The notes beneath the pieces were generated by a model. That model saw only the letters and a list, made by a program, of their open reading frames with translations. It made no database searches and was not told where the DNA came from. The translations under genes were made by a program, and so were the position numbers. Positions 1-64,000 of a DNA stretch of 64,000 bases are shown piece by piece; the first letter of the stretch is position 1; each line of letters opens with the position of its first letter. Source of the stretch: Naumannella halotolerans (lineage in GTDB: Bacteria > Actinomycetota > Actinomycetes > Propionibacteriales > Propionibacteriaceae); NCBI RefSeq assembly GCF_004364645.1, contig NZ_SOAW01000001.1, forward strand, positions 496,001 through 560,000. The letters are read 5' to 3'.

Positions 1-129
1 GCGAAGAGGTCGGCCGCGACCAAGTCGGCGGCCACGAAGACCACCGGCAAGAAGACCGCCACCAAGAAGAGCCCGTCCAAGAAGGGCTCGGCCAAGAAGT
101 CGGGCTCGAAGAAGTCCTCGCGCCGCTGA
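1..129 (+). CDS. C-terminal tail of a lysine-rich protein (partial)
   Basis: An open frame runs from the window edge to TGA at 127-129 and gives about 42 residues made almost only of Lys, Ser, Thr, Ala and Arg, with KK pairs every few residues and a final SSRR. Basic low-complexity tails of this kind are known at the C-termini of actinobacterial HU (HupB) and DNA topoisomerase I, where they bind nucleic acid. Nothing upstream is visible, so I cannot decide between these or another DNA/RNA-binding protein. A strong terminator follows 11 nt later, so this is the last gene of its transcript. Confidence 0.6.
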   Translation, partial: AKRSAATKSAATKTTGKKTATKKSPSKKGSAKKSGSKKSSRR

Positions 130-140
130 AACCCTCTCGC

Positions 141-167
141 AGAGCCCGGGCCGTCGGCCCGGGCTCT
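141..167 (+). terminator. Rho-independent-type terminator hairpin
   Basis: Perfect 12-bp GC-rich stem (141-152 with 156-167) and a 3-nt GTC loop, directly after the stop of the lysine-rich protein. There is no long T run, as is common for actinobacterial terminators. It lies between convergent genes and could serve both strands. Confidence 0.75.
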
Positions 168-198
168 GTCGTCTGCCGGGTCTGCTCAGGTGACCTGC

Positions 199-1023
199 TC
201 AGCGAGGTACGGCCACGGTGATGTCCACCGCGAGGGTGAGGGCCGAGACGAGCTCGCCGACCGGCTCTGCGGTGGTGTGGAAGGCACTCGGCCCCATACC
301 GATCAGGTCGGCGACGAGCGCCGGATCGACAGCCTGGTGCGCGACGACAGCGAACCTGTCGGCCACCGTGAAGCCGCTCGCGAGTTGTCGATCGAGCTCG
401 TCGGACTTGTTCGCCTGGATGCCCAGCAGGGCACCGGTCTCCCGCAGTTCGATCAGATGATCCGGGCGGGGGGTGACCACCAGCAACCGGCCATCGGCGG
501 CGAGCACCCGCGCGAACTCGCCGGGGTTCCGGGGGGCGAAGACACAGGTGATCATCTCCACCGACGCATCCGTCACCGGCAGTCGACGCCAGGTGTCGGC
601 CACCGCGGCAGCCAGTCGCCGATGCGCCCTGGCCGCCATCCGCACGGCCGGCACCGACACGTCGAGCGCCAGTCCCCGCAGCTCCGGCCGGGTGTCGAGG
701 ATCCGGCCTGCGTACCAACCGGGACCGGATCCGACATCCAGCAGGACCCCATGACCCAGGACCCGGTCGACGAGCGCCGAACTCACCGGATCGAACCAGC
801 CACTGCTGAGCACCCGATGGCGGGCGGTGACCATCTGCGTGGTGTCGGCATTGCGCGGCGGAGGCTGGTTCAGCAGGTTCACGTACCCCTGGCGGGCGAT
901 GTCGAAGCGGTGCCCGTTGCCGCAGCCCAGCGACACGGCACGGTCGTGATCATGATCGACGACGACCCCGCTGTGGCACACCGGGCAGCACAGGACATCG
1001 CTGACCAGGTCGAGACCACCCAT
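199..1023 (-). CDS. rlmA: RlmA-family 23S rRNA (guanine-N1)-methyltransferase
   Basis: 274 aa. The N-terminus has a four-ligand zinc-ribbon layout (CPVC near residue 13, then a CGNGH motif) followed by FDIARQGYVNLL, the signature of the RlmA/RrmA/TlrB group that methylates a guanine in hairpin 35 of 23S rRNA. A class I SAM-binding motif (DVGSGPGWYAG) follows near residue 97. In Gram-positive bacteria the usual member is RlmA(II), which acts at G748, but I cannot tell G745 from G748 specificity by eye. It starts 29 nt after the SDR gene stop on the same strand, so the two are probably cotranscribed. The ATG at 1023 places the zinc ribbon at the expected distance from the N-terminus. Confidence 0.8.
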   Translation of the reverse strand: MGGLDLVSDVLCCPVCHSGVVVDHDHDRAVSLGCGNGHRFDIARQGYVNLLNQPPPRNADTTQMVTARHRVLSSGWFDPVSSALVDRVLGHGVLLDVGSGPGWYAGRILDTRPELRGLALDVSVPAVRMAARAHRRLAAAVADTWRRLPVTDASVEMITCVFAPRNPGEFARVLAADGRLLVVTPRPDHLIELRETGALLGIQANKSDELDRQLASGFTVADRFAVVAHQAVDPALVADLIGMGPSAFHTTAEPVGELVSALTLAVDITVAVPR

Positions 1024-1052
1024 CGGTCAGCGCTTCTCGATCATCGGCGGAT

Positions 1053-1814
1053 TCACACCGTGCGCATGGCGCCACCGTCGACGGGCAGCAGGCTCCCGCT
1101 CAGGTAGGACCCGGCGGGTGAGAGCGCGAAGGCGGCGACCCGACCGAACTCCTCGGGTCGTCCGTACCGCCGGAGCGGGATGGCGCTCTCACCTGCCTTC
1201 CGGGCGGCCTGCGGATCGGCTGCCCGTTCGAGCAGGTGGATCATCCGTTCGGTGTCGATGCTGCCCGGCAGCAGACCGAGCACCCGCGTGCCGTCCGGGC
1301 CCAGTTCATCTGCCAGTTGTTTCACCAGCATGCCCAGGCCCGGCCGCAGACCGTTGGAGATGGCCATACCCGGCAGCGGCAACCGGGCCGAGGTCGACAG
1401 AACCAGCCCGATAGCCAGGTCATCGGCGGTGCCGGCCGCGACCACGGCGCGGACCGTGCGCAGGGCGGCCAGGAAGACCGAGTCGAAGGCATCGGTCCAC
1501 TGCTTCTCCGACATCTCCAACACCGCGCCCGCGGGGGGACCGCCGACGCTGATCAGGGCTCCGTCGAGTCGCCCCCAGGTGTCGAGCGCGAGCCGGCAGG
1601 CGTGCCCGGGCAGGTCGGGGTCACCGAGGTCACCGCTCAGGGCGACTGCCGAACCGTCGCCGAACTCGGCAACGGCCTCGGCCAACACCTCCGCCCGGCG
1701 GGCCACCAGGACCACCTTCGCGCCCTCGGCGACGAGAGCGGCGGCGCTGGCACGGCCCAGACCGCCACTGGCCGCGGTCACCACGAACACCTTGTCGGTC
1801 AGGCCAAGATCCAC
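1053..1814 (-). CDS. SDR family oxidoreductase
   Basis: 253 aa, a typical classical short-chain dehydrogenase/reductase. The Rossmann motif is present near the N-terminus as TAASGGLGRA (a GxxxGxG variant) and the C-terminus carries the usual PVDGG segment. In place of the normal YxxxK motif the region reads STSARLPLPGMAISNGLRPGLGMLVKQ, so the catalytic Tyr-x3-Lys is not evident. This is common in a subgroup of SDRs whose substrates are unknown. The GTG start at 1814 has a strong GGAGGAG site 6 nt upstream. It is upstream of the rRNA methyltransferase on the same strand. The substrate is not predictable. Confidence 0.8.
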   Translation of the reverse strand: MDLGLTDKVFVVTAASGGLGRASAAALVAEGAKVVLVARRAEVLAEAVAEFGDGSAVALSGDLGDPDLPGHACRLALDTWGRLDGALISVGGPPAGAVLEMSEKQWTDAFDSVFLAALRTVRAVVAAGTADDLAIGLVLSTSARLPLPGMAISNGLRPGLGMLVKQLADELGPDGTRVLGLLPGSIDTERMIHLLERAADPQAARKAGESAIPLRRYGRPEEFGRVAAFALSPAGSYLSGSLLPVDGGAMRTV

Positions 1815-1909
1815 GTCAACTCCTCCGTTGTCCTGTCAGGTTCTGGTCGATGATCTCCGGGGCCGGCGGGCATACCGGCCTCGGCCGCCACCGATCGGTC
1901 GGGCCCGGG

Positions 1910-2761
1910 TCATCGGTCGACATGTTCGGCGGTCCCGCTCGGTTCGCGGGTCGAGGAACCGGGTTCGGTCTCCCGCGGACGGTACGGGTCGGGTGAGGGG
2001 ATCTTCGCCCGTTTCTGCTTCGGCGCCTTCTGCGGCGTACCACGTTCGGCACGGCGCTCCCGCAGATCCCCGCGGACGAAGACGATCAGGCCGGCCAGCC
2101 CGATACTGGCGAACATGAACCACTGCACGGCGTACCAGAAGTGCGGGCCGTCGGACAGCTCGGGAAGCGACAGCGGCACCAGTTCGGTCTCGGCCGGGGT
2201 GCTCGACTGCAGACTGATCCACCCGTCGGCGACCGGGTAGGGCAGGACCGTGGCGATCTTCGGGGCGTTGACCAACCGGGTCTGCCCGTCGACCGGCACC
2301 GTCGCCTGGTCACCACCGCGTTCGTCGACCCGGACGAATCCGGTGACGGTGACCTCACCGGCCGGCGGGGCGGGCCCGGTGGTCGGGGTGGGGCGATTCC
2401 GATCGGTGGGCATGAAACCACGATCGACCAGCACCGTCAGGCCGTCGGCGGTACGCAGGGGCGTAACCACTTCGACTCCCGGCTGCCGGTCCAGGGTGCG
2501 CAGCCGGACCACGATCTGATTCGCGCCGTCATAGGTGCCGGTGATCTCCACCCGCTGCCATTCCTCGGCCTCGGTGATCGGACCGCCGAAGACCTCGCTC
2601 GCCGATACCGGAACCGCGTCCTCCCGGGACTGGATCGACTCGTTGGTCACCCGGCGTTCCTCCAACCGGGCAAGCTGCCACTGGCCCAGCAGGACACAGG
2701 TGACGCCGATCGCCATCACGAACAGCAGCAGCGCCAGCCAACGGATGATCAGGCGACGCAC
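1910..2761 (-). CDS. SURF1 family cytochrome oxidase biogenesis protein
   Basis: 283 aa. The protein has the SURF1 layout: an N-terminal membrane helix (residues ~5-26) directly followed by LGQWQLARLEER, a periplasmic-side domain with the conserved VDRGFMP motif near residue 115, and a second helix after HFWYAVQWFMFA near residue 208. A charged Lys/Arg-rich tail of about 50 residues follows. SURF1 proteins help insert heme a into the aa3-type cytochrome c oxidase. The start is GTG at 2761 with no Shine-Dalgarno site but a TAGAGT box 6 nt upstream, which suggests a leaderless transcript. Confidence 0.88.
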   Translation of the reverse strand: MRRLIIRWLALLLFVMAIGVTCVLLGQWQLARLEERRVTNESIQSREDAVPVSASEVFGGPITEAEEWQRVEITGTYDGANQIVVRLRTLDRQPGVEVVTPLRTADGLTVLVDRGFMPTDRNRPTPTTGPAPPAGEVTVTGFVRVDERGGDQATVPVDGQTRLVNAPKIATVLPYPVADGWISLQSSTPAETELVPLSLPELSDGPHFWYAVQWFMFASIGLAGLIVFVRGDLRERRAERGTPQKAPKQKRAKIPSPDPYRPRETEPGSSTREPSGTAEHVDR

Positions 2762-2767
2762 GTGACC

Positions 2768-2773
2768 ACTCTA
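2768..2773 (-). promoter_or_regulatory. -10 box of the SURF1 gene (leaderless)
   Basis: TAGAGT on the minus strand, 6 nt before the GTG start of the SURF1 gene, with no ribosome binding site between. The expected transcription start falls on or next to the start codon. Confidence 0.55.
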
Positions 2774-2804
2774 GGCCACTGATCCCGGAGTCCAAGACTC
2801 CGGC

Positions 2805-3086
2805 TCAGCTCTCCTCGAACTCGATCTCGGCGTCCTGGCCGGCCTCGGTCGGCAGTGCCAGCTGGACCTTCGCCGAGGCAGCGCTGAGGCTGGCGCCGCG
2901 ACCGACCGCGACACCGATCAGATAGGCGGTCAACGGTGCCGCCGGGCGAATCACCTGGTGTGCGGCATCCCTGCTCAGGTCGAGCAGGATGTGCCTGGCG
3001 TCCTCGTCGAGATCCTCCTCGGGGATGTCGAGCACGGCGCATACCTCGCGCAACCAGCCGTTCAGCGTGTTGGTCTGTGTGGCCAT
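2805..3086 (-). CDS. DUF6457 domain protein
   Basis: 93 aa, small and acidic at the C-terminus. The fold begins with NGWLREVCAVLDI and includes the DLSRDAAHQVIRPAAPLTAYLIGVAVGRGAS segment that defines the DUF6457 family. In actinobacteria this domain occurs alone or fused to MobA-type molybdenum cofactor guanylyltransferases, so its place next to moaA, divergently transcribed, fits a link to molybdenum cofactor metabolism (inference). ATG at 3086 is preceded by GGAGGAG at a good distance. The frame stays open far upstream, but that extension is antisense to moaA and should be ignored. Confidence 0.8.
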   Translation of the reverse strand: MATQTNTLNGWLREVCAVLDIPEEDLDEDARHILLDLSRDAAHQVIRPAAPLTAYLIGVAVGRGASLSAASAKVQLALPTEAGQDAEIEFEES

Positions 3087-3215
3087 CTCTCCTCCGTCCC
3101 ATGTTCTTCGGCGATCATGGCACGCGGCCCCCAACGCTTCGTCGGCGCCCCCGGGCAGAAGGGGGTCGGGCGAGGTCATCGGCTCCTTCGGGGCAAGTCC
3201 TTGCGGGCAAGCGCG

Positions 3216-3221
3216 TAGGCT
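3216..3221 (+). promoter_or_regulatory. -10 box of moaA (leaderless)
   Basis: TAGGCT ends 6 nt before the moaA ATG. There is no Shine-Dalgarno sequence. Confidence 0.55.
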
Positions 3222-3227
3222 CGGCCC

Positions 3228-4238
3228 ATGTCCGCAGCGATCCCCCTGGTCGACGGGTTCGGACGGGTGGCCACCGATCTTCGGGTCTCCCTGACCGACC
3301 GTTGCAATCTGCGCTGCACCTATTGCATGCCGGCGCAAGGACTGGACTGGCTGCCGCATGCGGAGGTGCTCACCAATGAAGAACTGATCCGGCTGATCCG
3401 GATCGCAGTGGAGAACCTCGGCATCACCAGCATCCGACTGACCGGCGGGGAGCCGCTGCTGCGGCCCGACCTGGCGCAGATCCTCGCCGGTATCGCCGCG
3501 CTGCGTCCGCGGCCGAGGATCGCCATGACCAGCAACGGCATCGGTCTGGCCCGCCGGGCCGTCGAGTTGGCCGAGCTCGGCCTGGATCGGATCAACGTCT
3601 CCTTGGACACCCTGGATCCGGAGACCTTCAAGCGGCTCACCAGGCGTCGGCGGTTGCCCGACGTCCTCGACGGGGTGGAGGCTGCCGTGGCGGCCGGGCT
3701 GGCCCCGGTGAAGATCAATTCGGTACTGATGCGCGGGGTGAACGACCACGAGGCGGCAGATCTTCTGGAATGGGCAGTACGGACCGGGGTGGAACTGCGC
3801 TTCATCGAACAGATGCCTCTGGATGCCCAACACGGATGGACCCGTGCCGACATGGTCACCGCTGCCGAGATCCGTCGACGGCTGCAGGAACGCTTCGTCC
3901 TCACCGAGGACCCGGCCGATGTGATCGCCCGGGGCAGTGCTCCGGCCGAACTGTTCACCGTCGACGGTGGCCCGGCCAAGGTCGGGATCATCGCCTCGGT
4001 GAGCAAACCCTTCTGCGGAGCCTGCGATCGGGTACGACTGACCTCCGACGGCCAACTCCGCAACTGCCTGTTCGCCCGGGAGGAATCCGATCTCCGGGCA
4101 GCGTTGCGCGGCGGGGCCGACGACGCCGAGCTGATCCGGCGGTGGCAGCTGACCATGGCCGGCAAACGCGCCGGACACGGGATCGACGACCCGGGATTCC
4201 TCCAGCCGGACCGTCCGATGTCGGCGATCGGCGGCTGA
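3228..4238 (+). CDS. moaA: GTP 3',8-cyclase MoaA
   Basis: 336 aa radical SAM enzyme that converts GTP to 3',8-cyclo-7,8-dihydro-GTP, the first step of molybdenum cofactor synthesis, working with MoaC. The N-terminal CX3CX2C cluster ligands are C26, C30 and C33; the C-terminal second [4Fe-4S] site is C263, C266 and C280. The TGGEPLLRP SAM motif is at ~72-80, and the protein ends in Gly-Gly, the functional double-glycine tail. All key residues are present and the length is normal. No other moa or mob gene is nearby apart from the DUF6457 protein. The start is leaderless-type: TAGGCT 6 nt before ATG. Confidence 0.96.
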   Translation: MSAAIPLVDGFGRVATDLRVSLTDRCNLRCTYCMPAQGLDWLPHAEVLTNEELIRLIRIAVENLGITSIRLTGGEPLLRPDLAQILAGIAALRPRPRIAMTSNGIGLARRAVELAELGLDRINVSLDTLDPETFKRLTRRRRLPDVLDGVEAAVAAGLAPVKINSVLMRGVNDHEAADLLEWAVRTGVELRFIEQMPLDAQHGWTRADMVTAAEIRRRLQERFVLTEDPADVIARGSAPAELFTVDGGPAKVGIIASVSKPFCGACDRVRLTSDGQLRNCLFAREESDLRAALRGGADDAELIRRWQLTMAGKRAGHGIDDPGFLQPDRPMSAIGG

Positions 4239-4262
4239 ACCGCCCACCCGGAGCGCCGGGAT

Positions 4263-4346
4263 CAGAGTTCGCCGTTCAGGCGTACGCCCTCAGAGTTCGC
4301 CGCTCGGAGTTCGCAGCTCAGGGTTCGCCGCTCAGAGTTCGCTGGT
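4263..4346. repeat. Six tandem copies of a 14-bp repeat
   Basis: Six head-to-tail 14-bp units with consensus CAGAGTTCGCCGCT (units start at 4263, 4277, 4291, 4305, 4319 and 4333). Units 1, 3 and 6 are closest to the consensus and unit 2 is the most diverged. There are no spacers. The last units overlap the stop codon and final codons of the small gene on the minus strand. Confidence 0.85.
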
Positions 4347-4528
4347 CTCCCGCAGGAAACCGCGCGCGGACAGGAAAGAACCCAGGGAGTCGCGATGGTC
4401 GGCACAGGCCAGCCAGTGCTTGCGGCGATCCGGGGTGTGGATCTTCGGGTTGTTCCAGGCGTGGTCGAACACCGCCGGGTTCCGGCATCCCTTCGCCGAG
4501 CAGGTGGCCTCCGGCAGGTCCGCCTCGC

Positions 4529-4532
<4 letters not shown>
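4332..4532 (-). CDS. Small conserved protein with paired cysteines (function unknown)
   Basis: 66 aa. Visible features are CSAKGCRNPAVFDHAWNNPKIHTPDRRKHWLACADH: two closely spaced Cys, then Trp-Asn-Asn-Pro, and a later Cys-x2-His, a plausible small zinc-binding fold. Small proteins of this type recur in actinobacterial genomes and have sometimes been labelled acetone carboxylase by mistake; I assign no function. ATG at 4532 overlaps the stop of the DUF3099 gene by 4 nt (ATGA), so the two are translationally coupled. Its last codons lie inside a 14-bp tandem repeat array, so its C-terminus may vary between strains. Confidence 0.75.
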
Positions 4533-5682
<1,150 letters not shown>

Positions 5683-5714
5683 CCGGCCGGTCGGTGCTCT
5701 CCAGAAAGGAAGAC

Positions 5715-6485
5715 ATGGGAATTCTCGAAGGCAAGCAGATCCTGGTGACCGGAGTCACCAAGCACACCTCGATCGCCTACGAGGCGGCACGGATCGCGCA
5801 GGCCGAAGGGGCCACCGTCGTGGTGTCCAACTTCGGCCGCGCGCTGCGACTCACCCAGCGGGTGGTCGGTCGGCTGGACCCGGTACCGCCGGTGATCGAA
5901 CTCGACGTCACCAATGAGGAGCATCTGGCGGCCCTGCCGGAGCGTCTCGGCGAGCACCTGGACCGGGTAGACGGGATCGTCCACTCGATCGCCTTCGCCA
6001 ACCCCGAGACCGCGCTGGGCGGCAAGTTCATGGACACCCCCTGGGACGATGTCGCCACCGCGGTGAAGATCTCCGCCTGGTCGATGGCGAGCCTGACCAA
6101 GGCCTGTGTGCCGATGCTGAGCGACCGCTCGTCGGTCGTCGGCCTCACCTTCGACGCCACCCTGGCCTGGCCGATGTACGACTGGATGGGGGTTGCGAAG
6201 GCTGCTCTGGAGTCGGTGAACCGCTACCTGGCCAAGTACCTCGGTCCCGACGGTGTGCGCTCCAACCTGGTCGCCGCGGGCCCGCTGGACACGCTGGCCA
6301 AGCAGTCGATCCCCGGAGCCGAGGAGTTCAACAACATCTGGGCCGAGCGGGCTCCGCTCGGCTGGAACACCACCGACATGGTGCCGGCGGCGAAGGCCGT
6401 CGTCGCGCTGCTCAGCGACTGGTTCCCGGCCACCACCGGGGAGATCGTCCACGTCGACGGTGGTCTGCACGCCGTGGGTGCCTGA
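5715..6485 (+). CDS. fabI: Enoyl-ACP reductase FabI (InhA-like)
   Basis: 256 aa NADH-dependent enoyl-ACP reductase, the last step of each fatty acid elongation cycle. The divergent SDR signature of FabI is present: TGVTKHTSIAYEAA for the nucleotide site, SIAFA at 91-95, and the Tyr-x6-Lys pair Y155/K162 in MYDWMGVAK. ATG at 5715 has AAAGGA 4 nt upstream; longer readings into the fabG spacer lack a site. It forms an operon with fabG and ends at a bidirectional terminator. Confidence 0.93.
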   Translation: MGILEGKQILVTGVTKHTSIAYEAARIAQAEGATVVVSNFGRALRLTQRVVGRLDPVPPVIELDVTNEEHLAALPERLGEHLDRVDGIVHSIAFANPETALGGKFMDTPWDDVATAVKISAWSMASLTKACVPMLSDRSSVVGLTFDATLAWPMYDWMGVAKAALESVNRYLAKYLGPDGVRSNLVAAGPLDTLAKQSIPGAEEFNNIWAERAPLGWNTTDMVPAAKAVVALLSDWFPATTGEIVHVDGGLHAVGA

Positions 6486-6504
6486 GCGCCCCAGGTTCCG
6501 CACG

Positions 6505-6537
6505 ACGGCCCGTCCACCGCTTCGGTGGGCGGGCCGT
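6505..6537. terminator. Bidirectional terminator between fabI and 6540-7253
   Basis: Hairpin of about 15 bp (6505-6519 with 6523-6537, one G-T pair) and a 3-nt loop, between two convergent genes and followed by TTCT. It would end fabI transcription and, on the other strand, the gene at 6540. Confidence 0.8.
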
Positions 6538-6539
6538 TC

Positions 6540-7253
6540 TCAGCTCGGAGGCAACCAGACGGCCGCGGCCAGGGCGTCGGCGGCGGCATCGCGCAGCGCC
6601 CGCAGTTCACGGCTGCGTACCTCCACGGCATGCACCGACCAGGCCCGATCGGCCGCCTCGATGCCGGCCTCGGCGGCCAGCAGCAGCCCGGCCGCGCGGT
6701 CGGCGGCAAGTCGGGTACGTGCCGGATAGCCCTGCGGCAGCAGCGCCGTCGGCGGATCGGGACGCTCGCCGGCTGCTCCGCCGATCTCGGTCAGCGCCCT
6801 GCCTGCGGTGAGAACGGTCTCCGACAGGGCCCGCTCGACCTCGTACCGTCCCGGCGGTACGGCCGGCGGGGCGGCGGCGAACACCTCCCACTGCACCGCG
6901 TTGCCGACCGACCACGGGACGAATGCGCACAACCCGCCGGCAGCCACCACAGCGGCTCCGGCCTCGATCGCGGCCGCAGTGAGTTCCTTCGGGCCACGGA
7001 GCAGCCCCGGCGCCCCCGGGCGGGGAAGGGCGAGCACCCACGGGCCCGGCGCCAACACCGTCGCTGCGGCCAGCCCGGCGTCCAACTCGGCGGCCGCCGA
7101 CCGATCCAGACCCAGGACGCCCTCGGTGTCCACCACATGGTGGGCAGGGTCGTCGGCCACCACCGAGCGAGCCGCCACCTCGACACTCACCGGTGTCCGT
7201 TGCAGCAGGTTCAGATGGGCGGCGAGCCGGACGGCCGCAGCAAGGGCGTGCAT
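6540..7253 (-). CDS. Unrecognised alanine-rich protein
   Basis: 237 aa, not recognised. The protein is very rich in Ala, Leu and Val, has no clear signal peptide or membrane helix, and shows a central segment with GPWVLALPRPGAPGLLRGP and a GLCAFVPWSVGNAVQWEVF stretch. Codon use matches neighbouring genes (strong GC3), and the start has a clear TACGCT box 7 nt before ATG, so I believe it is a real gene. It is convergent with fabI, and its 5' end faces the ABC ATPase gene. Confidence 0.65.
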   Translation of the reverse strand: MHALAAAVRLAAHLNLLQRTPVSVEVAARSVVADDPAHHVVDTEGVLGLDRSAAAELDAGLAAATVLAPGPWVLALPRPGAPGLLRGPKELTAAAIEAGAAVVAAGGLCAFVPWSVGNAVQWEVFAAAPPAVPPGRYEVERALSETVLTAGRALTEIGGAAGERPDPPTALLPQGYPARTRLAADRAAGLLLAAEAGIEAADRAWSVHAVEVRSRELRALRDAAADALAAAVWLPPS

Positions 7254-7260
7254 GGCGGCC

Positions 7261-7266
7261 AGCGTA
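7261..7266 (-). promoter_or_regulatory. -10 box of the gene at 6540-7253 (leaderless)
   Basis: TACGCT on the minus strand, 7 nt before ATG at 7253, with no ribosome binding site. Confidence 0.5.
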
Positions 7267-7347
7267 ACCGCGCCGGATCGGCGGGCGAAGCAACCGGGCT
7301 GGGGCGAGCCCCTGCGTGCCGCCGGTGCTCGTAGCCGACGGGCTTGG

Positions 7348-7353
7348 TAGGTT
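7348..7353 (+). promoter_or_regulatory. -10 box of the ABC ATPase gene (leaderless)
   Basis: TAGGTT, 7 nt before ATG at 7361, with no ribosome binding site. This fixes the start in preference to an upstream GTG at 7316. Confidence 0.55.
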
Positions 7354-7360
7354 CTCGCAC

Positions 7361-8167
7361 ATGGCAGAAGTGGCCGAACTCGTCGGAGTCAGCATCGTGC
7401 GTCAGGGCAAGGAACTCCTGGCCGACATCGACTGGACCATCGACGAGTCCGATCGTTGGGTGGTGATCGGCCCCAACGGTGCAGGCAAGACCACCTTGCT
7501 GCAGGTGCTCGGAGCCCAGCTCTACCCGAGCAACGGGATGGTCGACCTGCTCGGCGAGATCGTCGGCGCCACCGATGTCTTCGAGATCCGGCCGCGGATC
7601 GGAATGACCTCGGCCGCCCTGGCCGAACGGGTGCCGAAGAGTGAACGGGTCGCCGATGTCGTCGTCTCGGCCGCCTACGCGGTGCTGGGGCGCTGGCGGG
7701 AGGACTACGACGAACTGGACCACGACCGGGCCCGTGAGCTGCTCGCCCAGGTCGGGGTGGCCGAACTGGCCGACCGGACCTTCGGCACCCTGAGTGAGGG
7801 CGAACGCAAACGGGTGATGGTCGCCCGGGCCCTGATGAGCGACCCCGAGCTGCTACTGCTGGACGAGCCGGCGGCCGGTCTGGACGTCGCCGGGCGGGAG
7901 ACCCTGGTGGCCACCTTGGCCCGCCTGGCCGAGGACCCGATGGCACCGGCGCAGGTGCTGGTCACCCACCATGTGGAAGAGATCCCGCCGGGAATCACCC
8001 ATGCGCTGCTGCTTCGCGAAGGCCGCATCGTCGCCCATGGGCCACTGCGGGAGACCCTCACTGATGCCAACCTGTCGGAGACCTTCGGGATCACCCTGCA
8101 GGTGAGCGAGAGCGGCGGGCGCTGGACGGTCCGCGCCGGCGGTTCCTCGGCCTTCCGGCGACGCTGA
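7361..8167 (+). CDS. ABC transporter ATP-binding protein (stand-alone)
   Basis: 268 aa. A single nucleotide-binding domain with Walker A GPNGAGKTT (~32-40), signature TLSEGERKR in place of LSGGQ, and Walker B LLLLDEP followed by the switch His in VTHHVEEIP. No permease gene is adjacent, so it may be a soluble ATPase like YlmA/ModF-type proteins or serve a permease encoded elsewhere. The C-terminus extends by about 25 residues past the domain. It is flanked by divergent and convergent genes and is therefore monocistronic. Confidence 0.85.
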   Translation: MAEVAELVGVSIVRQGKELLADIDWTIDESDRWVVIGPNGAGKTTLLQVLGAQLYPSNGMVDLLGEIVGATDVFEIRPRIGMTSAALAERVPKSERVADVVVSAAYAVLGRWREDYDELDHDRARELLAQVGVAELADRTFGTLSEGERKRVMVARALMSDPELLLLDEPAAGLDVAGRETLVATLARLAEDPMAPAQVLVTHHVEEIPPGITHALLLREGRIVAHGPLRETLTDANLSETFGITLQVSESGGRWTVRAGGSSAFRRR

Positions 8168-8182
8168 GGCCGCCCGTACCCC

Positions 8183-8719
8183 TCAGCCCCGGGGCAGGGC
8201 CAGGTCGATCACCTCGGCGCCCGGCAGAGCCGCCAGATCCGCGCCGTCGATCATGATCTTGGCTGCGCGCACCCCGGCGCCGATCACGACCGGACCGGCG
8301 CCTGCCACTGCGGAGTCGACCAGGATCGGCCAGTCGGCGGGCAGCCCGATCGGGGTGATCCCGCCGTACTCCATCGCGGTCAGTTCGGTGGCGGTGTCCA
8401 TCGGCGCGAAACTGACCTTGCGTACCCCGAGATGTTTGCGTACCGCTTTGTTGATGTCCGCGCGATCCTCGGCCAGGACCATGACTGCGGCCAGGGTGGT
8501 CTGTTCGCCACGGCGGCCCTCGACGATCACACAGTTCGCCGATCGGGCTGTGGGTACCTGATAGTGCTCGCAGAAGGCGGCGGTGTCGGCGAGCTCGGGA
8601 TCGACCGGCGCGACCCAGGCCGGTCCGGGCAGCGTGGCGGCAGCGACCGGCGGGGCGACGAGGTCGGGAACCGAGGGGAGTTCTCGCCAAGTGAGGTTTC
8701 CGAGCTGCGGAGCGTCCAT
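8183..8719 (-). CDS. YbaK/aminoacyl-tRNA deacylase domain protein
   Basis: 178 aa. The C-terminal two-thirds is a YbaK/ProX-type domain: RADINKAVRKHLGVRKVSFAPMD and EYGGITPIGLP, the Lys and the GGxxPxG loop that shape the editing pocket. Proteins of this family hydrolyse mischarged tRNAs such as Ala-tRNAPro or Cys-tRNAPro. The actual substrate cannot be read from sequence. The start has TACCGT 6 nt before ATG and no ribosome binding site. Confidence 0.85.
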   Translation of the reverse strand: MDAPQLGNLTWRELPSVPDLVAPPVAAATLPGPAWVAPVDPELADTAAFCEHYQVPTARSANCVIVEGRRGEQTTLAAVMVLAEDRADINKAVRKHLGVRKVSFAPMDTATELTAMEYGGITPIGLPADWPILVDSAVAGAGPVVIGAGVRAAKIMIDGADLAALPGAEVIDLALPRG

Positions 8720-8725
8720 GTGCGC

Positions 8726-8731
8726 ACGGTA
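8726..8731 (-). promoter_or_regulatory. -10 box of the YbaK gene (leaderless)
   Basis: TACCGT on the minus strand, 6 nt before ATG at 8719. Confidence 0.5.
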
Positions 8732-8810
8732 CCGCCCTGTGGGCGGGGGATTGAGCCCCGTCTGCGGGCCGGAATCACCCGGCAGCGGATCGTACCGTCA
8801 GTCGCCGGGG

Positions 8811-9986
8811 TCAGCCGATGATCAACTCGGCGGCCTCCTCGACGGTGTCGACCAGATGGATCCGGTCCTGCATCGCCCGGTCCGCGGCCAGGGCCCGCAG
8901 CAGCGGCCAGACGGGCAGCACCTCGGTCCAGTGATGGGTGTCGACCAAGATCATCGGCGCCAGGGCCGAGGGATGGGCGTAGTAGTTCTCACAGGCGTCG
9001 GCGAAGATCTCCTGGACGGTTCCGGCAGCCCCGGGGAGGAAGACGATGCCGGCATTGCAGATCTCCAGCAGCACCGCTTCGCGGACCGGATTGCCGAAGA
9101 ACTTGGCGATCGCGGTGGGAAACGGGTTGGGCGGTTCGTGGCCGTAGTGCCAGGTGGGGATGCCGAGTGATTCGACCGGCTCGGCGAAACGGCCGATCAC
9201 CTCGAAGGCGGCGGCCGACCAGGCGCCGATGTCGGGGGCGAAGCTGGGAACTTCCGCCACGGTCCGCAGCGCCGAATCGAGGACCTGTCGATCGTGGACG
9301 GCCAATCGGGAACCCAGGTTGGCCGCCTCCATCGCCCCCGGTCCACCGCCGGTGGCGACGGTCGCCAATTGCCCGAGCAGGGCCGCTTGGGCATACGGCG
9401 GGGTTCCCCGGTGCACGGCGTGGCCACCCATCACCCCGGCGATCCGGCGGCCCCGTACCCATTCCTCCAGCGCCACCGAGACGCTGTGGTCGTGCAACCG
9501 CTCGGCCAAGGCCGTCTCCTCGGTCGGTGGTTGCTGGGACCAGGCATAGGTACGGGCATCGAGGCTGACCGGGTAGGCGCCGTCGCCGTACAGTTCGCCG
9601 GCGGTGTAGAGGTTCTGGCGGTCCACCGTCACCGGAGTCTCCGGCACGGTGGGGAAGATCAAACCGCCACGGTCGGTGATCAGCTGTTCCACTCCCGGAG
9701 CGAAGGTGCAGCCCAGGAAGAGTGACCCGGACACCCGGCAGCCGAGCACCGTCTCGGTACGCTCGCGCAGGTCCAGGCCATGGATCCGCCAACCGGTCAG
9801 GGTGGAGGTCGTCGGGTCATCGACCCGCCCCGGTGAGGTCGTCGGGTCATCGACCCGCCCCGGTGAGGTCGTCGGGTCATCGGCCGGCCCCGTCGAGGTC
9901 GCTGCGGCGTCGGGGTGTGCTGACAGCCGTCGGTCGAACTCGTCCACGCTGTCGACGTCGATCAGCTGTCCACGATTGTGCTTCAC
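8811..9986 (-). CDS. LOG-like Rossmann-fold nucleotide-binding protein
   Basis: 391 aa. The C-terminal half has the lysine-decarboxylase-like/LOG fold with GGGPGAMEAAN (~218-228) and PGAAGTVQE, a variant of the PGGxGTxxE motif. LOG proteins are phosphoribohydrolases or nucleotide-binding proteins; the long N-terminal domain (~150 residues) differs from plant-type LOG, and the change of G-G to A-A in the second motif makes catalytic activity uncertain. Residues ~30-58 are an internal repeat (DDPTTSPGRV, three copies) encoded by a 30-bp tandem repeat. The GTG start has TAGGTT 7 nt upstream and no ribosome binding site. Confidence 0.8.
   Translation of the reverse strand: MKHNRGQLIDVDSVDEFDRRLSAHPDAAATSTGPADDPTTSPGRVDDPTTSPGRVDDPTTSTLTGWRIHGLDLRERTETVLGCRVSGSLFLGCTFAPGVEQLITDRGGLIFPTVPETPVTVDRQNLYTAGELYGDGAYPVSLDARTYAWSQQPPTEETALAERLHDHSVSVALEEWVRGRRIAGVMGGHAVHRGTPPYAQAALLGQLATVATGGGPGAMEAANLGSRLAVHDRQVLDSALRTVAEVPSFAPDIGAWSAAAFEVIGRFAEPVESLGIPTWHYGHEPPNPFPTAIAKFFGNPVREAVLLEICNAGIVFLPGAAGTVQEIFADACENYYAHPSALAPMILVDTHHWTEVLPVWPLLRALAADRAMQDRIHLVDTVEEAAELIIG
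9811..9900. repeat. In-frame 30-bp tandem repeat inside the LOG-like gene
   Basis: Three 30-bp units at 9811-9840, 9841-9870 and 9871-9900. The first two are identical and the third is diverged. The unit is 10 codons and encodes DDPTTSPGRV, so copy number change would not shift the frame. Confidence 0.9.
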
Positions 9987-9993
9987 GCCGCCG

Positions 9994-9999
9994 AACCTA
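9994..9999 (-). promoter_or_regulatory. -10 box of the LOG-like gene (leaderless)
   Basis: TAGGTT on the minus strand, 7 nt before the GTG at 9986. Confidence 0.5.
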
Positions 10000-10045
10000 G
10001 CGGTCGGCGGACACCCGGACCGTCGATGGGTGGCAGCATGGTCCG

Positions 10046-10870
10046 GTGCCCAGGATCTCCATCACCGAGCCCGACGACCCGAGACTGGCCGATTACGTCT
10101 CGCTGCGCGACACCTCGCTGCGGCGGCACCTGGAGAGCACCCACGGGTTGTTCATCGCCGAGGGGGAGAAGGTCATCCGCCGCGCGGTGGAGGCGGGATA
10201 CCGACCCCGGAGCCTGTTGCTGGCCGAACGATGGCCGGATTCCCTGTCCGATGTGATCGAACGGCACCCCGACGTACCGGTGATGGTCGTCACCGAGGAA
10301 CTGGCCGAACAGGTGACCGGGTTCCATGTGCACCGGGGGGCGCTGGCTTCGCTGCACCGGGAGATCCGGCACGGCGTCGACGATCTTCTGCAATGCCGCC
10401 GACTGGTGGTGATCGAGGATGTGGTCGATCACACGAACGTCGGCGCGATCCTGCGCACCGCGGCCGCCCTGGGCTGGGACGGCGTGCTGCTGGCTCCGAG
10501 GGCTGCCGACCCGCTGTACCGGCGTTCGATCAAGGTGGCGATGGGTGCGGTCTTCAGCCTTCCGTGGGCACGGCTGGAGGACTGGGCGAATGCCCCGGAT
10601 CTGCTGCGGGACAACGGATTCACGACCTTGGCGTTGGCGCTGGACAGCGATTCGATCACCTTGGACGAGGCGGTCGTCGAGCACGGCAACGACGAGCGGC
10701 TGGCGATCATGGTCGGCACCGAGGGGGCAGGGCTGTCGCGACGCTGGATCGACGGCGCGAACCGAGTGGTCAGGATCCCGATGGCTGCCGGCATCGATTC
10801 GCTGAATGTGGGCGCGGCAACGGCCGTCGCCTGCTGGGCCCTGAACCGACCGCACAGCGACGCCGGCTGA
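10046..10870 (+). CDS. TrmH/SpoU family RNA methyltransferase
   Basis: 274 aa SPOUT-class methyltransferase. It has an N-terminal substrate-binding region (SLRRHLESTHGLFIAEGEKVIRRAVEAG) and the three SpoU motifs: motif 1 VVDHTNVGAILRTAAALG (~136-153), motif 2 LAIMVGTEGAGLS, and motif 3 RIPMAAGIDSLNVGAATAV. These build the deep trefoil knot that binds SAM. Members methylate ribose 2'-OH groups in rRNA or tRNA; the target is not predictable. The start is GTG with no ribosome binding site; a weak CAGCAT box lies 6 nt upstream. Confidence 0.88.
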   Translation: MPRISITEPDDPRLADYVSLRDTSLRRHLESTHGLFIAEGEKVIRRAVEAGYRPRSLLLAERWPDSLSDVIERHPDVPVMVVTEELAEQVTGFHVHRGALASLHREIRHGVDDLLQCRRLVVIEDVVDHTNVGAILRTAAALGWDGVLLAPRAADPLYRRSIKVAMGAVFSLPWARLEDWANAPDLLRDNGFTTLALALDSDSITLDEAVVEHGNDERLAIMVGTEGAGLSRRWIDGANRVVRIPMAAGIDSLNVGAATAVACWALNRPHSDAG

Positions 10871-10994
10871 GCGAGGAGGCCGAGCCGTTCCGAGCGCACG
10901 CGGCCGATGGGGTACAACCGGCTGGACGTCGGCTGCCCGGCGTCGACGGGCGCAGCCGGCCGCGCGTGCCGAGCCTCGTAGGTGGACTGGCTGG

Positions 10995-11588
10995 TCAGGA
11001 ACCCTCGACCGGCTCCCGGTCCTGCACCGGCCAGTCGGCGGGGTAGCGGTCCGCGGTCTCCTCATGGGCGGCGTAGAGGCCCTTGCGGAGCTTTCCGCGC
11101 AGGCGATCGCCGAAGACGATCCCGTTGAGGTGGTCGGTCTCGTGCTGCAGACAGCGGGCGAGCAGTCCGGTGCCGACGATCTCCACATCGTTGCCGTACG
11201 CGTCCTGTCCGCGACAGATCGCATGATCGGGTCGGGCCAGTTCGGCGTAGGCGCCGGGCAGGGAGAGACAGCCCTCGTCGGCGACCTCCAGGCGGCGTTC
11301 CTTGCCCGAGGGCAGTTCCACCACCGGATTGCAGACCACACCGACATGGCGCTCGTCGTCGGCGTCGGGACAGTCGAAGACGAACATGGAGATGCCGACG
11401 CCGACCTGGGTCGCTGCCAGACCGACACCGGCGGCAGCCTCCATGGTGGCGAACATGTCGCGGGCCAGTTCCCGCAATGCGTCGTCGAAGACGGTGACCG
11501 GTTCGGTCGGGGTGTGCATCACCGGCGAACCCCAGCGGGTGATCGGGCGTACCCGCCCGCCGGTGGTCAGGTCCGACGTGGTCGTCAT
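10995..11588 (-). CDS. def: Peptide deformylase
   Basis: 197 aa metalloenzyme that removes the formyl group from nascent proteins. The three family motifs are intact: GVGLAATQVG (~54-63, with Q61), EGCLSLPG (~105-112, metal ligand C107) and QHETDHLNG (148-156, ligands H149 and H153, catalytic E150). I chose ATG at 11588 because a TAGGAT box lies at 11632-11637, which puts the transcription start after the upstream ATG at 11633. The longer 212-aa form is possible but would start inside the promoter. Confidence 0.92.
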   Translation of the reverse strand: MTTTSDLTTGGRVRPITRWGSPVMHTPTEPVTVFDDALRELARDMFATMEAAAGVGLAATQVGVGISMFVFDCPDADDERHVGVVCNPVVELPSGKERRLEVADEGCLSLPGAYAELARPDHAICRGQDAYGNDVEIVGTGLLARCLQHETDHLNGIVFGDRLRGKLRKGLYAAHEETADRYPADWPVQDREPVEGS

Positions 11589-11631
11589 CAGCGCAGCATC
11601 GCTTTCGGGAGTTGGGATCAGGAAGCGATTC

Positions 11632-11637
11632 ATCCTA
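11632..11637 (-). promoter_or_regulatory. -10 box of def
   Basis: TAGGAT on the minus strand. The transcript would begin near 11625, giving a short leader to ATG at 11588 and excluding the ATG at 11633. Confidence 0.4.
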
Positions 11638-11709
11638 ACGAGGTCGGTCTTCGCGGTTCCACTTCGACCGGTGGGCGGCCGATTCGGCCGATGGCGCTGC
11701 CGAGGCGGC

Positions 11710-12765
11710 TCAGTCGGTCGGCTGGACGACCAGGCAGGCCGGGCTCGGAGTCTCGATCTGGAAGTCCAGACGCCACTCCAGGTCCTCGTCCACCCCACCC
11801 AGTTCCTGGTCGAGTTCACCCACGTCGCGGAAGACCGAGATCAGGTGCGACCGCTGGCAGGCCACCCACACCTGTTCGTCGCGTACCACCAGATCGCGCG
11901 GCCAACGGCCGCCGGCGGGAACCTCGGTGAGCAGGGTCAAGGTGTCGTCGTCGCGGTCCAGATCGAGTACCGAGAAGGTGTCGGGTCCGCGATTGGCGAC
12001 GAACACGTCGTCGGCCCGCAAGCGGATCGCCGAGGGCTGACAGGGGCGGTCGCTGATGGAGGTCCGCACCGCGTCCTTGACCTGCCATTCCTTGCCGTCG
12101 TGGCGCAGTAGCAGCACCTGGGCGGTGAGTTCACAGGCGACCAGCAACCGATCCCCGGAATCGACCACCAGGTGGCGTGGACCCGAACCCGCCGGAAGCT
12201 GGATCGGTGACCCGGGGACGACGAACCTGCCGCTCCGGTCCAGGGTCAGGCGGTGGATCCGGTCGGTGCCCAGGTCGGCCACGAGCAGTTCGGGGCCGAA
12301 CGGGACGACCTGATGGGCGTGGGCCATCGACTGGCGTTCGGGGTCGGGACCGGATCCGGAGAAACGGTGCACGTCCAGCACCGGCCCGGGTGCCCCATTG
12401 GGTCCGATCCGGTGGCTGGTGACCAGGCCGTCGACGTAGTGGGCCACCACCAGGTGGTTGCCATCGGAGGTGATCGCCACATGACAGGCACCGGCCGCCG
12501 TGGTGGGAACCGACTGGATCCGGCGCAGGGAATCCCGCTCGAGACCGAAGAAGATGATCTCGGATTCGGTGTTCTCGGTGACGGCGTAGAACCACCGGCG
12601 GTTGGGGTGCCCGACCAGGAACGACGGTGAATCGGCAGCCAACGCGGGGAATTCCATCACGTCGACGGTCGAACGCCCGGGCTCGATCCGAAACGCCGTC
12701 AGTCCGCGAGCATCGTCGGAGCCGCTGTAGCTACCCACGACGATGGTCGTCTCACCCAAGGTCAT
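11710..12765 (-). CDS. Lactonase family seven-bladed beta-propeller protein
   Basis: 351 aa. Repeating blade motifs are visible ([86 protein letters not shown]). This matches the YbhE/Pgl lactonase family; the founding member is cytosolic 6-phosphogluconolactonase. The conserved Pgl regions near HAH and GSGPRH are present. Function as a 6-phosphogluconolactonase is plausible but other lactones are possible. It is divergent from xerC with 64 bp between starts. Confidence 0.83.
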
Positions 12766-12829
12766 GGCAAGTGGATACCACGTCCGCGCGCCACAGCGAA
12801 TTCGCCGCTCCGGGCGGCAGACTGGTCGG

Positions 12830-13795
12830 ATGCGGAATGCTCAGTCCGTGGACGAGGGGGCCGAAGGCCCCAGGGCCACCGAATCGGGATCGGCTGCGGC
12901 CGGCCGTACCCGGTTGTTGGCGGCCTACGAGCGTCACCTGCAGGCCGAGCGGAACCTGTCGGCGCACACGGTGCGTGCCTATCTCGGTGACGCCGCCTCG
13001 GTGCTCGACCACCTGGATCGCCTCGGGGAGAGGCTGCAGGACGCCGGTCTCCGATCCCTGCGCAGTTGGCTCGCGCGGCAGCAGTCGACGGGGGCGGCAC
13101 GGTCGACCCTGCAACGGCGGGCGGCCTCGGTACGGACGTTCTTCCGCTGGCTGGTGACCACCGGTGAACTGGCGGCGAGCCCGGCCGAGGCCCTGCGCTC
13201 ACCGAAGCAACAGCGCCGGCTGCCGGCCACCTTGGACCGGGCCCGGGCGGACCAACTGATGCAGGCCGCCGCCGGCCATGCAGGAGACGGGCCGTCGGGT
13301 CTGCGCAATTCGGCAATCCTGGAGCTGCTTTATGCCGGCGGGCTGCGAGTGAGCGAGTTGTGCGGTCTGGACCTGACCGACCTGGACGCCGAGCGGGGAA
13401 CGGTGCGGGTCTTCGGCAAGGGCGCCAAGGAACGGACGGTGCCGATCGGCCGGCCGGCGCAGGACGCGGTCGCCCGCTGGGTGGCCGTCCGGCCGCGGCT
13501 GGCCGCGGCCGACGCCGGACAGGCCCTGTTCCTCGGCGACCGGGGGGCGCGGATCGATCCGCGGGTCGTCCGGCGGATCGTCCACCGGATGTTGCTCGAG
13601 GTGCCGGGCGCACCCGATCTCGGCCCGCACGGGTTGCGGCACGCCATGGCCACGCATCTGCTGGAGGGCGGCGCCGACCTGCGCAGTGTGCAGGAGATGC
13701 TCGGGCACAGCTCCTTGGCCACCACGCAGATCTACACCCACGTCACGAACGAGCGCCTGCGCAGCGCCTTCGAGCAGGCACATCCGCGGGCCTGA
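12830..13795 (+). CDS. xerC: Tyrosine recombinase XerC
   Basis: 321 aa, the length of housekeeping XerC/XerD rather than a phage integrase. An N-terminal SAM-like core-binding domain ([26 protein letters not shown]) is followed by the catalytic domain with R173, K197, H267, R270, H293 and nucleophile Y302, all present. XerC with XerD resolves chromosome dimers at dif. Position upstream of the M23 peptidase and rpsB is the usual actinobacterial site for xerC, supporting C over D. The ATG at 12830 starts just before the core domain; the frame is open upstream but overlaps the divergent gene. Confidence 0.88.
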
Positions 13796-13915
13796 GCCCG
13801 GACCCGGGGTCAGAACCGTGGGGTCAGGCCCCGGGGTAAGAATCTCAGGGTCCGCCATTCCCACCTTCCTCGGTCACGTCGATCACCGGTCAGCATCCTG
13901 TGTCGGATCCGTGGT

Positions 13916-14926
13916 TCAGAACCAACTCATCGGGTCGACGATGCCACCGTCCAGCCACAGTTGCAGGTGCAGGTGACAACCGGTCGAGTAGCCGGTCGAG
14001 CCGACCCGGCCGATGACCTGTCCGGCCTCCACCCGTGATCCGGCAGGGACGGTGAAGCCGCTGGCGTGGTTGTAGGAGGTACGCACGCTGCGACCGTCGA
14101 CGGTTCCGTGGTCGAGAATCAGCCGATTGCCCCAGGCGCCGCTGGACCCGACGCTGGTCACCGTACCCGCGTACGGCGCGCGGATCGGGGTCCCGCAGGC
14201 CGCGCCCCAGTCGGTGCCGTCGTGCAGTTTGTAGACCCCGGTGACCGGGTGCACCCGCATACCGAAGGGGGAGGTGATCGATCCCGGAACGGGCTGGCTG
14301 AAACCGTGCGGACCCGGCGGGCTGGGGGAGCCGAGCCCGCCGTCGGTCGGCGCGGGACGGTTGCTCGCGGCCTGCTCGACTGCCTCTCGGCTGTCACCGG
14401 CGACCATGCGCACCTGACCCTCGGCGCCGCCCAGCAGATCCCTCGGGTCGCGATAGCGCTCCTGCTCCCGCAGGCCCCAGTGCAGACAGGCGGCGACAGG
14501 GCATCCCGGATGGCCGGCCGTCACCGTCCCGATCCGGTCACCGGCCGCGACGACCGTGCCGCTGGTGACGGTCGGGTCGACCGGTTCGTAGGTGGTCCGC
14601 ACCGAACCGTGGTCGACCACCACCACACCCCGCCCGGCGATCGGACCGACGTGGGTGACGGTGCCGGCTGCGGCGGCGACCACCGGGGCGCCCGGCTCGG
14701 TGCCCAGGTCGACACCGCGGTGGCCGGGCAACCAGTCGGGGTCGGGGGCGTCGTAGTCGCGCACCACCGGACCCTCCAGCGGCCACACCCCCGGCGGCAG
14801 ACCGCCGGCGCCGCAGAGAACGACGAGCACGGCCACCAGCGCGGCCGACCGGAGCCGTCGCAGCCGTCGCCGCCCGATCGTCGAGAGATCGCCGGTCGAC
14901 TCGCCACGCAGCGCGCAGGTGTTCAT
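13916..14926 (-). CDS. M23 peptidase with two LytM domains, the first degenerate
   Basis: 336 aa, exported: a basic N-terminus and one hydrophobic segment (~28-42). Two LytM/M23 domains follow. Domain 1 (~47-165) keeps Zn-ligand positions H69, D73 and H149 but lacks both catalytic His: the YxH position reads Y113-E-P and the HxH motif reads C147-L-H149. Domain 2 (~218-336) is complete: H235, D239, H287, H318 and H320. M23 enzymes cut peptidoglycan cross-bridges or activate amidases. The gene is divergent from rpsB, a common neighbour in actinobacteria, where usually a single LytM domain is found. Domain 1 may bind or regulate. Confidence 0.88.
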   Translation of the reverse strand: MNTCALRGESTGDLSTIGRRRLRRLRSAALVAVLVVLCGAGGLPPGVWPLEGPVVRDYDAPDPDWLPGHRGVDLGTEPGAPVVAAAAGTVTHVGPIAGRGVVVVDHGSVRTTYEPVDPTVTSGTVVAAGDRIGTVTAGHPGCPVAACLHWGLREQERYRDPRDLLGGAEGQVRMVAGDSREAVEQAASNRPAPTDGGLGSPSPPGPHGFSQPVPGSITSPFGMRVHPVTGVYKLHDGTDWGAACGTPIRAPYAGTVTSVGSSGAWGNRLILDHGTVDGRSVRTSYNHASGFTVPAGSRVEAGQVIGRVGSTGYSTGCHLHLQLWLDGGIVDPMSWF

Positions 14927-15065
14927 GACCCGACCATGGGAAACCGTCCACCGGATGAACGGCCCGGGCCTCGATCTGGGGAGAACTCTGCCCTCTCGCG
15001 GGCCTGTGGACGAACAGTTCAGCCGCGCGCTCGGGGGCGACGGTGGATCGGGGTCGGAGCGGGGA

Positions 15066-15095
15066 TTGGCGCGGTCTCAGCGGGGCGCATACACT
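15066..15095 (+). promoter_or_regulatory. Promoter of rpsB-tsf
   Basis: TTGGCG (15066-15071), 18-bp spacer, TACACT (15090-15095). The 11-mer TACACTGGAGC is repeated exactly at the rbfA promoter. Transcription would start near 15102 and give a leader of about 185 nt. Confidence 0.65.
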
Positions 15096-15101
15096 GGAGC
15101 C

Positions 15102-15286
15102 AGCGATTCCTCGGAATCGACTTCGCATGTGGATTCGGGCTCAACCCGACGAGGCAGACAGATTCAGTCCCTCGACTCATCGGTCGAGGGTTTTGTGCTG
15201 CTACCGCATCAGGGGCTGAACGACACCCGTCGGCAGCCGACAACTGAGCCGCGCCCCTCGGGGCGCACAACTGAGGAGGAACGGCC
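15102..15286 (+). promoter_or_regulatory. Structured 5' leader of rpsB
   Basis: Most of the 360-bp gap before rpsB is a leader with three perfect hairpins: a small one at 15102-15118; an 8-bp stem (15169-15176 with 15183-15190) followed by TTTT, like a terminator; and GCGCCCC-TC-GGGGCGC at 15251-15266 close to the ribosome binding site. The last hairpin is flanked by a direct repeat ACAACTGAG (15240-15248 and 15267-15275), and the second copy runs into the GAGGAGGA site at 15273-15280. Autogenous control by S2 is known for rpsB leaders in other bacteria; here it is inference. Confidence 0.5.
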
Positions 15287-16222
15287 ATGGCCGTCGTCAC
15301 CGCACGCCAGCTGCTCGAGAGCGGCGTCCACTTCGGGCACCAGACCCGTCGCTGGAACCCGAAGATGAAGCGCTTCATCTTCACCGAGCGCAATGGCATC
15401 TACATCATCGACCTGCAGCAGTCGCTGACCTACATCGACCGCGCCTACGCCTTCGTCAAGGACACCGTCGCCAAGGGCGGCCAGGTGCTCTTCGTCGGCA
15501 CCAAGAAGCAGGCCCAGGAAGCGATCGCCGAGCAGGCCACCCGGGTGGGCATGCCGTACGTCAACCAGCGCTGGCTCGGTGGCATGTTGACCAACTTCCA
15601 CACCGTGATCAAGCGGATCCAGCGGTTGAAGGAACTCGAGGGCATGGACCTCGAGACCGGTGGTGACACCGGCCTGACCAAGAAGGAACTGCTGGGCCTG
15701 AAGCGCGAGCGGGACAAGCTCGACAAGACCCTGGGTGGCATCCGGGACATGCCCCGCACCCCGCAGGCGGTCTGGATCGTCGACACCAAGAAGGAGCATC
15801 TGGCCGTCGACGAGGCGCGCAAGCTGCGAATCCCGGTGATCGCGATCCTCGACACCAACTGTGACCCCGATGAGGTCGACTACGCCATCCCCGGCAACGA
15901 CGATGCGATTCGTTCGGTCGCGCTGCTGACCCGGGTGCTCGCCGACGCCGTCGCCGACGGTCTGCTCGCCCGCTCCGGTGGCAACGCCGGTGCCGAGGAG
16001 TCCGAGCCGATGGCGGAGTGGGAGCGCGAGCTCCTCGCCGGCCAGGGCACCGATGGTGCTCCGGCCGCCGATGCCTCCGGAGCCACCCCGGCCCTGGACG
16101 ATCCGGATGCGCAGAAGCTGGCCGAGGCCACCGAGGAGAACCCGGCTTCCAATGGCCCGGTCTCCGACGAGAGCGTGGACGTCACCGCGCCGGCCGAGCC
16201 GACCCCGTCCGAGACCAACTGA
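15287..16222 (+). CDS. rpsB: 30S ribosomal protein S2
   Basis: 311 aa. The S2 core spans about 1-225 ([71 protein letters not shown]). An acidic Ala/Glu/Pro-rich tail of about 85 residues follows, longer than in E. coli S2 but common in actinobacteria. The GAGGAGGA site is 6 nt before ATG. It forms an operon with tsf. Confidence 0.97.
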
Positions 16223-16336
16223 GTCTCCGACACCCCGGACCGTCGGTGGTGACCAGATCACCGGCGGTCCGTCGGCGCCGCCCTCGTCGGGCGCACCGAC
16301 TGCAGACTTTCCACCCAAGAGGACTGAGGAGTACGC

Positions 16337-17149
16337 ATGGCAGTCACTGCTGCTGAAGTGAAGAAACTCCGCGACGCCACCGGCGCCGGAATGATGGATG
16401 CCAAGAAGGCCCTGACCGAGGCCGACGGCGACTACGACAAGGCCGTGGACCTGTTGCGCGTCGCCGGTCAGGCCAAGGCCGCCAAGCGCGGTGCGGAGCG
16501 TGAGGCCAGCAACGGGTTGGTCGCGAACTCAGGCAATGCGCTGATCCAGCTCGGTGCCGAGACCGACTTCGTCGCCAAGAACGCCGAGTTCATGGACCTG
16601 GCCGATCAGATCGCCAAGGTCGCCGACAGCGCCCAGACCGATTCGGTCGAGGCACTGAATGCCGCGGAGCTCAACGGAGGCACCGTTGCCGAGGCCATCC
16701 AGCAGCTTGCCGCCAAGATCGGCGAGAAGCTGGAGCTGACCAACGCTGCCTGGTTCGGTGGCACCACCGAGGTGTACCTGCACCGTCGTGCCTCCGACCT
16801 GCCGCCGCAGGTCGGCGTGCTGGTCGAGTACACCGGCGAAAACGCCACCGCCGTTCGCGGGGTCGCCCTGCAGATCGCGGCCATGAAGCCGACCTACCTC
16901 ACCCGTGACGAGGTCCCGGCCGAGATCGTGGAGAACGAGAAGAAGGTCGCCGAGGCCGCCGCCCGGGAGCAGGGCAAGCCGGAGCAGGCGATCAGCCGGA
17001 TCGTCGAGGGCAAGCTCACCGGCTACTACAAGGAGCACGTACTGCTGGACCAGCCGTCGGTCTCCGACGACAAGTCCTCGGTCGGCAAGCAGCTGGAGGC
17101 TGCCGGTGTGACCGTGTCGCGGTTCGTCCGCTTCGAGGCCGGAGCCTGA
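16337..17149 (+). CDS. tsf: Elongation factor Ts
   Basis: 270 aa guanine nucleotide exchange factor for EF-Tu. The N-terminal UBA-like domain with [18 protein letters not shown] (~9-26) is followed by the TDFVAKN motif (~74-80) that contacts EF-Tu. The 114-nt gap from rpsB contains a GC-rich imperfect hairpin and a CTGAGGAG ribosome binding site. The gene ends at a strong terminator, closing the rpsB-tsf operon. Confidence 0.97.
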
Positions 17150-17170
17150 TCGCTCGTACCGCGGATCGAT

Positions 17171-17210
17171 CGCAACGGGGTGTCGTGGGAAATCACGACA
17201 CCCCGTTGCG
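17171..17210 (+). terminator. Terminator after tsf
   Basis: Perfect 17-bp stem (17171-17187 with 17194-17210) and a 6-nt GGAAAT loop, 21 nt after the tsf stop, followed by CTTGT. Confidence 0.88.
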
Positions 17211-17278
17211 CTTGTCCGGCCACCCCGGCCGGGCATGGTCGGCCTCTGCAACGTGGCGACTGCGCCGGGGCGGTCGAA

Positions 17279-17308
17279 TTGTCTGCCGCACCGCGGGTGC
17301 GCGATGAT
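17279..17308 (+). promoter_or_regulatory. Candidate promoter of pyrH-frr-cdsA-rlmN
   Basis: TTGTCT (17279-17284), 18-bp spacer, GATGAT (17303-17308). It is downstream of the tsf terminator and about 30 nt before the pyrH ATG, so the pyrH block probably starts its own transcript here. Confidence 0.45.
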
Positions 17309-17339
17309 GGAGGACAGTGTCGGCATGATGAGGAGAACA

Positions 17340-18047
17340 ATGGCCTACAAGCGCGTCCTGCTGAAGCTGTCCGGTGAGGTCTTCGGCGGCGGTGCGGTCG
17401 GTGTCGATCCGCGGGTGGTGTCCAGCATCTCCGAGCAGATCGCCTCGGTGGTCCGTTCCGGCGTCCAGGTGGCTGTCGTCGTCGGCGGCGGCAACTTCTT
17501 CCGCGGAGCAGAACTCCAACAAGGCGGTATGGATCGCGACCGGGCCGACTACATGGGCATGCTCGGTACGGTGATGAACTGTCTGGCGTTGCAGGACTTC
17601 TGCGAGAAGGCCGGTGTCGACACCCGGGTGCAGACCGCCATCACCATGGGACAGGTCGCCGAGCCCTACATCCCGCGGAAGGCCGAGCGGCACCTGGAGA
17701 AGGGACGTCTGGTGATCTTCGGTGCCGGTTCGGGGATGCCGTACTTCTCCACCGACACCGTGGCCGCCCAACGTGCGCTGGAGATCGGTGCCGAGGTGCT
17801 GCTGATGGGCAAACAGGGCACCGACGGCGTCTACGACGACGACCCACGTACCAATCCGCAGGCGAAGAAGTTCACCGAACTGACCTATGACGACTATCTG
17901 GCCAGGGATCTGAAGGTGGCCGATGCCACCGCGATCTCGATGGCGCGCGACTACATGCTGCCGATGGTCTTCTTCAGCTTGGACACGCCGGGCAACATCG
18001 AAAGGATCGTGGCCGGTGAGACGATCGGTACGACAGTCCACGCCTGA
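17340..18047 (+). CDS. pyrH: UMP kinase
   Basis: 235 aa amino-acid-kinase-family enzyme that phosphorylates UMP to [13 protein letters not shown] at the N-terminus, [10 protein letters not shown] (~47-56), the [14 protein letters not shown] uridylate-site helix and the [16 protein letters not shown] loop are all present. ATG at 17340 follows AGGAGA; nearby in-frame upstream ATG codons would only add a short MMRRT-type extension. First gene of pyrH-frr-cdsA-rlmN. Confidence 0.96.
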
Positions 18048-18113
18048 ACCGCCTTCGGTACGCAGGAGGCCGCACGACGGGCAGCGATGCCCGAACTATC
18101 GAGAGGAACGATC

Positions 18114-18671
18114 GTGATTTCGGACACCATCAGCGAGGCTGATGCCAAGATGGCCGCCTCCGTGGCCCACACCAAGGAGGAGTTCGCCGGTATCCGTACC
18201 GGTCGTGCCCACCCGGCGATGTTCAACAAGATCACCGCGGTCTACTACGGCGCTCCGACCCCGCTGCAGCAGCTGGCGACGGTGCAGGTCGCCGACGCCC
18301 GGATGGTCCTGATCACCCCGTTCGACCAGAACGCGATCAACGGGATCGAGAAGGCGATCCGGGACTCCGATCTCGGTGTGAACCCGGCGACCGACGGCAA
18401 CCAGATTCGGGTCTCGCTGCCCGAGCTGACCGAGGAGCGTCGCAAGGAGTACACCAAGCTGGCCAAGAGCAAGGCCGAGGAGGGACGGGTCGCGGTCCGC
18501 AACTCCCGTCGACAGGCCAAGGACGCGCTGGACAAGTTGGTGAAGGACAAGGAGGTCGGGGAGGACGAGGTCTCTCGTGCCGAGAAGGACCTCGACGCCC
18601 GGACCAAGAAGTACACCGAGCAGATCGACGAGCTGCTGAAGAACAAGGAAACGGAGCTGCTGGAGGTCTGA
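18114..18671 (+). CDS. frr: Ribosome recycling factor
   Basis: 185 aa, exactly the usual RRF length when read from GTG at 18114, which has GAGAGGA 6 nt upstream. Conserved segments are MAASVAHTKEEFAGIRTGRAHPAMFNKI (domain I helix with the GRA motif), YYGAPTPLQQLA, the PFDQNAINGIEKAI helix and VRNSRRQAKDALDKLVKDKEVGEDE. RRF splits post-termination ribosomes with EF-G. Its stop overlaps the cdsA start. Confidence 0.96.
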   Translation: MISDTISEADAKMAASVAHTKEEFAGIRTGRAHPAMFNKITAVYYGAPTPLQQLATVQVADARMVLITPFDQNAINGIEKAIRDSDLGVNPATDGNQIRVSLPELTEERRKEYTKLAKSKAEEGRVAVRNSRRQAKDALDKLVKDKEVGEDEVSRAEKDLDARTKKYTEQIDELLKNKETELLEV

Positions 18672-19573
18672 TGGCCGCCGCAGACGACGCCTCGAACAAG
18701 CCGACCACCCCGGGCAGCACGCCCGGGGTGGCACGTGATCATGGCCGTGCGGGGAGGAACCTGCCGGCCGCGATCGCGGTGGGTGTCGGCCTGTTCCTGC
18801 TGCTGGTGATCACTTTGGGATGGTTCAACCTCGGGTTCGTGATCATCATGGCCGCTGCGCTGGCCCTCGGCTCGATCGAGGTCAGCCAGGCGATGCACAA
18901 GATCGGGATCCGGACCGCGATCATCCCGATCGTGATCGGCACGGTGGCGATCATCATCGGCTCCTATGTGGCCCACGTGGAGGAACGGGTCAACTCGAAC
19001 CTGTGGATGCTCGGGATCCTCGGGATGACGGTGTTGATCAGCCTGGTCTGGCGGATGCCGGGCGGCTCCGAAGGCTACATCCGCGATGCCTCCGGCAGTA
19101 TGCTGATCATCGGTTGGATCCCGTTTCTGGGCGCATTCGCCTCGATGATGTTGGCCGGCGACCAAGGGCCTGTCCGGGTGATCACCTTTCTGGTGGTGAT
19201 CGTGTTGTCCGACACCGGCGGTTACGCCGTCGGGGTGCTCTTCGGCAAACACCCGATGGCGCCGCGGATCAGCCCCAAGAAGTCCTGGGAAGGGTTCGCC
19301 GGATCGCTGTTCTTCGGCACCGCCGGTGCGGTGTTCATGATGGTGATCTTCTTCGAGGAGGCCTGGTGGACCGGTCTCGTACTGGGCGTCGGGTTGGTCT
19401 TGGCCGGTGCCTGTGGTGACCTGGTCGAGTCCCTGGTCAAACGTGACATCGGGATCAAGGACATGAGTTCGTTCCTTCCCGGGCACGGGGGAGTGATGGA
19501 CCGTCTGGACTCGCTGCTGCTGGCCGCACCGGTCGGCTGGCTGGTCCTGCTGATCTTCGTCCCGGGAGGGTGA
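18671..19573 (+). CDS. cdsA: Phosphatidate cytidylyltransferase
   Basis: 300 aa integral membrane enzyme that makes CDP-diacylglycerol from phosphatidic acid and CTP. After a 30-residue polar N-terminus there are about eight membrane helices, and the C-terminal family signature is complete: [29 protein letters not shown] (~256-284), including the Asp residues that bind metal. The start ATG overlaps the frr stop by one base, and the stop lies inside the rlmN ribosome-binding region. Confidence 0.95.
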
Positions 19574-19575
19574 TC

Positions 19576-20727
19576 GTGAATTCCGAGGAAACCGCACCGG
19601 ACCGGCGGCAGCTGCCGCTGGTCTTCGACGCGCCCAAGCGGGGCAAACCGCCGAAACACTGGGCCGACCTGTCCGTGGACGACCGGGTGCAGGCGGTGCA
19701 GACCATGGGTATGCCGAAGTTCCGCGCCCAGCAGTTGTCCCGGCACTACTTCGAGCATCTGAACAACGACCCGCAGGAATGGACCGACCTGCCGGGGGCA
19801 CTGCGTGACGAACTGGCCGAACAGCTGTTCCCGCGGTTGCTGGATCCGGTTCGCCGACTCAGCACCGACAAGGGGATGACCCAGAAGACGCTGTGGCGAC
19901 TGCACGACGGGGCATTGGTCGAGAGTGTGCTGATGCGCTATCCGAAGCGGACCACCATGTGCGTCTCCTCCCAGGCCGGGTGCGGTATGGCGTGCCCGTT
20001 CTGCGCCACGGGCAAGGGCGGGCTGCAGCGCAATATGTCGGCCGCCGAGATCGTGGAGCAGGTGGTCGACGGCGCCCGGGCGCTGCGTGCCGGGGAGATC
20101 CCGGGAGGTGCCGGCCGGGTGAACAACATCGTCTTCATGGGCATGGGCGAACCTCTGGCCAACTACAAGGCCGTCGTGGATGCGGTGCGTACCATCGTCA
20201 CCCCCGAACCCAACGGCCTCGGGATCAGCGCCCGCGGTGTCACGGTCTCCACCGTCGGCCTCGTGCCGGCGATCCGGAAACTGACCGAGGAGGGGCTTCC
20301 GGTCACCCTGGCCCTTTCCCTGCACGCACCCGATGACGAACTGCGCGACACCCTCGTACCGGTGAACAACCGGTGGAACGTCGCCGAGGCGGTGGATGCC
20401 GCCTACGAGTACTCCCAGGTCACCAAGCGCCGGGTCTCGATCGAGTACGCGTTGATGCGCGACATCAACGACCAGGCACACCGGGCCGATCTGCTGGCCG
20501 ACGTCCTGCGACGCAAGGGCTCGGGTGCGCGGGGGTACGGCTGGGTGCATGTGAACCTGATCCCGCTGAACGAGGTGCCCGGTTCGGAATTCACCCGGTC
20601 CCGCACCGAGGACATGGCCGAGTTCGTCCGCCGACTGGAGTCCCGAGGCCTGGCGGCCACGATGCGCGACACCCGGGGTGACGAGATCGACGCCGCCTGC
20701 GGACAGTTGGCAGCCACCGAGAGCTGA
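19576..20727 (+). CDS. rlmN: Dual-specificity 23S rRNA/tRNA C2-adenine methyltransferase RlmN
   Basis: 383 aa radical SAM enzyme that methylates C2 of A2503 in 23S rRNA and A37 of some tRNAs. The CX3CX2C motif is C136, C140, C143 (CGMACPFC), and the catalytic Cys near the C-terminus lies in [17 protein letters not shown] and [17 protein letters not shown] are further hallmarks. I prefer GTG at 19576, 6 nt after GGGAGG; the GTG at 19570 would overlap that site. Confidence 0.95.
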
Positions 20728-20864
20728 TCGGGGTGCCGTGCTCAGGAAGTGGGCGCGGCGGCCCGTTCCACCAGTCTTCGGGGGGACACCTTCCCGCCGG
20801 CGTCGAACCTGCGCGAGATCACAGCGGTACGCGGCATCGGCGGCGAGTCCGGTTCGAGTTCGCG

Positions 20865-20870
20865 TAAGGT
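20865..20870 (+). promoter_or_regulatory. -10 box upstream of the AEC leader peptide
   Basis: TAAGGT, 7 nt before a GTG at 20878, the same geometry as at the leaderless genes of this window. Confidence 0.45.
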
Positions 20871-20877
20871 GCAGGGC

Positions 20878-20940
20878 GTGTCCCAACCCGGTTCGGTCCT
20901 GCGCAGTGGCCCGAGCCAGTGCACCCGGAGCAGTTGCTGA
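20878..20940 (+). CDS. Candidate 20-aa leaderless leader peptide
   Basis: GTG at 20878 starts a 21-codon frame ending with TGA at 20938-20940, one base before the GTG of the AEC transporter gene. The peptide ends QCTRSSC with two cysteines. TAAGGT 7 nt upstream suggests it is translated from a leaderless mRNA. The adjacency would couple its translation to the AEC gene, whose own ribosome binding site is weak. It is too short to judge by codon bias, so it is an inference from position and promoter geometry. Confidence 0.4.
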   Translation: MSQPGSVLRSGPSQCTRSSC

Positions 20941-20941
20941 C

Positions 20942-21883
20942 GTGGCGGGAGTGCTGTCGGGCTTCTTCGTGATCGCTGCGGTGATCGCGACCGGCTGGCT
21001 GTTGGCCCACCTGAAGATCCTGGATGCCAAGGGGCAGGTGGTGCTCTCCCGGGTCACCTTTCATGTGGCCACACCGGCGCTAACCATCGTGCTGATCGGT
21101 GGTTCCGATGTCCGCCAGTTGTTCTCCTCCAATCTGATCGCCTCGGTCACCGGGGTGGTGATCACCGCCGTCTTGTCGATCATCGCTTCGATCTTCCTCT
21201 TCCGGCGCAAGGCCCAGGACACCGTGATCGGCGCCTTCTGCTCCTCCTACGTCAATGCCGGCAACCTCGGCATCCCGATCGCCACCTACGTGATCGGCGA
21301 TCCAGCGGTGCTGGCACCGATGCTGCTGACGCAGATCCTGATCCTGCAGCCCGGTGGCCTGGCCGTACTCGATGTCCTCGATGCCCGGGGATCACGGGCG
21401 ATGACGCGCGGCATGTTGATCCGAATGGCCATCCTGCGACCTGTCCGCAATCCGATCACCATCGGTGCGATCATCGGGCTGATCCTCGCGCTCACCGGCT
21501 GGGAACTGCCGGAGCTGATCGCCGGGCCGATCGACCTGATCGCCGGGATGGCCATCCCCTGCATGCTGATCGGGTACGGGATCTCGCTACGTACCGGACC
21601 ATTGCCCGGACGTGGGGGAGCGGGGCGGCAGATTGCCCTGATCGCGGTACTGAAGCTGCTGGTGCAACCGGTGATCGTCTGCCTGGTGGCAACCCTCGGT
21701 CTGGGACTGACCGGTCTGGACCTGCTCGCGGTGGTGATCATCGCCGCCCTGCCGACGGCGCAGAACGTGTTCGTCTTCGCCGTCCGCTACAACGCCGGGT
21801 TGCTGCTCGCCAGGGACTCGGTCTTCGTCACCACGGTGCTGTCCGTGCCGGTGATCCTGGTGATCACCGGGCTGCTGGCCTGA
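20942..21883 (+). CDS. AEC family transporter (auxin efflux carrier superfamily)
   Basis: 313 aa with about ten membrane helices. The N-terminal VLSGFFVIAAVIATGWLLAHLKIL and the central YVNAGNLGIPIATYVIGDP motif are typical of the AEC/BASS-like permease fold; LPTAQNVFVFAVRYNAG is the equivalent motif in the second half. Bacterial AEC members export or import organic acids and similar compounds; the substrate is unknown here. GTG at 20942 has only a distant GGAG, but a short leader frame ends one base before it. Confidence 0.82.
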   Translation: MAGVLSGFFVIAAVIATGWLLAHLKILDAKGQVVLSRVTFHVATPALTIVLIGGSDVRQLFSSNLIASVTGVVITAVLSIIASIFLFRRKAQDTVIGAFCSSYVNAGNLGIPIATYVIGDPAVLAPMLLTQILILQPGGLAVLDVLDARGSRAMTRGMLIRMAILRPVRNPITIGAIIGLILALTGWELPELIAGPIDLIAGMAIPCMLIGYGISLRTGPLPGRGGAGRQIALIAVLKLLVQPVIVCLVATLGLGLTGLDLLAVVIIAALPTAQNVFVFAVRYNAGLLLARDSVFVTTVLSVPVILVITGLLA

Positions 21884-21991
21884 CCGCCGCCGCGAAGACG
21901 CCACCTGCTGTCGTCGCCGCACGTCCTCGACAGCGCCGAGACATCCTGCCGCTGGTCGTCCTGCACGGACCGGGCTGCACCGGCCGGTCCC

Positions 21992-21997
21992 TAGACT
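21992..21997 (+). promoter_or_regulatory. -10 box of the PrsW gene (leaderless)
   Basis: TAGACT, 7 nt before ATG at 22005, with no ribosome binding site. Confidence 0.55.
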
Positions 21998-22004
21998 GCC
22001 CGCC

Positions 22005-23279
22005 ATGACCCACCCCGCCGCACAGCGGCCCCGTGTCCCGGCGAAGCGGCAGATGATGGTCGTGCCGATCCTGATCATCGTCCTCGGCGCGCTGGTCACC
22101 GGTCTCGTCTCCGTCGTTTCCCTGGCCAGCGGTGTCGTCGGAATCTTCGCGATCGTCGTCAGCGCCGGCGCCTCGATCCTCTGCATCCTGCTGTATCGCT
22201 GGCTCGACCGTTGGGAGCCGGAGCCACCCCACCTGGTGATCGCGGCATTCCTCTGGGGTGGCGGTGTGTCCATCGTCCTGGTCCTGCTGCTGACTGTGTT
22301 GACGCCCTCCCTGGCGGGCACCGATTTCACCGCCGGGGTGCTGCAGGCACCGTTCACCGAGGAACTGGCCAAGGGACTGTTCCTGGTGCTGCTGGTCGCG
22401 ACCCGGCGTGGCCGGGGTGAGCTGAACTCGCTCACCGACCTGTTGGTCTACGCCGGATTCATCGGTACCGGATTCAGCTTCGTCGAGGACATGCTCTACA
22501 TCGCCAGCCAGCCGAGTCTTGGCGAAGGCGTCGGGCTGGCACTGTTCCGGATCGGTTTCGGCGTCCTCGGCCACAGCCTCTACACCTCGATGGTCGCGAT
22601 CGGCATCTGGTTGGCAATCCAGGCGAAATCACGCGTCGTGGAGATCCTGGCGCCGATCGGCGGGTTCGCCGCGGCCATGGTGCTGCACGGGATCCACAAT
22701 GCGGCTCCCTCCTTCGGTCTGGTCGCCTACTTCGCGATGCAGTTGCTGATCATGCTGCCGATCCTGATCGGGCTCGCCCTGTTGCTGCGCTGGTCCCGGC
22801 GGCGCGAACAGCAGGCACTGCTGAGCCAGGTACCGCGGATGGTCGGCCACGGTTGGCTGAGCCCGCAGGAAGCGGGGTGGATCGTCCGCAAGGACTGGCG
22901 GCGCACCATGCCGAACGATCCGGCGATGAAGCGGGATCTCCGCGCTCTGCGGGACAGTGTGACCGAACTGGCATTCCTCCGGGACCGCCTCGACCGTGGT
23001 ATCACCGGCACCGACCTGCACCGACAGCACAACGAGCTGGTCTCGCTGATCACCGCCCGACTCGCCCCGGTGGCCCCGTACCTGTCCCGGGGTGGTCCGT
23101 GGCAGCCACTGCCGGCACGCGCCGTCCCGCCCGGTAGCCCGCTGCAGCACTACGGTCCGCAGTCGCTGCCACCGCAGCTCCAGCATCCCGGGTCGGGTGC
23201 GCCGCAACCGCCGCGGGGTCAGAACCCGCCGGGCCCAGGTCGGTCCGGCCCGCAGGGCCCCGGTCGTCAGGTGGGCTGA
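22005..23279 (+). CDS. PrsW family intramembrane metalloprotease
   Basis: 424 aa with about eight membrane helices in residues 18-265. The PrsW active-site set is visible: E119-E120 in APFTEELAKG, E161-D162 in FSFVEDMLY, H190 in VLGHSLYTS, and H228/H231 in LHGIHNA. PrsW cleaves anti-sigma factors in Bacillus; the actinobacterial substrate is not known. The C-terminal ~150 residues are soluble: an Arg-rich helical part and then a Pro/Gly/Gln tail of low complexity. The transcript ends at the terminator shared with amt. Confidence 0.88.
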   Translation: MTHPAAQRPRVPAKRQMMVVPILIIVLGALVTGLVSVVSLASGVVGIFAIVVSAGASILCILLYRWLDRWEPEPPHLVIAAFLWGGGVSIVLVLLLTVLTPSLAGTDFTAGVLQAPFTEELAKGLFLVLLVATRRGRGELNSLTDLLVYAGFIGTGFSFVEDMLYIASQPSLGEGVGLALFRIGFGVLGHSLYTSMVAIGIWLAIQAKSRVVEILAPIGGFAAAMVLHGIHNAAPSFGLVAYFAMQLLIMLPILIGLALLLRWSRRREQQALLSQVPRMVGHGWLSPQEAGWIVRKDWRRTMPNDPAMKRDLRALRDSVTELAFLRDRLDRGITGTDLHRQHNELVSLITARLAPVAPYLSRGGPWQPLPARAVPPGSPLQHYGPQSLPPQLQHPGSGAPQPPRGQNPPGPGRSGPQGPGRQVG

Positions 23280-23337
23280 ATGGGGCGCGCGGTCGGTTGG
23301 GTGATCCGCGGGGCCCACTGGAGAAGCGCGTACAAAC

Positions 23338-23377
23338 GCACTGCGCCCCGGTTGCCGAAGCAACCGGGGCGCAGTGC
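23338..23377. terminator. Bidirectional terminator between the PrsW gene and amt
   Basis: Perfect 18-bp stem (23338-23355 with 23360-23377) and a CGAA tetraloop, between two convergent genes. One of the strongest hairpins in the window. Confidence 0.9.
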
Positions 23378-23412
23378 TGTGTCCGATCAGGCCGCCTTGA
23401 CGGCCTGCCGGT

Positions 23413-24681
23413 TCACTCCTTGTGGGAGGACTCGGCGAGCTTCTCGTCGATCCGCTCCTCGATGAACTCGTAGGCGAGTTCGTCGTGCAGCGAGAGGTCG
23501 ACACCACGATCCTCTTCCTCCGCGGTGACGCGGAAGCCGATGGTCTTGTGGATGGCGAAGCCGATGATGCAGGTCATCACCGCGGTGAAGAGCACCGAGA
23601 CCAGGGCTGCGACCACCTGGATCAGCAGCTGGGTGGCGCCGCCGCCGTAGAACAGGCCGACACCGTCGAAGGCGAAAAAGCCCAGGTAGATGGTGCCGAT
23701 CAGGCCGGCGACCAGGTGGACACCGACGACGTCCATGGAGTCGTCGTAGCCGAGCTTGTACTTCAGGCCGATCGCGGCCGAGGAGGCGGCACCGGCCACC
23801 AGGCCCAGCAGGATCGCCGCCCACGGGTCGAGGTTGGCACACGACGGGGTGATGGCGACCAGACCGGCGACGATACCCGAGGCACCACCGACGGCGGTGA
23901 ACTTGCCGGCGTGGATCTTCTCCACCACCAGCCAGGCGAGCATCGCGGCGGCCGGGGCGGCCAGGGTATTCACCCAGATCAGGCCGGCCTCGGCCGGATC
24001 GGAGGCAGCGCCGGCATTGAAGCCGAACCAGCCGAACCACAGCAGAGCGGCACCGATCACGACCAGCGGTACGTTGTGCGGACGGTGCAGGGGCTCGGCG
24101 CGGAAGCCGGTACGACGGCCGACGATCAGCGCCAGCACCAAGGCGGCGACACCGGCGTTGATGTGCACCACGGTGCCACCGGCGTAGTCGATCGCGGCAC
24201 CACCGACCAGGTTGCTGATCGCGCCACCATCGGTGAAGACGCCACCGTCACCCCAGACCATGAAGGCCAGCGGGCAGTAGACCAGGGTGACCCAGATCGG
24301 GACGAAGACGATCCAGGCGGAGAAGCGGGCACGATCGGCCAGGGACCCCGAGATCAGGGCAACGGTGATGATCGCGAAGGTGGCTCCGAAACCGGCACTG
24401 ATCAGGTCAGGAGTGCCGACCAACGGCTGCAGGGCGAAGTACTCGAACGGGTTGCCGAAGACGCCACCGATGCTGCTCGCCCCGGAGACCGAGTAGCCCC
24501 ACAGGACCCAGACGACGCCCACGATGCCCATCGAGATGATGCTCATCATGATCATGTTCAGCGCCGACTTGGCACGGGTCATACCGCCGTAGAGAAAGGC
24601 GACACCCGGGGTCATCAGCAGCACCAGTGCGGCGGCGACGATCACCCAGACATCGACGGAACTCAGTACGGGTTCCTCCAT
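23413..24681 (-). CDS. amt: Ammonium transporter
   Basis: 422 aa Amt/Mep/Rh-family channel with eleven membrane helices. Typical motifs: FLYGGMTRAKSALNMIMMS, DYAGGTVVHINAGVAALVLAL (first pore His), LLWFGWFGFNAGAA, and DVVGVHLVAGLIGT (second pore His). The twin-His pore residues are present. The C-terminal ~45 residues are cytosolic and acidic. In many bacteria glnK follows directly; here a terminator follows instead, so amt is monocistronic. AAGGAGGA precedes ATG, and GlnR-like boxes lie about 70-105 bp upstream. Confidence 0.95.
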   Translation of the reverse strand: MEEPVLSSVDVWVIVAAALVLLMTPGVAFLYGGMTRAKSALNMIMMSIISMGIVGVVWVLWGYSVSGASSIGGVFGNPFEYFALQPLVGTPDLISAGFGATFAIITVALISGSLADRARFSAWIVFVPIWVTLVYCPLAFMVWGDGGVFTDGGAISNLVGGAAIDYAGGTVVHINAGVAALVLALIVGRRTGFRAEPLHRPHNVPLVVIGAALLWFGWFGFNAGAASDPAEAGLIWVNTLAAPAAAMLAWLVVEKIHAGKFTAVGGASGIVAGLVAITPSCANLDPWAAILLGLVAGAASSAAIGLKYKLGYDDSMDVVGVHLVAGLIGTIYLGFFAFDGVGLFYGGGATQLLIQVVAALVSVLFTAVMTCIIGFAIHKTIGFRVTAEEEDRGVDLSLHDELAYEFIEERIDEKLAESSHKE

Positions 24682-24702
24682 GAAAATCCTCCTTGTACAT
24701 GT

Positions 24703-24722
24703 GCCCCGACGCGGCTCGGGGC
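24703..24722 (-). promoter_or_regulatory. Hairpin in the amt leader
   Basis: Perfect 7-bp stem (24703-24709 with 24716-24722) with a 6-nt loop, just upstream of the ribosome binding site of amt. It could modulate initiation; no known motif is recognised. Confidence 0.35.
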
Positions 24723-24749
24723 GTCAGCAGGCAAGTCTGGGAGGTTGAT

Positions 24750-24786
24750 GTTTCATCCGTTCCGCCCCGCGTTACAGCCGCGTTAA
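24750..24786 (-). promoter_or_regulatory. Putative GlnR operator of amt
   Basis: On the minus strand four 5-mers line up: TTAAC, 6 nt, GTAAC, 7 nt, GGAAC, 4 nt, GAAAC (24786 down to 24750). The first pair closely fits the actinobacterial GlnR consensus gTnAC-n6-GaAAC, and amt is a standard GlnR target under nitrogen limitation. The call rests on a consensus match by eye. Confidence 0.45.
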
Positions 24787-24830
24787 AGGTCGATTCTGCG
24801 GGAACTTCGAGGCCTTGTCACAATGGTCCG

Positions 24831-26123
24831 GTGCGCGATGTAACCCTGCTCGGATCCACCGGATCGATCGGTACCCAGGCTCTCGACCTGTTGGGTCCGC
24901 GGCGTGCGGACTATCGGGTACGAGGGCTGGCCGCCGGCGGCTCGAACACCTCGCTGTTGGCCGAGCAGATCCTCGACTTCTCGCCCGAGGTCGTCGCCTT
25001 GGCCCGTCCCAGCGCGGTACAGGACCTGCAACTCGCGCTCTACGCCGCAGCCAAGCAGCGCGGCTGGGCCAAGGGGGAACTGAAGCTGCCGAAGATCCTC
25101 GCCGGCCCGGACGCGATCACCGAACTGGCCGCCGGCGGTACCGACCTGGTGCTGAACGCGATCACCGGCGCGGCCGGGCTGTCGGCGACCCTGGCGGCAC
25201 TGGACACGAAGGCGACGCTCGCCCTGGCGAACAAGGAATCCCTGGTGATCGGCGGACGACTGGTCACCGAGGCCGCCGGCCCCGATCAGCTGGTGCCGGT
25301 CGACTCCGAACATTCCGCGCTCGCCCAGGCGCTGCGCTCGGGCGGACACGGTGAGGTCGACAAGCTGGTGCTGACCGCCTCCGGCGGACCGTTCCGCGGG
25401 CGTACCCGGGCCGAATTGGCCCAGGTGACGCCGCAGCAGGCGATGGCCCACCCGACCTGGGACATGGGGCGGGTGATCACCATCAACTCCGCCTCGATGG
25501 TGAACAAGGCACTGGAGGTGCTGGAGGCACACCTGTTGTTCGACGTCGACCTGGCCGACATCGAGGTGGTGGTGCACCCGCAGTCGATCGTCCACTCGAT
25601 GGTGCAGTTCGTCGACGGGTCGACGATCGCCCAGTGCTCACCGCCGGACATGCGGTTGCCGATCGGCCTGGCACTCAGTTGGCCGCAGCGGCTGCCCGGT
25701 GCCAGCGCACCGATCGACTGGTCGCAGGCGGCCAGCTGGACCTTCGAGCCGCTGGATGCCGAGACCTTCACCGCGGTCGACCTGATCCGGCGCTGCGGCG
25801 CCGCCGGGGGCACCGCGCCGGCCGTGTTCAACGCCGCCAACGAGGTCGCGGTGGACGCCTTCTGCGAGGGGGCCATCGGGTTCACCGACATCGTCGACAC
25901 CGTCGAACGGGTCGTCGAGGACCACCTGCGCCCCCGCGGGCCCCGATCTTCGGGGCCGATTTCGGATGCCGACGTAGGATCATCGTTGGTCGGTGACCCC
26001 GAACTCGACCTGGCCTCGGTGCTCGCAGCCGACCGCTGGGCGCGCCGCCGGGCGACCGCGCTGACCACGAAGACCGGCTCGGAGTCGGTAGGACCGGGCG
26101 AGGAAGGGACAGACCTGAGGTGA
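24831..26123 (+). CDS. dxr: 1-deoxy-D-xylulose 5-phosphate reductoisomerase
   Basis: 430 aa MEP-pathway enzyme that turns DXP into MEP with NADPH. Motifs: LLGSTGSIGTQALDLL (NADPH site), LANKESLVIGG, PVDSEHSA (metal site), TASGGPFRG, MAHPTWDMGRVITINSASMVNKALEVLEA and the flexible loop. The GTG at 24831 puts LLGSTGSIG at the usual position; a frame open upstream is antisense to the amt control region. A CACAAT box is 6 nt upstream and there is no ribosome binding site. First gene of dxr-rseP-ispG-GNAT. Confidence 0.95.
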   Translation: MRDVTLLGSTGSIGTQALDLLGPRRADYRVRGLAAGGSNTSLLAEQILDFSPEVVALARPSAVQDLQLALYAAAKQRGWAKGELKLPKILAGPDAITELAAGGTDLVLNAITGAAGLSATLAALDTKATLALANKESLVIGGRLVTEAAGPDQLVPVDSEHSALAQALRSGGHGEVDKLVLTASGGPFRGRTRAELAQVTPQQAMAHPTWDMGRVITINSASMVNKALEVLEAHLLFDVDLADIEVVVHPQSIVHSMVQFVDGSTIAQCSPPDMRLPIGLALSWPQRLPGASAPIDWSQAASWTFEPLDAETFTAVDLIRRCGAAGGTAPAVFNAANEVAVDAFCEGAIGFTDIVDTVERVVEDHLRPRGPRSSGPISDADVGSSLVGDPELDLASVLAADRWARRRATALTTKTGSESVGPGEEGTDLR

Positions 26124-27418
26124 TGGAGACCCTCATCTACGTGGGCGCAGCCATTGGCTTCTTCGCCCTGATCATGGCCTCCATCGCGCTGCACGAGATC
26201 GGTCACCTGATCCCGGCGAAGATCTTCGACGTCAAGACCACCCAGTACTTCGTGGGCTTCGGCCGTACCTTGTGGTCGACGCGGATCGGTGAGACCGAGT
26301 ACGGGGTGAAGGCCCTGCCACTGGGCGGATTCGTCCGGATGGTGGGGATGTACCCGCGGCACGCCGACGGTTCACTGCGCGCGTCCAGTTCCGGGTTGTT
26401 CCAGAACCTCGCCGACTCGGCGCGGGAGTTCGAGCACGAGGAGATCCGGCCCGAGGACGAAGGGCGGCTGTTCTACCAGAAGAAGCCCTGGCAGAAGCTG
26501 ATCATCATGTTCGCCGGACCGTTGATGAACCTGCTGCTCGCCTTCGCGTTGTTGCAGACCCTGTTCGGGATGAATGGGATCGTGCAGCCGACGTTGGAGG
26601 TCACCCGGGTCCAGGAATGTGTCATCCCGGCCGACCGGGCCGAACAGGTCTGTCAGCCCGGTGACCCGCTCACCCCGGCGGTCGAGGCCGGGCTGCAACC
26701 CGGTGACGTGATCGTCGGCTTCAACGGCGTCACGGTCGAGAACTGGGACCAGCTCAGCGAACTGATCCGCACCAACTACGACCGATCGGCGCAGATCACC
26801 GTCGAACGTGGCGGTTCAGCAGTCGAACTGCCCACGGTGAACACCATCGTCACCAGTCGGCCCGATGACGTCGATCCGGCCAAACAGGTGGCGGTCGGCT
26901 TCCTCGGCGTGGAGCCGGGGTCGGAACGTGTCGCCGGCACCCCCGGCCGGGTGGTCGAGACGATGGTCGACATGACGCACTCGTCGATCGTCGGGGTGAT
27001 CAACCTGCCGGTTCGCGTCTACTACACCGCCGCCGATCTGGTCACCGGCCAGCAGCGTGATCCGAACGGCCCGATGAGCGTCGTCGGGGCCAGCCGCGTC
27101 GCCGGGGAGGTGGCGACCACGGACCAACTGACCAATCCCGACCGCGGCTCCTACGTACTGCTGCTGCTCGGATCGGTGAATCTGTTCGTCGCCGTGCTGA
27201 ACCTGGTCCCGCTGATGCCCTTCGACGGCGGTCACATCGCCGGAGCGCTGTGGGAGTGGCTGCGGCGTGGTTTGGCGAAGGTGTTCGGCAGACCCGATCC
27301 CGGGTACGTCGATGTCGCCAAGACTTTGCCCGTCGCCTATCTTGTAGGTGGATTCCTGATGATCTGCGGTGTCGTCCTGATCGTGGCCGACGTGGTCTCG
27401 CCGATCACCTTGTTCTGA
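26123..27418 (+). CDS. rseP: Site-2 protease, M50 family (RseP/Rip1-like)
   Basis: 431 aa intramembrane zinc protease. HEIGH (~24-28) lies in the first helix, a PDZ domain spans ~165-235 (AVEAGLQPGDVIVGFNGVTVENWDQL), and the C-terminal NLVPLMPFDGGHI motif provides the third zinc ligand. In M. tuberculosis the homologue Rip1 is also encoded between dxr and ispG and cleaves anti-sigma factors. ATG at 26123 overlaps the dxr stop; GTG at 26120 is an alternative. Cotranscription with dxr is almost certain. Confidence 0.94.
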   Translation: METLIYVGAAIGFFALIMASIALHEIGHLIPAKIFDVKTTQYFVGFGRTLWSTRIGETEYGVKALPLGGFVRMVGMYPRHADGSLRASSSGLFQNLADSAREFEHEEIRPEDEGRLFYQKKPWQKLIIMFAGPLMNLLLAFALLQTLFGMNGIVQPTLEVTRVQECVIPADRAEQVCQPGDPLTPAVEAGLQPGDVIVGFNGVTVENWDQLSELIRTNYDRSAQITVERGGSAVELPTVNTIVTSRPDDVDPAKQVAVGFLGVEPGSERVAGTPGRVVETMVDMTHSSIVGVINLPVRVYYTAADLVTGQQRDPNGPMSVVGASRVAGEVATTDQLTNPDRGSYVLLLLGSVNLFVAVLNLVPLMPFDGGHIAGALWEWLRRGLAKVFGRPDPGYVDVAKTLPVAYLVGGFLMICGVVLIVADVVSPITLF

Positions 27419-27463
27419 ACCCGGAGGGGTTCTGCCCGACCGAGCCTTGAGGAGGCCGAACGC

Positions 27464-28612
27464 ATGACCGTTGACCTGGGGATTCCGACGGCACCGCCCC
27501 CGGTGCTCGCCCCGCGGCGCCAGACACGCAAGATCCGTGTCGGCAAGGTCGACGTCGGTGGCGACGCCCCGGTCTCGGTGCAGTCGATGACCACCACCCC
27601 CACCACCGACATCAACGCCACCTTGCAGCAGATCGCCGAGCTGACCGCTGCCGGCTGTGACATCGTGCGGGTCGCCTGCCCCAGCCAGGACGATGCCGAC
27701 GCGCTGCCGGCGATCGCGAAGAAGTCGCAGATCCCGGTGATCGCCGACATCCACTTCCAGCCCAAGTACGTCTTCGCCGCGATCGATGCCGGTTGCGCCG
27801 CGGTACGGGTGAACCCGGGCAACATCCGCAAGTTCGACGACCAGGTGAAGGAGATCGCGAAGGCGGCCTCCGATGCCGGGGTCTCCCTGCGGATCGGGGT
27901 GAACGCGGGCTCGCTGGACAAGCGACTGCTCGCCAAGTACGGCAAGGCCACCCCGGAAGCACTGGTCGAGTCCGCGGTCTGGGAAGCCTCGCTGTTCGAG
28001 GAGCACGGTTTCCACGATTTCAAGATCTCGGTCAAGCACAACGACCCGGTGGTGATGGTCCGGGCCTACGAGCTGCTGGCCGAGCAGGGTGACTGGCCGC
28101 TGCACCTGGGGGTCACCGAGGCAGGTCCGGCGTTCCAGGGCACGATCAAGTCCGCCACCGCCTTCGGTGCACTGCTGAGCCGGGGGATCGGCGACACCAT
28201 CCGGGTCTCGCTGTCCGCCCCGCCGGTGGAGGAGGTGAAGGTCGGTACCCAGATCCTGCAGTCGCTGAACCTGCGGCCACGGAAGCTGGAGATCGTCTCC
28301 TGCCCCTCCTGCGGCCGCGCGCAGGTCGATGTCTACAAGCTGGCCGATGCGGTCACCGCCGGATTGGAGGGCCTGGAGGTCCCGCTGCGGGTGGCCGTCA
28401 TGGGCTGTGTGGTGAACGGCCCCGGTGAGGCCCGTGAGGCCGATCTCGGCGTGGCGTCCGGCAACGGCAAGGGCCAGATCTTCGTCAAGGGTGAGGTGAT
28501 CAAGACCGTCAAGGAGTCCGAGATCGTGGAGACACTGATCGAGGAGGCCATGCGGATCGCGGACACGATGGAGGGCGCCGAGGGTGGCGCTCCCGAGGTC
28601 ACCGTGTCGTGA
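27464..28612 (+). CDS. ispG: 4-hydroxy-3-methylbut-2-enyl diphosphate synthase
   Basis: 382 aa [4Fe-4S] enzyme of the MEP pathway that converts MEcPP to HMBPP. The TIM-barrel part includes [30 protein letters not shown] and RVNPGNI. The C-terminal cluster ligands are in SCPSCGR and [18 protein letters not shown] is 8 nt before ATG. With dxr in the same operon, this window encodes two of the seven MEP steps. Confidence 0.96.
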
Positions 28613-29463
28613 CCGCACCCGCTGTCGCCGGAGAGGTCCGCGTCGTCTGTGATGCCGACCTGGATGCGGTGACGGCCCTGCTCGCCACCAAACCGGTCGA
28701 ATCGGTCTTCGTGGCGTCCCGGATCGCCGCCTACGGGCTGGATCCGTTCCGGCTGGGTTGCCCGGTCTGGGGATGGTTCCGCGAAGGCGAGCTGAAGGCC
28801 CTGTGCCATGCCGGGTCGAACCTGATCCCTTTCGGCGCCGACGACGAGGCCTTGTCGGCTTTCGCCGAACAGGCCGGAGTGCGCCGCCGCTGTACCTCGA
28901 TCGGCGGGCCATCGGCCTCGGTGATGCCGCTGTGGCAGGAGCTGTGCACCCGCGGACGCGATTGGCGAGCGGTACGTGAGGTGCGTGCACGACAGCCGCT
29001 GATGATGATCGACCGACCCTCACCGGTGCCGGCCGACCCGCAGGTGCAGCCCATCGGCCGTCGCGACATGGATGCCTATTTCGACGCCTCGGTGGCGATG
29101 TACACCGAGGAGGTGGGTGTCTCCCCGTTCCCCCACGGCAGCTCGCGCTACTACCGCGGGTACGTCCGGGAGCTGATCCGCCGTGGGCACTCCTTCGGGG
29201 TGGTGGAGAACGGCCGGGTGCTGTTCAAGGCCGACATCGGCTCCCTGGCCAACGGGGTGGCACAGATCCAAGGGGTGTGGGTGGCACCGGACCGCCGCGG
29301 CAGGGGTCTGGCCCCGTCGGCGATGGCCGCGGTTGTGGCTCTGGCTCTCGAACATGCGCCGTCGGTCAGCCTCTACGTGAACGACTTCAACACCGCGGCA
29401 CTGCGTACCTATCAGCGGGTCGGTTTCGGCCAGATCGGCGAGTTCGCCACCATCTTGTACTAG
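28609..29463 (+). CDS. GNAT acetyltransferase with N-terminal DUF4081 domain
   Basis: 284 aa. The N-terminal half (~10-130) matches the DUF4081 type ([30 protein letters not shown]). The C-terminal half is a GNAT domain with the acetyl-CoA loop [19 protein letters not shown] (~224-242) and [18 protein letters not shown] at the end. It overlaps ispG by 4 nt (GTGA). The same gene order occurs in M. tuberculosis (Rv2870c to Rv2867c). The acceptor substrate is unknown. Confidence 0.88.
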
Positions 29464-29692
29464 ACCAGCGGACACGGGGCGAGCGCAGGAAACCAGCCTC
29501 GACCCGCCCGTCTCCGGCCACGTCGTGGTCTCGGACAACACGAGGTGGCGGCGGTCTCCACCGGCCGACAGGCACGACAAACGTCGGTCGACGGCTCCCC
29601 CTGATCGATCCGTGAGCCACCGGGATCAAGATCGTGTCAGGTGTCTCGCAACGTGGCGGCCACCTACCCCGAAGTGCTGGGGGTGCGGCACC

Positions 29693-29989
29693 ATGGACGT
29701 CTTTGCAACTCAGGAAAGGGTCATCACGCTTGTCGCGCTGGCCTGCTTGGTCGGGCTGATCGCTGGGCTGGGAGTAAGCCTGCTCCCGTTCCGGCCTGGG
29801 GTTGTGCTCGGGTCCGTCTGGGGAATTTCCATGTTCGTCCTGGCGGTCCTCCTCGCGGCCAGAGGCAATGTGCCGCAGCACTACACGTTGTACGGAGCAG
29901 TTGTGCTCGGCGGTGTCGCGTGTTTCGCTGGAGGGACGGCTGTTCCGGGTCTCATCCGATCCATGGGGAAGTCACGGGGGCCCATCTGA
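29693..29989 (+). CDS. Small membrane protein of unknown function
   Basis: 98 aa with three likely membrane helices (~10-30, ~34-54, ~62-84) and a short basic tail. Not recognised. Codon use is clearly less GC3-biased than the neighbours, which suggests recent arrival or relaxed constraint. ATG at 29693 is chosen because the hydrophobic part begins just after it and a G-rich stretch precedes it; an earlier ATG at 29525 would add an unlikely basic extension. The 229 bp before it and the 90 bp after it show nothing else clear. Confidence 0.5.
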   Translation: MDVFATQERVITLVALACLVGLIAGLGVSLLPFRPGVVLGSVWGISMFVLAVLLAARGNVPQHYTLYGAVVLGGVACFAGGTAVPGLIRSMGKSRGPI

Positions 29990-30079
29990 ACGACACGGCG
30001 GTGTGGCTTGCAGGTGCCTGTCGCTGCCGCCTGCTTCACAGCCCGGTCCTGACCGAGCGCCCGCGTGTCGCGACGCCTC

Positions 30080-31321
30080 TCAACCGCGGCCGGGTTCGGC
30101 ATCGGGTGGTACGTCGTCACCATGGAACGACTCGGTGATGTTGCCCGCCTTCGCCGTCGACGGGTCGGAGGCGATGAAGGCATTGAGCCACCGCATCTTC
30201 GGGTCCGCATCGATCAGCAGCGCCTTCACCAACAGGGTCGACGGCAGGGCCAGCAACGCGCCCAGTGGGCCGAGCACCGAGGCCCAGAACAACAGCGACA
30301 GGAACGAGATCGTCGGCGTGACCCCGACCGCGTCACCGGTGAACTTCGGCTGGATCAGCGACTGGATGACGAAGTTCAGCACCGAGTACCCGATCACCAC
30401 GATCAGTGCGGCCACCGGCCCGCTGTCCAACAGCGCCATCAACGCCGGCGGGACCAGACCGAGCACGAAACCGATGTTCGGGATGTAGTTGGTGATGAAC
30501 GACAGCACGCCCCACACCAACGCCAGCGGCACCCCGATCGCCATCAACAAGACCACGTCCAGGACGGCGACGACGATGCCGAACACGGTGGTGACGACCC
30601 AGTAACGGCGTACCCCCTGGGAGAACGACACCAGGGCCTCGGTGATCCGCGGGTTGACCATGTCGGAGATCCGCATCCGGTCGTCGATGCTGATCAGGTC
30701 CAGCACCAGGAAGAAGATCACGGTCAACAGCACCAGCAGCAGCGAGCCGACGCTGCCGACATTCGACAGCACCCCGGTCGCGGCGCTGACCACACTCTGC
30801 GGGTTGATTCCCTGCAACTGTTGGGTGATCTGCAAAGTGGTGATCCCGAACGACCCGAGAAGCTCCAGGGCGGAGTTGTAGAGGCTGATGAACTGCGGGG
30901 CGTAACGCGGCATCTCCTGCACGAAGGCGGCGATCGCGTAGTAGATCGCGTAGAAGAACAGGAACAGGAAGATCAACACCGCGATACCGGCGGCGGTGGC
31001 GGCCAATGCCTTCGGAACGCCGCGCCGGCGAAGCCAGGACGCCAGCGGAGCGGCAGCCAGCACCAGGTTGATGCCGAAGAAGACCGGGGCGATGATGTCG
31101 TTGAACTCGCGAATGCCGAAGATGATCAGGATCCCGGCACCGACGCTGAGCAGAACCAGCAGCACCCTGGGGGTGCCGATCCGGTCGGTCAGGCCGTCGA
31201 GCTGGCCGGAGATCCGACGCAGTTCGCGCTGTTCGGCACTCGGGTCGGGCCGCTGGGTCACCGCCGGCGGAGCAGGGGTCGGGCGCGTTGGCGCTCCGCG
31301 CCGCGTCAACCATCCGAACAC
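30080..31321 (-). CDS. AI-2E family transporter
   Basis: 413 aa with about eight membrane helices. The pattern fits the AI-2E/PerM family: an N-terminal pair of helices, a long amphipathic region (PRYAPQFISLYNSALELLGSFG), then FGIVVAVLDVVLLMAIGVPLALVWGVLSFITNYIPNIG and the C-terminal GPLGALLALPSTLLVKALL. Family members are membrane exporters or antiporters; export of AI-2 is shown for only a few. GTG at 31321 has AGGAGG 7 nt upstream, preferred over a GTG at 31369 without a site. Confidence 0.85.
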   Translation of the reverse strand: MFGWLTRRGAPTRPTPAPPAVTQRPDPSAEQRELRRISGQLDGLTDRIGTPRVLLVLLSVGAGILIIFGIREFNDIIAPVFFGINLVLAAAPLASWLRRRGVPKALAATAAGIAVLIFLFLFFYAIYYAIAAFVQEMPRYAPQFISLYNSALELLGSFGITTLQITQQLQGINPQSVVSAATGVLSNVGSVGSLLLVLLTVIFFLVLDLISIDDRMRISDMVNPRITEALVSFSQGVRRYWVVTTVFGIVVAVLDVVLLMAIGVPLALVWGVLSFITNYIPNIGFVLGLVPPALMALLDSGPVAALIVVIGYSVLNFVIQSLIQPKFTGDAVGVTPTISFLSLLFWASVLGPLGALLALPSTLLVKALLIDADPKMRWLNAFIASDPSTAKAGNITESFHGDDVPPDAEPGRG

Positions 31322-31435
31322 CGTTCCGCCTCCTGTTCCCGGCACCGCGATGATGTCGTCGCAGAACACTCTGCCCTATGCAGGTAGGTGTCTGCGCAGG
31401 CGACACCGGTAGTTCGACCCGGCATCATGGTGGCC

Positions 31436-32151
31436 GTGGGCGAGATTGCATCGAGTGAGGTCGCATGGCGGTTCAGCCGCTGGCAGTTGTTCCTCGCCCG
31501 GGACGAGGTGCGGATCTCGGTCGCCTGGGCCTTGGCACGGTGGCCGGGTTGCTCACCGCGTTCAACCTGGTCACCTCCGCAGATCCCTGGACCCGGGTGA
31601 TGTGTGCCTACCTGGCGGCCCCGGTGGTCGCCACCGTCATCACCGGCGCTCTCAGCCACGCCGTCTTCGTCCAGCTCGACTCCGGGTCCCTGCACGAGTT
31701 GCTGCGCCGGACGGAGCAACGACGCACCCTGCTGGACTTCCTGTTCAGCACCGATGACTCCGGTCTCAGCTGGGCGGTCCAAGGCGCCCTCGGTTCGCTG
31801 ATCGCGATCTTCTGGTTGATCCTGAACGGTGAGCGCGACGACGGTCGGGTGGCGGTGCTGACCGTCCTCGGCGTGACGGCCGCCTGGGTGATGATGGTCC
31901 TCGCCTACACCGTCGACTATGCCCGGGCCAATGCCGTGCAGGAGGGGCTGGAGTTCCCCGGGGTGGAGCATCCAGTCTTCTCCGACTACGTCTACCAGTC
32001 GCTGACCGTGGCCACCTCGGTGGCGACCTCCGACGCCGACATCACCAGTCGCAGCATGCGGCGGCTGGTGTCGGGCAATGCGGTGGTCGCCTTCGTCTTC
32101 AACACCGTGATCGTCGCGCTCCTGGTCAGCCTGGTCACCAGTTTCCGTTGA
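31436..32151 (+). pseudogene. DUF1345 membrane protein with apparent frameshift
   Basis: The C-terminal ~200 residues (about 31536-32151) are a clear DUF1345 membrane protein with four or five helices and the hallmark YVYQSLTVATSVATSDADITSRSMRR. In that frame the N-terminus before ~31530 is proline/arginine-rich nonsense. One frame over, GTG at 31436 reads GEIASSEVAWRFSRWQLFLARDEVRISVAWALA, a convincing family start preceded 7 nt upstream by CATCAT. Joining the frames needs one extra base near 31534 (CCTTGGCACGG). A loss of one G, a programmed shift or a sequencing error would all explain this. An ATG at 31465 could start a 228-aa product if no shift exists. Confidence 0.65.
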
Positions 32152-32299
32152 ACCACCCCCCGGGCCGATGGGTCGTGTCCGTGGCATCGGCCGGGGCCGG
32201 CTGCGTACCGGCCGGTTGCCGATCGTCGCGCAAGCCGGACGTACCGGTATCGTGAACGCGGCAGATCAGCCGCCAACGTCGAATCAAGAGGTGCCCTGA

Positions 32300-34078
32300 G
32301 TGTTCACCCGCATGTCTGAGTTGTTCGTCCGGACCCTGCGCGAGGATCCGGCCGACGCCGAGGTCGCCAGCCACCGGTGGCTGGTCCGCGCCGGTTACAT
32401 CCGGCGGGCCGCACCCGGCATCTACAGCTGGCTGCCGCTGGGCCTTCGGGTGCTGGAGAACGTGGAGAAGATCGTTCGCGAGGAGATGAACGCGATCGGC
32501 GCCCAGGAGGTGCGTTTCCCCGCGCTGCTGCCGAAGGAGCCCTACGAGGCGACCAATCGGTGGACCGAGTACGGCGACGGCATCTTCCGGCTGAAGGACC
32601 GCAAGGGTGCCGACTACCTGCTCGGCCCGACCCATGAGGAGATGTTCACCCTGACGGTGAAGGAGATGTACTCCTCCTACAAGGACCTGCCGCTCTCGCT
32701 GTACCAGATCCAGACCAAGTACCGCGACGAGCCGCGTCCGCGGGCCGGCATCATCCGCGGCCGCGAGTTCATCATGAAGGACTCCTACTCCTTCGACGTC
32801 GACGAGGAGGGCTTGGCGGCCTCCTACGACGCACATCGTGCGGCGTACCGGCGGATCTTCGACCGGCTGGGCTTCGAGTACGTGATCGTGAAGGCGATGT
32901 CGGGGGCGATGGGCGGTTCGCGCTCCGAGGAGTTCCTGGCCGTCTCGCCGATCGGTGAGGACACCTTCGTCCGTTCCCCGGGTGGGTACGCCGCGAACGT
33001 CGAGGCCGTCGAGGTACTGGCACCCGAACCGATGCCCTTCGACGACCTGCCGCCCGCGCATGTGGAGCAGACCCCGGACAGCCCGACCATCGAGACCCTG
33101 GTCGCGGCGGCCAATGCTGCGCAGCCGCGGGAGGACCGGGAGTGGACTGCGGCGGACACGTTGAAGAACGTGGTGTTCATGATCAAGCGGCCCGGTGAGG
33201 AGGCCGAGCCGCTGGCGGTCGGCCTGCCCGGTGACCGGGAGGTCGACCTGAAGCGGCTGGAGGCCCACCTCGGCGAGGGGGTCGAGTTCGAGCCCTTCAC
33301 CGCCGAGGACTTCGCCGCCCACCCGGAGCTGGTCAAGGGCTACATCGGCCCCGGCGTGCTGGGGGAGCAGAACAGCTCGGGCATCCGTTACCTGACCGAT
33401 CCCCGGGTGGTCTCCGGCTCCCGCTGGGTGACCGGTGCCGACCGGCCCGGGCACCATGTCTTCGACCTGATCGCCGGTCGCGATTTCACCGCCGACGGCG
33501 TCATCGAGGTGGCGGAGGTACGGCCCGGCGACCCGGCACCGGATGGCTCGGGTCCACTGGCCCTGGAGCGCGGGATCGAGATGGGCCACGTGTTCGCCCT
33601 CGGCACGAAGTACGCCGAGGCGCTGGGGCTGAAGGTGCTGGACGCCAACGGCAAGCAGGCAGTGGTGCAGATGGGGTCCTACGGGGTGGGCGTCTCCCGG
33701 GCGGTGGCAGCCATTGCCGAGGGCAACTGTGACGCCAGGGGGCTCGCCTGGCCGCCGGAGATCGCTCCGTACCGGGTGCACATCGTCGCCACCGGCAAGG
33801 ACGCGGCCGTGTTGGAGAAGGCCACCGAGATCGCCGCCGCGCTCGACGAGGCCGGTGTCAGCGTGCTGCTGGACGACCGCAAGGCCAGCCCGGGGGTGAA
33901 GTTCGCCGATGCCGAGATGCTCGGTATGCCGACGACCGTCGTCGTCGGGCGTGGCCTGGCCGATGGTTTCGTCGAAGTACGCGACCGCCGCAGCGGAATG
34001 GCCGAGAACGTGGCCGTCGACGACGCGTTACCGCATCTGATCGCGGTGGTCGACGGCGTGCCCGACATCGAGGGCTGA
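32300..34078 (+). CDS. proS: Prolyl-tRNA synthetase (bacterial type)
   Basis: 592 aa class II synthetase. Motif 2 is in [29 protein letters not shown], motif 3 in [16 protein letters not shown], and an insertion editing domain (INS, ~230-400) sits between, so it can deacylate Ala-tRNAPro. The C-terminal anticodon-binding domain covers ~490-590. GTG at 32300 follows AAGAGG at 8 nt; a later ATG at 32312 is possible. In M. tuberculosis proS lies next to the DUF4439/rimP block; here about 5.5 kb of accessory DNA intervenes. Confidence 0.96.
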
Positions 34079-34144
34079 TCCAAATCCACTCGCCGGGCGG
34101 TCACCTGGGGCTCGCACTTGGGTCCGGCCGCCACAATGGCAGCC

Positions 34145-34846
34145 GTGGAGTTGCTGGCTGAGATCTGGTCCCGGGTGACGGCACGACAGGTCGTACCCCC
34201 GAGCAGCCAGGTGCTGTTGTCCGCGGCGGCTGCCCTGGCAGCGGTGATCCTGGCCTGGCGCTTGGTGCGGATCCTCACCACCGTCGTCCACGAGGCCGGT
34301 CACGCCGTGGTGGCGATGCTGGTGGGTCGGAGGCTGCAAGGGATCCGGCTGCACTCCGACACCTCGGGGCTGACGGTGTCCAAGGGTCGGCCGCGGGGGC
34401 CGGGGATGATCGCCACCCTGCTCGCCGGTTATCCCGCGCCGGCGATCTTCGGCCTGGTGGCTGCCTGGGTGCTGAGCCAGGGGTACGCCGTCGCGCTGCT
34501 GTGGGGCAGCCTGCTGGTGCTGGCGCTGATGGTGCTGTGGATCCGCAATTTCTACGGCTTGCTGGTGATCGCCGTGCTCGGTGTCGGCATCGGCCTGGCA
34601 TCGTGGTATCTGCAGCCTGCCGAGCAGTCATTGATCGCCTTCACGCTCACCTGGTTGTTGCTCCTCTCCGCACCGCGGGCGTCGATGGAACTGCTGCGCC
34701 GGCCGTCGGCGAACTCCGACGCCGGGCAGCTGGCCCGGTTGACCCGTGTCCCGGCAGGGGTGTGGAGCACCGTGTTCGTCGGCATCGGTCTGTTCGCGCT
34801 GGTCGTCGGGACGGCGATGCTGCTGCCGCAGGTAATCATGCGCTGA
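34145..34846 (+). CDS. M50B-like membrane metalloprotease-family protein
   Basis: 233 aa with about six membrane helices. The zinc motif HEAGH (~47-51) is in the second helix. The later G-x-P and Asp motifs of M50 are weak: AGYPAPAIFGL follows and no NxxPxxxxDG motif is seen, which fits the peptidase M50B-like group (DUF of actinobacterial membrane proteins), whose activity is unproven. GTG at 34145 has a CACAAT box 7 nt upstream; starting at the ATG codons just before would overlap this box. Confidence 0.75.
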   Translation: MELLAEIWSRVTARQVVPPSSQVLLSAAAALAAVILAWRLVRILTTVVHEAGHAVVAMLVGRRLQGIRLHSDTSGLTVSKGRPRGPGMIATLLAGYPAPAIFGLVAAWVLSQGYAVALLWGSLLVLALMVLWIRNFYGLLVIAVLGVGIGLASWYLQPAEQSLIAFTLTWLLLLSAPRASMELLRRPSANSDAGQLARLTRVPAGVWSTVFVGIGLFALVVGTAMLLPQVIMR

Positions 34847-34886
34847 CGTCCGCTTGCGTACCTGTCCGGGTGCGCCGACCGGAGGG

Positions 34887-37230
<2,344 letters not shown>

Positions 37231-37236
<6 letters not shown>

Positions 37237-37273
37237 GTTTGCACTATAGGCATCAAAGTGCAGACACCTGCAC
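37231..37273 (-). promoter_or_regulatory. tetR promoter with two palindromic operators
   Basis: The -10 box TATAGT (37243-37248, minus strand) is 6 nt before the tetR ATG. Two related palindromes flank it: GTGCA-n4-TGCAC (37231-37244) and GTGCAG-ACAC-CTGCAC (37258-37273). Both have the same half-site, so TetR binding would block its own promoter. Confidence 0.6.
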
Positions 37274-37422
37274 GGCGTACAAGGACTCACAGGATTGTCC
37301 CAGCTTCGCTGTCGGTCCTGGGTCGGCACTGGGCGGCGGAGGTCGTGACTTCGCCAGCGATTTCGGTCAGTGCTGGGCGGTGGTGCCGATGGTCGTGGCT
37401 TCGAGGGGTGGTGACCTCGGGG

Positions 37423-37548
37423 TATGGGTTCGGGCGTGCGGCCCCGGGGGTATGGGTTCGGGCGTGCGGCCCCGGGGGTATGGGTTCGGGCGTGCGGCCC
37501 CGGGGGTGTGGGTTCGGGCGTGCGGCCCCGGGGGTGTGGGTTCGGGGG
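37423..37548. repeat. 28-bp tandem repeat, four full copies plus half a copy
   Basis: Units start at 37423, 37451, 37479 and 37507, with a truncated fifth from 37535. The unit begins TATGGGTTCGGGCGTGCGGC and ends in a G run; units 4 and 5 have TGTGGG for TATGGG. The unit length is not a multiple of 3, and there are no spacers, so it is neither coding nor CRISPR. Confidence 0.92.
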
Positions 37549-37648
37549 CTTCAGGGCCCGGCCGTTCGCCCGACCGTTGCGACGGGTGTGGCTTCGGGGC
37601 GTGTGGCTGCGAGGGCTGCGGCTCGGAGGTGACTCCGAGGGGGGTGAT

Positions 37649-37796
37649 GTCACCGGAGGCTGTGAGGGGCGCCCGTGCCGGTTTCGCTGAGGTGGATCTG
37701 GATGACAACCAAACAAGCGTCACGGTCGACGCGGTCATCCGTCAGTCGACTAGGGGTTATGCGCCGGTCGGGTCGATCGAGTGTGACGTTTGTTTG
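37649..37796. repeat. Duplicated ~148-bp element, copy A
   Basis: Copy A of a pair. By eye it differs from copy B at about 17 positions, most of them in the centre. It carries an inverted repeat CAAACAAGCGTCAC (37710-37723) / GTGACGTTTGTTTG (37783-37796), 14 bp with one mismatch, enclosing 59 bp. No transposase, no target duplication and no known element is recognised. Confidence 0.9.
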
Positions 37797-37843
37797 ATTT
37801 TGACTCGGCAGACTCGGGGCGGTCGGCCTGCCCGGCGCCGTGC

Positions 37844-37992
37844 GTCGCCGGAGGCTGGTGAGGGGCGCCCGTGCCGGTTTCGCTGAGGTGGATCTGGACG
37901 ACAACCAAACAAACGTCACAGTCGATGCGGTCTTCGGCCGGCCCACTAGGGGTTCTGTGCCGGTTGCGGCGATCGAGTGTGACGTTTGTTTG
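37844..37992. repeat. Duplicated ~148-bp element, copy B
   Basis: Copy B, 47 bp after copy A and in the same orientation. Here the 14-bp inverted repeat is perfect: CAAACAAACGTCAC (37906-37919) with GTGACGTTTGTTTG (37979-37992), again enclosing 59 bp. The one mismatch of copy A is in its left arm, so the arms are better conserved than the loop. Confidence 0.9.
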
Positions 37993-38049
37993 GGTTGTTG
38001 CCGTCATGATCACCGCGGTGGCCGGTTCTCGTGGTGAACCCGGTCGGCT

Positions 38050-38163
38050 CAGTCGCACCCGGTCGATTCAGTCGCACCCGGTCGATCCAGTCACACCCGG
38101 TCGATCCAGTCGCACCCGGTCGATTCAGTCGCACCCGGTCGATCCAGTCGCACCCATCCGGCT
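38050..38163. repeat. 19-bp tandem repeat, six copies
   Basis: Six adjacent 19-bp units (38050, 38069, 38088, 38107, 38126, 38145) with consensus CAGTCGCACCCGGTCGATY. The last unit is diverged and ends at the stop codon of the CGNR gene. No spacers and no coding signal. Confidence 0.92.
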
Positions 38164-38684
38164 CAATTGCGAGGGCGCTGTGACCGGTGTCGCCGAACCG
38201 CCTCCCGGGTGCCGCACCGTGGCGAGCAGTAGCGCTGGGTCCCGTTGCGGGACAGGTCGGCGAACGGCAGATCGCAATCGCTCGCACCACAGCGGCCGAG
38301 CCGGTCCATTCCCCGCTCGGTCAGGTGCAGGGCGGTGCCGACGGTGATCATCGTCGACAGCAGATGGGCCAGACCCACCCGGTCGGGCCGGTAGTGAAGG
38401 TGCCAGCGGCCGGTGTGGTCGGTGAGCCGGGGGTGTTCGGCATACCGGGCGAGCAGGTCGTTCAACCGGGCAGCGCGTTGCACCTCCTCGCCGACATCGA
38501 CGACGGACTGCCAGGAATCCAGGAAGTCGGCCAGGCGGTCGATGTCGGTCACCGTCGCGGGCAGTTCGACCTCCACCCCGTGGTCGAGGCAGACCTCGGT
38601 CAGTTCGGCGGGTGAGGTCGGCAGTTCGCGGACCAGCGCGACGGCCAGTCGCACCGGTTCCGCACCGTAAGGGTTGATCAGCAC
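38163..38684 (-). CDS. CGNR zinc-finger regulator (ABATE domain)
   Basis: 173 aa. The N-terminal part (~30-125) is an ABATE-type stress-response domain with alternating Leu and acidic residues, and the C-terminus is a zinc finger: CGASDCDLPF, then YCSPRCGTREAVRRHR, where CGNR is here CGTR. Such proteins are predicted regulators that bind DNA through this finger. The GTG start at 38684 is only 14 bp from the divergent TSUP gene, so it may control that gene (inference). The stop codon abuts the 19-bp repeat array. Confidence 0.85.
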   Translation of the reverse strand: MLINPYGAEPVRLAVALVRELPTSPAELTEVCLDHGVEVELPATVTDIDRLADFLDSWQSVVDVGEEVQRAARLNDLLARYAEHPRLTDHTGRWHLHYRPDRVGLAHLLSTMITVGTALHLTERGMDRLGRCGASDCDLPFADLSRNGTQRYCSPRCGTREAVRRHRSQRPRN

Positions 38685-38698
38685 AAAGTCATTACAGC

Positions 38699-39514
38699 AT
38701 GATCGCCCTCGTGCTCGATCAACTCCCGCTGGTCACCCTGATCGCCCTGATCGGCGTCGCCTTCGTCGCCGGCTGGGTGGATTCCGTGGTCGGCGGCGGG
38801 GGACTGATCCAGCTCCCGTCTTTGCTGATCGCGCTGCCCGAGGACACCCCCACCCCGAGCATCCTGGCAACCAACAAGATCAGCTCCGCGGCAGGAACGC
38901 TGATCGCCACCATCACCTACCTGTCGAAGATCAAGGTGCACTGGGGGGTGGTCCTGCCGCTGGTGATCGGCTCGGCAACCGGTGCCGCGAGCGGGTCCTG
39001 GCTCGCCCAGTTCGTACCCAAGGAGGTCTTCACCCCGGTGGTGCTGGTGGCCCTGATCGCGGTGGGTCTCTACACCTGGCGGCGCCCGGCGCTGGGCATG
39101 ACCGGTCGTGTCGGCGAACGCGGGCCCTCCCACTACCTGATCGCCGGTGGAATCGGACTGGTGATCGGCGCCTATGACGGAGTCCTCGGTCCCGGTACGG
39201 GGTCGTTCTTCGTGATCGCGCTGGTCGCCCTGCTGGGGTACGGATTCCTGGAGGCGACGGCAAAGGCCAAGATCGCCAACCTGACCACCAACCTGGCCTC
39301 GATCGCCGTCTTCGGGGCCACCGGATATCTGCTCGTGGGGCTCGGCCTGGTGATGGCGGCGGCGAATCTCACCGGCGGTCTGATCGGCGCCCGGATGGCC
39401 CTGCGGTACGGCAACGGGTTCGTCCGGATCGTCTTCCTGGTCGTGGTGGGTGCGCTGATCTGCAAGCTGGGTTGGGATGTCGCCTGGCAGGTGATCGAAC
39501 TGATCGGTCGCTGA
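38699..39514 (+). CDS. TSUP family permease (TauE/SafE, sulfite exporter-like)
   Basis: 271 aa with eight membrane helices in two halves. The first half begins GVAFVAGWVDSVVGGGGLIQLPSLL and the second has IGAYDGVLGPGTGSFFVIALVALLG, the paired glycine-rich motifs of the TauE/SafE family (DUF81). Members move sulfite, sulfoacetate or related organosulfur compounds. The divergent CGNR gene shares its 14-bp promoter space. No sulfur metabolism genes are adjacent, so the substrate stays open. Confidence 0.9.
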   Translation: MIALVLDQLPLVTLIALIGVAFVAGWVDSVVGGGGLIQLPSLLIALPEDTPTPSILATNKISSAAGTLIATITYLSKIKVHWGVVLPLVIGSATGAASGSWLAQFVPKEVFTPVVLVALIAVGLYTWRRPALGMTGRVGERGPSHYLIAGGIGLVIGAYDGVLGPGTGSFFVIALVALLGYGFLEATAKAKIANLTTNLASIAVFGATGYLLVGLGLVMAAANLTGGLIGARMALRYGNGFVRIVFLVVVGALICKLGWDVAWQVIELIGR

Positions 39515-39522
39515 GCACCCGG

Positions 39523-39543
39523 CTGCCGGTGACGCCCCGGCAG
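39523..39543. terminator. Hairpin after the TSUP gene
   Basis: Perfect 7-bp stem CTGCCGG/CCGGCAG (39523-39529 with 39537-39543) with a 7-nt loop, between convergent genes. A modest terminator. Confidence 0.5.
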
Positions 39544-39652
39544 TTCCCACCCATGTGCCCTCCGCCCAGGCGCCGTGGGCATCACCGATCATCGGCGGCC
39601 GATCCGCTCGGTCGGGGCGCCGAGGACCGGACGCGGGGATGACCGGCCGGAG

Positions 39653-40594
39653 TCAGGCAGGATCGGGCCAGCCCGGCCAGGCAGGCAGAGTGGCCCCGGC
39701 GCGGACCGCACGAAGGGTGCTCTCGCTGAGCATCGTCGCTGCCCGGTCCCGATCGGACTCGGTGTTCGTCGCCTGCAGCCATTGGCCGAGGTAGGGCAAC
39801 AGACCTGATTCAATCACGCGGTCGGTCTCCTGCGGCTCGTCCGGAACCAGATAACCGGCCTCGGCGGCAGGGGCTGCTGCACCGCGGTCCACCAGTTCCC
39901 CGCTCAGCTCGTCGCGTAAGGAGCGGTAGCGCTCCAGCGCCGCCAGGATGGGCTCGTCGTCGGAGCGCGGGACCAGGCCCAGCAGACGTTGGTAGGCGAA
40001 CACCGCGGCATGACACTGCGCCACCACCTGCTGCATTGCGGTCACATCGTCGGTCGTGGACAGGGCTCCCGTGCCCGGCATGCCGATCTCGCCGCCGTCC
40101 TCGACGACTTCGGCCGCTGCAGTGCAGAAGGCGGCCAGGGAACCGCAGACCAGGGCATCGGTCCCCGTGGCGCCGGGGGTCGTTTCGACCAGTGCCTCGG
40201 CCGCCGAGCGTTCGGCGTCGATCAGCTCCCGGGCCGGATCGTCACCGACGTCGATCGCGCTGCCCGGTGTGGGCAGGGGTGAGCCGGGACTCGTGGACGG
40301 ACGTGTCCCGGGGGAGCCGGAGACCAGCGCGGTCAGATGCGCCCGATGTGCACCCAGGAGTGCCGGATCCGCCCCGGCGGCCTCGGCCAGGGCCAGCAGC
40401 CCGGTCATCCGGGACCGTGCCTCCACGATCGCCGAGGTGGCGGTCGAGGCCGGCGCCGGGGTCGGAGCCGGCGGTCGGCCACCGCTCAGTGCTGGGGAGT
40501 CACCGCGAGCGGCGTTCCACGCCAGTCCGCCGGCGATTCCGGTGAACACGGTCGCACCGATCACGAGGAACTGGCGACGATTCGAGGCGGGCAC
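39653..40594 (-). CDS. DUF4439 ferritin-like protein, exported by Tat
   Basis: 313 aa. The start NRRQFLVIGATVFTGIAGGLAW is a twin-arginine signal with a hydrophobic core. After a Pro/Ala linker the C-terminal half is a helical ferritin-like domain of the DUF4439 type (DDVTAMQQVVAQCHAAVFAYQRLLGLV, ERYRSLRDELSGEL). Function unknown. Located beside rimP as in mycobacteria. GTG at 40594 has TACGAT 7 nt upstream; the frame is open further upstream but overlaps rimP in antisense. Confidence 0.85.
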   Translation of the reverse strand: MPASNRRQFLVIGATVFTGIAGGLAWNAARGDSPALSGGRPPAPTPAPASTATSAIVEARSRMTGLLALAEAAGADPALLGAHRAHLTALVSGSPGTRPSTSPGSPLPTPGSAIDVGDDPARELIDAERSAAEALVETTPGATGTDALVCGSLAAFCTAAAEVVEDGGEIGMPGTGALSTTDDVTAMQQVVAQCHAAVFAYQRLLGLVPRSDDEPILAALERYRSLRDELSGELVDRGAAAPAAEAGYLVPDEPQETDRVIESGLLPYLGQWLQATNTESDRDRAATMLSESTLRAVRAGATLPAWPGWPDPA

Positions 40595-40601
40595 CTGCCG
40601 A

Positions 40602-40607
40602 ATCGTA
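40602..40607 (-). promoter_or_regulatory. -10 box of the DUF4439 gene (leaderless)
   Basis: TACGAT on the minus strand, 7 nt before GTG at 40594. Confidence 0.5.
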
Positions 40608-40658
40608 CCGATCGCCGCAGCCGCCCGAGTGGGAAGTGGAGCCGACCGGACAGATCGG

Positions 40659-40664
40659 TATGCT
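40659..40664 (+). promoter_or_regulatory. -10 box of the rimP-nusA-infB operon
   Basis: TATGCT, about 41 nt before the rimP GTG. The leader is short and has a GGAGG site. Confidence 0.45.
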
Positions 40665-40705
40665 GGGCCAAAACTGAGTCCGACAATCGAACCGCGGAGG
40701 CTGAC

Positions 40706-41221
40706 GTGAACGAACCCCAACTCGTCAACGAGATCACGCCACTGCTCGCACAGTTCGATCTTGAGCTCGACTCGCTCGACGTCCGACCCGCCGGTCGGCG
40801 AACCCTGCTGCAGATCATCGTCGACGGTGACGGCCCCGACGGCAGGGGTCCGAGTCTGGACGAGATCTCCGAGGCCACCAAGGCCGTCTCCCGCCATCTG
40901 GACGGCTCCAGTGCCGTCGGCAAGGGCGCGTTCACCTTGGAGGTCTCCTCCCGCGGGGTGAGCCGGCCACTGGAACGGGTCGAGCACTGGCGTCGCAACC
41001 TCGTGCGTCTGGTCAAGATCAAACTGAACGACGAGCACGACCTGCCCGATGTCCCCGACCAACTCGACCAGCTGGAGGGGCGGATCACGGCAGTGACCGA
41101 TGACGCGGTCCTGCTGAGTGTCGGCGGCTCCGAGGTGCGGGTGCCGTTCGAGGTGATCAAGAAGGCAGTCATACAGGTCGAACTGACCAAGAAGCGTCCC
41201 GGCGACGCCGAGGAGGAGTGA
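40706..41221 (+). CDS. rimP: Ribosome maturation factor RimP
   Basis: 171 aa. The N-terminal domain contains [24 protein letters not shown] and [15 protein letters not shown], followed by [28 protein letters not shown], the GxxRPL-type signature of RimP. The C-terminal SH3-like domain ends with [12 protein letters not shown]. RimP aids 30S assembly. GTG at 40706 has GGAGG 5 nt upstream. The gene ends with an acidic tail whose codons contain the nusA ribosome binding site. Confidence 0.93.
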
Positions 41222-41223
41222 TC

Positions 41224-42204
41224 ATGGACATCGACATGGCGGCGCTGCGGGCGATCGAGCGGGACAAGGAGATCCCGCTGGACACGCTCGTGCTGGCGCT
41301 CGAGGACGCGATGCTGAACGCCTACGAGAAGACCGACAACCCGGTGCACGGTGCCCGGGTGGAGTTGGATCGGCGTTCGGGCAGTTTCCGGGTGATGGCG
41401 CCGGAGCTCGACGAGAACGGCAAACCGGTCGGCGAGTACGATGACACCCCGGCCGATTTCGGCCGGGTCGCCGCCGCCACCGCCCGACAGGTGATCTTCC
41501 AGCGCCTGCGGGATTACGAGGACGAACAGAAGTACGGCCACTTCGCCGCCTCCGAGGGTGACATCGTCTCCGGCATCGTCCAGCAGGGAAGGGATTCCCG
41601 GACGGTGCTGGTCGACCTGGGCAAGATCGAGGCGATCATGCCGCTGGCCGAACAGGTCCCCGGTGAGACCTATCGGCACGGTGATCGAGTCCGTGTCTAC
41701 ATCGTGGCGGTACGCAAGGAGCTGCGCGGACCGCAGGTCGTCGTCTCCCGTACCCACCCCGAGCTGGTGGCCCGGTTGTTCAAGATGGAGGTCCCCGAGA
41801 TCGAGCAGGGACTCGTCGAGATCAAGGCGATCGCCCGCGAGGCCGGACACCGGACCAAACTCGCGGTGATCAGCAACAGCCCCGAGGTCTCGGCCAAGGG
41901 TGCCTGCATCGGGCCCATGGGGCAGCGGGTACGGGCAGTGATGCACGAGCTGAACGAGGAGAAGATCGACATCATCGACTACTCCGAGGACCCCGCACAG
42001 TTCGTCGCCAATGCGCTGTCGCCGGCGAAGGTCTCCTCGGTGCAGGTGGTGGATCCGGCGGCGAAGGCCGCGCGGGTGATCGTCCCGGACTACCAGTTGT
42101 CGCTGGCCATCGGCCGGGAGGGACAGAATGCCCGGCTGGCCAACCGTCTGACCGGTTGGCGGATCGACATCCGTCCCGACACCGAGGTCGGCGCTGAAGC
42201 CTGA
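41224..42204 (+). CDS. nusA: Transcription termination/antitermination factor NusA
   Basis: 326 aa, the short actinobacterial form without C-terminal acidic repeats. Order: N-terminal RNA polymerase-binding domain (~1-110), S1 domain (~115-180, [30 protein letters not shown]), and two KH domains ([38 protein letters not shown] and [22 protein letters not shown]). ATG at 41224 is 5 nt after AGGAGGAG. It overlaps the probable start of ylxR. Confidence 0.95.
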
Positions 42205-42559
42205 TCGGCGCCCGGCCGCCGACCGAACCCCCGAGCAGCCGCAGGCTGCCGGGCCGGTCCGTACCTGTGTCGGTTGTCGCCGGCGGGTGCTGCAACGTGG
42301 GTTGCTCCGGCTGGCCCTGCAGCCGGACCCGCTGCACCCACAGACGGTTCGGGTGGTGTTCTCGCGTACCGCAGCAGGCCGTGGTGCCTGGCTGCATCCC
42401 GATCCGGACTGTCTGGAACTGGCCCGTCGGCGGCGGGCGATCCCGCGAGCCCTGCGGGTGCCGGTCACCGCGGTGGAGATCGATTTCGAGGAGCTCGCCC
42501 GCCGGATCGCGAACCTGCCCGGTGAGGCCGATGCGACAGCTTTGGGTTCGGGAGACTAG
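42194..42559 (+). CDS. ylxR: YlxR (DUF448) RNA-binding protein
   Basis: 121 aa if read from CTG at 42194. The conserved core is [20 protein letters not shown], then [27 protein letters not shown], which is the YlxR family fold. In this frame there is no ATG, GTG or TTG between the stop at 42149 and GTG at 42287, and that GTG lies after the RTCVGCR motif. The CTG at 42194 has GAGG 6 nt upstream and overlaps the nusA stop, so it is the best candidate. YlxR binds RNA and affects RNase P in other bacteria. Confidence 0.8.
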
Positions 42560-42732
42560 TCTTGGACCGGTACGCCCGCGCAGCGCGGGTGGAACACCTG
42601 ACCGGGTCAACCGTCCCGGTCCGACCAGAAGGTGGGCATTCGCTCATGAACGCGCGATGAACACGCATCAGCGATGAACACAGCAACCGACTAACTGGTC
42701 CGGCGAATTCGACCCGGACCTGAAGGAGAGTA
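42557..42732 (+). promoter_or_regulatory. infB leader with promoter, hairpins and micro-ORFs
   Basis: TAGTCT (42557-42562) overlaps the ylxR stop and may start an infB transcript near 42569. The leader then has hairpins CCCGCG/CGCGGG (42575-42589) and GACCGGG/CCCGGTC (42600-42621), an AAGGTGG site, and three micro-ORFs chained by ATGA overlaps: 42646-42660 (MNAR), 42657-42677 (MNTHQR) and 42674-42694 (MNTATD). The last ends 38 nt before the infB GTG. AAGGAGAG lies just before infB. Confidence 0.5.
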
Positions 42733-45627
42733 GTGGCCAAGGTCCGCGTCTACGAGTTCGCCAAAGAGAACGGGCTCGAAAGCAAGGAGGTCCTCCAAGT
42801 CCTCAAGGACATGGGGGAGTTCGTGCGCTCGGCATCCTCGACGATCGAGGCACCGGTGGTACGCCGGTTGAGCGAACGCATCAGCAGTGACAAGTCCAAC
42901 GGCAGCGGTGACGGCAAAGCCAAGCCCGCTGCCGCAGCCAAGCCCCGCAAGCCCGGCCCGCCGGCGCCGAAGAAGCCGGCCGGTCCCGCACCGAGCCCGG
43001 CGGCTCCGGCTGCCGCGGGTGGCAACGATCAGGCACCGTCGAAGTCGGCGCCTCGTCCGGGTGCGACCCCGGGTCCGAAGCCGGCCACCCCGGCGGCCGA
43101 GTCGACCACACCGACGCCTCGTTCGGATGCTCCGCGTTCGGATGCCCCACGTCCGGGTGCCGCCCGTCCGGCTGCTCCCGGACCTCGTCCGGGCCCGCGG
43201 GCTCCGGAGAGCCGTTCGGAGCCGGGTCGTCCGGCCGCTCCGCGCGGTGGTGAATCCCGCGGTGGTACCGATTCCCGTGGCGGAACCGATGCCCGTCCGG
43301 GCCGTCCGGCGCCGCGCCCGCGTCCGGGATCGACCGGCGGTCTGCCCGGTGCACCGGGTCCGCGGCCGCGTCAGTCCGGTCCGCGTCCGGGCAACAACCC
43401 GTTCGCCAGCTCGCAGGGGATGGGCCGTACGCCACGGCGCCCGGAGAGCCGCACCGGCGGTGCTCCCGGGGATGCCCCACGTCCGGGCGGTCCTCGTCCC
43501 GGTGGTGGCAGTGGCGGAATGCCGCGCCCCAACCCGGCGATGATGCCCAAGCAGTCCAGCCTGGGAGCGCCGACCGGTCGTGGTGGTCGCCCCGGTGGCG
43601 GCCCCGGCCGTGGCCGCGGTGGCGGCCCCGGCGGCTCTCGTGGCCCGGGCGGTCCCGGTGGTGGCCCGCCGATGGGTCCGGGCCGTGGCCGTGGTGGCCG
43701 CGGTGGTACCCAGGGTGCCTTCGGCCGTGGTGGACAGAAGGGCCGTGGACGCAAGTCGCGCAAGCAGCGTCGCCAAGAGGTCCACGACATGGAGGCCCCG
43801 ACGATCGGCGGCGTGCGCGTCCGCAAGGGCGAGGGGCAGACGATCCGTCTGCGCCGTGGTGCCTCGCTGACCGACCTGGCCGAGAAGATCGGTGTGGACG
43901 CAGCAGCGCTGGTCCAGGTGTTGTTCGGTATGGGCGAGATGGTGACCGCCACCCAGTCGGTCAACGACGAGACCCTGCAGGTGCTCGGTACCGAGCTGAA
44001 CTACAACATCCAGGTCGTCTCTCCCGAGGACGAGGACCGCGAGCTGCTGCAGAGCTTCGACATCGAGTTCGGTGAGGACATCGGTGACGAGGACGATCTG
44101 GCGGCCCGCCCGCCGGTGGTGACCGTGATGGGTCACGTCGACCACGGCAAGACCAAGCTGCTCGATGCGCTGCGGAAGTCGAATGTGGTCGCCGGGGAGG
44201 CCGGTGGCATCACCCAGGCCATCGGCGCCTACCAGGTGACCACCGAGGTCGACGGCGTCGAACGCAAGATCACCTTCATCGACACCCCGGGTCACGAGGC
44301 GTTCACCGCCATGCGTGCCCGTGGTGCGAAGTCGACCGACATCGCCGTACTGGTGGTGGCTGCCGACGACGGTGTGATGCCGCAGACGATCGAGGCGCTG
44401 AACCATGCGACCGCCGCGGACCTCCCGGTCGTGGTGGCGGTGAACAAGGTGGACAAGCCCGGCGCCGATCCGTCGAAGGTCCGCGGTCAGCTGACCGAGT
44501 ACGGGCTGGTGCCGGAGGAGTACGGCGGCGACACCATGTTCGTCGATGTCTCCGCGGTCACCGGTGTCGGCCTGGAGGAGCTGCAGGAGGCGATCGTGCT
44601 GACAGCCGATGCCGCCCTGGAGCTGCGTGCCAACCCGGACATGGAGGCCCAGGGTGTCGCCATCGAGGCGCATCTGGACAAGGGGCGTGGCCCGGTGGCG
44701 ACCGTGCTGGTGCAGCGCGGCACGCTGCGGGTGGGCGACTCCATCGTCTGTGGCCCGGCCTACGGCCGTGTCCGGGCGATGATGGACGACCACGGCGATT
44801 CGGTGACCGCGGCGCCGCCGTCGATGCCGGTGCAGGTGATCGGCCTGACCAGCGTGCCGGGTGCCGGTGACACCATCCTGACGGTGTCCGATGACCGGAC
44901 CGCACGGCAGATCGCCGACCAGCGGGAGTCCCGTCGCCGTGCCGCAGCCCAGGCTGCCGGTGCCCGCCGGCGTACCCTCGACCAGCTGTTCGAGCAGATG
45001 GAGAAGGGTGAGACCTCGGAGCTGCTGTTGATCCTGAAGGGCGACGGCGCGGGTTCGGTCGAGGCCCTGGAGGAGGCGCTGACCAAGATCGACGTCGGCG
45101 AGGAGGTCTCGCTGCGCGTGATCGACCGTGGCGTCGGCGCGATCACCGAGACCAATGTCTCGCTGGCCGCGGCCTCCGGTGCGGTGATCATTGGCTTCAA
45201 CGTCCGAGCACAGGGCAAGGCCACCGAGATGGCCGATCGGGAGAACGTGGACATCCGGTACTACTCGGTGATCTACGACGCGATCGACGAGATCGAGGCA
45301 GCGCTGAAGGGCATGCTGAAGCCGATCTACGAGGAGGTGCAGCTGGGTACCGCAGAGGTGCGTCAGGTGTTCCGTTCCTCGAAGGCCGGTGTGATCGCCG
45401 GTTCGCTGGTCACCAGCGGCATCATGCGGCGCAACGCCAAGGCCCGGTTGCTGCGCGACGGTGTCGTGGTCACCGAGACCACCATCGGCTCGCTGCGCCG
45501 GGAGAAGGACGACGTCACCGAGGTCCGCGAGGGCTACGAGTGCGGTATGACGCTCGCCAACTACTCCGATGTCAAGGTCGACGATGTGATCGAGACCTTC
45601 GAGATGAGGGAGAAGCCGCGCGACTGA
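42733..45627 (+). CDS. infB: Translation initiation factor IF-2
   Basis: 964 aa. It begins with an IF2N domain ([23 protein letters not shown]). Residues ~55-350 are a low-complexity Pro/Gly/Arg/Ala region, usual for actinobacterial IF-2, followed by a second IF2N-like part ([26 protein letters not shown]). The GTPase domain has [10 protein letters not shown] (~465), [15 protein letters not shown] and NKVDKPGA. Domains 2-4 follow, ending [21 protein letters not shown] at 42733 follows AGGAG. The terminator after it closes this part of the operon. Confidence 0.97.
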
Positions 45628-45642
45628 TCTCGCGCGACTGAC

Positions 45643-45679
45643 GAACCGGCCCGTTCCCCGTCAGGGAGCGGGCCGGTTC
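45643..45679 (+). terminator. Terminator after infB
   Basis: 16-bp stem with one G-T pair (45643-45658 with 45664-45679) and a 5-nt loop, 15 nt after the infB stop. An 11-bp direct repeat CGCGCGACTGA spans the infB stop and recurs just before the hairpin. Confidence 0.85.
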
Positions 45680-45810
45680 GCGTACCGGCCGGCTTCGGGG
45701 CGCACAAGGCCCGGTGCAGCACACGAACCCAACCCGAACGCCGGGCAGCGAGCGCGCGGTGGTCGGCGCCGAACGTGGCCGAGGCGCTGAGCGCCGGTGG
45801 CCGACGGCAC

Positions 45811-45816
45811 TACACT
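45811..45816 (+). promoter_or_regulatory. -10 box of rbfA-truB
   Basis: TACACT followed by GGAGC, the same 11-mer as in the rpsB promoter. It lies after the infB terminator and 55 nt before the rbfA ATG. No good -35 is visible. Confidence 0.5.
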
Positions 45817-45870
45817 GGAGCGCCACGCGGATCGATTCGCGTGAACCGCCGTGAACTCAAGGAGTTGATC

Positions 45871-46308
45871 ATGACCTCGCCCCGCGTGCTGAAGCTGGCT
45901 GACCAGATCAAGGGCATCGTCGCGCAGATGCTGGAGCGACGGGTGAAGGACCCCCGGCTCGGCTTCGTCACCATCACCGACGTCTCGCTGACCGGTGACA
46001 GCCGTGACGCGACCGTCTTCTACACGGTGCTGGGTGATGAGGAGGAGCGCGCCTCGACCGCCGCCGCACTGGCCTCGGCCACCGGGCTGATCCGCTCCCA
46101 GGTGGGCAAGCAGCTCGGGCTCCGGCACACCCCGAGCCTGACCTTCGTCCCCGATGCCGTACCGGAGTCCGGCCGACAGATCGACGAGCTGCTGCAGAAG
46201 GTACGCAGCAGTGACGCCGAACGTGCCGGTCAGGCGGGTACGGCGCAGTACGCGGGGGAGGCCGATCCGTACCGCAAACCCCGTGAGGACGACGAGACCG
46301 ACGCGTGA
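45871..46308 (+). CDS. rbfA: Ribosome-binding factor A
   Basis: 145 aa KH-fold protein of 30S maturation. [53 protein letters not shown] is the classical N-terminus, and the C-terminus is a charged tail. ATG at 45871 has AAGGAG 6 nt upstream; a GTG 30 nt earlier lacks a site. It overlaps truB by 4 nt. Confidence 0.94.
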
Positions 46309-47192
46309 GCAGACCACCGCAGACGACTGCTTCGGGGGTGGTCGTGATCGACAAACCCCAGGGACTGACGTCCCATCAGGTGGTCGGGAAGGCGCGGCGA
46401 GCCCTGGGCACCCGGAAGGTCGGCCATGCCGGAACCCTGGACCCGATGGCCACCGGTGTGCTGCTGCTCGGGGTGAACCGGGCGACCCGTCTGCTCGGAC
46501 ATCTGATGTTGACCGAGAAGACCTACACCGCGACGATCCGGCTCGGCGTCTCGACTGTCACCGACGACGCCGAGGGTGAGGTGGTGGAGACGCCAGGTGC
46601 CTCCGGCATCGACGAGGACCGGATCCGGCAGGCGATCGTGGCCTTCACCGGTGACATCGAACAGGTGCCGAGTTCGGTGTCGGCGATCAAGATCGACGGC
46701 AAGCGCTCCTATGCCCGGGTGCGCGCCGGAGAGCAGGTCGAGCTGGCGGCCCGCCCGGTGCATATCGAGAAGTTCTCGCTGCTGGAGGTCGAACCGGGGA
46801 GCTTCGGGGAGGTCGCGGTGATCGACTGTCGGGTACGGGTGGTGTGTTCCTCGGGCACCTACATCCGGTCCCTGGCCCGCGATCTCGGTCGAGCCCTGGG
46901 GACCGCCGGCCACCTGACGGCCCTGCGACGGACGAGGGTCGGCGCCTTCGACGTGGGTGAGGCCAGTGACCTCGACGATCCGGTGCTGGTCCCGATGGCG
47001 ACCGCGGCCGGTTCGTGTTTCCCGCTTCTGGAGGCCGACGCCGAGCAGGCCCGCGACGTCGGGTACGGCCGCAGCCTCGACCTGGGAATCTCCAAGCCGG
47101 TGGCCGTCGTCCGGGAGGGGGAACTGCTCGGGATCTACGAGCCTCACGGCGACCGGGCCCGCCCGGTGGCGGTGTTTTCCCCAGCGCAGTGA
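46305..47192 (+). CDS. truB: tRNA pseudouridine(55) synthase TruB
   Basis: 295 aa. The catalytic Asp is in [20 protein letters not shown] (~40-59). [16 protein letters not shown] at the start, [13 protein letters not shown] and [14 protein letters not shown] are further family motifs. A C-terminal PUA-like part ends the protein. The GTGA overlap with rbfA shows a shared transcript. Confidence 0.95.
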
Positions 47193-47200
47193 GCAGTCGC

Positions 47201-47206
47201 TAGGGT
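47201..47206 (+). promoter_or_regulatory. -10 box of ribF (leaderless)
   Basis: TAGGGT, 7 nt before GTG at 47214, in the 21-nt gap after truB. ribF may therefore be expressed separately from rbfA-truB. Confidence 0.5.
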
Positions 47207-47213
47207 GGGGCCC

Positions 47214-48122
47214 GTGCCTGAGCTGGAACATGTCGTGCCCACCGCGGTGTTGATCGGCAACTTCGACGGTGTGCACCGCGGGCACCAGCGCCTGCTGAGC
47301 GCGGCTGCGGAACGCGCCAGGAGACTGGTCGTCGTCACCTTCTGGCCGCATCCGATGTCGGTCATCCGACCGGACAAGGCGCCCCGGCTGCTCACCGATC
47401 TGCAGACCCGGGTCCGCCTGCTGGCTGAGGCCGGCGCCGACGAGGTGGTCACGGTCGCCTTCGACGACGCCACCTCCGAGCTGACACCCGAACAGTTCGT
47501 CGACACCGTTCTGCTGCCACTGCACCCCGATCTGATCATGGTCGGGGAGAACTTCCGGTTCGGTCACCGGGCCGCCGGCGATGTGGCGACGCTGACCGAG
47601 CTGGGTGCCGGCAGATTCGCCGTCACCGGCCTGCCGCTGGCCTCCACCGAAGGCGAGCCGATCTCCTCCACACGGATCCGGAAAGCCCTGGCAGCGGGCG
47701 AGGTGGCTGCGGCCGCTGACCTGCTGGGTCGTCCGTACTGCTACACCGGAACGGTGGTCCAGGGATTCCAGCGCGGTCGCGAACTGGGGTTCCCGACCGC
47801 CAACCTCCCGGTACCCGATTGGCGGGCCGCGCCCGCCGACGGTGTCTACGCAGGCTGGGCGCGGCGGGTCGACGAACCCGATGCCGAACGCTGGCCGGCA
47901 GCCATCTCGGTCGGTACGAATCCGACCTTCGACGATGTGATGCACACCGTGGTTGAGGCCTATGTGTTGGGCCGCGACGATCTTGAGCTGTACGACGTGC
48001 CGTTGGAGGTGGAGTTCGTCGAACGGCTGCGTGGTCAGGTCGCCTTCACCGGACTGGACGCCCTGATCGAGCAGATGCGGGCAGACGTGGTGCAGTGCCG
48101 TGAGGTGCTCGGCCAGGCGTGA
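47214..48122 (+). CDS. ribF: Bifunctional riboflavin kinase/FAD synthetase
   Basis: 302 aa. The N-terminal FMN adenylyltransferase domain has IGNFDGVHRGHQRLL (nucleotidyl-transferase HxGH-like site) and PISSTRIRKALAAGE. The C-terminal flavokinase domain has GFQRGRELGFPTANLPVP and AAISVGTNPTF. It makes FMN then FAD. GTG at 47214 is chosen because TAGGGT lies 7 nt upstream. In other actinobacteria rpsO follows ribF directly; here ~14 kb of accessory genes lie between. Confidence 0.95.
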   Translation: MPELEHVVPTAVLIGNFDGVHRGHQRLLSAAAERARRLVVVTFWPHPMSVIRPDKAPRLLTDLQTRVRLLAEAGADEVVTVAFDDATSELTPEQFVDTVLLPLHPDLIMVGENFRFGHRAAGDVATLTELGAGRFAVTGLPLASTEGEPISSTRIRKALAAGEVAAAADLLGRPYCYTGTVVQGFQRGRELGFPTANLPVPDWRAAPADGVYAGWARRVDEPDAERWPAAISVGTNPTFDDVMHTVVEAYVLGRDDLELYDVPLEVEFVERLRGQVAFTGLDALIEQMRADVVQCREVLGQA

Positions 48123-48131
48123 TCGGGTTCC

Positions 48132-48623
48132 TCAGGCCTCGGACTCCAGCGCCTTCTCCAGGGCCGCCAGCGATGCATCCAGGAACTCGGGTCCGAACGC
48201 GGGCAGACCGCCGACCTCGTCCCGGAACGCCTGCGGGGTGGCGGTCCAGTCGTAGGTCAAGGTGACCTCGGTGCCCTCGGCGACCGGAGCGAGGTCGTAG
48301 CGCCAGAACCAGCCGCCGCGTTCGAATTCGCCGGCCTCGTTAAGCTGCCCGGGCTCCCATTCGATGCTCTGGTCCAGTTCGAAGCGGGTCACCCGATTGT
48401 GCATCACATAGGGCTGCCCGCTGCCGGGGAATGCCATGTTCATGCCGAAGACCTGGTCGACCTCCTTCAACGGCTGCGGGTCGATCGCATCGCGTACCCA
48501 GTCACCGGGTTCGGTGTACTGGTGCTGCCGCGGATTCCGCAGCAGGGCGAACACCGTGGTCGGGTCGGTCGGCACAACTCGGCTACGGACCATCACTTGG
48601 TCGTTCTGCTCGATGGCGGGCAT
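48132..48623 (-). CDS. SRPBCC family protein
   Basis: 163 aa. The START/Bet v1-like fold is suggested by VMVRSRVVPTDPTTVFALLRNPRQHQYTEPGDWVRD at the start and EVTLTYDWTATPQAFRDEVGG, then a long C-terminal helix (DASLAALEKALE). Related to polyketide cyclase/dehydrase-type SRPBCC proteins that bind hydrophobic ligands. Ligand unknown. ATG at 48623 has AAGGAGA at 8 nt. It is convergent with ribF, 9 bp apart. Confidence 0.82.
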   Translation of the reverse strand: MPAIEQNDQVMVRSRVVPTDPTTVFALLRNPRQHQYTEPGDWVRDAIDPQPLKEVDQVFGMNMAFPGSGQPYVMHNRVTRFELDQSIEWEPGQLNEAGEFERGGWFWRYDLAPVAEGTEVTLTYDWTATPQAFRDEVGGLPAFGPEFLDASLAALEKALESEA

Positions 48624-48757
48624 TGGGGGTCTCCTTCTCGCAGTTGGATCGACTGTAGCTGTGTGCACTCGTCGCGACCCCGTCCGCGCTCGATGTCGGT
48701 GCGAGGCGTACCCGTGCAAACCTGTGGTCCTTCGTCCGGCGAAGCGGATCGCGGGCG

Positions 48758-49228
48758 TCAGCCTCGCCGGAGGTACGTTTCCAACTCACCCAGGACCTTC
48801 TGCCAGCCCTGCAGCTGCGCCAGCTGCAGTTCCGGCGTCGGGTCGGGGACCCCGGTGCCGTCTCGCGACCCCGAGGGAAGGCGCTCAGTGACCAAAACCT
48901 CGGTCCCCGCCGGATCACCCGGAGAGAGGGTGAAGTCGATCCGCGACGCGGTGTCACCGGGACGTTCGTCGCCGGGTTCGCCCCACCAGAAGGTCAGTTG
49001 CCGTGGCGGCTCCGCGCGCTCGACCCGGATCGGCATCAACCCCTCGCCGACGAGTTCGAACGTTCCGGTTGCCCCGGTCACCATTCCGTCGGGAAAGCTC
49101 GCCGGATGGCCCCACCAGTCGCCGATCGCACCAGGGGTGGTGAGCGCCTCCCAGACCCGGTCGACCGGGGCGTCGATCGTCTGCCTGTGGTGCACCACAC
49201 CGACTGTGCCGTTGTCGGGTTCATGCAT
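48758..49228 (-). CDS. AHSA1/SRPBCC domain protein
   Basis: 156 aa. HHRQTIDAPVDRVWEALTTPGAIGDWWG and QLTFWWGEPGD are typical of the activator-of-Hsp90-like (AHSA1) SRPBCC group, ending in the long helix QGWQKVLGELETYL. The GGAGGAA site precedes ATG. It is the second SRPBCC gene in a row, 134 bp upstream of the previous one on the same strand. The role is unknown; such proteins often pair with ArsR regulators, but none is seen here. Confidence 0.83.
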   Translation of the reverse strand: MHEPDNGTVGVVHHRQTIDAPVDRVWEALTTPGAIGDWWGHPASFPDGMVTGATGTFELVGEGLMPIRVERAEPPRQLTFWWGEPGDERPGDTASRIDFTLSPGDPAGTEVLVTERLPSGSRDGTGVPDPTPELQLAQLQGWQKVLGELETYLRRG

Positions 49229-49255
49229 GATTCCTCCAGCGAAGGTTGAGTGCTG

Positions 49256-50173
49256 TCAGCCCATGGTGGGCAGCCGAACGCCGGACTCGCCGATCGCCAG
49301 GGTACGCACGATCCTCACCCAGAGGATGAAGGCCACCCCCATGCAGGCGGTCGAGAGCAGATCGACATGCGGCAGCCAGGAGAGGAGTTCGGCGACCTGA
49401 TCCTCCTCGACGCCCAGGTACAGAGAGCCTGAGATGCTGGCCAGGATCGATGAGATCAGCCAGGTGATCCACCAAGGTGCCCACACCCGATCCAGTGCGG
49501 TGCCGACCGTCGCGCGGGCGAGGTCCCGGACGTACTGCAGCGGCACCCACAACCACGTGATCGGGATCACCCAGCCGAACCAGGCCCACAGCGGATGTCG
49601 GCGTTGACCCACGGGACCGATCCGTGTGCGGAGTCCGTACATCCAGATCGAGGTCAGGATCCAGGTGGTGACCATCACCGGGTAGGTGAACTGATAGATC
49701 GACCACAAGGTGTCGCTGAGGATCCATGCCTCGGCAGAGGTCGCCTGGCCGGTCCAGAGCGCGGCAGCGAGGTAACTGTCGACGAGGTAGGCGATCTGCA
49801 AGGCCAGCCAGACCGCCGACAAGCAGATCATCGCCCGCGGCAGGGCACCCATGGCCGGCCCTGGCTCGGGTGCGGTCTGCCACGGGCCGGGCGGCCACGC
49901 CTCGGGAGGGGACGCGGGGGAGGGTGGAATCGCCGGACCGGGGAAGTCATGGCTCGCGGGGATTCCGTGGCGGACAGGGATCCCATGGCTCACAGGGACT
50001 CCTTGTCCATGGCTCACGGGGGCGTCAGGGTCCGCGGGCGCGAAGGTAGGCCGTCTGTCGTACCTGGCCGGACCGGCCGGGACCGGGGATGTGGTCGCCG
50101 GGTGGAAACTCGGTCCCGGTCCGGGGCGGTCGGGGTTGGCGGGGAAGGGGAACTCAGGGCGATGCGAGGTCAT
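49256..50173 (-). CDS. DUF4328 membrane protein
   Basis: 305 aa. Residues 1-105 are Pro/Gly/His-rich and disordered, with near-repeats of VSHGxPV. Then about five or six membrane helices with the DUF4328 pattern (TYPVMVTTWILTSIWMYGLRTRIG, PLWAWFGWVIPITWLWVPLQYVRDL, APWWITWLISSILASIS). Function unknown; DUF4328 is frequent in actinobacteria. It lies 27 bp upstream of the AHSA1 gene on the same strand and may be cotranscribed. Confidence 0.82.
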   Translation of the reverse strand: MTSHRPEFPFPANPDRPGPGPSFHPATTSPVPAGPARYDRRPTFAPADPDAPVSHGQGVPVSHGIPVRHGIPASHDFPGPAIPPSPASPPEAWPPGPWQTAPEPGPAMGALPRAMICLSAVWLALQIAYLVDSYLAAALWTGQATSAEAWILSDTLWSIYQFTYPVMVTTWILTSIWMYGLRTRIGPVGQRRHPLWAWFGWVIPITWLWVPLQYVRDLARATVGTALDRVWAPWWITWLISSILASISGSLYLGVEEDQVAELLSWLPHVDLLSTACMGVAFILWVRIVRTLAIGESGVRLPTMG

Positions 50174-50296
50174 GGGGCGTCCCTGTCTGGATGCACCGTC
50201 GGATGCGGTGAGAAGGTTGTTCTACCCCAGGGATCTCCCGCTTGAACAGAGGTGGATCCGAAACTGCCGCTTCACCGGCCGGTACACCGGGTCGGA

Positions 50297-50608
50297 TCAG
50301 GCCATCCCGATCAGTCGGCCGACGGCGGCGGCAACCGTACCGGCGATCACCACGATGATGAACGGCGCCCGGAGCAGCAACGCGACCACTGCGGCGCCGA
50401 GCGCCAGCGCGCGGGCATCGAAGGAGAGTGACTGTCCGTCAGCGAAGGTGTTGACCACCACCAGGGAAGCCAGTAGGCCGATGGTGGTGGCAGCGGCCAG
50501 GCGGGTCACGGCAGGCCGGTCCAGCCACCGCGCCGGGATCAGGTACCCGCTGAGCTTGATCAGATAGCCGACCGCGCAGGCGGCCAGGACCCAGATCATC
50601 AACTCCAT
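50297..50608 (-). CDS. azlD: AzlD family branched-chain amino acid exporter subunit
   Basis: 103 aa with three or four membrane helices. The pattern MIWVLAACAVGYLIKLSGYLIPARWLD and VTRLAAATTIGLLASLVVVNTF matches AzlD, the small partner of AzlC. ATG at 50608 is 2 nt after the azlC stop, with GGAGAA upstream inside azlC. Together AzlCD (BrnFE in Corynebacterium) export branched-chain amino acids. Confidence 0.88.
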   Translation of the reverse strand: MELMIWVLAACAVGYLIKLSGYLIPARWLDRPAVTRLAAATTIGLLASLVVVNTFADGQSLSFDARALALGAAVVALLLRAPFIIVVIAGTVAAAVGRLIGMA

Positions 50609-50610
50609 GA

Positions 50611-51318
50611 TCAGTTCTCCGTTTCTGGGGGCACAGGCCGTCGACGACGCATGATCAACGACACCGTGATCGCAACCAGTGCCGCGATCACGATCGGCAG
50701 CCCCTGCGGCAGGTGCGGTACGAGCGCCGCGGTGACCAGCGCGCAGACGACGGCCACGGACCAGGGTTCGGCACCGGTCAGGCGGGGCCACAACAGCGCG
50801 AGGAACGCTGCCACCGCGGCACCGTCGAGCCCCCAGGCGCGCGGGTCGCCGATCGCCTCACCGAGCAGTGCCCCGGCGGCGGTGGTGGCGTTCCAGAACA
50901 GGTAGATGCCGATCCCTGCAGTCAGGAAACCGCGTCGCTGTTCGGTTCGGTCCCGCTGGCCGAGAGCGACCGCGGTCGACTCGTCGATCGTCAGCTGGGC
51001 AAGGCCCAGGCGGGCCGGCCAGGTCGCGGGGCGCAACAGGGCATTGATCTGCATACCGTAGACGGCGTTGCGGATACCGAGCAGCGAGGCCGCACCGAAT
51101 CCTGCCGCCGGCGTGCCGCCGCCGGCGATCACCCCGATCAGGGCGAACTGGGAGCCCCCGGTGAACAGGAGCAGGCTGAGCAGACAGGTCTGGAGCGGGC
51201 TCAAACCGGAAGCGACCGACAGCGCGCCGAAGGAGATGCCGTAGCTGCCGACCGCCAACGCCAAGGTTGCCCCGGCACGAACTCCGGGGCTGTGCCGCAG
51301 GTGACCGATGGGCTGCAT
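50611..51318 (-). CDS. azlC: AzlC family branched-chain amino acid exporter subunit
   Basis: 235 aa with about seven helices. AVGSYGISFGALSVASGLSPLQTCLLSLLLFTGGSQFALIGVIA is the AzlC signature, with GIRNAVYGMQI and LTIDESTAVAL following. I chose ATG at 51318; the frame is open upstream but runs through the divergent regulator. The promoter lies within the 17 bp shared with the XRE-cupin gene. Confidence 0.9.
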   Translation of the reverse strand: MQPIGHLRHSPGVRAGATLALAVGSYGISFGALSVASGLSPLQTCLLSLLLFTGGSQFALIGVIAGGGTPAAGFGAASLLGIRNAVYGMQINALLRPATWPARLGLAQLTIDESTAVALGQRDRTEQRRGFLTAGIGIYLFWNATTAAGALLGEAIGDPRAWGLDGAAVAAFLALLWPRLTGAEPWSVAVVCALVTAALVPHLPQGLPIVIAALVAITVSLIMRRRRPVPPETEN

Positions 51319-51343
51319 GGCAGTAGGGTGTCTGCATGAAGCC
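51311..51343. promoter_or_regulatory. Shared azlC/XRE promoter with imperfect dyad
   Basis: Only 17 bp separate the divergent start codons. TAGGGT (51324-51329) is 6 nt before the XRE ATG; CACCCT on the other strand overlaps it and is 6 nt before the azlC ATG. The region is an imperfect dyad (GGCTGCATGGCAG with CTGCATGAAGCC), a likely operator covering both promoters and both start codons. Confidence 0.5.
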
Positions 51344-51929
51344 TGTTCGTCAAGACGAACATTTCGGTCGTGATAGCGAACGATCTGACGCGGTGTCCCG
51401 GATCGCCGCCGCGGTCCGGGCGGAGCGCAGTCGCAGCGGTATGAGCCTGTCCGAGCTCGCCCGTCGCGCCTGCGTGGCCAAATCCACGCTGTCGCAGGTG
51501 GAGGCCGCGCAGGGCAACCCCGGGGTGGAGACGATCTGGGCGCTGGCCACCGCACTGGGCGTGCCGTTCGCGACGTTGATCGACCCGCCGGAGGAGATGT
51601 TCCGGCTGGTCCGGGCGGGTGAGGGAGACGCCACCCGGGCGGTCGAGGCCGACTACACCGCGATCCTGCTGAGCCGGTCACCGAGCGGGGTACGGCGTGA
51701 TCTGTACCGGATCGAGGCCGAACCGGGGGAGTCGAGAATCTCGGCTCCGCATCCACCGGGCGTCGTGGAGTACATCGTGCTGATCAGTGGATCTGCGCAG
51801 GTGGGCCTGGTCGACGAACCGGTGCAGCTGGCCCCCGGGGACTTCTACGTCTATCCCGGGGACCGCCCCCACGTCTTCACTGCCTTGGTGCCCGGAACGA
51901 GTGCGGTGTTGATCTCCCAACAGCACTGA
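51336..51929 (+). CDS. XRE-family regulator with C-terminal cupin domain
   Basis: 197 aa. The HTH_XRE domain spans ~22-78 (GMSLSELARRACVAKSTLSQVEAAQGNPGVETIWALATALG). The cupin domain (~115-195) holds the ligand site (GVVEYIVLISGSAQV and PGDFYVYPGDRPHVF). XRE-cupin regulators next to azlCD are common, and the ligand is probably an amino acid (inference). A shared 17-bp promoter points to control of azlCD and itself. Confidence 0.88.
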   Translation: MKPVRQDEHFGRDSERSDAVSRIAAAVRAERSRSGMSLSELARRACVAKSTLSQVEAAQGNPGVETIWALATALGVPFATLIDPPEEMFRLVRAGEGDATRAVEADYTAILLSRSPSGVRRDLYRIEAEPGESRISAPHPPGVVEYIVLISGSAQVGLVDEPVQLAPGDFYVYPGDRPHVFTALVPGTSAVLISQQH

Positions 51930-51954
51930 TCGGCGAATCGTCTGCAGGCGATGC

Positions 51955-53442
51955 TCAGGCCGGGGTCAGCTGCAGCTGCAGCCGTGCGGCCGCGGCGTCG
52001 ATTCCGGTGTCCGGCCGCGGCAGGTACCGCTGCGGCGGGTGGGTCCGGGCGACCAGATCGCGCATCGCCGCCAGATCGGGCAGCTCCACCCCGAGCGCCC
52101 GGGCCTGCACCAGGGCATTGCCCAGGGCTGCAGCCTCGGCCGGCCCGGCGAGCACCGGGATCCCGAGCGCATCGGCGGTGAGCTGGCACAGCAGCGTGTT
52201 CTGCGAACCACCACCGACGATGTGGACGACACCGATCTCGGTCCCGGAGAGGTCACCGGCCAGGCACACGTTCCGTCGATACGCCAGCGCCAGACCGTCC
52301 AGGATCGTGCGTACCACCTCCACCGGCGTCTCCGGCACCGGCTCCCCGGCCTCGGCCGCCAGTGCCATGATCCGGCTCGGCATGTCCCCCGGGGGGATCA
52401 GTCGCGGATCCTCGACATCGATCACGGTTCGCCAGGCCGGCAGCAGCGCCGCCTGTGCCAGCAGTCCGGGCAGCCCCGGCAGACCCCGCCCGGCCCGCCG
52501 CCAGGTCTCCAACGACTGGGCCAGCAGCCACAGCCCGGAGACATTGCGCAGGAATCGGATGCTGTCGTCCAGCCCGGCCTCATTGGTGAAATCGGCCCGG
52601 CGTGCCTGCTCGGTCAGCACCGGCGCGGGCAGTTCGACACCGACCAAGGACCAGGTCCCCGAGGAGATGTAGGCGAAGTCCGTGCCCTGGGCCGGTACCG
52701 CGACGACTGCCGAAGCGGTGTCGTGGGAGGCGACGCTCAGCACCGGGGTGCCGACCAGACCGGTCGGGACCTGGGGACCGGCCTGCACCGTACCGATCCG
52801 GGTGCCCGGATCGACCAACGGCGGGAACAGTCGCTCGGGGAGCTCCAGGGCAGTGATCAACTTCTGCGACCACTCCCCTTCCCGGGCATCGTAGAGCTGG
52901 GTGGTCGAGGCATTGGTCCGCTCGGCCACCGCCACACCGGTCAACCAGTAGCCCAGCAGGTCCGGCAACAGCAGCATTCGATCCACCTGCGGCCAGATCT
53001 CCGACTCCCGGCTCGCGATCAACTGGTAGACGGTGTTGAACGGCAGTTGCTGCAGACCGGTGATCGAATACAACTCGTCCTCGCCGATCTGCCGGCTGAT
53101 CCGCTCGGCGATCCCGTCGGTACGGGAGTCGCGATGCGACCACGGGTCATGCAACAGGCTTCCCACAGCGTCCAACAGGCCATGATCAACTGCCCAGGAA
53201 TCGATGCCGATCCCGTCCAGCCGACCATGATCGGCGAGTTCGGAGACGCCCTGCAGCACTTCGCGATGGATCTTCCGGATCTGCCAGACCAAACCGTCCG
53301 GCCCGGCATGGGCGCCGTTGGCGAAGCGGTGGATCTCGGTCAGTTCCAGTCGGTCCCGGCCCACTTCGCAGGACATCACCCGACCGCTGGTCGCACCGAG
53401 ATCCACCGCGGCGACGCGTACCCGCTCCAGCGGTGTGGTCAT
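51955..53442 (-). CDS. rhaB: Rhamnulokinase
   Basis: 495 aa FGGY-family sugar kinase. AAVDLGATSGRVM at the N-terminus, GIDSWAVDHGLLD, GLQQLPFNTVYQL, then SHDTASAVVAVPA, SSGTWSLVGVEL and HIVGGGSQNTLLCQLTADALG are characteristic of RhaB. It phosphorylates L-rhamnulose to rhamnulose 1-phosphate. It overlaps the aldolase/dehydrogenase fusion by 4 nt (ATGA) and is the last gene of the rhamnose operon. Confidence 0.92.
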   Translation of the reverse strand: MTTPLERVRVAAVDLGATSGRVMSCEVGRDRLELTEIHRFANGAHAGPDGLVWQIRKIHREVLQGVSELADHGRLDGIGIDSWAVDHGLLDAVGSLLHDPWSHRDSRTDGIAERISRQIGEDELYSITGLQQLPFNTVYQLIASRESEIWPQVDRMLLLPDLLGYWLTGVAVAERTNASTTQLYDAREGEWSQKLITALELPERLFPPLVDPGTRIGTVQAGPQVPTGLVGTPVLSVASHDTASAVVAVPAQGTDFAYISSGTWSLVGVELPAPVLTEQARRADFTNEAGLDDSIRFLRNVSGLWLLAQSLETWRRAGRGLPGLPGLLAQAALLPAWRTVIDVEDPRLIPPGDMPSRIMALAAEAGEPVPETPVEVVRTILDGLALAYRRNVCLAGDLSGTEIGVVHIVGGGSQNTLLCQLTADALGIPVLAGPAEAAALGNALVQARALGVELPDLAAMRDLVARTHPPQRYLPRPDTGIDAAAARLQLQLTPA

Positions 53443-55601
53443 CGCAGAAAGGCCGCCGCCACACCGGCGTCGACCGGGACGTGCAGTCCGGTGGTGTGGG
53501 ACAGCTCGGGCCCGCAGAGGACGAAGACCGCATTCGCGATATGTGCCGGCAGCACCTCCCGCTTCAGGATCGTCCGCTGGGCGTAGAACTTGCCCAGGTC
53601 CTGTTCCTCCACACCGTAGACGGCTGCGCGCTTCGCCCCCCAGCCACCGGCGAAGATGCCCGAGCCCTGGACGACCCCGTCGGGATTGATCCCGTTCACC
53701 CGGATCCCGAACTCACCGAGCTCGACCGCCAGCAGGCGTACCTGATGGGCCTGATCGGCCTTCGTCGCACCGTAGGCGACATTGTTCGGGCCGGCGAAGA
53801 TCGAGTTCTTCGAGGAGATGTAGACGATGTCACCGCCCAGTCCCTGCTCGATCATCACCTTCGCGGTCGCCTTGGACACCAGGAAGGACCCCTTCGCCAT
53901 CACATCGTGCTGCAGATCCCAATCGGCCTCGGTGGTCTCCAGCAACGACTTCGACAGCGACAGACCGGCATTGTTCACCACCAGATCGAGACCGCCGAAG
54001 GCAAGCACGGCCTGTTCGACCGCTCGCTGCACCGCACCGGCGTCGGAGACGTCGACCTGCACGCCGACGGCGACATCGCTGCTGCCGATCTCGGCCGCGG
54101 TGGCCTGTGCCTTCTCCAGGGAGAGGTCGGCGATCACCACACAAGCACCTTCGGCGGCCAGCCGTTCGGCGGTGGCCCGACCGATGCCCGATGCCGCACC
54201 GGTGACGAAGGCGATCCGGGTGGCCAGCGGCTTCGGTGCCGGCATCCGCTGCAGCTTCGCCTCCTCCAGGGCCCAGTACTCGATCCGGAACTTCTCCGAC
54301 TCCTCGATCGGCGCATAGGTGGAGATGCCCTCGGCGCCGCGCATCACGTTGATCGCGTTCAGGTAGAACTCCCCGGCGACCCGAGCCGTCTGCTTGTCCT
54401 TGCCGAAGCTGAACATCCCGACACCCGGCACCAGCACGATCGACGGGTCGGAGCCACGGATCGCGGGGCTGCCGGCATCGGCATGACGCTCGTAGTAGGC
54501 CCGGTAGTCCTCGCGGTAACCGACCGCCAGCTCCTGCAACCGGGCGATCACCTCGTCCACCGGGGCATCGGCCGGGAGGTCGACGACCAGCGGCTTGATC
54601 TTGGTACGCAGGAAGTGGTCGGGGCAGCTGGTTCCCAGTTCGGCCAGCCGGGGATGCTCGGTGGAGGCGAGGAACTCCATCACCTGGGCGGCGTCGTTGT
54701 AGTGGCCGACGACCGGACGATCACGACCGGCGATGCCGCGGATGGTCGGGGCGAGTGCGGCGGCTTTGGCATGACGCTCGGCCTCGGGCAGCGCGGCGTA
54801 CCCCTGCAGCGGGGGACCGAACGGCTCCGGGCGGGAGTTCTCGTCGATGTAGTCCTCGGCGGTGTTGATGATCCACAGCGAGTTCTTCTCCGCTTCTTCG
54901 CTGCTGTCCCCCCAGGCGGTGATTCCGTGCCCACCGAGGATGCAGCCGATCGCCTGCGGGTTCTCGGACTTGATCTTCGCGATGTCCAGACCGAGCTGGA
55001 ATCCCGGACGGCGCCAGGGGACCCAGACGACCTTGTCGCCGAAGATCGTCGAGGTCAGCTTCTCCCCGTCGACCGAGGTGGCGACGGCGATCCCGGAGTC
55101 GGGGTGCAGGTGGTCGACATGCGGGGCATCGACCAATCCGTGCATGGCGGTGTCGATCGACGGGGCAGCGCCCCCCTTGCCGTGCAGGCAGTAGTCGAAG
55201 GCGGCCACCATCTCGTCCTCCCGGTCCACCCCGGGGTAGGTGTCGACCATCGCCTGCAACCGATCCAGGCGCACGACGGCGAGCCCCTTCTCGGTGAGCG
55301 TGCCCAGGTCACCACCCGAGCCCTTCACCCACAACAGGTCGACCTGCGCACCGGTGACCGGACCGGTGATGATGATCATGGTCATCGGCAGTGCGATCAG
55401 CATGATCGGTGCGATGTCCAGGAGCAGGTAGTACATCGTCAACGGCCCGTCGAAGTTGTTGACGTTGACCATCGAGTAACCGATCACCACCAGCAGGACA
55501 GCGATGATCAAGCTTTCCCGGGTCAGCAGCACGCGCTTCCACAGCGGTGCCGCATGGCGGGCGTAGGTACGGGTCTGAGCTGGTGCGGTGGCCGTCGTCA
55601 T
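53439..55601 (-). CDS. Chimeric ORF: ABC permease N-terminus fused to rhamnulose-1-phosphate aldolase/dehydrogenase
   Basis: 720 aa. Residues 1-80 are a sugar ABC permease N-terminus with membrane segments (LIIAVLLVVIGYS, IAPIMLIALPMTMIIITG), which in the family continues GGIDLSVGS. From ~81 it reads PVTGAQVDLLWVKGSGGDLGTL, the middle of a class II aldolase domain whose first ~50 residues (with the GNTS phosphate site) are missing. Aldolase ligands HVDHLHPDSG and GHGITAWG remain. From ~450 a complete SDR domain follows (TGAASGIGR, YGATK). The junction is near 55350-55369, where ACCGGTGA occurs twice. It starts in ATGA overlap with the upstream permease and ends in overlap with rhaB. Confidence 0.88.
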   Translation of the reverse strand: MTTATAPAQTRTYARHAAPLWKRVLLTRESLIIAVLLVVIGYSMVNVNNFDGPLTMYYLLLDIAPIMLIALPMTMIIITGPVTGAQVDLLWVKGSGGDLGTLTEKGLAVVRLDRLQAMVDTYPGVDREDEMVAAFDYCLHGKGGAAPSIDTAMHGLVDAPHVDHLHPDSGIAVATSVDGEKLTSTIFGDKVVWVPWRRPGFQLGLDIAKIKSENPQAIGCILGGHGITAWGDSSEEAEKNSLWIINTAEDYIDENSRPEPFGPPLQGYAALPEAERHAKAAALAPTIRGIAGRDRPVVGHYNDAAQVMEFLASTEHPRLAELGTSCPDHFLRTKIKPLVVDLPADAPVDEVIARLQELAVGYREDYRAYYERHADAGSPAIRGSDPSIVLVPGVGMFSFGKDKQTARVAGEFYLNAINVMRGAEGISTYAPIEESEKFRIEYWALEEAKLQRMPAPKPLATRIAFVTGAASGIGRATAERLAAEGACVVIADLSLEKAQATAAEIGSSDVAVGVQVDVSDAGAVQRAVEQAVLAFGGLDLVVNNAGLSLSKSLLETTEADWDLQHDVMAKGSFLVSKATAKVMIEQGLGGDIVYISSKNSIFAGPNNVAYGATKADQAHQVRLLAVELGEFGIRVNGINPDGVVQGSGIFAGGWGAKRAAVYGVEEQDLGKFYAQRTILKREVLPAHIANAVFVLCGPELSHTTGLHVPVDAGVAAAFLR

Positions 55602-56779
55602 CGTCGACTCCCCTCATCGGACGTGGAGGGATCGCCGAGGAGACGATCCGGGCCGGTGGTGTGCTGCTGGGACCCGACCGGTGCCGCGATCGGGTGATCA
55701 TCGGGATCGCTCGGTGGCGATGTCGGGGGTGCCCCTTCGCCGGGGTCGTCACGTACCTGGGCCAATCGGCGCTCGTGCATCGCCGCGACCACGCGGTCGA
55801 GGACCACGGCGGCCAGGATCAGCACACCGACCACCGCGCGCTGCCAGAAGTCGGAGATGCCGAGTACCGGCAGAGCGCTGTTGATGGTGACCAGCAGGGT
55901 GGCTCCGATCGCAGCGCCCCACACCGTGCCGCTGCCGCCGAAGATCGCGACCCCGCCGATCACGGCTGCGCCGACGGCCTGCAACTCGATGCTGTAACCG
56001 GCATTGGAGCTGACCGTGCCGTAGCGGGCGACGTAGAACACGCCGGCCAGACCGGCCAGTGCCCCGGAGGCCACGAAGGCCCCGATCACCCGGCGGGTGG
56101 TCGGCAGTCCGTAGAGCACGGCCGCGTCGGGGTCGGAGCCGATCGCGTACAGCTCGCGGCCCGATCGGGTCGAATGCAGGTAGTACCCGGCGGCTGCGAG
56201 CACGATCAGGGCGACGATCGTCAGGACCGGGATGGTCAGGATCTGGGTGGTTCCCAGGGCCAGGAATCCGCCGGGAATCTCACTGGCGGTGATCCGGCTG
56301 CTGCCTGCCCAGGTGAGGAAGATGCCACGGTAGATGTAGAGCGTGCCCAAGGTGATCACCAGGGCAGGTACCCGCCCGAATCCGACCAGCAGACCGTTGA
56401 CCAGTCCGAGCACCGCTCCGGCGAGGACGGCGAGCAGCACGACCACCGGAATCGGCAGTGCGGTGTCGATGAACAGCCGCCCGGTCAGATAGGCGGTCAG
56501 GCCCATGGTCGAACCGACCGACAGATCGACGTTCCGGGTGATGATCACGATTGTCTGCCCTACGGCGAGCAGGATCAGGATGCTCGGGTTCACGAGCAGT
56601 GAGCGCCAGCCGTCGGCACCGGTGACGAAACCGGGGCTGCGGATGGCGGTGGCGGTGATCAGGAGGATCAGCACCAGCGCGATGGCCAGTTCCCGTGAGC
56701 GGAGCACGGTCATCAGACCCCGGCGCAGCGGGCTGAGTTCGCTCGGCCGGACTTCCTGTTCGGTGATGGTGGCGGCCAT
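55598..56779 (-). CDS. Sugar ABC transporter permease (RbsC/RhaP-like)
   Basis: 393 aa with about ten helices in ~25-330. AVGQTIVIITRNVDLSVGSTMGLTAYLTG is the family signature, and GLPTTRRVIGAFVASGALAGLAGV contains the EAA-like loop. A polar C-terminal tail of ~60 residues follows. It imports rhamnose-type sugars together with the ATPase upstream. ATG at 56779 has GGAGG 9 nt upstream; GTG at 56785 is an alternative. Its stop overlaps the chimeric ORF, which begins as the second permease of the operon. Confidence 0.9.
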   Translation of the reverse strand: MAATITEQEVRPSELSPLRRGLMTVLRSRELAIALVLILLITATAIRSPGFVTGADGWRSLLVNPSILILLAVGQTIVIITRNVDLSVGSTMGLTAYLTGRLFIDTALPIPVVVLLAVLAGAVLGLVNGLLVGFGRVPALVITLGTLYIYRGIFLTWAGSSRITASEIPGGFLALGTTQILTIPVLTIVALIVLAAAGYYLHSTRSGRELYAIGSDPDAAVLYGLPTTRRVIGAFVASGALAGLAGVFYVARYGTVSSNAGYSIELQAVGAAVIGGVAIFGGSGTVWGAAIGATLLVTINSALPVLGISDFWQRAVVGVLILAAVVLDRVVAAMHERRLAQVRDDPGEGAPPTSPPSDPDDHPIAAPVGSQQHTTGPDRLLGDPSTSDEGSRR

Positions 56780-56781
56780 GA

Positions 56782-58335
56782 TCACCGACCTCCTTCGGGG
56801 TTCGTGGTGCCGGCAGCGACCGGAACGGAATCGTCGATGGCTCCGGTGGCCGCGCGCATGACCGTCTCGGCCGTGGCATCCTCGCGATCCAGTTCGGCGG
56901 TGATCCGACCTTCGTGCAGGACCACCACGCGGTCGGCCATGCCGAGCACCTCGGGCAACTCCGAGGAGATCATCAGGATCGCCAGGCCTTGCCCGGCGAG
57001 TTCGGAGAGCAGTCGATGGACCTCGGACTTGGTGCCGACGTCGATGCCACGGGTGGGTTCGTCGATGATCAACAGCCGGGGCTCGGTGGCCAGCCACTTG
57101 GCGAGGACGACCTTCTGCTGGTTGCCGCCACTCATGGTGGCACCCTCCATGTCCAGTGCAGCCGTCTTCACCTCCAGACGTGAGGCCCAGGGCGAGGCAG
57201 CGTGACTCTCGGCGCTGTCGGTGATCAGGCCGAGCCGTCCGAGACCGTTGCGGATCACCGCGGCGATGTTGCGGGTGACGGAGGCGTCGACGATCAATCC
57301 CTGTTGCCGGCGGTCCTCCGGCACCAATGCCATACCGGCGCGGATCGCCTCCCGGGGGCTGTTCGGGCGTACCGGGCGCCCGGACATCGTGACCTCACCG
57401 CGGTCATAGGGATCGACCCCGAACACCGCTCTGGCGACCTCGCTCCGACCGGCTCCCACGAGTCCGGCCGGGCCGACGATCTCACCCCTGCGGACGACCA
57501 GGTCGATGTCGTCGAAGACACCGGTACGGGACAGGCCGCGTACCTCCAGTACCGGGTCGCCGATGGTGGTGTCCTGTTTCGGGAACAACTCGGCCACTTC
57601 CCGGCCGACCATCTGCTGCACGATCTCGTCGACGGAGGTGTCGGCCACCGCGGCGGTGGAGATGTAGGCGCCGTCACGCATCACCGTGACCATGTCGCAG
57701 AGTTCGAAGACCTCCTCGAACCGGTGGGAGATGAAGACCAGCGCGCGACCCTCGTCGCGCAGGTTCCGGGCCACCGCGAAGAGGCGGTCGACCTCCACCC
57801 CGCTCAGCGCGGCGGTCGGTTCGTCCATGATCAGCAGTGCCGCGTCGAGGGAGATCGCCTTGGCGATCTCGATGATCTGCTGGTCGGCGATCGAGAGCCC
57901 CTTGGCCGTTCGACGGGGGTCGAGGTTGACCCCGAGGCCGTCGAAGAGCTCCTGGGCGCGCGAGTACATCGTGGCGCGATCGATCCGCCGACCGGCGCCG
58001 AGTGGATGGCGCCCCATGAAGATGTTCTCGGCCACCGACAGGTCGGGGAACAGGGTGGGTTCCTGGTAGATGACAGCCACGCCGGCGGCTTTGGACTCGG
58101 CGGTGGACCCGAAGTCCACATCGGTGCTGCGGAGCCGGAAGGTTCCACTGTCCCGGCGATGCACACCGGCGACGATCTTCACCAGGGTCGACTTTCCGGC
58201 ACCGTTCTCACCCACGAGTGCGTGGATCGATCCGGGGTCGACGACAAGGGTGCCGGCTCGTAGGGCAGCGACGGGACCGAAGGACTTCGCGACATCGCGC
58301 AACTCAAGTGTTGGCTCGACGACGGTGGCGGACAT
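56782..58335 (-). CDS. Sugar ABC transporter ATP-binding protein (two NBDs)
   Basis: 517 aa with two tandem ATPase domains, the RbsA/MglA/RhaT layout. NBD1 has Walker A GENGAGKST (~42-50), a signature KGLSIADQQ, and Walker B LLIMDEPTAAL. NBD2 has a degenerate Walker A (GLVGAGRSE) and an intact signature MSGGNQQKVVLAKWL with LLIIDEPTRGIDVG. ATG at 58335 has GAGGAG at 5 nt. It is the first gene of the rhamnose operon. Two LacI-type boxes lie upstream. Confidence 0.93.
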   Translation of the reverse strand: MSATVVEPTLELRDVAKSFGPVAALRAGTLVVDPGSIHALVGENGAGKSTLVKIVAGVHRRDSGTFRLRSTDVDFGSTAESKAAGVAVIYQEPTLFPDLSVAENIFMGRHPLGAGRRIDRATMYSRAQELFDGLGVNLDPRRTAKGLSIADQQIIEIAKAISLDAALLIMDEPTAALSGVEVDRLFAVARNLRDEGRALVFISHRFEEVFELCDMVTVMRDGAYISTAAVADTSVDEIVQQMVGREVAELFPKQDTTIGDPVLEVRGLSRTGVFDDIDLVVRRGEIVGPAGLVGAGRSEVARAVFGVDPYDRGEVTMSGRPVRPNSPREAIRAGMALVPEDRRQQGLIVDASVTRNIAAVIRNGLGRLGLITDSAESHAASPWASRLEVKTAALDMEGATMSGGNQQKVVLAKWLATEPRLLIIDEPTRGIDVGTKSEVHRLLSELAGQGLAILMISSELPEVLGMADRVVVLHEGRITAELDREDATAETVMRAATGAIDDSVPVAAGTTNPEGGR

Positions 58336-58354
58336 GCAACTCCTCGGCGATGAG

Positions 58355-58368
58355 GTGAAAGGTTTCAC
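58355..58368. promoter_or_regulatory. LacI-type operator 1
   Basis: Perfect palindrome GTGAAAGGTTTCAC, 20 bp before the ATPase start. Typical size and symmetry for a LacI-family site. Confidence 0.65.
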
Positions 58369-58434
58369 TTTCGGGCTTGGTGGCTGACGCTAGACGGCCG
58401 CGACGACAGCGTCAAGACGCCGTGATCACATTTC

Positions 58435-58446
58435 TGAAACGAATCA
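58435..58446. promoter_or_regulatory. LacI-type operator 2
   Basis: TGAAACGAATCA, a near-palindrome with a central CG, similar to operator 1 in its left half. It lies between the two divergent promoters, 80 bp from operator 1, so looping is possible. Confidence 0.45.
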
Positions 58447-58485
58447 TTCCGCTCGGGACGGAGCTGATCGGTGGGACCGCAGGCT

Positions 58486-58491
58486 ACGATG
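58486..58491 (+). promoter_or_regulatory. -10 box of the lacI-type gene
   Basis: TACGAT, 28 nt before the TTG start. A short leader with a GGGAGAG site lies between. Confidence 0.4.
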
Positions 58492-58519
58492 ACGCGAGCG
58501 TCGCGAAGGGAGAGATGCG

Positions 58520-59569
58520 TTGTCGCGATCTGGGGCCGTTCCCGTCCGTGGCCGAAGACAGGTCTCGGTGAAGGATGTGGCGGCCGAGGCCGGCGTCTCG
58601 CTGGGAACGGTCTCGAATGTGCTGAACCGGCCGGAGAAGGTTTCGGCGCGTACGCGTGAACAGGTGCAGAGCGCCATCGACCGGCTCGGGTTCGTTCGCA
58701 ATGACGCCGCCCGCCAATTGCGGTCCGGGGCCAACCAGTCCGTGGGCATGATCGTGCTCGACGTGGGCAACCCGTTCTTCACCGATCTCGCGCAGAGTGC
58801 CGAGACCCGATTGGGTGAACTGCATCGACCGCTGATCCTGGGCAGTTCCGGCCAGGACCCTGTCCGCGAGGCCAACTGTCTCGATCTGTTCGAGAGCCAG
58901 CGGGTCAGTGGTGTGCTGATCTCGCCGGTGGGACAGGTGCAGGAGCGTTTGCGGCAGTTGCGGCGGCGCGGAATCGCGGTCGTGGTGGTGGATCGTCGCC
59001 TCGGCTCGGGGGAGTTCCCCTCGGTCGGTGTGGACGACCTGCTGGGTGCTCGGCTCGCGGTCACCCATCTGGTGCAGGGTGGGCGGCGACGGATCGCCTT
59101 CGTCGGTGGCTCACCCGAGTTGAGCCAGGTACGTCGGCGACTGGCCGGAGCGCAGGCCGCAGCCGCCGAGTCCGGACTCGACGCGACCGTCGAGGCGATC
59201 TGTACCGACACCTTGGACGCCACTGCGGGCAGGCGGGCGGTCGAGGCACTCCTGGATCGGTCGCCGTCGCGGCGGCCCGACGCGATCTTCGCCGCCAACG
59301 ACCTGCTCGCGCTCGGTGTGCTGCAGGGATTGACCCTGGCCGGGGTCGCAGTTCCGGACGAGATGGCGGTGGTCGGTTACGACGACATCGAATTCGCTTC
59401 CTCGGCAGCGATCCCGCTCACCTCGGTTCGGCAGCCGCGGGACGCCCTCGGGCAGGTGGCGGCCGACCTGCTGCTCGAACACATCGCCGATCCCGACGTC
59501 GAGCCCCGGGAAGTGATCCTGGAACCCGAGTTGATGATCAGACTGAGCAGCACGACGCGGTCGGGGTGA
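58520..59569 (+). CDS. LacI family transcriptional regulator of the rhamnose locus
   Basis: 349 aa. HTH: VKDVAAEAGVSLGTVSNVLNRPEKVSARTREQVQSAI (~17-53), then the hinge and a periplasmic-binding-protein-like domain with GMIVLDVGNPFFTDLAQ and GYDDIEFASSAAIPLTSVRQP. The start is TTG at 58520, which has GGGAGAG upstream; a later GTG would cut the HTH. Divergent from the ABC-rha operon, with two palindromic sites between, so it probably represses that operon and responds to rhamnose or a metabolite. Confidence 0.9.
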   Translation: MSRSGAVPVRGRRQVSVKDVAAEAGVSLGTVSNVLNRPEKVSARTREQVQSAIDRLGFVRNDAARQLRSGANQSVGMIVLDVGNPFFTDLAQSAETRLGELHRPLILGSSGQDPVREANCLDLFESQRVSGVLISPVGQVQERLRQLRRRGIAVVVVDRRLGSGEFPSVGVDDLLGARLAVTHLVQGGRRRIAFVGGSPELSQVRRRLAGAQAAAAESGLDATVEAICTDTLDATAGRRAVEALLDRSPSRRPDAIFAANDLLALGVLQGLTLAGVAVPDEMAVVGYDDIEFASSAAIPLTSVRQPRDALGQVAADLLLEHIADPDVEPREVILEPELMIRLSSTTRSG

Positions 59570-60457
59570 TCAGCCGCTGCGGGGCATCACCACGGTCGGC
59601 ACCGGGGAGTGCCTGACCAACTTGCTGGCCCGGGAGCCGAGGAAGACCCGGGTCAGCGGTCCAGCGGCCGAGGAGCCGATCAGCAGCAGTTCGTCGGGCA
59701 GCCACTCGATTCCGGCCATCGATTCACTCCAGCCGGGGCCGGTGCCGACCACGGTTTCCACCTGCTCGGAGATGATCTTGTCCGTGCGCAGGTGTTGTTG
59801 GGCTTCGGTGACCTGCTCCCGCCAGGAGGTGAGCACCGAATCCTCGGCGGACAACCCGACGCTCGGCGGGTACATCGTGGCCCCGCGGACGCCGAAACTG
59901 GCCACCCGGACCGGCACACCCAGGCGGGCGGCGAACTCGACCCCGTCGGCCACCAGGCGCCTCGACTCGGGAGTGTCGGAGAAGGCGCAGGTGACGCGAC
60001 TGAATCCGTCCGAGGCCGTCGAACGGTAACCACGCGGACTGATCGCCAGAGGTACGGGGGAGGAGTGCAGGAGTTTGTCGGCGGTCGACCCCACGACGAT
60101 CCGGCCCAGGGCGCCATCGGTCGACGACCCCAGGACCAGCATCGTGGCGTCGTGGGTCTGCATGGCGGCCAGCAGGGCCGAGGTGACCGATCGGCCGGGG
60201 GAGACGACATAGGTGGTCGGGACATCGACACTGGTCTCGGACAACCACTGCTGGGCCTGCCGTTCGGAATTCTCCCCCAGAGTCCGGGCGTAGTCGGCGA
60301 ATTCGGCGTCCACCCGGGCCATCGACGGAGTGGTCCACTGGCGGGGGACGACCGTGGCGACGGTGAGCGATTCGCCGAGCGCCGCGGCGAGTTGCAGGCC
60401 GAGGTCGAGTGAACCGCGGCCACCCTTCTCCGGGATGTAACCGACAACCACGCTCAT
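59570..60457 (-). CDS. Universal stress protein with two UspA domains
   Basis: 295 aa. Two UspA folds: the first ends LVLGSSTDGALGRIVVGSTADKLLHSSPVPL (~108-137), the second LLLIGSSAAGPLTRVFLGSRASKLVRHSPVPTVVM at the C-terminus. The first has a GxxGx9GS-like ATP motif. The ATG overlaps the APC permease stop by 4 nt, so it is translationally coupled to it. USP domains linked to APC transporters are known and may regulate transport. Confidence 0.9.
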   Translation of the reverse strand: MSVVVGYIPEKGGRGSLDLGLQLAAALGESLTVATVVPRQWTTPSMARVDAEFADYARTLGENSERQAQQWLSETSVDVPTTYVVSPGRSVTSALLAAMQTHDATMLVLGSSTDGALGRIVVGSTADKLLHSSPVPLAISPRGYRSTASDGFSRVTCAFSDTPESRRLVADGVEFAARLGVPVRVASFGVRGATMYPPSVGLSAEDSVLTSWREQVTEAQQHLRTDKIISEQVETVVGTGPGWSESMAGIEWLPDELLLIGSSAAGPLTRVFLGSRASKLVRHSPVPTVVMPRSG

Positions 60458-61911
60458 TCGTCTGCTCCCTCATCCGACCCGTCACGAAGTCCTGGTCGCA
60501 GTGCGGAGTGCCGACGACCGTACACCAGGTAGAAGACGATGAACACCGCCACCCACAGCAGGAAGATCAGCCAGGTGTACCAATGCAGGCTGATCAGGAT
60601 GTAGCCACAGGCGAGGATCGACAGCACCGGTGTCACCGGGAATCCGGGAACCTTGAATCCCCGGGGCAGGTCGGGTTCGCGGTATCGCAGGATCAGCACC
60701 CCCACTGACACCACGATGAAGGCCGTCAGGGTGCCGATGGAGACCACATCGACCAGGTAGTCCAGTGGGACGATGGCGGCCAGGATGGCGACGATGATCG
60801 CGACGATGATGGTGTTGTTGGTCGGGGTGTGGGTACGCGGACTGACCTTCGCGAAGACCTTCGGCAGCATCCCGTCGCGGCCCATGGCGAACAGGATCCG
60901 AGTCTGCCCGTACATGGTCACCAGGGTCACCGAGAAGATCGAGATCACCGCACCGATGGCGAGCACGGTGCCCCAGATGTTGTTGCCGGTGACGATCTCC
61001 AGGATCCGTGACAGGCCCGCCTCGGTCTGACCTTCGAAGTCCTGCCAGGGTTGGGCTCCGATCGCCGAGAACGCCACCAGCAGGTAGATCGCGATCACCG
61101 TCAGCAGAGCGGCGATCAGCGCGCGGGGCATGGTCTTCTGCGGATCCTTCACCTCGTCGCCGGCGGTGGAGACGGCGTCCAGCCCGATGAAGGAGAAGAA
61201 GATCGTACCGGCTGCGGTGGCGATCCCGGCAGCACCGAAGGGTGCGAAGTCGGCGAAGTTGTCGGAGTCGAATGCGGTGAAGGCGATGATCGAGAACATC
61301 CCGAGAACGGCCAGCTTGATGATCACCATGACCGCGTTCACCTTGGCCGACTCGCTCGCCCCGCGGATCAGCAGCAGGGCGCACAGTCCCACCAGGACGA
61401 CTGCCGGGAGGTTGACCACTCCGGGCTCGGCGTCCCAGGGGGCGGCCAGGATCGCGTGCGGCAGCTCGATCCCGGTGAGATTGGCCAAGGCCTCGTTGAG
61501 GTATCCGCTCCAGCCGACCGCGACCGCTGCGGTGGAGACGCCGTACTCCAGCAGCAGGCAGGCTGCCACCCCCATGGCGACGATCTCACCGAGGGTGGCG
61601 TAGGCATAGGAGTAGGTCGACCCGGAGACCGGCACCGAGGAGGCCATCTCGGCATAACAGATTGCGGCCAGCCCGGCGGCCACACCGGCCAGCAGGAACG
61701 AGACGACGACCGCCGGTCCGGCCTCGGGCACCGCGGAGGAGAGGACGAAGAAGATGCCGGTACCGACGGTCGCGCCGACTCCGAACATCGTCAGTTGGAA
61801 GGTGCCGATGCTGCGACTGAGCTGTTGCTCCGGTGGGGGAGTCTGGCCGATCGGTTTCCGGCGGAACAGCGAATGGGGGTTGGACACCGGGGCGTGCGGA
61901 TCTGCGGTCAT
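60454..61911 (-). CDS. APC family amino acid permease (cationic amino acid type)
   Basis: 485 aa with 12 or more helices. TMFGVGATVGTGIFFVLSSAVPEAGPAVVVSFLLAG (~43-78) and CYAEMASSVPVSGSTYSYAYATLGEIVA match the CAT subgroup; FFSFIGLDAVSTAGDEVKDPQKTMPRALI is also typical. Likely an importer or exchanger of Arg/Lys or similar (inference). ATG at 61911 follows AGAGG at 8 nt; GTG at 61920 is an alternative. Operon with the USP gene. A short stretch of CTCCTGG/CTGGATC near-repeats lies upstream (61920-61985). Confidence 0.9.
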   Translation of the reverse strand: MTADPHAPVSNPHSLFRRKPIGQTPPPEQQLSRSIGTFQLTMFGVGATVGTGIFFVLSSAVPEAGPAVVVSFLLAGVAAGLAAICYAEMASSVPVSGSTYSYAYATLGEIVAMGVAACLLLEYGVSTAAVAVGWSGYLNEALANLTGIELPHAILAAPWDAEPGVVNLPAVVLVGLCALLLIRGASESAKVNAVMVIIKLAVLGMFSIIAFTAFDSDNFADFAPFGAAGIATAAGTIFFSFIGLDAVSTAGDEVKDPQKTMPRALIAALLTVIAIYLLVAFSAIGAQPWQDFEGQTEAGLSRILEIVTGNNIWGTVLAIGAVISIFSVTLVTMYGQTRILFAMGRDGMLPKVFAKVSPRTHTPTNNTIIVAIIVAILAAIVPLDYLVDVVSIGTLTAFIVVSVGVLILRYREPDLPRGFKVPGFPVTPVLSILACGYILISLHWYTWLIFLLWVAVFIVFYLVYGRRHSALRPGLRDGSDEGADE

Positions 61912-62054
61912 ACCGGGCACCTCTTACTGGATCACTCCTGGCCGAATCACTCCTGGATCGGCCTGGATCGCCACTGGATCAGACGGAGTCGGGTGCGGCT
62001 CCTGGCAAGCATTGTCATCCCATGTCTGCCGGTTGGGGAGCTTTCCGGCAGAAT

Positions 62055-62084
62055 TTCACCGAACGGGGTGCAGCGCGATAGTAT
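62055..62084 (+). promoter_or_regulatory. Promoter of rpsO
   Basis: TTCACC (62055-62060), 18-bp spacer, TAGTAT (62079-62084). The leader to rpsO is about 105 nt. Confidence 0.6.
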
Positions 62085-62195
62085 CTACCGGTTGCCGTCA
62101 CGACGGCCGCGGATCACCAAGAGTCCTCGCCCCATCCGATGTGGGCCGCTGCAGAGCGGGAGGGCGCCGCGCAACGGACACACGGAGGAACGCTG

Positions 62196-62459
62196 ATGGA
62201 CGCAGCGGAGAAGCAGAAGATCATCGAAGAGTACGCGACCAAGCCGGGCGACACTGGTTCCCCCGATGTGCAGATCGCGTTGCTGACCAAGCGGATCTCG
62301 CACCTGACCGAGCACCTGAAGGCGCACAAGGGCGACCATCACAGCCGCCGTGGCCTGATGCTGATGGTCGGCCAGCGCCGGAACCTGCTGAACTACGTCG
62401 CGAAGAACGACATCGAGCACTACCGCGAGCTGATCGCCCGTCTGGGACTGCGTCGCTGA
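62196..62459 (+). CDS. rpsO: 30S ribosomal protein S15
   Basis: 87 aa. [50 protein letters not shown] is the S15 core. ATG at 62196 has GGAGGAA 5 nt upstream; in-frame codons further upstream belong to the leader. Followed by a hairpin and pnp, the usual rpsO-pnp order. Confidence 0.96.
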
Positions 62460-62479
62460 GCTTGATCCACACACTTGCG

Positions 62480-62520
62480 AGGGGGGAGCGGCCGACCGTC
62501 ATGGTCGGGCGCGCCCCCTT
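62480..62520 (+). terminator. Hairpin between rpsO and pnp
   Basis: Long GC-rich imperfect stem (G run at 62480-62486 with C run at 62513-62518, then GGCCGACC with GGTCGGGC) and a GTCAT loop, 20 nt after rpsO and followed by TTTC. A terminator or partial terminator that would reduce read-through to pnp. Confidence 0.65.
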
Positions 62521-62563
62521 TCGCGCACCGGCATGCCTGCACCCTCGCCCGGACCCCCGGGCG

Positions 62564-62809
62564 TAGGCTGGATGCCGACAACTGAAGAACAACTGAACAT
62601 CCAGACAACCAAGACCGCGCAGACCGGGAGTCCAGTCCTCGGTAGTGGTCTTCGGGACCCCGTACCACCGGTATCGCCGGGGTACGGCAGGGCCCGCGGA
62701 CCTCGATCGAAGACCGGCCTCCGACCGCCGGGCACCTCGCACCACATCGGGTGCCGAGCGCTCAGGCACCCACAGGTCTTCGTCGCGGTCCGCCACAGAA
62801 AGGAATCCC
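62564..62809 (+). promoter_or_regulatory. pnp promoter and structured leader
   Basis: TAGGCT (62564-62569) may drive a ~233-nt pnp leader. It starts with two copies of ACAACTGAA (62578-62586, 62589-62597). CGAAGACC (62708-62715) can pair perfectly with GGTCTTCG upstream (62647-62654) or downstream (62775-62782). GGGTGCC (62749-62755) can pair with GGCACC (62731-62736) or GGCACCC (62765-62771). A further hairpin, CCGTACC/GGTACGG, is at 62660-62687. This looks like a two-state leader. No gene is seen in the 350 bp between rpsO and pnp. Confidence 0.5.
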
Positions 62810-64000
62810 GTGGAGGGACCTGAAGTTTTCACCACCGAGGCCGTCATCGACAATGGCGCCTTCGGCACCCACACCGTCCGATTCGAGACCGGTTTTCTGG
62901 CCAAGCAGGCAGCCGGCTCGGCCACCGTCTACCTCGACGAGGAGACGATGCTGCTGTCGGCCACCACCGCCAGCAAGAAGCCGCGGGAGTCGATCGACTT
63001 CTTCCCGCTGACCGTCGACGTCGAGGAGCGGATGTATGCCGCCGGCCGGATCCCCGGCTCCTTCTTCCGCCGCGAGGGCCGGCCGTCGGAGGGCGCGATC
63101 CTGGCCTGTCGGCTGATCGACCGCCCGCTGCGCCCGACCTTCGTCAAGGGTCTGCGCAACGAGGTCCAGGTCGTCGTCACCGTGATGGCGCTGGACCCGA
63201 ACAGCCTCTACGACGTGGTCGCGATCAACGCCGCCTCCATCTCCACCCAGCTCTCCGGACTGCCCTTCAGCGGACCGATCGGCGGCATCCGGATCGCCCT
63301 GATCGGCGACCAGTGGGTCGGTTTCCCGACCGTCGAGCAGTTGGCGGAGTCCACCTTTGACATGGTCGTCGCCGGCCGCGTGCTGGCCGACGGTGATGTC
63401 GCCATCATGATGGTCGAGGCCGAGTCGACCGAGCAGACCTGGGACCTGGTGAAGGCAGGCAAGACCGCCCCGACCGAGAGCGTCGTCGGTGCCGGTCTGG
63501 AAGCGGCCAAGCCGTTCATCAAGGCGCTGTGCGATGCGCAGGCCGAACTGGCGGCCAAGGCTGCCAAGCCGACCGTCGACTTCCCGGTCTTCCGTGACTA
63601 CGAGGACGACGTCTACGCCGCCGTGGAGGCCGATGCCTCCGAGGCCCTGGCCAAGGTGATGAGCATCGCCGACAAGGTCGAGCGGGAGACCGCCACCGAC
63701 GCGCTGCTGGCCGAGGTCCGCGACCGGGTCGGCCCGCAGTTCGAGGGCCGGGAGTCCGAGATCAACGGTGCCTACCGGGCGCTGACCAAGAAGCTGGTCC
63801 GGAACAAGGTGCTCACCGAGCAGGTACGCATCGACGGCCGCGGGCTGCGCGACATCCGTACCCTCTCGGCCGAGGTCGGGGTGATTCCGCGGGTGCACGG
63901 TTCGGCCCTGTTCCAACGCGGCGAGACCCAGATCCTGGGCGTCACCACCTTGAACATGTTGGACATGGAGCAGAAGCTCGACGTGCTGGGTCCGGAGACC
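62810..64000 (+). CDS. pnp: Polyribonucleotide nucleotidyltransferase (5' part, runs off the window)
   Basis: First 397 codons, open at the window end. The first RNase PH domain has [76 protein letters not shown]; the helical linker domain spans ~245-335; the second RNase PH domain begins [35 protein letters not shown]. PNPase degrades RNA 3'-5' and can add tails. GTG at 62810 has AAGGA upstream. S1 and KH domains would lie beyond the window. Confidence 0.96.

Follow-up and report, generated by a model that had tools for sequence, protein, structure and literature searches.

Short inverted doublets beside DUF559 genes in Naumannella halotolerans look like a counterpart of REPIN repeats and their transposases

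INTRODUCTION

By architecture, the described system closest to the elements reported here is REPIN/RAYT, in which inverted doublets with conserved arms and a variable spacer are held at a fixed distance in intergenic DNA. A genome can carry several such populations, each beside its own single-copy enzyme gene, and tandem clusters arise in which a 5' flank is duplicated together with the doublet (PMC3116915). The RAYT enzyme is a Y1 transposase of the IS200/IS605 type (PF01797). The GTAG- and CGTC-tagged REPs are palindromic repeats as well, dispersed in intergenic DNA and forming dimers arranged head to head, and the CGTC REPs, built of 8-9 bp stems with a terminal CGTC tag, were reported without a dedicated transposase (PMC3733652). 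A separate line of work concerns DUF559 proteins, which are grouped with the Vsr-like PD-(D/E)XK endonucleases; one of these, VsrA of Caulobacter, has been linked to a cytosine methyltransferase and mismatch repair (PMC12907096).

Here, we describe a duplicated inverted repeat in a 64,000-nucleotide stretch of the Naumannella halotolerans genome (hereafter the window) and the wider system to which it belongs. An earlier note, made from the letters of the window, had offered three guesses for the repeat: a small-RNA gene pair, a binding-site array or a non-autonomous mobile element.

RESULTS

The doublet pair in the window

At positions 37649-37992 there are two direct copies, as the earlier note had claimed; offset by 196 bp, they align over 135 nt at 89% identity, with 14 nt more to the left. 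The 14-bp arms that it placed around exactly 59 bp are likewise there (37710-37723/37783-37796 and 37906-37919/37979-37992), and they form part of longer arms of ~25 bp with few mismatches. The duplicated unit consists of a ~60-bp 5' flank and the doublet itself, and ~47 bp of unrepeated DNA lies between the units:

37649..37706, + strand: duplicated 5' flank, copy 1
37707..37799, no strand assigned: family A doublet copy 1, 69-bp class; left arm 37707-37731, right arm 37775-37799
37844..37902, + strand: duplicated 5' flank, copy 2
37903..37995, no strand assigned: family A doublet copy 2, 69-bp class; left arm 37903-37927, right arm 37971-37995

The left arm of copy 1 (37707-37731) is decayed and reads ACAAGCGTCACGGTCGA. 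This layout of flank plus doublet matches that of the tandem REPIN clusters (PMC3116915, Figure S7).

Tandem arrays are found on both sides of the pair, at 37405-37546 (28-bp unit, ~5 copies) and at 38038-38151 (19-bp unit, ~6 copies). The doublets share a 3.35-kb stretch (34834-38185) with an MFS transporter and a TetR regulator. In the same-genus genome G001 the genes bordering this stretch lie just 52 bp apart, and it was therefore either gained here or lost in G001. The MFS transporter (34887-36592, minus strand) looks broken, since it is read in three separate frames (36368-36592, 36059-36319 and 34887-36062), and the MFS_1 domain scored only in the last of these (34887-36062).

Family A across the genome

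The consensus over all copies gives an arm of ~25 bp, AAC[AAG/CAA]ACAAACGTCACACTCGATC, which defines family A. In the 3.47-Mb genome (six contigs) the 15-mer TGTGACGTTTGTTTG, with at most two mismatches allowed, has 63 sites versus 0 for a reversed control pattern; its abundance is far beyond chance, and the sites nearly always stand in inverted pairs at fixed spacing. A covariance model (R1) built from 33 family A doublets recovers ~37 family A sites at E<1e-7, two of which are the pair in the window. The homology check that had been suggested thus returned many copies in this genome and, as described below, no family A in relatives.

The distances between the arm cores of the 33 copies are 53-55 bp (16 copies), 59 bp (1), 65-66 bp (15) and 78 bp (1). 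All 33 copies examined are intergenic, in long gaps and with every gene orientation represented. The contrast between conserved arms and unconserved interior, noticed earlier in the window pair, is true of all family A copies: the spacer is poorly conserved, except for a central ACACGCC in most copies of the short class. Within an arm we found an internal stem of 3 bp only, and no GTAG. The suggested search for target-site duplications at other copies found none above the level of shuffled pairs. The suggested covariance analysis gave a mixed answer, as the two arms of a copy are slightly more complementary to each other (92.8%) than arms shuffled between copies (90.9%), while most single arm changes have no compensation on the opposite arm. 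Since most changes are uncompensated, recognition of each arm by a protein accounts for the data better than selection of a stem alone.

Individual copies show further rearrangement. One doublet is split, with its halves at C4:106913 and C2:113 (contig:position), the ends of two contigs, which looks like an IS insertion. Two others (L120 4695-4790 and L121 4446-4553) have one hybrid arm each, GACACGCCGAACGTCACACTCGATC; its outer part is identical to the GACACGCC motif at the centre of other copies.

Further families in the same genome

The wider system, with its other families and the DUF559 partner genes, lies outside the window and had escaped the earlier note. Inverted pairs were catalogued over 1.64 Mb of the genome, independently of family A, and this census shows that the genome contains at least six doublet families, each with arms of its own:

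Family A: 19 copies in 1.64 Mb; two spacing classes, where each other family has one
Family A2: GAGCAGAATCCGCCACTCGATC; 7 copies in 1.64 Mb; spacing 53 (7/7)
Family B: CCGTTCCGCAGGAAACGCAC; 21 copies in 1.64 Mb; spacing 37 (21/21)
Family C: GGTCGTTATTCGGCCACTGC; 8 copies in 1.64 Mb; spacing 34 (8/8)
Family D: ACACCGCTGGAGTGGCTCCAG; 10 copies in 1.64 Mb; spacing 58-59 (10/10)
Family F: TTGTCAGCGATTATGGCC; 3 copies in 1.64 Mb; spacing 37 (3/3)

All 68 doublets in the 1.64 Mb lie outside genes, which were called from codon usage by a simple program trained on the window. Family B, present on C1, C2, C3 and C4 (e.g. C1:48604-48660, L282), is the largest family scanned, and among the genes of the 1.64 Mb it has no DUF559 partner. 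Two B doublets, at C1:633649 and 634680, stand 1 kb apart with no convincing gene in between.

DUF559 genes beside doublets

Which genes adjoin the doublets? The DUF559 domain was first met in a Pfam search of the genes neighbouring elements in a relative, G130; it was singled out after this one neighbour had been seen, and other genomes, as well as a test blind to family, then gave the same association. DUF559 genes were located in 25 genomes, and at least one is present in 24 of them. In N. halotolerans five DUF559 genes adjoin doublets, each those of a different family:

C2:450159, DUF559 gene: family A doublets on both sides
C3:294650, DUF559 gene: family D on both sides (52 and 70 bp)
C3:279246, DUF559 gene: family F on both sides (70 and 3 bp)
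C3:304776, DUF559 gene: family A2 beside the gene
C1:53403, DUF559 gene: two family C copies on one side

The start of the gene at C2:450159 was taken upstream of the caller's start, the frame being open beyond 451,300. A doublet within 500 bp is thus seen for 5/8 DUF559 genes versus 97/1310 other genes (p=1.2e-4); the other three DUF559 genes have no doublet nearby. Doublets of the same family on both sides, within 800 bp, occur at three of ~1,318 genes, and all three are DUF559 genes, for which the chance is ~1.5e-7, or ~6e-7 when a DedA gene found outside the scanned stretches is counted. At this locus (L048, C1:1200131-1201652) family A doublets stand on both sides of the DedA (VTT domain) gene, at C1:1200404-1201054, and one of them lies within a 440-bp tandem duplication. 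A DedA gene also precedes the element that adjoins DUF559 in G130.

The partner proteins are 190-310 aa long with the DUF559 domain (PF04480) at the C-terminus. The D of DIxF, the E and D of VEIDG and the D-x-x-R that follows are invariant or nearly so. The profile matches a solved endonuclease-like protein (3hrl, E=2.8e-12), and weak AbiEi matches extend over the N-terminal part. By profile and by acidic residues, the partner genes belong with the DUF559/Vsr-like nucleases, and a nuclease role is predicted for them. The RAYT-type Y1 transposase (PF01797) is absent from this genome and from seven relatives, in searches with positive controls.

Distribution and architecture in relatives

The exact family A pattern is found in none of 56 relatives, the same-genus genome included, and in no genome contigs of 84,980 species, and in plasmids and phages it does not exceed chance. 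Family A is lineage-specific and absent from the same-genus genome, which is ~77% identical in the window region and too divergent for a comparison of empty sites. A single viral match was an isolated lone arm, which we take as chance.

The architecture reaches further than family A. Together with a broader model (R2), R1 finds such doublets in other genera of the same bacterial family; these keep the core CACTCG...CGAGTG with outer arms that differ in each genome, and many of them have a central CACGCTCAGC-like motif. Between genera the arm sequences differ wholesale yet stay complementary, under a search model that favours paired arms. Across 20 populations the core distances cluster at 43-45, 53-56, 65-66 and 75-78 bp. 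Their best period is 11.0 bp (R=0.89), a value that 0/5,000 uniform draws reach; as uniform draws do not allow for the lengths that the search models favour, we regard the period as suggestive only.

Is the association with DUF559 also seen in these genomes? G017 has a DUF559 gene, apparently in decay, with doublets of that genome on either side, and in G130 one has an element on one side. We then asked, without reference to any family, whether an inverted pair beside a gene recurs on the gene's other side. This was so for 5/44 DUF559 genes of relatives versus 0/994 other genes; the only control match listed was the G017 DUF559 gene itself. The five positives come from G020, G133, G130 (twice) and G017, and their arms, known from the gene flanks alone, are different each time. 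Inverted repeats nearby are likewise more frequent for DUF559 genes (14/38 versus 12/154, p=2.7e-5). The element-flanked DUF559 proteins were not found to form a separate clade. One relative, G159 (loci L146, L154, L165 and others), has five doublets and no DUF559 gene, and its partner may therefore have been lost or be another protein.

DISCUSSION

Based on this association, we think that the pair in the window is probably part of a REPIN-like population of short, non-autonomous doublets that is mobilised by a cognate DUF559 protein. Among the three guesses of the earlier note, the non-autonomous mobile element comes nearest, because the copies are scattered between genes, restricted to one lineage and linked to a nuclease gene of their own, even though they lack target-site duplications. 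We infer that mobilisation would proceed by recognition of the arms of the protein's own family, either as an inverted pair on DNA or, alternatively, as a hairpin when the DNA is single-stranded. Once the DUF559 protein has cut, the doublet could be copied or inserted at another place; the enzyme gene would remain single copy, as RAYTs do. For family A, the gene at C2:450159 is the candidate enzyme. Against this reading stand the three DUF559 genes with no doublet nearby, family B with its 21 copies and no DUF559 partner, the doublets of G159, the DedA gene between family A copies, and the scatter of the element-flanked DUF559 proteins over more than one clade.

A broader reading may well hold, and we put it at an even balance: that DUF559 genes encode the dedicated enzymes of a large class of actinobacterial repeat populations that has so far gone unrecognised, in which each single-copy PD-(D/E)XK-type nuclease recognises and spreads its own doublet. 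This would be a second REPIN-like system of independent origin, in which a restriction-enzyme fold takes the place of an HUH or DDE transposase. DUF559 proteins are frequent in the genomes searched and have no agreed role; if they are paired with repeats, many of them would gain a function that can be tested. If true, it would also be a second case of bacterial repeats kept by a single-copy dedicated enzyme, here of unrelated fold, and would bear on the origin and persistence of REPIN-like populations, a question that is still open. The different arms beside each gene make specificity directly testable. The open-access papers searched yielded no report of DUF559 paired with repeats; subscription journals and preprints lay outside this search, and because of that limit an earlier description elsewhere is possible.

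An alternative that we consider unlikely, and that keeps the earlier idea of a binding-site array as a rival, treats the doublet as a paired operator. A DUF559/AbiEi-like or other DNA-binding protein would bind both arms on one face of the helix; at the doublets that flank its own gene it would act as a repressor, and the copies scattered elsewhere would be other chromosomal sites of a regulon, or decoys. The clustering of core distances at an 11.0-bp period would suit binding in phase, although part of this signal comes from the lengths that the search models favour; the weak AbiEi matches, and arms that follow the consensus singly and not by compensation within the element, point the same way. 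However, the sites occur in all gene orientations, often behind genes, and the neighbouring genes have no common function. Local duplicates, together with total absence from the same-genus species, look like mobile DNA rather than a regulon.

If the doublets are mobile, could they be ordinary MITEs, that is, miniature derivatives of a DDE transposon that share its terminal inverted repeats and are moved by a conventional transposase? Short length, dispersal, inverted ends and a non-coding interior would all agree with this. Yet no family A arm (15-mer, at most two mismatches) flanks a longer element, nearly all such arms standing in short doublets; target-site duplications are absent, and the interiors are not conserved, unlike those of young MITEs. 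We therefore hold this origin to be improbable.

Quite improbable, too, is an RNA hairpin, whether a terminator, an attenuator or a small RNA, whose long stem is under selection. Strong stems are indeed predicted on both strands, and arms remain complementary across genera despite differing sequence, in an alignment that is biased by matches chosen partly for pairing. Against this, covariance models of known RNA families (Rfam) have no match at the doublets, a T-run after the stem of family A is absent, the elements show no preferred orientation to genes, and few arm changes are compensated within the genome. The small-RNA gene pair of the earlier note accordingly finds little support.

That DUF559 genes and doublets merely gather in the same long, rearranging intergenic regions, with no functional link, is very improbable, for the position of the elements in long gaps and the patchy distribution of DUF559 genes would fit, but a different family for each DUF559 gene, the same arms on both sides and recurrence in several genera would go unexplained.

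With DUF559-mediated mobilisation as the preferred reading, how do the doublets compare with known systems? With MITEs they have in common that they are short, non-coding and dispersed with inverted ends; they differ in that target-site duplications are missing, the interior is not conserved, and, for family A, no autonomous element shares the ends. The CGTC REPs resemble them as dispersed intergenic repeats in head-to-head arrangement, but the arm here has no 8-9 bp stem with a terminal tag, and the arms of families B, C, D and F are quite different (PMC3733652). With the Vsr/DUF559 nucleases, such as VsrA of Caulobacter, the partner genes share the domain and its conserved acidic residues (PMC12907096). 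The doublets were not classed as REPIN/RAYT, because a Y1 enzyme and a tagged REP arm were both sought and not found: the arms carry neither a GTAG (or CGTC) foot nor a short stem of their own, and the partner, in place of a Y1/HUH transposase, is a DUF559 protein of PD-(D/E)XK nuclease type. REPIN/RAYT is nevertheless the closest system by architecture, from the inverted doublets and tandem clusters to the several populations in one genome, most of which here lie beside a single-copy gene of their own, a DUF559 gene (PMC3116915). Doublets paired with DUF559 genes seem to be the counterpart, not described so far, of REPINs and their transposases.
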